From the IMG/VR virus record IMGVR_UViG_3300025109_000074, positions 1 through 22,649 of that record: a DNA stretch of 22,649 nt. One strand, 5' to 3'. Below are positions 1-22,649 of the stretch, one piece after another. The notes beneath the pieces are model-generated. The model saw only the letters and a program-made list of their open reading frames with translations. It searched no databases and was not told the origin of the DNA. The DNA comes from a virus. Positions within the stretch are counted from its first letter, which is position 1. Each line of letters begins with the position of its first letter. The position numbers and the translations under genes are program-made.

Positions 1-119
1 ATCATACTATTCTCCTCCTTAAGAATTAGTGCTTCATGAATATGTCCGCAATGCGGGCATTCTCTTCCCACATTATATTCTGCTACCACAAAGCCCATTC
101 CACAATTTTCACACTTCAT
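1..119 (-). CDS. Small zinc-ribbon protein, C-terminus cut by window edge
   Basis: The visible 39 codons begin MKCENCGMGFVV and contain two CxxC pairs, CENC at residues 3-6 and CPHC at about residues 22-25, followed by a His. This is the layout of a small treble-clef or zinc-ribbon fold, which probably binds one zinc ion. The ATG (119-117) overlaps the TGA stop of the upstream gene as ATGA, and a GAGGAG ribosome-binding site lies about 9 bases before it, so the start is well supported. Near the window edge there is a second strong AAGGAGGAG followed by an in-frame ATG at 5-3. The reading frame may continue through it, or a further gene or internal start may use it. The role is unknown. Such phage zinc ribbons are often transcription or nucleic-acid accessory proteins, but nothing here proves that. 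Confidence 0.7.
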   Translation of the reverse strand, partial: MKCENCGMGFVVAEYNVGRECPHCGHIHEALILKEENSM

Positions 120-763
120 TTTTTTTTCTCCTCAATCTCGTAAAAGAAGTTATCAGTATTTTCTGTTCTCCACTTACTACTATCTTCTACATTCCAATCA
201 CTCGTTTGCACTTTCCAATCTGGAATTTCATCCTTAACTGTAAATGAAGGGATATCCCACAATATTCGATTGTTTGGTTGTGCTGCATAATTGCCATCAT
301 CTAACGCCAATATGTGAGCGCACTTATGTTCGTGCGGTATTTCTGAATGATCAGTGTCTACTATATTACTCTCTGGGTGCGCCCAGTCAACAGTAAATAA
401 ATATTTCCCTGGATGTAATTGTTTATCTTTTCCAAAGTATTTCCCTGCTTGGCCATCTAAAATGTCATAAGAAGTAACAGCAGGATAATAACTAAAACAG
501 TTCCATAGCTGAAGCTCATCCAGTCTCGATCTAGGAACTTCTTTTGCTTCAAACTCTCTTTGTATGAACGCAGAGATTGGTAGACGGTAGAAGACTGCAC
601 CATTTTCCATAATTGCGTGGAACAGAATCGGACGACCAGTAATCGAAGCCAGCCCGAAGATAATACAATCTTCAACTTCGCCATGATGATCTTTAAGATC
701 ATAGAGATATTCTCTCCTGATCTGTGCATACGTCACAGGTATATTTGCATTCAGATATGCCAT
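116..763 (-). CDS. Conserved marine phage protein of unknown function
   Basis: This is a 215-residue soluble protein with no signal peptide or membrane segment. It resembles a family I remember from cyanophages and pelagiphages, with a core containing HHGEVEDCIIFGLASITGR near residues 26-44 and a His-rich segment HEHKCAHILALDDGNYAAQP near residues 143-162. The C-terminal 45 residues are Trp-rich and acidic and end in a Lys tail. The His and Cys residues of HEHKCAH could bind a metal, but that is a guess. The start at 763 has a poor ribosome-binding site and lies 8 bases after the stop of a 33-codon gene, so translation may depend on that gene. It sits directly after the DNA polymerase, at the distal end of the replication operon. 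I cannot assign a function. Confidence 0.85.
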   Translation of the reverse strand: MAYLNANIPVTYAQIRREYLYDLKDHHGEVEDCIIFGLASITGRPILFHAIMENGAVFYRLPISAFIQREFEAKEVPRSRLDELQLWNCFSYYPAVTSYDILDGQAGKYFGKDKQLHPGKYLFTVDWAHPESNIVDTDHSEIPHEHKCAHILALDDGNYAAQPNNRILWDIPSFTVKDEIPDWKVQTSDWNVEDSSKWRTENTDNFFYEIEEKKK

Positions 764-770
764 TCATAAA

Positions 771-872
771 TTAGTTTACTAAATTAATTAATATAATAAT
801 TCCAATAACTAAACCGATAGTTATTTTTTTATGAGCTACCGCTAGTGCCCATACTTCTTTTACTTTGTCCAT
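771..872 (-). CDS. 33-residue single-span membrane peptide
   Basis: This short reading frame translates as MDKVKEVWALAVAHKKI followed by a hydrophobic stretch ITIGLVIGIIILINLV and then Asn-stop. The N-terminus is charged and amphipathic and the rest forms one clear membrane span (about residues 17-32), so it should sit in the inner membrane with almost no periplasmic tail. A GGAGG ribosome-binding site lies a few bases before the ATG. The frame fills nearly the whole gap between the DNA polymerase and the 215-residue gene, and the good ribosome-binding site makes it likely to be real. The size and shape match small membrane peptides often seen next to replication genes in marine phages. It could anchor something to the membrane, act on host physiology, or be holin-like, but the sequence does not decide among these. 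Confidence 0.72.
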   Translation of the reverse strand: MDKVKEVWALAVAHKKITIGLVIGIIILINLVN

Positions 873-880
873 AGTTCCTC

Positions 881-2833
881 CTATTTAATTGAACCCCAAT
901 TTGGTCCGGTCTCGCAGTCTACTTTATTTGGTAGGGCTAAGTCAACTGCAGATTCCATTATGTCTTTTATCTTTGCCGCTTCTAATTCGTTTATAACAGA
1001 TATATCAAGTTCATCATGTACTTGTATATGCGGGGTAATACCCTCTTTGTGTAATTCTAACATAGCTTTTTTAGTCATGTCCGCCGCCGACCCTTGAATT
1101 AATTTATTTAAAGCTTTGTAAGTAAATGCTCTACGTGCAGGATTGCCATGCCAATAATTTTTCTTAGGGTTGCCTTCTTTGTCTTTTAATATTTTATCTT
1201 CTTCATCTTTTAAATATGGCCCCATTTCTTGAAGTTCAATCATTCTCTCATGATCTTCAGCTGGCACATATTTACCCCAATCACTTCCTCGAAGAATAGG
1301 TTCGTATTTAGGAAACCTACAACGTCTACCTAATAAAGTTCTAATCTGTCCTTTAGTGGAGGCAGCGCTCATAATTTTATTCATCAACTGTTTTACAAAC
1401 GAAACTTTGGTATGGTACCTATCAAATAATTCTACAGCTTTATCTTTACTTACTCCTAGTTCTGCTTGAAGTTTAGCTTTACCCATTCCATAGAATAAAC
1501 CTAGATTAATTGTCTTAGCTTGGGATCTGGGAATGTGTGCCATTTCAGCTACGATCTTATGAAAGTCCGTAGAAGAATCTGTATCATATGCATCAGCTAT
1601 CTGATTGACGGAAGGTAATCCAAATTGTAATGCATAGTGTGCAACAAGTCTTGGTTCCTGTTGCGAGTAATCAAAACAACCCCACTTGCATCCTTCTTCA
1701 GGTATAAATAAACTTCTAATTAAAGGACCTGTATCAGGATCTCTTGCAGGAATTTGCTGGAGGTTTGGATTCTGGTAAGAAAATCTTCCAGTTACTGTTC
1801 CACCATCATCAGATCTTATCTGATTTATCTCTGCATGAATTCTTCCTCTATGCTCATGGGTTAAAATAGTATCTATAAAAGTTGTATTGACCTTGTTTAT
1901 TTTTCTAGCTTCTGCTATCATCTTAATTGTAGGATGATTATGATTAGAGAGAAAGTTTTTGGTAAATGATGGAGAGTCAGTTTTCTCAGTTCGTTCGTAA
2001 GGCAACTTTAGCTTTTGAAAAACTTTTTCAATCGATCTTGCAGCCCATATTTGAGTTTCTACTCCTGTATCTAATTTTATTTGGTGGATTAATCTTTCTT
2101 CTTTTCTTGTTAATTCTTTCTTCAGTGTATGAGCTCGTTGAGAATCTACTCGAACGCCTAGGAATCTCATGTCAACCAGGCAAGGAAAAAGATCAGTCTC
2201 TAAATTAAAAATATTTTGTAAATCTTTTCCATCTGTATCTGGTTCCATTAATAATTTTTTTACATGTTGCCAAAGTTTAAAAGTTAACTCAGCATCTTTT
2301 TCTGCATATGCTCCTACTTCATGCGCAGGTAATCTCCACATATCTGCTTTAGGATCTAATCCTCTTGCCTTTGCAGCTTCAGTTAAAGCTTTCTCACTTT
2401 TACCTTCGTTTAAAAAATGCCATGACAAAGTATTAAGTGTGTAAGAAAATCTATTTTCATCTAACAAAGATGAAGCAATCATAGTATCAACGATTAAACC
2501 ATTGATTTTTATACCTAAATTGCGTATCCAGCAAACGTCATACATGGCGTTGTGAAAGATTTTTGTAGCAGGGCATGCGCAAATATCTTTAAACCATTCT
2601 AAAGTTTTTTTTCTATCACAGTTAGGTCCTTCACCATGAGCAATAGGAAAATACCATTTGTCATTATATGTGGCAACAGCAATTCCCACAACTTCACCAT
2701 TACCAATAACAGCACCTGAACCCTTCTTTTTTAAATCTGGATCTCTTGTTTCTAAGTCAATTGCAATTTCATCATGCGATCTTAAATCTGGATATTCTGT
2801 TTTCTGTACCCATTCAGTTTGTGGTAATATCAT
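881..2833 (-). CDS. polA: Family A DNA polymerase with 3'-5' exonuclease
   Basis: A 650-residue replicative polymerase of the Pol I/T7 type, lacking the 5' nuclease domain of cellular Pol I. The exonuclease domain shows DLE (D26, E28), HNAMYD (N95, D99) and YAEKD (Y176, D180), so proofreading should be active. The polymerase domain shows TGRFSYQNPNLQQIP at 348-362, motif A FDYSQQEPR (D388), motif B RSQAKTINLGLFYG (R436, K440, Y448) and motif C VHDE (605-608). The residue aligned with E. coli Phe762 is Leu444, which in marine phage studies marks a distinct class of PolA. The ATG overlaps the TGA of the upstream oxygenase as ATGA, indicating coupled translation. It acts with the nearby primase, helicases and candidate DNA-binding protein to copy the phage genome. 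Confidence 0.97.
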   Translation of the reverse strand: MILPQTEWVQKTEYPDLRSHDEIAIDLETRDPDLKKKGSGAVIGNGEVVGIAVATYNDKWYFPIAHGEGPNCDRKKTLEWFKDICACPATKIFHNAMYDVCWIRNLGIKINGLIVDTMIASSLLDENRFSYTLNTLSWHFLNEGKSEKALTEAAKARGLDPKADMWRLPAHEVGAYAEKDAELTFKLWQHVKKLLMEPDTDGKDLQNIFNLETDLFPCLVDMRFLGVRVDSQRAHTLKKELTRKEERLIHQIKLDTGVETQIWAARSIEKVFQKLKLPYERTEKTDSPSFTKNFLSNHNHPTIKMIAEARKINKVNTTFIDTILTHEHRGRIHAEINQIRSDDGGTVTGRFSYQNPNLQQIPARDPDTGPLIRSLFIPEEGCKWGCFDYSQQEPRLVAHYALQFGLPSVNQIADAYDTDSSTDFHKIVAEMAHIPRSQAKTINLGLFYGMGKAKLQAELGVSKDKAVELFDRYHTKVSFVKQLMNKIMSAASTKGQIRTLLGRRCRFPKYEPILRGSDWGKYVPAEDHERMIELQEMGPYLKDEEDKILKDKEGNPKKNYWHGNPARRAFTYKALNKLIQGSAADMTKKAMLELHKEGITPHIQVHDELDISVINELEAAKIKDIMESAVDLALPNKVDCETGPNWGSIK

Positions 2834-3423
2834 TCTTTAATAACTCCTTTGATTTCTAAATTAAATGAAAAACTAATTCTTGTTTTTTTACTATTATGTC
2901 TTTCTACTTCATGTTTAAAAGCACTTGGAAAAATTAAAACATCACCTTTTTTACCATCATAAGAAAAATTATTTTCAAAAATTATAGGTGAGCCCTCACA
3001 ATCTGTAAAATAAATCACCCCTGATAAATTACCTTGATGATTATGTAAAATATTCCGAGAATTTTTTTCTGTGTAATTAATCCATAGATCGTATGAATCA
3101 AAATGATTTTCGTTTCTACGCATGAACACAGTGCGTCTTGTGTCATTTAATAAAAGTTTTTCATATTTACATCTATAATGTTCTCCTAAATAAATTAAAT
3201 AACTCTGTAAAAAAGACCCTTCAATTAAATTAAATGGCACGGACACTTGGTATGAGTTTTGACCTGCATTATGATGCTCAAGTAAATAAGATAATTTATG
3301 TTTTCTTATTTTATCTGTATGCTTCTTACAGTTTTTTAATTCTTTAAATATTAAATTAGGTACTTTATGTTTTAAAATATATTTACTTATTTCTTTAATA
3401 TTTTTAAAAATATTACTTATCAT
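2830..3423 (-). CDS. Putative 2OG-Fe(II) oxygenase
   Basis: A 197-residue protein whose C-terminal half (residues about 112-190) matches the double-stranded beta-helix of the putative 2OG-Fe(II) oxygenase family common in phages (PF13759-like). Visible marks are HNHQGNLSGVIYF (H127 and H129, candidate iron ligands), GDVLIFPSAFKHEV with the distal His at H171, and a basic residue for 2-oxoglutarate at R182 within TRISFSFN. The N-terminal 100 residues are Lys- and Ile-rich and unassigned. Such enzymes couple decarboxylation of 2-oxoglutarate to hydroxylation of a protein, nucleotide or small molecule; the substrate here is unknown. The gene overlaps DUF3310 upstream by 11 bases and the polymerase downstream by the ATGA junction, so it belongs to the replication operon. 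Confidence 0.8.
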   Translation of the reverse strand: MISNIFKNIKEISKYILKHKVPNLIFKELKNCKKHTDKIRKHKLSYLLEHHNAGQNSYQVSVPFNLIEGSFLQSYLIYLGEHYRCKYEKLLLNDTRRTVFMRRNENHFDSYDLWINYTEKNSRNILHNHQGNLSGVIYFTDCEGSPIIFENNFSYDGKKGDVLIFPSAFKHEVERHNSKKTRISFSFNLEIKGVIKE

Positions 3424-3652
3424 CTTTTAATTTTTTAATTTCTAATTCACAGTAATGAATTATTTTTTCTAGATCCTGTATACCGTTTTTGTTTTTATAA
3501 CGACAAACATATTTCACCACGTTGCCTTGAAAGAATGAGAGATCATTTTTTGAAATAAATTCATAAGGTTGAATGGTAAATTTTTTATAATGAGATCCTC
3601 CAACCTGTTTATCCTGGGGAAATGCGTCATCAAATATATCTTTATGTGTCAT
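3413..3652 (-). CDS. DUF3310 family protein
   Basis: A 79-residue protein with the typical DUF3310 signature: VGGSHYKKFTIQPYEFI from residue 17, then GNVVKYVCRYKNKNGIQDLE at about residues 43-62, and a helical end. DUF3310 is a short, all-alpha phage family sometimes labelled as nucleotide kinase-like and found beside replication genes; its biochemical role is not established, and I would not call it a kinase from this sequence. The start ATG overlaps the helicase stop as ATGA (3652-3649), and its 3' end overlaps the oxygenase start by 11 bases. These overlaps place it firmly inside the operon and suggest translational coupling. Confidence 0.9.
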   Translation of the reverse strand: MTHKDIFDDAFPQDKQVGGSHYKKFTIQPYEFISKNDLSFFQGNVVKYVCRYKNKNGIQDLEKIIHYCELEIKKLKDDK

Positions 3653-5082
3653 AGTTGATACTCCTTTATTTTCTTTTTTGCTTTTAGTTTATATAGATTA
3701 TTTCTTGCTCTCGTGATGCCAACATACCACACTCTATTCTCCTCATCCTGTTTGTCAATACTTAATCTAATTCCTTTTTGAACTTTACTTCCTTGATGTA
3801 AAGATAAAATTACATTATCTTCTTCACCTCCTTTTGCCGCATGAATAGTTGACAACCATATTCGGGCACGTTCGTTTAATCTTTCATTACTAGCTATTAA
3901 ATTTCTTATGTATAAAATTTCTTTTTGATCCGCATTAAATATATCATACCACGGAATTTTTTTATTCCATTTTACATCTGGAATAAATTCTCTTACTTCA
4001 TTTATTTCTTTAGGTTCTAATGCTCCTTCAATAGTCCACTTAGTATAAGCTACGGCTGCATTATATAAACCTACTTTAAAACTTTTTCCTTTATTACTTT
4101 GATAATATAAATTTTTCTTTTTTAATTCTTTCATAATCTCCAAGAGATTACTTTTAGTTCTAGTAAGAATAAGCCACTTTCCTTTAGTTAAATCAACTTG
4201 ACCTAGATTACTAATTGTAGACGCAAGACCCTCTTGCGCTCTAGGTAGGTATTCTTTATGTTTCCTGATGCCTGCTATACGACTCACTGGTATTTGTGAT
4301 TCCTGTTGCACGGCTCTAGAGATTCTACGCGAGTATCTAAGTACCCTTTCCTTTGCAGGTTCATTTATAAATCTATTTACATCAGCGCCCGCCCACGCAA
4401 AGATAGCTTGATCGTCATCACCCGCTAAGTATATTTGATCACAATGATCTTTTAATTTATCATATAGTTTCCATTGCAAAGGAGATAAGTCTTGGGCTTC
4501 ATCAATAAAGACAGCTTTAAAAGTGGGCATCTTCTCTGGAGGCAAATCTAAAATCATTTCAATCATATCATTAAAATCTAAGATGTGATTCTTCTCTTTA
4601 AATTCTTTAAGATTTATAGCTATGTGTTTTAAAGTATACCAATCAATTTCTTTTTTATCATGTTCGTTTCTATCAAACTCTTCTCGTATGGTGGTTCTTC
4701 TATTAAGAGCTCTTCCAATTAATTGGAAGTAGGGATTATTACAGGTGAGAAAATGAGTCTCTTCTTCATTATATTTGTCAGAAAAGTTTACACGAATATT
4801 TAATATTTTACCTAACTCTTCGTAATGATAGGGCTGCATAACTTTATCTTCGGTTAATCCAAGCAGATGAAAACAGAAGGCGTGTAGCGTTTGAAAGTAT
4901 GGAACTTTTTTCTCCGACACACCTATTCTCTTTCTTGCTTCCCCCGCAGCTTTCTTGGTAAAGGCAAAGTAACCTATCTTGTGATAAGGTGTACCTGTTC
5001 TTACATACGCTTTGACTCTACGTATTAATCTAAAAGTTTTACCTGTCCCTGGTGGACCGTAAATTTTATGAATCTTTTCCAT
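3649..5082 (-). CDS. UvrD/Rep-like superfamily 1 DNA helicase
   Basis: A 477-residue SF1 helicase. Motifs in order: Walker A GPPGTGKT (9-16), FTKKAAGEAR (41-50, motif Ia), FIDEAQD (192-198, Walker B), LAGDDDQAIFAWAGAD (219-234, motif III), STIHAAKGGE (411-420, motif V) and VWYVGITRARNNLY (451-464, motif VI with the arginine finger). It is much shorter than UvrD or Rep (about 670-720 residues), so the 1B/2B insertions are reduced; in length it is closer to phage helicases such as T4 Dda. It should use ATP to move 3'-5' on single-stranded DNA and may serve replication restart, recombination or strand separation. The start overlaps the upstream glycosyltransferase by 17 bases. No DnaB/gp4-type ring helicase is present in the window, so this or the SNF2-like protein may take part in fork unwinding. 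Confidence 0.95.
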   Translation of the reverse strand: MEKIHKIYGPPGTGKTFRLIRRVKAYVRTGTPYHKIGYFAFTKKAAGEARKRIGVSEKKVPYFQTLHAFCFHLLGLTEDKVMQPYHYEELGKILNIRVNFSDKYNEEETHFLTCNNPYFQLIGRALNRRTTIREEFDRNEHDKKEIDWYTLKHIAINLKEFKEKNHILDFNDMIEMILDLPPEKMPTFKAVFIDEAQDLSPLQWKLYDKLKDHCDQIYLAGDDDQAIFAWAGADVNRFINEPAKERVLRYSRRISRAVQQESQIPVSRIAGIRKHKEYLPRAQEGLASTISNLGQVDLTKGKWLILTRTKSNLLEIMKELKKKNLYYQSNKGKSFKVGLYNAAVAYTKWTIEGALEPKEINEVREFIPDVKWNKKIPWYDIFNADQKEILYIRNLIASNERLNERARIWLSTIHAAKGGEEDNVILSLHQGSKVQKGIRLSIDKQDEENRVWYVGITRARNNLYKLKAKKKIKEYQL

Positions 5083-5770
5083 TGGCTCTTTTAAATGAAT
5101 CTACTAATTTACCCTTCCATCCAAAATTCCCAATGTGGGTTGTTTCCCCATCAGCAACTGCGTATAATTTAAAACCAGCTCCCTTAATTAAATTACAGAA
5201 ATGTACATCTTCTCCCCACCAGTTGCCGTCTTTATCAAACGTTGTATCCCAGAAGTTATAAAAATAATTATTGGCTTCTTCGGATATTATTTCTTTTTGT
5301 TTTATTTTTAAATGTGGGAGATCTTTCATTAACTTTTCATAGACTCTTCTGTGAATCAAAGTGAGCCCTGCAGGGCCTTTAGTCAATTCAACTAAGCCTT
5401 TATTATCAATATTAATGTTCTGATGATCTTTAAAATCTACAGAAAATTTTACAGACTGATCTTGAGTCTTTTTTCTGTATGGAACACACATTACATCTTT
5501 CTGTGCTACAATCATTCTTCCTACAACCGAGGGCTCAAATTCCATATCGGCATCAATAAATAATTGATAGTCCATCCCTGATTCTAAAAACATTGCTGTT
5601 AATACATTTCTGCCATATCCAACATATGGACATTTAAAAGTGTTGAGTGTGGATTTAATTTTAGCGGCTGTAAATTTATCCATTAATTTAACTAATGATA
5701 AACATGTTGCCACTTGCATGGTATCATATGCAGGCATGCATACAGATACACTTGGTACTGGTGTCGTCAT
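5066..5770 (-). CDS. GT-A fold glycosyltransferase-like protein (paralogue 1)
   Basis: A 234-residue protein with the pattern of a family 2-like nucleotide-sugar transferase: N-terminal VSVCMPAYD (8-16), GRN (53-55), metal-binding DAD within FIDADM (71-76), GED (186-188, likely catalytic acid region) and THIG (211-214). The same ordered set appears in the gene at 18982-19878, so the two are paralogues. It lies between the primase and the helicase inside the replication operon, with an ATGA overlap with the primase (5770-5767). That location is unusual for an enzyme that would decorate a cell surface or virion and leaves room for a DNA or protein target. The donor and acceptor cannot be read from the sequence. 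There is no signal peptide, so it should act in the cytoplasm. Confidence 0.82.
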   Translation of the reverse strand: MTTPVPSVSVCMPAYDTMQVATCLSLVKLMDKFTAAKIKSTLNTFKCPYVGYGRNVLTAMFLESGMDYQLFIDADMEFEPSVVGRMIVAQKDVMCVPYRKKTQDQSVKFSVDFKDHQNINIDNKGLVELTKGPAGLTLIHRRVYEKLMKDLPHLKIKQKEIISEEANNYFYNFWDTTFDKDGNWWGEDVHFCNLIKGAGFKLYAVADGETTHIGNFGWKGKLVDSFKRANGKDS

Positions 5771-7395
5771 ACTATGTGCTCCTTATCTTCTATTGTTATT
5801 TTTTCATCTGGTATTTCTTCTTTTTCTAAATCTGCTATAGGCAGTTTTAAAACTCTTAATGGTGGAAATGAATCTTTGTTTTCTTTTTTAGGAAATCTTT
5901 TTTGACAATCAAAGTCTCCTTTAAAAAATTGTTTAATCATTGTACCCGTTCGTGATCTATCTTTATTCCATTCATTTGTTCTTAAATATTCGTAGAACTT
6001 ATCATAATCAAAATAATAAAACTCTTCCTCTTGGTGTACGGTTCCACTTTTAAATGCAGCAAATGTTGTAGCTTTAGCCATATTTACATAATCAATGATA
6101 TATTTTTTAAGCATATCGATTGGACTAGTTCCAGCTACAGGTTTTAAGTTTTCCAGTCTCGCCCAAAGTCCATCTAAGATTACTTGGTATTCAGCGTTCT
6201 TTATAATAGGGGGAAACACAGCAGTTTGTTCTGCTATGAGGGCTCTCATTTCTTTCATCTCTGAAATTTTTTTAATATGTTTAGCATGAATTTGTTTTAC
6301 TTTTCCACTTTCTAAATTAACATCAAACATAAACTCTGGCTCTGGTTTATAATTTATTCTTATAAGTCCAGATAATTCAGGCCATGTGGTATTTCTATGA
6401 CTCCCTATACCAAATTTTCTTTTTAAACAGGTTCCTTTGGCGCAATACGCAGAGATTGGTAAATCACTACATTTAAATCCTTTAGTTTCATTCTTCCAAT
6501 ATTTAATTTTTTCTTTTACTTTTTCATCTCCCCATATATCATCATACTGTATATAGTTTCGGGCAGCTTCTAATACTTTCTTTTCCCACACTTCAGCAAA
6601 TTTCTTTTTAGCAAAGACCATGTAATTGTATAAGAATCGATCTCTTTCATCTTTAAGTTTCTTACCACTATCATCTATTTCTTTACAAATCATTTGTAAA
6701 CATGGAGGGCCATCATTAAATTCTTCTGGTCCACCAGTTATAATCTCATTTATTTTTTTACTTCCAATATCTTTTAATGTTTCTTTAGTCTGTAAGTTTA
6801 AACCTACGACTTTAATAAATTCATCAAGTTCCATTTTGGTGCCATCCAATTTGTATGCTCTCCGTTCGCTACTTTTATAATATGGTAGATTAATAAAACT
6901 CCCCGATGTCTTTTCATTATTCTGGTTAGTTCCTAATTGAGTTTGTTTAGGAAAAATTTCTGTATTGTGTGGAAGTTTAAATAGAAATAATAAGTTTGAT
7001 AAAAATTCTCTGATTAAAGTAGCGGGTACTTTTTCTTTAGTAAAAATATAAATGTGAAGCCCACCACTTTTAGATTCAATTGGAATGACAGGTAAATTTT
7101 TTTCTTCAATAACCTTTAAATATTTTTGTAGATTAAAAGTTTTATAATCTTTAGGATCGACATCTATTGCTCCAAAGCTGGCTTGAGAATGATCATCACA
7201 AGGTTGAATTCCTATAGCCTTTTTCCCTGTCAGATGAGCTTCGTAATCTTGTTCGGTTATAGGTCGCTTAGACCATCCATAATCCCCTGAATCAAATTTT
7301 AATTTTCCACTTTCTGGTTCGATATATCCATTTTGAACATTACAGAAACCATAGTCTCTTTCTAGTCCACTAAAATATTTTGCAAATTCTTTCAT
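5767..7395 (-). CDS. Archaeo-eukaryotic-type primase with Cys-rich C-terminal module
   Basis: A 542-residue protein. The N-terminal third carries AEP superfamily marks: GAIDVDP (catalytic D78 and D80), SKSGGLHIYIF (S110, G111, G112, H114) and EIFPKQ (145-150), close to the primase domain named after TOTE conflict systems. The middle region carries PPCLQMIC (C233, C238) followed by CSDLPISAYCAKGTC (C310, C319, C324) and then KRKFGIG, an arrangement reminiscent of the iron-sulfur or zinc module of primase large subunits; that comparison is inference. The C-terminal 150 residues are alpha-helical and unassigned. It should make RNA or DNA primers for the family A polymerase. An AAGGAAT ribosome-binding site precedes the ATG. 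Upstream lies a structured gap with three inverted repeats. I see no fused helicase domain. Confidence 0.9.
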   Translation of the reverse strand: MKEFAKYFSGLERDYGFCNVQNGYIEPESGKLKFDSGDYGWSKRPITEQDYEAHLTGKKAIGIQPCDDHSQASFGAIDVDPKDYKTFNLQKYLKVIEEKNLPVIPIESKSGGLHIYIFTKEKVPATLIREFLSNLLFLFKLPHNTEIFPKQTQLGTNQNNEKTSGSFINLPYYKSSERRAYKLDGTKMELDEFIKVVGLNLQTKETLKDIGSKKINEIITGGPEEFNDGPPCLQMICKEIDDSGKKLKDERDRFLYNYMVFAKKKFAEVWEKKVLEAARNYIQYDDIWGDEKVKEKIKYWKNETKGFKCSDLPISAYCAKGTCLKRKFGIGSHRNTTWPELSGLIRINYKPEPEFMFDVNLESGKVKQIHAKHIKKISEMKEMRALIAEQTAVFPPIIKNAEYQVILDGLWARLENLKPVAGTSPIDMLKKYIIDYVNMAKATTFAAFKSGTVHQEEEFYYFDYDKFYEYLRTNEWNKDRSRTGTMIKQFFKGDFDCQKRFPKKENKDSFPPLRVLKLPIADLEKEEIPDEKITIEDKEHIV

Positions 7396-7435
7396 AATTT
7401 TTGAATTCCTTATATCTGAAATATGGCAAGATTAA

Positions 7436-7490
7436 GGGCGCCTCCACTCTCGCTTCAGCGCCCCTGTTGCAACATTTCCCATCGGGAAAT
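7436..7490 (-). promoter_or_regulatory. Structured intergenic segment with three inverted repeats
   Basis: Between the 256-residue gene and the primase there are three inverted repeats in 55 bases. ATTTCCC (7474-7480) pairs with GGGAAAT (7484-7490) around a 3-base loop and abuts the upstream stop codon. GTTGCAAC (7466-7473) is a perfect palindrome. GGGCGC (7436-7441) pairs with GCGCCC (7458-7463) around a 16-base loop. The last stem is GC-rich in an AT-rich genome. No proper T-run follows on the minus strand (CTTAATCTT), so it is not a standard intrinsic terminator. It could be a partial terminator or attenuator, an mRNA-stabilising 3' end for the abundant upstream message, or a protein-binding site. 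Confidence 0.55.
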
Positions 7491-8260
7491 TAGACTATGC
7501 CCTGTTGGACTTTAGGTTTCTCATACTGAGGTTTAGCTGATCCTTTCGAAACAGTTTTCTGAAGTTGTTGTGCAACTTCATAAATCTCAGCGTCCTTTTT
7601 ATCCCCTACATCAAGGTTTCTAACTCTTGATGGTTTATAGACATGCCAGCTTTTACTTCCCGCTGTTTTTCCAAATGTCTTTAAATTATAGACCGCTGAA
7701 TAAACCGCTGGATTAAAAGAACCTTCTGAATCTGAGAATCTAAGATTCTTAATCAGATTATTAAGTTCTCTTGCTGGTGTAAGATTGGATGATCTCATCG
7801 GAATAACCGCTGGTTTCAACTCATTACCTACCATTGCTAGTACATAAAAGTATGCAGTCTTCTCAACATAGTTACCATTTGGTAATCTATATCTTCCGTT
7901 TCTCTCCTCAACAGCATCCGTTGGAATCTCTAAGTGAGTTCCCACTGGAGCAGAAGCACTATCGCCTCTCTCTTGCCATTCAGGATATCTCGTTTGTGCA
8001 TGAGCCACAACTACATCAAGACCTTTATCACCTGCAATAAGTTCCCCGAAGCCTGATGCATAGATCATTCCCGGTTTTGAACCTGCTACATGTTTAGCGT
8101 CTCTCTCATTACATTCAGGTGAAAGTTGGTGTAGAATCTTTAAGATCGGAGTCGATACATCGTCCGCCTTAATTTCTTCCGCACCTTTACCTGCGTCTGC
8201 TCTGAGATTGATGTTAGCTAGTGCACCTGCACTATTTTTTTTAACTACTTCTTTATCCAT
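7490..8260 (-). CDS. Conserved phage replication-module protein, candidate ssDNA-binding protein
   Basis: A 256-residue soluble protein with an N-terminal INLRADA motif (17-23), then STPILKILHQLSPECNERDA (36-55), KPGMIY (62-67) and, in the second half, RLPNGNYVEKTAYFYVLAMV and NLKTFGKTAGSKSWHVYKPS. I recognise this layout from many phage proteins in replication modules that lack an experimental function; some pipelines suggest a single-stranded DNA-binding role, which fits the position just before the primase. It lacks the acidic tail of a classical SSB and ends instead in a basic, Gln-rich tail. A strong AAAGGAG ribosome-binding site and its place near the operon promoter suggest high expression. 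I am sure it is a gene and only weakly confident in the function. Confidence 0.85.
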   Translation of the reverse strand: MDKEVVKKNSAGALANINLRADAGKGAEEIKADDVSTPILKILHQLSPECNERDAKHVAGSKPGMIYASGFGELIAGDKGLDVVVAHAQTRYPEWQERGDSASAPVGTHLEIPTDAVEERNGRYRLPNGNYVEKTAYFYVLAMVGNELKPAVIPMRSSNLTPARELNNLIKNLRFSDSEGSFNPAVYSAVYNLKTFGKTAGSKSWHVYKPSRVRNLDVGDKKDAEIYEVAQQLQKTVSKGSAKPQYEKPKVQQGIV

Positions 8261-8272
8261 TTTTACTCCTTT

Positions 8273-8288
8273 GTTAGTTTGTTAGTTT
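8273..8288 (-). repeat. Tandem 8-bp repeat in leader of the 256-residue gene
   Basis: GTTAGTTT occurs twice in perfect tandem (8273-8280 and 8281-8288), followed by a degenerate third copy towards 8297. On the minus strand this leader reads as a run of CTAA-type units just before the ribosome-binding site, rich in stop codons. It fills the gap between the coiled-coil protein and the 256-residue gene. Function is unknown; it may simply keep the leader unstructured. Confidence 0.6.
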
Positions 8289-8294
8289 AGTAGT

Positions 8295-8843
8295 TTACTT
8301 GGTTTTTATTTTTGTTTGATTTCCTTCAAACGTTCTGAAGAACTCTGAAGGAATTTTTCCACCACGTGTTTGGAAATCCTCCAGAGTTGTTCTAAGAGTA
8401 GAAGCATGAACCGCAACCTTTCGATCGGGATCATAACCTTGTCCTCTTGCAAGGGTCGCATATTGCTCCGCCTTGTTATCTTCGTTCAGACCAAACTTAA
8501 CTGTGATTTCATTTTTCACAATCGCCCCCAGTCCGTTATCTCGAAGCCAGTTATGTGCTTCTTGCTTTTTATCTGCAATTATTGAAGCACCAAATATATT
8601 TTTAACTTCTATCTGTGAACCATCTCTTAGTTTCATGGTTTTAAGATTAAGTTGATTCATTAAATCGGGAATTACAATTCCAGAATAATATTTCTCCCTC
8701 TCTTTTAATTCTTTTAATTTTTCCTCTTGATTAGAAATCTCTTGATGTATTTCTTGTAGAGTTTTAATTTCGTTTGATAGTTGGTCGGGGTTGACCTGTG
8801 TCACCTGACTAGGTGCATCTTGCCTTAGATTAATGTCTTTCAT
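8295..8843 (-). CDS. Coiled-coil phage protein of unknown function
   Basis: A 182-residue protein. It begins MKDINLRQDAPSQ, and the INLRQDA motif at residues 4-10 matches INLRADA in the protein encoded next. Residues about 20-52 are rich in Leu, Glu and Lys with heptad spacing and should form a coiled coil. The C-terminal half contains HNWLRDNGLGAIVKNEITVK and a conserved-looking VHASTLRTTLEDF segment. I recall similar proteins in marine and T7-like phages but know no function. It is the first gene after the promoter at 8888-8917 and has a strong AAGGAG ribosome-binding site, so high expression is likely. Together with the downstream gene it may form a DNA-associated complex; that is inference from the shared motif and position. 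Confidence 0.85.
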   Translation of the reverse strand: MKDINLRQDAPSQVTQVNPDQLSNEIKTLQEIHQEISNQEEKLKELKEREKYYSGIVIPDLMNQLNLKTMKLRDGSQIEVKNIFGASIIADKKQEAHNWLRDNGLGAIVKNEITVKFGLNEDNKAEQYATLARGQGYDPDRKVAVHASTLRTTLEDFQTRGGKIPSEFFRTFEGNQTKIKTK

Positions 8844-8887
8844 TATGTCTCCTTAATGTGTTAATAGTTTAATTTATAATCGCACTA

Positions 8888-8917
8888 CTTATATATAGGA
8901 GAATTTTTTAAAGTCAA
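8888..8917 (-). promoter_or_regulatory. Sigma70-like promoter for the leftward replication operon
   Basis: On the minus strand, TTGACT (8917-8912) is followed after 16 bases by TATATA (8895-8890), or after 18 bases by TATAAG (8893-8888). This matches the host sigma70 consensus well, and it sits between the stop codon of the 121-residue gene and the coiled-coil gene. It is the only strong minus-strand promoter I could see in the left module, so it may drive most genes from 8843 to the left edge. The -35 box begins one base after the upstream stop codon. Confidence 0.65.
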
Positions 8918-9283
8918 CTACTTTTGAAAAATATTTATTTCTATTGGATAATATGTTTTTTCTTGACGGTCCCATTTTAAAAGTTTGTAACTACCATTAG
9001 TTGTATCTGAAACTATTGAACATACTACCCCTATGATTGCAGGATCTCCTGACAATAAAAGATAGTCATCGGAAGTAAAGTCTTTTAGAAGAGTTCTAAG
9101 TTTTATAACTAAAGGCCCAGGGGACATTATCATTTGAGAAAATTCTGGAAGCAACGTCACAATATCGCCATACTTTTGCGCACCTACTATATTATACTTA
9201 GGTTCACCTTTGGTGCTTCCTGGAATAGCTTGGATTAAATATACTTTGTTTCCTGTGTATCGTGTTGTTTCGTAATTTGTCAT
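8918..9283 (-). CDS. Conserved small marine phage protein, unknown function
   Basis: A 121-residue soluble protein with a central DYLLLSGDPAIIGVVCSIVS segment and a C-terminal LLKWDRQEKTYYPIEINI. I have seen this combination in hypothetical proteins of marine phages but know no function. It has no signal peptide or catalytic motif I can name; the SGDPAIIG stretch may be a tight turn between buried strands. It is divergent from the SNF2-like gene, and its start codon overlaps the -35 box of that gene's promoter. Its own ribosome-binding site is weak, and a minus-strand promoter upstream is not obvious beyond the shared AT-rich TATATA core. Because of its position it could be an early or regulatory protein, but that is speculation. 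Confidence 0.82.
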   Translation of the reverse strand: MTNYETTRYTGNKVYLIQAIPGSTKGEPKYNIVGAQKYGDIVTLLPEFSQMIMSPGPLVIKLRTLLKDFTSDDYLLLSGDPAIIGVVCSIVSDTTNGSYKLLKWDRQEKTYYPIEINIFQK

Positions 9284-9311
9284 TGACTTTTTTACTTTCA
9301 GTTAATATATA
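9283..9311 (+). promoter_or_regulatory. Sigma70-like promoter for the SNF2-like helicase gene
   Basis: TTGACT (9283-9288), a 17-base spacer and TATATA (9306-9311) give a near-consensus plus-strand promoter, with transcription expected to begin near 9318, about 20 bases before the ATG at 9339. The -35 hexamer shares its first base with the start codon of the divergent gene, so the two transcription units cannot be controlled fully independently. The -35 box is identical to that of the leftward promoter at 8888-8917. Confidence 0.7.
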
Positions 9312-9338
9312 ACAATTAGAAAGCAAAAGTAAATAGTT

Positions 9339-10778
9339 ATGAAGTATAAATTTAAAACAAAGCCATATGCACATCAACTTAAGGCTTTAGAACGTTCTTG
9401 GGATAAAGAGTATTTTGCCTATTTTATGGAAATGGGAACAGGGAAATCTAAAGTTTTATTAGACAATTGTGCTATGCTTTATGATAAAGGTGAGATTAAT
9501 GGATTACTTTTAGTAGCACCTAAAGGTGTTTATAAAAATTGGTATGAACAAGAAATACCTCAACATCTTCCAGATCATATAGAAAAGAAAGTAGTCCTTT
9601 GGAAAACATCCGATAAATCAGGGGAGCAAGTTAAAAAATTAAATACCTTGTTTGCACCTGGAACTGACTTTCATATTCTTATAATGAATGTTGAAGCTTT
9701 CTCTTATCCGTTTGGGTGTGAGTTTGCTAAAAGATTTTTAAATTCTCACAACACTATGATGGCTATTGATGAATCTACTACAATTAAAACACCAACTGCA
9801 AAACGAACTAAAAATATTATTGCTCTTAAACCTCTTACTAAGTACAGAAGAATTTTAACTGGTTCTCCTATTACAAATTCTCCACTAGATTTATGGAGTC
9901 AGGCTCAGTTTCTTGATGCATGGCTCTTGGGATTTGATTCCTTCTGGGCTTACAGGGCTCATTATTGTGTAATGAAAACTATGACTCTAGGATCTAGAAC
10001 TATTAGTGTTCCAGTAGGACCAAGAAGAAGTGTATTACCAGAACTAGAAGCAAAGATAAAAAAATTTAGTGAACGAGTTTTAAAAGATGATTGTTTGGAC
10101 TTACCTCCTAAAACATATGTTACTCGTACTATTCATCTCACAGATATACAGAAAAAATTATACACAGAAATGAGAAAGTATGCTATTTCAGAACTAGAAG
10201 GTAAAGTCTGTTCTACTTCTACCGTTATGGTTCAGTTGTTAAGACTTCATCAAATCTCGTGTGGTTACCATGCCGCCGATGATGGAAAGGTACAAGAGCT
10301 ACCTTGTAATAGATTAACAGAGTTGATGGACATTATATATGAGTTGTCTGGTAAAGCTGTAATTTGGTCGTTCTATCAAAAAGATGTTCAAAGAATTATT
10401 GCTGAAATAAAAAAACAACATGGAGAAGATTCTGTTGTAGATTATTATGGATTGACTCCACAAGATGAAAGACAAAATAATATTAAAAGATTTCAAGAAG
10501 ATCCTAAGTGTAGATTCTTTGTTGGTACAACTCAAACAGGTGGTTATGGAATTACTTTAACGTCTGCAAGTACAATGATTTATTATTCTAATGGTTATGA
10601 TTTAGAAAAAAGATTACAGTCGGAAGCTCGGATTGATAGAATAGGTCAAAACAAACCTATGACTTACATTGATTTGGTTGCGGATGAAACAATAGATTTA
10701 AAAGTTCAAAAAGCTTTAAGAACTAAAATGAATATCGCCACTGAAGTTATGGGCGAAGAATTAAAAAATTGGATATAG
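9339..10778 (+). CDS. SNF2-type helicase / DNA translocase
   Basis: A 479-residue superfamily 2 ATPase and the only plus-strand gene in the window. Motifs: Q-like PYAHQLKALE (9-18), Walker A EMGTGKSK (31-38), LLLVAPKGVYKNW (56-68, motif Ia), Walker B-type AIDEST (142-147), LTGSPITNSPLDLW (173-186, motif III), TQTGGYGITLTSAS (398-411, motif V) and EARIDRIGQ (429-437, motif VI with arginine finger). This is the SNF2 layout; these proteins translocate on double-stranded DNA and remodel protein-DNA complexes rather than fully unwinding. Roles in recombination, fork remodelling or replication initiation are plausible. Its 3' end overlaps the convergent 48-codon gene by 18 bases. The ribosome-binding site is weak. 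Confidence 0.95.
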   Translation: MKYKFKTKPYAHQLKALERSWDKEYFAYFMEMGTGKSKVLLDNCAMLYDKGEINGLLLVAPKGVYKNWYEQEIPQHLPDHIEKKVVLWKTSDKSGEQVKKLNTLFAPGTDFHILIMNVEAFSYPFGCEFAKRFLNSHNTMMAIDESTTIKTPTAKRTKNIIALKPLTKYRRILTGSPITNSPLDLWSQAQFLDAWLLGFDSFWAYRAHYCVMKTMTLGSRTISVPVGPRRSVLPELEAKIKKFSERVLKDDCLDLPPKTYVTRTIHLTDIQKKLYTEMRKYAISELEGKVCSTSTVMVQLLRLHQISCGYHAADDGKVQELPCNRLTELMDIIYELSGKAVIWSFYQKDVQRIIAEIKKQHGEDSVVDYYGLTPQDERQNNIKRFQEDPKCRFFVGTTQTGGYGITLTSASTMIYYSNGYDLEKRLQSEARIDRIGQNKPMTYIDLVADETIDLKVQKALRTKMNIATEVMGEELKNWI

Positions 10779-10907
10779 AATTTTATGAATGGGACAAAGA
10801 ACATATCTTTCTGGGGGCAAGTGGTGGTGTCCGGCTTTAACGAGTGAAGTTGGTTCGGTCTTCTTTGATCCCAATTCATTCATGATCGTTAAACCAACAA
10901 CCACCAT
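10761..10907 (-). CDS. 48-residue protein coupled to the holin-like gene
   Basis: The ATG at 10907 overlaps the stop of the upstream holin-like gene as TAATG, the same junction used elsewhere in this module, so I prefer this start over a longer frame from 10988. The product begins MVVVGLTIMNELGSK, a short hydrophobic segment that might be a weak membrane or export signal, and continues through KAGHHHLPPERY to VLCPIHKILYPIF. The three adjacent His residues with a later Cys and His could bind metal. Its last 18 bases overlap the end of the SNF2-like gene on the other strand. Position after a holin-like gene suggests a lysis accessory such as a small spanin, but it lacks a clear lipobox, so the function stays unknown. 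Confidence 0.6.
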   Translation of the reverse strand: MVVVGLTIMNELGSKKTEPTSLVKAGHHHLPPERYVLCPIHKILYPIF

Positions 10908-11119
10908 TAAAAAATAATTCCTTTTATATCTAGAAGTCTTTCCAGAAGAACTAGTGACACAGCCCCCACCGTGCCCAATAATACCCAATAGATTTTGTCT
11001 ATCTTGCCGCCCAATTCATGAATGCCATTATGCATATGATACTGTGATTTCTTCAGACCTTTTATATGACCATAAAGTGAGAGAATATGTTCTCTCGTAG
11101 TTTTGGGTTTAATATCCAT
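10907..11119 (-). CDS. Holin / XhlA-like small membrane protein
   Basis: A 70-residue protein with a helical, charged N-terminal part containing HILSLYGHIKGLKK and HNGIHELGGKIDK, then one membrane span of about residues 44-60 (YWVLLGTVGAVSLVLLE). This layout is that of haemolysin XhlA-like or class III-type holin-associated proteins in phage lysis cassettes. The ATG overlaps the stop of the large internal virion gene as TAATG, so it is probably translated by re-initiation. It should sit in the inner membrane. No endolysin is visible in the window, so the lysis role is inferred only from shape and position. Confidence 0.65.
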   Translation of the reverse strand: MDIKPKTTREHILSLYGHIKGLKKSQYHMHNGIHELGGKIDKIYWVLLGTVGAVSLVLLERLLDIKGIIF

Positions 11120-14100
11120 TACGCTATCATTCCTCTTTGTTTTAACTTCATTTGTTTTTCTTCCTCTGTTAAGTACGCATTTTCTGCTGCGGTCAAACCA
11201 TTCTGGGTTAAATTAGTTTGAGCGTTCATTCCTTGGTTAAGAATATTTTGTCCTTGAGTAATCGTTTGCGGATTAGGTTGAGCCGATGTAACTTGTTGCG
11301 GTAATTGAGGAGTAACTATTTCTTCTTCTTGCATATCTACATAGTCTGCTAATTCAATATCCCACTCGTCCTCAAGACTTAAACCTTGTAAATCATTTTT
11401 AATTTGTTTAATGACAGGGATTGCTTCACCAATAGCTCCTTGGAAACTAGCTCCTGCTACATGTCCACCTTCAGCAAACCCTGGATATCTTTTATCAAAT
11501 CCTATTCCACGTAAATCTCTTCTTATATCTCTGACCTCTGGTCCTGCTTCAAGGAAGGGACTTGGTTCCCCTATGTCATGTGCTATCTCTCTAAATTTAG
11601 CAATGATATCTTCCGAAGGATAATAAGGATCAAATTTTCCATTATTCAAATAACCAAAAGTTTTAGGACTAATTTGTCTTTCTTTAAATGCCCGGGATAG
11701 AGTCCCTCGACTTTCACCTAAGGTCTCTGCTGCTTCTATATTTTTAAACATTTCTTTTTGAACATTAAATCTAGCTTTGTTTGAAGCTATGTATCTTTCA
11801 ATAATCTCATTAGCTGTAACCTTACCACCTTTTAATAAACCAAAGTATCCTCCAGTAAATTCTCTTCTTGCTTCCCTAATACCTCTTTGGTACTCAGCTA
11901 TTTTAAAACTCATAGTTCTTAGTGGATCAATTTTAATTGGTCTTAGTCCCATGAAACCAGCTAACTCTGGACCAATATCTAAAACTTGACCTGTCTTATC
12001 TGGTGTTCCAAATGCAGCTTGTCCAATTCTTAATCCTTGTTTATAAGAGGGAGCAAGAGCATTACCTAAATGCATCATTTGAATCCATAGTCTGTCACCA
12101 GCGGAGGTTTGATCGGTATATAATTGTCTGCCTTCTTCAGTTCTTCCACCTCTAACAATTAGGTCTGCCATTGCTTCTGTCCAAATAGATTCTGAAATAA
12201 ATGGATCCATTATCTCACTACTCGCTTCTACAGTTCCATTTACAAAACCCTGTAATAAAGTATCACCATCTACTTGACCTTCTTGGATACCATTCATTAA
12301 AGTTCTAAATGGTCGTGACATTACATCATAGGCATTACTTTTACTGAAATCTATATATCTTAATTCTCCATCATCTAATCTTAATGGAACTAATGTTGAG
12401 TTCTTAGACCATTCAGGAACAAATCTTCTCATAGCGTCTATTTCCTCTTCGGTTACATCATACAAAGCTTTAGCTCCTTCAGTAACAGCTATTGGAACTC
12501 CAGTTAAAGTTGTTGCCATACCAGCTATTCTTTTAAAACCTGTCCCCCAACTCCCGTCTTGCATAGCGCTGTTCTTAACTACTCTTTCACTTCCGTCTTT
12601 AAGTATTTCTATAACTGTAGGGGTCATATTAGAACCTTTAATTCTTACTGCTCCTTCTCCTAGTTGGTGACTCATTTCTTTTATACCTAACTGTGCAATG
12701 TTAGTAGAGGTTCTGATAATCTCAGAAGGGAAAGACATAAAGTTACCAATGGGTAAAAGTCTTGCGGTCTTAACTGCTTCACCTACATATGCATAGTTCG
12801 GAACTGTATTTTTAACAATCTCCGCCGCTTCTTTTTTAAGTTGCCATAAAGCCGGATTTCTTTCACCTAATTTTTGAGTAAGTGTTTTTCTAAATTCCTC
12901 CACAGGAACTCCAGCTCGTTTAGCTTGTCTCTGTACTATTCTTTCTAGCTCCATGACAAAGTTAGTAATTTTAAAAGTATCGTCCTCAGCCATGTATTTC
13001 CCTTGCGCAAACTGTCCAACTTTCTTAAAGAAATTAAAGAACCCCTTTAAAGGTCCATCTACATTCATTATTGTTTCCCCTGCTTTAGCATCTTTAAGCA
13101 ATGAAATCATATCTCCCATTTGAACTTGAGAGTTAGTTACACCTAATTCTAACATGTCCCTATATTCTCTTTGAGCTGCAGGTGAGTTAACCCCAGCTTT
13201 TAATAAACCAGAAACATTTATTCCTTGTTGAAATGCTTTTCTTAATAAATTTGGATTAGATAATCCTTCAAATAAAATTCCATTAGCTGCTGTAAATGCA
13301 CCAGCACTAAAGAAGTTTCTTAAGTGAGTTGGGATTGAGAAAATAGTTTTAGCCATTTGTGAAATACCTTTGGGAAATAAAAGTAAATTTCTATAGAACC
13401 AACTGACAGCTTTTTCTGCTCCGCCCATTCCTTTTTTATCACCTCTTACAAAACCTTGTAGGGCTCCCATAACATCGTTAGCAGATTTAATTCCTTCAGC
13501 AATTTCTCTTGTGGTAAATGTATCACCTAAAGGATTAATAATATTTTTAGTAGCATCTATTTCCCCTAAGACTTCTCTCATGGGAACTATTTCTATTCCT
13601 AATCTTTTTGCATCTAATTTTGTAGTAGCTTCTTCAGCGCTATTCCAAAAAAATCCTCTTCCTCCATTTGCTTGGACGTCAAAATTTTTGGCTTTAATTT
13701 CTGCTAAGTACGCCGTAGTTCTAGCTAAAGAAGATAAATTAGTCATTCCATTAAAGATAGTAAATCGTGGATCTTTTATTTCACCAAATAATTCTCTTAA
13801 TGCTTTTTTCTGCGCTTCAGTTCCTGGAGCCTTAACCCCTAGTCCTATCTCATGAGTCTTAAGTTTACCATCTTCCATACTCTTAGCCACATATTTAAAA
13901 TCAGGGAGTCGACTTGGCTTCTTCATCTTTTGAGCATCTAATAAAATTTGATCTATAATCTCTCTAGCTTCTTGTTCACTTCGGCCACCCATTTTAAAAA
14001 CAGTTACAGCATTACTGTAGGCTTCATCTGTAGGTTGGTATTTTCTGAACCCATTAAGAAGATTACTTTTATGCTCAAAAATTTGAAAGGTATTGCTAGT

Positions 14101-15306
14101 ATAACCTTCTAATCTTTTTTTAAATAATTCTTTTAATTCTTCAGGTGCGTCTTTCCCTTTTTTAACACCCCCTGCATGCCTGTTAAGTATATCTAATAAA
14201 TTATTAAACTCCGCTCTACCTGCATTTAAATTAGATATTAAATTTTCTTGAGTCTCTTTAGAAACATTTTTCATACCTAACTTACTTAGAAGCTCTTGTA
14301 ATTTTTTAGGATCAATATCAGTTCCCAAATCTCCTCCTAAAAGAATATCATTTACTTCTCTTATAAAATTATTTTTTTGAGACTTAAAACTTTTATCGGC
14401 AACTTCTTGAGCAACTGGAAATATTCCATCAATAGCTTTAGTAATATTTTGAACCAGTTGAGTTGCTCTATGTGAATCTCTTACCTTTAAACCTTGTTTT
14501 AACATCTCTGATTTAAAAACTTCATCAGGTAAAGCTCCACGTGGACTAAAGGGAGCCCTAATATATTTATCAATCCATCTTTCAAATTTAGAACTACTGT
14601 AGGCTAAATCTTTTCCTCTTTTAGCCAGAGCTTTTGCTGTCTTGCCTACTCCAAATACAAATGGTGTAACTAATAAAGATTCGGAACCAAACTTAAATCT
14701 ATTTAATAATTTTCTTGTAGCTTCATCTCTACCAAAACTTTTCTCTCTATCTAATTTGGTTGGTGCGTCAAAGATATCTCCAAAAGTACCTATCTCATCA
14801 GTATCAACGACAAGACCTTCTCCCGCTGCGCCACCGGTTACCGCTAAAGCAAATCTTTTATACTTAGCTTTTTTATTTAATTCATTTACTTTATTAAGCC
14901 CTGTTCTTAATCTACTACCATCCGGGGTTGTTCCTTTTCTCCCAAAGTCTGCATAGAGATTTTTTCTCTTAGCTCGAAGAGCTCTTGAAGTCATATTCCT
15001 AGCTGCTTTATTTGCTAGTTTAAATCCAACTCCACCAGGGACACCGATTTGAACTAATGCCTCCGTTAATTTTCCAATAGTTCTTTCTTCTGCTATTTCT
15101 TCAAAAGGATTTAGTTTATCAAAATACTCTTCTACATCTGCAGCAAGATCAGAATCGGCTCCGAGATCAATTAGCTCTGCTCCTAAAGATACTATTCCCT
15201 CTGGTATTTTAATTATTCCTGATGCAAGCCCTGCACCAAAAGCTTTGTACCAACTAGTTTCATTACCTTGTTCTGCTGAATTGAGGGAGTTATTATATAG
15301 ACCCAT
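11119..15306 (-). CDS. Very large internal virion / DNA-ejection protein candidate
   Basis: A 1395-residue protein, the largest in the window. It is mostly helical, Lys/Arg-rich and has Gly-rich hydrophobic stretches near the N-terminus (AFGAGLASGIIKIPEGIVSL, residues 23-42). Its length and place among virion genes match T7 gp16-type internal core proteins or the equivalent giant proteins of pelagiphages, which leave the head with the DNA and help it cross the envelope. I see no lysozyme or transglycosylase motif. The C-terminus contains FAEGGHVAGAS, a GGxV motif like those of other virion proteins here, then a Gln/Asn-rich linker and the ending AYLTEEEKQMKLKQRGM, which I associate with marine phage internal proteins. 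A GAGGAG ribosome-binding site precedes the ATG. Function is inferred from size and context. Confidence 0.75.
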   Translation of the reverse strand: MGLYNNSLNSAEQGNETSWYKAFGAGLASGIIKIPEGIVSLGAELIDLGADSDLAADVEEYFDKLNPFEEIAEERTIGKLTEALVQIGVPGGVGFKLANKAARNMTSRALRAKRKNLYADFGRKGTTPDGSRLRTGLNKVNELNKKAKYKRFALAVTGGAAGEGLVVDTDEIGTFGDIFDAPTKLDREKSFGRDEATRKLLNRFKFGSESLLVTPFVFGVGKTAKALAKRGKDLAYSSSKFERWIDKYIRAPFSPRGALPDEVFKSEMLKQGLKVRDSHRATQLVQNITKAIDGIFPVAQEVADKSFKSQKNNFIREVNDILLGGDLGTDIDPKKLQELLSKLGMKNVSKETQENLISNLNAGRAEFNNLLDILNRHAGGVKKGKDAPEELKELFKKRLEGYTSNTFQIFEHKSNLLNGFRKYQPTDEAYSNAVTVFKMGGRSEQEAREIIDQILLDAQKMKKPSRLPDFKYVAKSMEDGKLKTHEIGLGVKAPGTEAQKKALRELFGEIKDPRFTIFNGMTNLSSLARTTAYLAEIKAKNFDVQANGGRGFFWNSAEEATTKLDAKRLGIEIVPMREVLGEIDATKNIINPLGDTFTTREIAEGIKSANDVMGALQGFVRGDKKGMGGAEKAVSWFYRNLLLFPKGISQMAKTIFSIPTHLRNFFSAGAFTAANGILFEGLSNPNLLRKAFQQGINVSGLLKAGVNSPAAQREYRDMLELGVTNSQVQMGDMISLLKDAKAGETIMNVDGPLKGFFNFFKKVGQFAQGKYMAEDDTFKITNFVMELERIVQRQAKRAGVPVEEFRKTLTQKLGERNPALWQLKKEAAEIVKNTVPNYAYVGEAVKTARLLPIGNFMSFPSEIIRTSTNIAQLGIKEMSHQLGEGAVRIKGSNMTPTVIEILKDGSERVVKNSAMQDGSWGTGFKRIAGMATTLTGVPIAVTEGAKALYDVTEEEIDAMRRFVPEWSKNSTLVPLRLDDGELRYIDFSKSNAYDVMSRPFRTLMNGIQEGQVDGDTLLQGFVNGTVEASSEIMDPFISESIWTEAMADLIVRGGRTEEGRQLYTDQTSAGDRLWIQMMHLGNALAPSYKQGLRIGQAAFGTPDKTGQVLDIGPELAGFMGLRPIKIDPLRTMSFKIAEYQRGIREARREFTGGYFGLLKGGKVTANEIIERYIASNKARFNVQKEMFKNIEAAETLGESRGTLSRAFKERQISPKTFGYLNNGKFDPYYPSEDIIAKFREIAHDIGEPSPFLEAGPEVRDIRRDLRGIGFDKRYPGFAEGGHVAGASFQGAIGEAIPVIKQIKNDLQGLSLEDEWDIELADYVDMQEEEIVTPQLPQQVTSAQPNPQTITQGQNILNQGMNAQTNLTQNGLTAAENAYLTEEEKQMKLKQRGMIA

Positions 15307-15318
15307 TGAGTCTCCTCT

Positions 15319-16650
15319 CTAATTTTTCATCTGGTGTCTTGGTTTGATTTTCTTATATCTCTCCGCAAATTTTTCTTTCCAAATTATTTCTTCTAATTGT
15401 TGTTTAGTAACTGCGTCTTTACCAAGTATCTCTTTTTGTTGTCTCAACCACTGTTTGTTTTTACCCTCTGATTTAGGTCGTTCTGGAATTAATGCTAAAT
15501 TTCTCTTTTGTGCTTCTATTTGTGCATCGGGATAAGTTAAACTTACTTCCGAGCCGGTTACTATAGATTCTTCTCCACTTGTTGGAACCACACTCATATC
15601 TTCATCTAATTCTACAAATCTAAAACCCTTATCCTTGTTGCCAGTTAATTGAAAGACTACATCTTTTACATCATCATAATAAACGTATCCTGTTTTACCG
15701 GCTCTGCCTTCAGTTTTAGCAAACTTGGCTAAAGCTTTAGAATCTGTTCTATGTTTATTAGTAAAAATGGATCCTATATTGTATCCTTGACCACTCAGGT
15801 CTCCAGTTTTTTTCCATTTCCAATTAGCTCTATTTTCTGCTTGAAACTTAGGAATGTCATCAGTTTGCATTATGGTTACAACTTCTTTTTTAATTTCCTC
15901 ATCTTGCCAATTATTTTCATTTTCAAGTTGCGCTTGAAGTCTTAGCATTTTTTGTTTGTTGTCCTCAAGTTGCTTTTCCTTCTCCCATTTCTGCTGTTTA
16001 GTTAAATTTTTATCTTGCAACTCATATTCTAGGTTTATCAGTCTTTCTTGAGTTTCATTTTTTTCTTGAATTAACTTGTCTTCTCTTTTCCATAGGTTCT
16101 GTTGTTTTAGTTTATCACTGGCTCTGGTTCTCTTGCCTATAGCTTCATCTAGGTCAAAGGCCGTTTTATCTTTACCATATTCATATTGTCTGTCCCCATA
16201 TCTATCTTCATCCTCCTTGAATGCTCTATAACCTTCCATTCTAAGGCCTCTATCATATGCAGCTTTATCGGCTGCTTGTTTGATTAACATCTTATTAGGA
16301 TCTTCTAGATTAGAAATTGCGTCAGCCCAAGAAGTTGACCCAGCAATTTTTGGTCCCGCTGCTAATAAATAAGAAGTTATTGGATCCATTCCTCCATAGG
16401 CTCCCATCATTTCTTGTATCTCGGCCAGCGATCTTTCTTTATCTGGTTTCGGTCCAAGGTCTCTGGTAGGAAATGCAACAGTTTCATTTGCCTGCTGCTC
16501 TAACAATTGATCACTATAGGTTGGTATCTTAAACTCATCACGACCAACAAAAGGATCATTGGCATGCATAGATCTATCTACGATACCAGTCATGACACCT
16601 GTACCGACGTTTCCGCCTTTTCTAAACATTGGTCTTCTAAAAGTTCTCAT
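15319..16650 (-). CDS. Coiled-coil virion protein candidate
   Basis: I place the start at 16650 (MRTFRRPMFRKGG, 443 residues), because this ATG overlaps the upstream stop as TAATG; a frame opening nine codons earlier exists but is less likely. The N-terminus is strongly basic and includes FRKGGNVGTGVMTGI, a GGxVG motif. Residues about 173-255 are rich in Lys, Glu, Gln and Leu with heptad spacing and should form a long coiled coil. The C-terminal third is mixed alpha/beta and ends in a basic KKIKPRHQMKN tail. The location between two other virion candidates suggests an internal core or tail-associated protein. I know of similar marine phage proteins but of no proven role. Confidence 0.75.
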   Translation of the reverse strand: MRTFRRPMFRKGGNVGTGVMTGIVDRSMHANDPFVGRDEFKIPTYSDQLLEQQANETVAFPTRDLGPKPDKERSLAEIQEMMGAYGGMDPITSYLLAAGPKIAGSTSWADAISNLEDPNKMLIKQAADKAAYDRGLRMEGYRAFKEDEDRYGDRQYEYGKDKTAFDLDEAIGKRTRASDKLKQQNLWKREDKLIQEKNETQERLINLEYELQDKNLTKQQKWEKEKQLEDNKQKMLRLQAQLENENNWQDEEIKKEVVTIMQTDDIPKFQAENRANWKWKKTGDLSGQGYNIGSIFTNKHRTDSKALAKFAKTEGRAGKTGYVYYDDVKDVVFQLTGNKDKGFRFVELDEDMSVVPTSGEESIVTGSEVSLTYPDAQIEAQKRNLALIPERPKSEGKNKQWLRQQKEILGKDAVTKQQLEEIIWKEKFAERYKKIKPRHQMKN

Positions 16651-17483
16651 TATGCGTTCGATCCATATCCTTGCCATGGTTGATTAAATGCTCTGTAGAT
16701 TCCAGCAAGTGTAGTTCCTGTTCCTAATGCTGTATTTAAAGCAGTTGGATTAGGACTCATTTCATTAATGGTCTTACCTGGATAACCAGATATTAATTGT
16801 GTTACACCACTTCCATAAGCTTGTGATGCAGTTAATGGTTGCATTAATTGTTGTTGACCCAGTTGTTGTTGAGCTGTTAAGCCTGCTTGTTTTTGAGCTT
16901 GGTTTAAAGCACCTAAAGTTGAAAGTGCTCCAACATCTTGACCTAAGAATTGTTGTCCTTGACCTGCTAAGTTTAATTGATTCATCATAGCTTGCTGTCT
17001 TAAATTTTGTGCTTGATTAAACCCTGATTGATTTAATTGTGCTAATAATGATGCCCGGTTCCTGTCACTAGTTGCCCCGTACTCTGCTAATTGAACTCCT
17101 TCTCTTCCACCACCAAATGCACCTTGACTAATTGCTTGAGCTCTTAATGCTGGTAAACCTTTTGCCGCCTGGATATCAAAATCTTTCATCGTCGCATCGA
17201 TAACATCTTTTTGATAAGGAGATTGAAATTGTGTGTAAGCACTTGGCGCTGCGTAGCCTGCTGCTGTTGTAAGATAAGGTTTGTATGCAGCTATACCTGA
17301 TTGTGCTAATGCTTGAGCTTGTTGTTGTAAGGGATCAAGACCAGCAACAAATTGTGGTCCAAATACTTTACTTAAATCCGCTGTTTTGTATTTACCCGCT
17401 GCTCCGGCAAGATCACTTAAAAATGTTTTCCCTGCCGCTTCTATAAACGCTGGTGGGAGTACTTGTGTTTGATCTACGGCCAT
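16650..17483 (-). CDS. Ala/Gln-rich virion protein candidate
   Basis: A 277-residue protein rich in Ala, Gln and Gly. It contains SPYQKDVIDATMKDFDIQAA (88-107) followed by a GAFGGGREGVQLAEY segment and a Gln-rich helical region, a combination I recognise from structural or internal virion proteins of marine podoviruses, where it may be the counterpart of T7 gp14/gp15-type ejection proteins. No catalytic motif is visible. Both of its borders are TAATG junctions (at 17483 with the upstream gene and at 16650 with the downstream gene), so it is translated in a coupled chain. A GGTAGGA ribosome-binding site precedes its ATG. The virion role is inferred from composition and neighbours. Confidence 0.78.
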   Translation of the reverse strand: MAVDQTQVLPPAFIEAAGKTFLSDLAGAAGKYKTADLSKVFGPQFVAGLDPLQQQAQALAQSGIAAYKPYLTTAAGYAAPSAYTQFQSPYQKDVIDATMKDFDIQAAKGLPALRAQAISQGAFGGGREGVQLAEYGATSDRNRASLLAQLNQSGFNQAQNLRQQAMMNQLNLAGQGQQFLGQDVGALSTLGALNQAQKQAGLTAQQQLGQQQLMQPLTASQAYGSGVTQLISGYPGKTINEMSPNPTALNTALGTGTTLAGIYRAFNQPWQGYGSNA

Positions 17484-18925
17484 TATCCTACCTTACTCTC
17501 TAATTGTTTCATTTTATCGTATAATATTTGAGCACCTTTATTGACGCTTCCGCCTCCAGCTGCTTTTACTGCATCTGCAGTCCAAACAAATTCATTATTA
17601 GATAACATCGCTGGGACATCATCTGCTTTTTCTTTTACCCCAACTGGAGGAATAAATCCACCAGTTTCTCTAAGATCTAATTCGTTTACACCTGCTTTAT
17701 TCTGTCTAACAGGTAGGTTTCCTAGAATGCCTGCTGCCTGAGCCGTGTCTTCAGTACCTAAAGCTAATCCAATTCTTCCGCCGTGACTTCTTAAAAGACG
17801 TATTGGTATTTTTCTGTCTGGATCATATTTATGTGGCTCTCCTTTTGGTAGTGGCATTCTTATAGGATTACCGTCTTCATCATATTTAATTTTATAAGGA
17901 CCTTTTTGTAAAGGTATATCTTTAAGAAATTTTTCTAATCCTTTTTTAGGTGTACCAGACTCTAACCCAACTCTTCCGCCCTGAGCCATGCCTCCGGTAT
18001 CCACGAATTCTAATGCTTCGCCGTATAGTTCCATCTGCAACTCCTGAGAAAGATCATAAAATTCTTTTCCATATCTGTCCCATGCCCAATCCATAGCTAT
18101 CTCTTGAGCTTTCCAACCTCTTGCTCCACCACCTGCCACCTGTATACCTTGTGGTGCTGTTTCTTTTTTACCTAATTGCATGTCTAGTTCAATTTCAATT
18201 GTCTCTTGTTCATCTGGAGATAAATCATCATAATCCTTCTTAAACATCTCTTGAGATAAACTATCTCTTCTCCATTCCCATATAACTTCCTTATCCGTAC
18301 CAAAACCTGCCATTTGTTGAATTGGCACTCCTTCTTCCATTTTTAAATCATGAGGAGTTATAATTTCTTCATCTTCTATATCTAAAGTTTCTATACCACC
18401 TCTTGGTGAGCCAGCATATAAGCCAACTCTTCCGCCAGATGCATATTCACTTAAATTAACTTCAACCATTTCCTCTATTTGTCCATCAGGTAAATTAGGA
18501 TTTAATTTAGTAAACAGGTCTTTTAAATAAGGTCTAACTTTCTCAGGATCTTGTTTAATTTCTGCAATCTGCTCCTCGGGCATTCCTTGACCAGCTAAAT
18601 AAGTAATCAATGCAGAACCAATTCCTATCTTGGCTCCTGTTCCCATGTTTGTAAATTTACTTAAAAGTCCTTTTGTACCCGGTGTGAAAATCCCTCTACC
18701 AGGCATCGCGTAACCAGCATTTCCTGCCGTACCAAATAAAGCTCCTCCCATTTTTGATAAAGCTCCTTTACCAAACATGCCACCAAAACTAGTTCCAGGT
18801 ACACCAAAAGCTCCTATACCTAAAAGAGCAGCTTTACCAAAAGGAGATTTAATAAACTTTTTAACTCCTTTACCTATAGATTTTACAAAGCTTCCTAGTC
18901 CGTATTGTTGTCTTGATATTGCCAT
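17483..18925 (-). CDS. Virion protein candidate with three GGRVGL motifs
   Basis: A 480-residue protein. Residues 1-115 are basic and Gly-rich with hydrophobic stretches (KAALLGIGAFGVPGTSFGG) and may insert in membranes. Three short repeats follow: ASGGRVGLYAG (162-172), AQGGRVGLESG (314-324) and SHGGRIGLALG (380-390). The segments between them are acidic and helical. The C-terminus carries KADDVPAMLSNNEFVWTADA (433-452) and then a Gly-rich turn and a short helix, a module I remember from many cyanophage and pelagiphage structural proteins. No clear Shine-Dalgarno sequence precedes the ATG, and it follows a 56-base gap after the glycosyltransferase. A virion location, internal or tail-associated, is the best guess. 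Confidence 0.78.
   Translation of the reverse strand: MAISRQQYGLGSFVKSIGKGVKKFIKSPFGKAALLGIGAFGVPGTSFGGMFGKGALSKMGGALFGTAGNAGYAMPGRGIFTPGTKGLLSKFTNMGTGAKIGIGSALITYLAGQGMPEEQIAEIKQDPEKVRPYLKDLFTKLNPNLPDGQIEEMVEVNLSEYASGGRVGLYAGSPRGGIETLDIEDEEIITPHDLKMEEGVPIQQMAGFGTDKEVIWEWRRDSLSQEMFKKDYDDLSPDEQETIEIELDMQLGKKETAPQGIQVAGGGARGWKAQEIAMDWAWDRYGKEFYDLSQELQMELYGEALEFVDTGGMAQGGRVGLESGTPKKGLEKFLKDIPLQKGPYKIKYDEDGNPIRMPLPKGEPHKYDPDRKIPIRLLRSHGGRIGLALGTEDTAQAAGILGNLPVRQNKAGVNELDLRETGGFIPPVGVKEKADDVPAMLSNNEFVWTADAVKAAGGGSVNKGAQILYDKMKQLESKVG
17756..18442 (-). repeat. Three dispersed copies of an encoded GGR(V/I)GL motif
   Basis: Copies lie at 18410-18442, 17954-17986 and 17756-17788 inside the 480-residue gene. 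On the plus strand two share the identical core CCAACTCTTCCGCC and the third has CCAATTCTTCCGCC. Protein conservation (GGR, Val or Ile, Gly-Leu, and a Gly four residues on) is as strong as the DNA conservation, so this is probably a repeated peptide element rather than a DNA repeat. Confidence 0.75.
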
Positions 18926-18935
18926 AATTTTGTCT

Positions 18936-18960
18936 AAATTTAGTTAAAAAAAGCAGGCGT
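18936..18960 (-). terminator. Weak hairpin plus T-run, possible partial terminator
   Basis: On the minus strand, after the stop of the glycosyltransferase, a short CAGG/CCTG stem with a 9-base loop is followed by C and then seven T residues. The stem is only 4 base pairs, so it would be inefficient. It sits in a 56-base gap, one of the longest in the right module, and could reduce readthrough from the glycosyltransferase genes into the virion genes. Confidence 0.25.
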
Positions 18961-18981
18961 AGAAATCCTGAATATAGTACC

Positions 18982-19878
18982 TTATTTGATTTTTTTATTG
19001 TCGTCAATAGGTTTCGAAGGAGCTTCTCCCTGTTTTAAGTCATCAAGGAATCTTCCACAATATTGATACTCACCTATGTGGGTAATATAATCGGTTACAA
19101 ATAGATATACTTTACCACCTAGTTTACGCCATCTTTCACAAAAACCAAAGTCTTCACCAAAATAACGTTTAGTTTCTGGCTCATGTAACGTATCAAATAG
19201 ATTATAAAAATTTTCTTTTTTAACTTCTTTACCATTCATATTTGTAGGTTGAAATATCTCTAACTCAGGGTGAGCCGTCATAAGATCAGTAATTACTTTT
19301 CTTTTAATTAACATACATCCTGTAGGCGCATGGGTAGCTTCTATTAAACCTTTATCTACTATTACCTCGGCTTTCTTTTCTAATTTTATCGGGAAAGTAT
19401 AACCCGCTTTAGCAAAATCATTGGCATCTGTAATAGCTCCATCTTTTTGATGAAGTCTGTTCCATGCTTTTTCCCAACTGAAGCTTTTCATTGGATAAGG
19501 ACAAGATATGATATCTTTATCCGCGGTCAACATTTTCTCTATGGTACTAAACTTAAAATCAATATCAGAATCTATAAATAATAAATGAGTATATTTATCT
19601 TGATGATTTAAGAATTCAGCTACGCAGAGATTTCGTCCTTGAGTTACTAATGAAGATTTCATTAAAGTAAAACTAATCAACATATTTCTCTTCATACATT
19701 CTTGCTGCATCTTCAACACTGCTTGACAGTAATGCATAGATACATCGCTATGTACCGGGGTACATACCATTATTTTATGTGGAGAACGTCCTAAGTTTAT
19801 ATTAGTTATATTAGAGTTTTCACTGGCGTCTTTTTTATCTTCACCATTAAACCATATAGGCTCATTTGGGTATTGCAT
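18982..19878 (-). CDS. GT-A fold glycosyltransferase-like protein (paralogue 2)
   Basis: A 298-residue protein with the same ordered motifs as the gene at 5066-5770: KIMVCTPVHSD (35-45), GRN (81-83), metal-binding DSD within FIDSDI (101-106), KDIISCPYP (121-129), FYNLFDT (224-230), FGEDFGFC (240-247) and THIGEY (266-271). It is about 60 residues longer, with an extra N-terminal 30 residues and an insert around 130-170. It is a likely nucleotide-sugar-dependent transferase. It overlaps the GT-B gene upstream by 17 bases, and a clear AAAAGGAG ribosome-binding site precedes its ATG. The two adjacent glycosyltransferases sit amid virion genes, suggesting they modify a virion protein or host surface sugar; acceptor and donor are unknown. 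Confidence 0.85.
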   Translation of the reverse strand: MQYPNEPIWFNGEDKKDASENSNITNINLGRSPHKIMVCTPVHSDVSMHYCQAVLKMQQECMKRNMLISFTLMKSSLVTQGRNLCVAEFLNHQDKYTHLLFIDSDIDFKFSTIEKMLTADKDIISCPYPMKSFSWEKAWNRLHQKDGAITDANDFAKAGYTFPIKLEKKAEVIVDKGLIEATHAPTGCMLIKRKVITDLMTAHPELEIFQPTNMNGKEVKKENFYNLFDTLHEPETKRYFGEDFGFCERWRKLGGKVYLFVTDYITHIGEYQYCGRFLDDLKQGEAPSKPIDDNKKIK

Positions 19879-20803
19879 CTAAAGCTCCTTTTAAAAATGT
19901 TTCCCATTGTCTACCAATTTTATTCCAACTGTAATAAGAATTAGCATAAGCGGATTGACAATCTAAGTGATTAGTAATTTGAGTATTGTGTAATGTTTTA
20001 GCTGCAGCTTCAATACCAAATCCAAATTTAGAAGCTAAAGCTTTATAGTCTTTGTCTACAGGAATATACATAGGAAACTCTGCCCCTGTTTCATATAAAG
20101 CTCCTAGATTAGTTGTGATACAATATAAACCAGCCGCCATACATTCTAATAAGGATATACAAAAGGTCTCTTCAAAAATACTTGGATAAACATACATATT
20201 ATATTTATGTAGGTTCTCTTTAATATAGTCATTAGATTTATAACCGATATAATTTACATTAGGTAATTTTTTAGCTTGCTCATACAGAGCTTGATAATGT
20301 TTATCATTTTGTTCATAAAAATCTTTACCATATACTTCACATGAAGAATAAACATCTAAACTAATTAATGGATTCTTAACCAATTGCATCGCTCCCAATA
20401 AAACTGAGAGTCCTCGCCAGGGGGTATTTTGATGAATTATTTTTATTGGTTTGCCCAACTCATAATGCAGGGCTTGTTTTATTTTATCAACACCGTTTTT
20501 AATAACCACTGATCTTTCTGTGGGTATATCAAAAAACTGTCTAAACTTTTCATAAGTCCAATGGGAGTTAAAAACATACCAATCATATTTTTTATGATTG
20601 TTTTTATCCTTGAACCATGGTGCCAGATTCGGTTGATCATATGAATTCTTCTGCCAGAGAATATTCATCTTAGTTGGATGTAATGGAATTTTTTCAGGGA
20701 CAGATGTAGTTATTTGTACTTGATCCAATAATTTAGGATCCACGTACTTTATTAAGTATTCAAATTGTAATTCTGTTCCGCCCTTAGGGTTTTGGTTTGT
20801 CAT
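19862..20803 (-). CDS. GT-B fold (family 4-like) glycosyltransferase
   Basis: A 313-residue protein. The N-terminus holds KGGTELQFEYL (7-17), the Gly-rich loop of GT4 enzymes, and NSHW (79-82) and NGVD (103-106) lie where the interdomain region is expected. The C-terminal domain shows YPSIFEETFCISLLECMAAG (206-225), with the E-x7-E donor-binding motif (E212, E220), then TTNLGALYETG. This is a retaining nucleotide-sugar transferase by family. It is shorter than typical GT4 proteins (about 360-400 residues), with the first strand of the N-terminal domain trimmed. It overlaps both neighbours (20 bases upstream, 17 bases downstream), so it is co-translated with the GT-A enzyme. Together they could build a short glycan on a tail or head protein. 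Confidence 0.9.
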   Translation of the reverse strand: MTNQNPKGGTELQFEYLIKYVDPKLLDQVQITTSVPEKIPLHPTKMNILWQKNSYDQPNLAPWFKDKNNHKKYDWYVFNSHWTYEKFRQFFDIPTERSVVIKNGVDKIKQALHYELGKPIKIIHQNTPWRGLSVLLGAMQLVKNPLISLDVYSSCEVYGKDFYEQNDKHYQALYEQAKKLPNVNYIGYKSNDYIKENLHKYNMYVYPSIFEETFCISLLECMAAGLYCITTNLGALYETGAEFPMYIPVDKDYKALASKFGFGIEAAAKTLHNTQITNHLDCQSAYANSYYSWNKIGRQWETFLKGALDAIPK

Positions 20804-20975
20804 TTTTTGATAATACTTTCTGCATTATATTTAAACCTTTCGGTGAAACCTGTACAGTTACATCTTGAACTATATCAGGTCCTTCTTTCTTCTCTTTATA
20901 AACTTCACCAGTTTTTGTATTTCTATAAGTAGTTATAGTAGTACAATTAATTTTATATACGTTATCCGTTTTCAT
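20784..20975 (-). CDS. Small conserved phage protein, unknown function
   Basis: A 63-residue protein with a beta-rich N-terminal half (NCTTITTYRNTKTGEVYKEK) and a C-terminal helix ending in basic and Pro residues. It has no recognisable domain. It overlaps the gene before it by 14 bases and the GT-B gene after it by 20 bases, which supports it as a real gene. Its place between the small virion-type protein and the glycosyltransferases suggests a structural or assembly role, without direct evidence. Confidence 0.72.
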   Translation of the reverse strand: MKTDNVYKINCTTITTYRNTKTGEVYKEKKEGPDIVQDVTVQVSPKGLNIMQKVLSKNDKPKP

Positions 20976-21312
20976 TCTCTCTAGTTATTAAAGCATAACT
21001 TATGGCACCTTGTATTGTATTACTGCCTGTTGCTGCTTGCACTGTTATAGCATCACCCGCTTCTAAATTCAAGCCTTGAGGTGTGGCATTTACTTGCGAT
21101 TTAGCAGCTACGTCATCTCTAAAAAATTCATATTCAGTGCTTGAGTCAGATGAGTCAACTAAATTCATATTTACCACAATAGAGGATGATGCGTCATTGT
21201 TGGCACAATATACACTTTTAACTATAATCACTCCATCAGTAGGACAAGTAAGCACCGTAGCTTTGTTTACATCGGCTTGTTTAAAACCTTGATTTTTATA
21301 TTGTATAGTCAT
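20962..21312 (-). CDS. Beta-rich virion-decoration-type protein
   Basis: A 116-residue protein, rich in Val, Ser, Thr, Asp and Asn, with alternating strands: VIIVKSVYCANNDASSSIVV (28-47), then NLEAGDAITVQAATGSNTIQ and a final ISYALITRENENG. This is the style of small beta-sandwich proteins that coat heads or form fibre parts in marine phages. There is no signal peptide. Its ATG overlaps the stop of the upstream 54-codon gene as TAATG (21314-21310), and its 3' end overlaps the next gene by 14 bases. The virion role is inferred from composition and neighbours. Confidence 0.72.
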   Translation of the reverse strand: MTIQYKNQGFKQADVNKATVLTCPTDGVIIVKSVYCANNDASSSIVVNMNLVDSSDSSTEYEFFRDDVAAKSQVNATPQGLNLEAGDAITVQAATGSNTIQGAISYALITRENENG

Positions 21313-21476
21313 TATGATAAAAAGTAATTAAAAGCGTCCTGTTCGTTTTTTAAATCCTGTTGAAAAGAAAAATTTAATTGTTGCTTCATACTGTCTAAAG
21401 ATTCTAAAATCTGTCTTTGATTATTAACATCGTATTCTTGTTTTGGTTCAGGTATGTAATTAGTTATCTTCGCCAT
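21312..21476 (-). CDS. 54-residue helical phage protein
   Basis: This short frame reads MAKITNYIPEPKQEYDVNNQ and continues with a helical, Gln-rich part (RQILESLDSMKQQLNFSFQQ) before ending NYFLS. The ATG lies 13 bases inside the end of the upstream gene, and the stop overlaps the next start as TAATG, so it exactly bridges two genes. That fit, together with a composition unlike random translation, supports it as real. It may be a small helical connector, chaperone or minor virion protein; no family is recognised with confidence. Confidence 0.7.
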   Translation of the reverse strand: MAKITNYIPEPKQEYDVNNQRQILESLDSMKQQLNFSFQQDLKNEQDAFNYFLS

Positions 21477-22270
21477 AGCTCTACTATGCCGCCTCTAGCT
21501 CCGTGAAAAGTTTGACCATAACTTGCGCTTCCTCCAGGTCTATCACTTCTACTCCGATCTGGTGGCTTCGCCTCATGTACATAAGTTTTTTTGGGAGCTT
21601 TTTGTTTTGCTTTTAAATCTTGAGCTGCTGTTGTTCTTATGTCACCTAATCTTTTAGCTTCTTTCCATGCGGCTCTAGCTTTATTAATTTGATCAATTTT
21701 ATCAAATTGACCTGATTGTGTTAAATTACGAATTCTTTTATCAAACGTTTCATCATCAATCTTCCACATATTATATCCAGCCATAATATTCATTGGATCA
21801 TCAGAAGGTCCTCCGCCACTTACTATTCTTCCAATATCATCTAGTGAAAAACCTTGTTCTCTTGCAGCCCGTTCCATTATACCTCTTGGACTAACAGGCA
21901 TCATTTTTCCCACAGCTCCAGCCATTTTAGCCCATAGAGAAGAGTCGGCTATTTGATTTATTAAACTTTTGAGTCCTGTTGGAGGTTCTGGATAATAATC
22001 CGCTCCCATATATTCTTCTTGAAGTATAGGCCCTCGGACTTTATTTGGATCTGGATTGTAAACACTATAACCATCGCCACCAGTTCCACTTTGAGCTAAA
22101 AAAGTATCTTTTAATATTTCTGCCCCTGTAGGTGTGGCTGTTGCCCCAGTACCTGTAGTACCGCCGATTGTAGTAGTAGTATTAGGAAACATTCCACCGA
22201 GATTAGGATAGGCTTCATTTAAATAATTTACTACATTCTGATCTAATCCAAATTGTGTTGTATATGCCAT
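21464..22270 (-). CDS. Virion-associated protein with conserved MAGYN core
   Basis: I start this gene at 22270 (MAYTTQFGLD, 268 residues), where the ATG overlaps the upstream stop as TAATG with GGAAGAAG before it; an in-frame start 17 codons earlier would lie inside the upstream gene. After an N-terminal helix comes a Thr/Gly-rich linker (residues about 30-48). The central part has FSLDDIGRIVSGGGPSDDPM (141-160) and NIMAGYNMWKIDDETFDKRI (161-180), which I recall from hypothetical proteins of marine phages. The basic C-terminal part ends GARGGIVELWRR, another Gly-Gly-X-Val motif. Function is unknown; tail or internal virion association is likely from position. Confidence 0.78.
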   Translation of the reverse strand: MAYTTQFGLDQNVVNYLNEAYPNLGGMFPNTTTTIGGTTGTGATATPTGAEILKDTFLAQSGTGGDGYSVYNPDPNKVRGPILQEEYMGADYYPEPPTGLKSLINQIADSSLWAKMAGAVGKMMPVSPRGIMERAAREQGFSLDDIGRIVSGGGPSDDPMNIMAGYNMWKIDDETFDKRIRNLTQSGQFDKIDQINKARAAWKEAKRLGDIRTTAAQDLKAKQKAPKKTYVHEAKPPDRSRSDRPGGSASYGQTFHGARGGIVELWRR

Positions 22271-22649
22271 TATCTTCTTCCGTCCGCTTGTGCGTCTAAT
22301 CTTAATGTTCCATATCGCCAAGTTTCGCCGGTGGCGTCATTAGCAATATTAAGTGAGACCAGTCTTCCTCTGGCTCTTGTATCTACCTTATCAGTAGTTG
22401 AGGTAACTGTAAAGGGTCCTAATGGAGAACTAACGGCTGTAGAATCTGGGTAAGAATTTACATATAAAGTAATCTTGGCATTACCAGATAAGTATTTAAA
22501 ATCAGGTAAAAATCTTCTAACTGACATAAAGTATTCTCCATCTCCTCGAAAATCCACAACGCCAGTCGATTGACCCATCATATTTTTTCTTGTGGTAATA
22601 TCATAATCTCCAGATCTAATAAATGCATTAATAGAAGTAGTCCCTGAGC
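22270..22649 (-). CDS. Tail protein, C-terminal part (tail tubular B-like), N-terminus beyond window
   Basis: The frame is open to the right edge, giving 126 visible codons. It contains AFIRSGDYDITTRKN (before an internal Met at 22581), GDGEYFMSVRRFLPDF and a C-terminal KVDTRARGRLVSL followed by WRYGTLRLDAQADGRR. This ending is typical of large marine podovirus tail proteins that I would equate with T7 gp12-like tubular protein B, part of the tail nozzle. Because the frame stays open, the first Met at 22581 is probably not the true start. The stop overlaps the next gene's start as TAATG. The start of the protein and its full size cannot be seen. Confidence 0.75.
   Translation of the reverse strand, partial: SGTTSINAFIRSGDYDITTRKNMMGQSTGVVDFRGDGEYFMSVRRFLPDFKYLSGNAKITLYVNSYPDSTAVSSPLGPFTVTSTTDKVDTRARGRLVSLNIANDATGETWRYGTLRLDAQADGRR

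Follow-up and report, generated by a model that had tools for sequence, protein, structure and literature searches.

In phage T7 the T-phi terminator sits after the capsid gene, and in lambda mRNA the boxB element is a small hairpin with a GNRA-like loop; boxB, unlike the pelagiphage hairpin described here, has neither an internal loop nor a conserved G.U pair. Rho-independent terminators also share features with this hairpin, i.e. a GC-rich, stable stem-loop that is found after capsid or SSB-like genes, and its copies in host chromosomes mostly carry U-runs, whereas the phage copies mostly do not. The intercistronic stabilisers of E. coli malE-malF (PMC5927463) and Rhodobacter puf are likewise stem-loops without a U-run between co-transcribed genes, at the 3' end of the presumably more abundant gene. 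Unlike in these stabilisers, the loop, a G.U pair and an internal loop of the phage hairpin are conserved across divergent phages and host chromosomes. In SAR11, the rhtB motif (Meyer et al. 2009) is a single conserved hairpin beside rhtB, followed by a U-run in about half of the examples, and in this it resembles the host element described below; the word "phage" is absent from the main text of that article (PMC2704228). No Rfam 15 family matched the hairpin in its own orientation, either in the window or in chosen loci; the only hits were chance ones on the opposite strand or elsewhere, and membership in a known RNA family was rejected. Within the open-access literature searched, no title or abstract describes the hairpin in phages.

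The window, which is the whole stretch of DNA that was analysed, corresponds to the 22,649-nt virus record IMGVR_UViG_3300025109_000074. The hairpin lies in the gap at 7396-7489 between an SSB-like gene and a primase gene. Because both genes are on the minus strand, the RNA of interest is that of the minus strand. The features are as follows.

7490..8260 (stop codon included), minus strand: upstream gene, Pam3_Gp34-like / phrog_2402, SSB-like, by homology match
7474..7490, minus strand: small stem-loop, 7 bp with a loop of 3 bases, that reaches the stop codon and differs among relatives
7465..7474, no strand assigned: palindrome TGTTGCAACA, 10 bp, directly 5' of the hairpin
7435..7464, minus strand: core hairpin GGGGCGCTGAAGCGAGAGTGGAGGCGCCCT, by fold, covariation and a 50.8-bit match to model R1
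7396..7434, minus strand: spacer between hairpin and primase, containing AAGGAA (7406-7411), a possible ribosome-binding site
5767..7395, minus strand: downstream gene, primase, with a PF22548 AEP-TOTE domain; phrog_21866

In the record of one relative, the product of the SSB-like gene is annotated as a ssDNA-binding protein. Pelagibacter phage HTVC027P shares 68% identity with the window in the primase and 80% in the SSB-like protein.

An earlier note had described three inverted repeats in this gap, and all of them are present. Repeat (a), ATTTCCC/GGGAAAT, has the 7-bp arms (7474-7480 and 7484-7490) and 3-base loop that it was given, and its last base is also the last base of the SSB-like stop codon (7490-7492, minus strand). 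Repeat (b) is a perfect palindrome as claimed, although it measures 10 bp and not 8. For repeat (c), GGGCGC/GCGCCC, the 6-bp arms (7436-7441 and 7458-7463, with 16 bases between them) were correctly placed, but the structure was underestimated. As minus-strand RNA, it consists of a stem of 8-9 bp and a 3x3 purine internal loop (GAA/GGA), above which a G.U pair and a C-G pair are closed by a GAGA tetraloop. The core 30-mer has a predicted stability of -17.3 kcal/mol and 73% GC, and in a scan of both strands of the window at a step of 2, no 40-mer was more stable than the one here. The minus-strand RNA of 110 nt is matched or exceeded in folding by just one of 200 shuffles (z -2.55), and the plus-strand fold does not exceed shuffles notably (z -1.16). 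The high local GC content was also borne out: it is 60% over 7436-7490 versus 35% window-wide, a value reached by only 5 of 22,594 55-base windows. No T-run follows the hairpin in the window, again as noted. Element (c), unlike chance repeats, is kept with compensatory changes in relatives, and element (a) is missing from many of them.

A search for related primases returned 69 loci, in 14 of which the sequence ahead of the start codon is missing; in all 55 loci that include it, the hairpin lies upstream of the primase, on the coding strand and in one copy (19 distinct sequences). A pattern scan of IMG/VR added at least 117 loci. Among the matches listed, an SSB-like gene lies directly upstream in 97, 16 have at most ~360 bases upstream of the hairpin, and L072, L096, L105 and L142 show a capsid-region context instead; the genes 3' of the hairpin encode primases down to ~23-30% identity, or another protein family. 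We aligned 72 distinct sequences (A1), and because the patterns used to collect them fix several columns, those columns are conserved by construction. In the free columns, 99.5% of stem cells pair versus 79% in shuffles, with 131 double-change cells versus 42, sequence counts not being equivalent to independent events. The covarying stems that had been proposed as a check are therefore found in relatives, and they support the suggestion of a functional RNA element that serves in attenuation, processing or stabilisation. In A1, stem pairs 1, 2 and 7 show 17 G.T and 3 T.G mismatches, and no A.C or C.A. A second sample of 80 loci was picked via the SSB-like protein, i.e. independently of the hairpin, and 52 of these match the model. 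Its 43 distinct complete hairpins show 12 G.T/T.G and no A.C/C.A at stem pairs 1-7. This asymmetry argues that the hairpin acts as RNA, and points to folding on the coding strand.

The pair below the loop is never G-C, being G.U in 71 of the 72 sequences of A1 (A-U in the other), in 43/43 of the second sample and in 20/20 host copies, and the pair next to it flips freely. Caps in the 80 loci are GAGA-type in 72, a TAGC loop in 2 and neither in 6. Where the model found no match (28 loci), the gap always contains some other strong, GC-rich stem-loop; at L395, L397 and L399, a UUCG-capped hairpin stands in for the GAGA one. Copy number, which was counted only in 20 records chosen because they carry the hairpin, is one in 20/20. 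At L191, L193 and L195, the hairpin is contained in a short reading frame ahead of terminase, a context at odds with the stem-loop reading given below. Pelagiphage-like contigs with the hairpin were also seen in a Flavobacterium single-cell assembly (L189) and an Ascidiaceihabitans MAG (L190), where they are probably contamination.

The palindrome 5' of the hairpin varies in its letters by lineage (TGTTGCAACA, CTTGCAAG, TGTTATAACA, TGTAGCTACA, TCCTAGGA) and keeps its self-complementarity, which averages 6.7 nt in the upstream 24 nt of 99 sequences versus 2.9 nt in shuffles. It is too loop-less to form a hairpin. CCTAGG precedes the hairpin in HTVC103P and HTVC104P also.

Complete or named pelagiphages carrying the hairpin include HTVC027P, HTVC024P, HTVC100P, Greip, ten Skadi isolates, HTVC103P and HTVC104P. 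In HTVC010P-type phages (HTVC024P, HTVC100P, Greip and Skadi-7), it follows the major capsid protein gene or its neighbour, and in HTVC103P and HTVC104P it is 3' of an Hsp20 gene. Five of eight records tested at the capsid place gave no model match, and the equivalents there in HTVC010P, HTVC034P, HTVC028P, Lederberg and Baldr are plain strong hairpins. Plain hairpins also occupy the SSB-like/primase gap of 023Pt_psg01 and DSL-LC04, and in HTVC023P there is almost no gap.

The arrangement around the hairpin ties it to the gene that precedes it. Flanking genes are on the same strand, and the stable stem-loop is close behind the stop codon, with median distances of 16 nt from the stop and 10 nt to the following ATG (n = 130 each). 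At six loci (L005, L011, L060, L030, L058 and L069), an insert separates hairpin and primase, and in 6/6 the hairpin nevertheless remains 28-29 nt after the last SSB-like codon, which argues that it belongs to the upstream gene. These inserts are small genes that by eye are endonuclease-like or glycosylase-like. The idea that the element sets primase levels is therefore retained only in an indirect sense at most. Because a median of 10 nt to the ATG leaves no room for a promoter, transcription must pass the hairpin to reach the primase in most relatives.

Hairpins nearly identical to that of the phages exist in SAR11 chromosomes. The phage hairpin model (R1) matches 65/347 Pelagibacterales genomes at E up to 0.1, and, at a tighter threshold (E up to 0.05), 1/385 of a class-wide sample, this match being a phage-like contig. 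A model of the host copies comprising the hairpin and 75 nt upstream (R2) matches 189/347 SAR11 genomes, with two copies in G512 and G613 and one in the others among the matches listed; the remaining 158/347 have no match at the cut-off. In the class control sample, R2 matches 1/289, namely the SAR11 genome G226, and the host element is absent outside SAR11 in that sample. That the genome set is SAR11 is deduced from its centre genome, G226, which has two SAM-V riboswitches, a marker typical of Pelagibacter. The aligned host core, GGAGGGAGACTGAA, shares the cap and the purine loop with the phage hairpin, differs from it by a swapped purine pair, and is mostly followed by a U-run. An invariant GAATC...TA block is found ~29 nt upstream in 46 distinct host copies, and the flanking genes differ between loci. 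Judging from these features, the host element looks like a short transcription unit. Rfam gave no match at the element in 5 loci. At host loci L240-L309, the 25-75 nt upstream of the hairpin contain the invariant GAATC...TA, frequently alongside a TTATCCACA-like sequence and GAGTC. These are possible CcrM (GANTC) and DnaA-box-like sites. An oriC reading of the host element built on these motifs was dropped as unproven, because GC skew sampled in three SAR11 genomes gave no consistent place for it. A general SAR11 terminator type was likewise rejected: 480 kb of host DNA yielded 12 hairpins that resemble terminators, and their loops differ from that of the element, with no GAGA among them.

No LysE-type neighbour was recognised by eye in the host-element loci inspected. 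Near LysE-family genes at L468 and L475-L479, SAR11 genomes carry another structured RNA, which is ~120 nt long and includes an extended terminator hairpin. Scans of four loci gave no Rfam match for it, and a relationship to the published rhtB motif is possible. The hairpins at these six LysE-adjacent loci differ in sequence from the host element, the rhtB motif itself being compared by its published description.

Taken together, we lean slightly towards reading the hairpin as an intercistronic 3'-end stem-loop in a polycistronic phage mRNA that would favour the upstream gene over the next. This reading builds on the linkage to the upstream gene, the exchange for plain hairpins, the usual lack of a U-run, the close spacing and the recurrence behind capsid and Hsp20 genes. 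The hairpin at the SSB-like 3' end would block 3'-to-5' decay and perhaps weakly pause or attenuate transcription, leaving the SSB-like segment of the mRNA longer-lived or more abundant than the primase segment. It would play the same role for capsid genes in HTVC010P-type phages and for Hsp20 in HTVC103P/104P, high expression of the upstream genes being assumed. Two findings sit uneasily with it: a plain stabilising hairpin needs no G.U fixed against G-C, and a general stabiliser would be expected in more than one copy per genome. The invariant cap would instead suit an operator, on which a phage or host RNA-binding protein blocks primase translation or couples it to the upstream gene, and the median end of the hairpin 10 nt before the ATG is within the expected 30S footprint. 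We nevertheless regard an operator as unlikely. An insert ahead of the primase leaves the hairpin beside the upstream gene, and the ATG follows at distances of 5 to 55 nt; in the window it is 39 nt away and has an AAGGAA of its own. Phage groups also differ in the gene that comes next, and UUCG-capped hairpins can replace the element; the insert loci and the other gene contexts weaken a primase-specific operator in particular. Somewhat more doubtful still is a phage mimic of the SAR11 hairpin RNA, whose copies would titrate, or be controlled by, the factor of the host element. The shared cap and purine loop, the invariant upstream block and the near restriction of R1 and R2 matches to SAR11 speak for such a mimic, but almost half of the SAR11 genomes gave no hit to R2 at the cut-off, phage and host could have converged on a stable fold, and a single mRNA copy is a weak titrator.

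An intrinsic terminator or attenuator appears improbable. Host copies mostly have U-runs, the equivalent in HTVC034P and that in YuA, annotated as a predicted terminator after the SSB-like gene, resemble terminators, and the place after the capsid gene recalls T-phi. However, a U4 run occurs within 10 nt of the hairpin in just 13/138 phage copies, and a terminator would cut off the primase because there is little room for a promoter. The earlier note had also raised a replication origin; this, or a primase recognition site working as single-stranded DNA, is in our view very improbable. Such a site would account for the adjoining primase gene, the single copy in each of the 20 records chosen as carriers and the adjacent palindrome, but G.T without A.C mismatches on the coding strand, the same hairpin after capsid and Hsp20 genes and the presence of another protein family downstream in some loci speak against it.

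Beyond the preferred reading of an intercistronic stem-loop, a SAR11 protein may recognise the cap, as is suggested by the invariant G.U beside the GAGA loop and by the occurrence of this hairpin in SAR11 chromosomes too, and hence phage and host may share a common way of recognising the hairpin. A host factor is plausible because HTVC027P relies on the host RNA polymerase (PMC12753301); the main text of that article contains no terms on expression of gp03/gp04. As a tentative proposal, SAR11 might make a free-standing hairpin RNA of ~45 nt, with its own GAATC...TA promoter and terminator, together with a factor for the G.U/GAGA cap, and at least three pelagiphage groups might have put the hairpin behind one key gene each, so that their mRNA would be shaped by this factor or titrate it. 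The fixed cap and the host copy suggest that the hairpin goes beyond known intercistronic stem-loops. Few organisms in the ocean are as abundant as SAR11 and its phages, and how these phages control expression through the host RNA polymerase is little known. A covarying hairpin in several phage groups and their host provides a concrete bait, 30 nt long, with which to fish for an RNA-binding factor, and a means to study how compact phage operons set stoichiometry.
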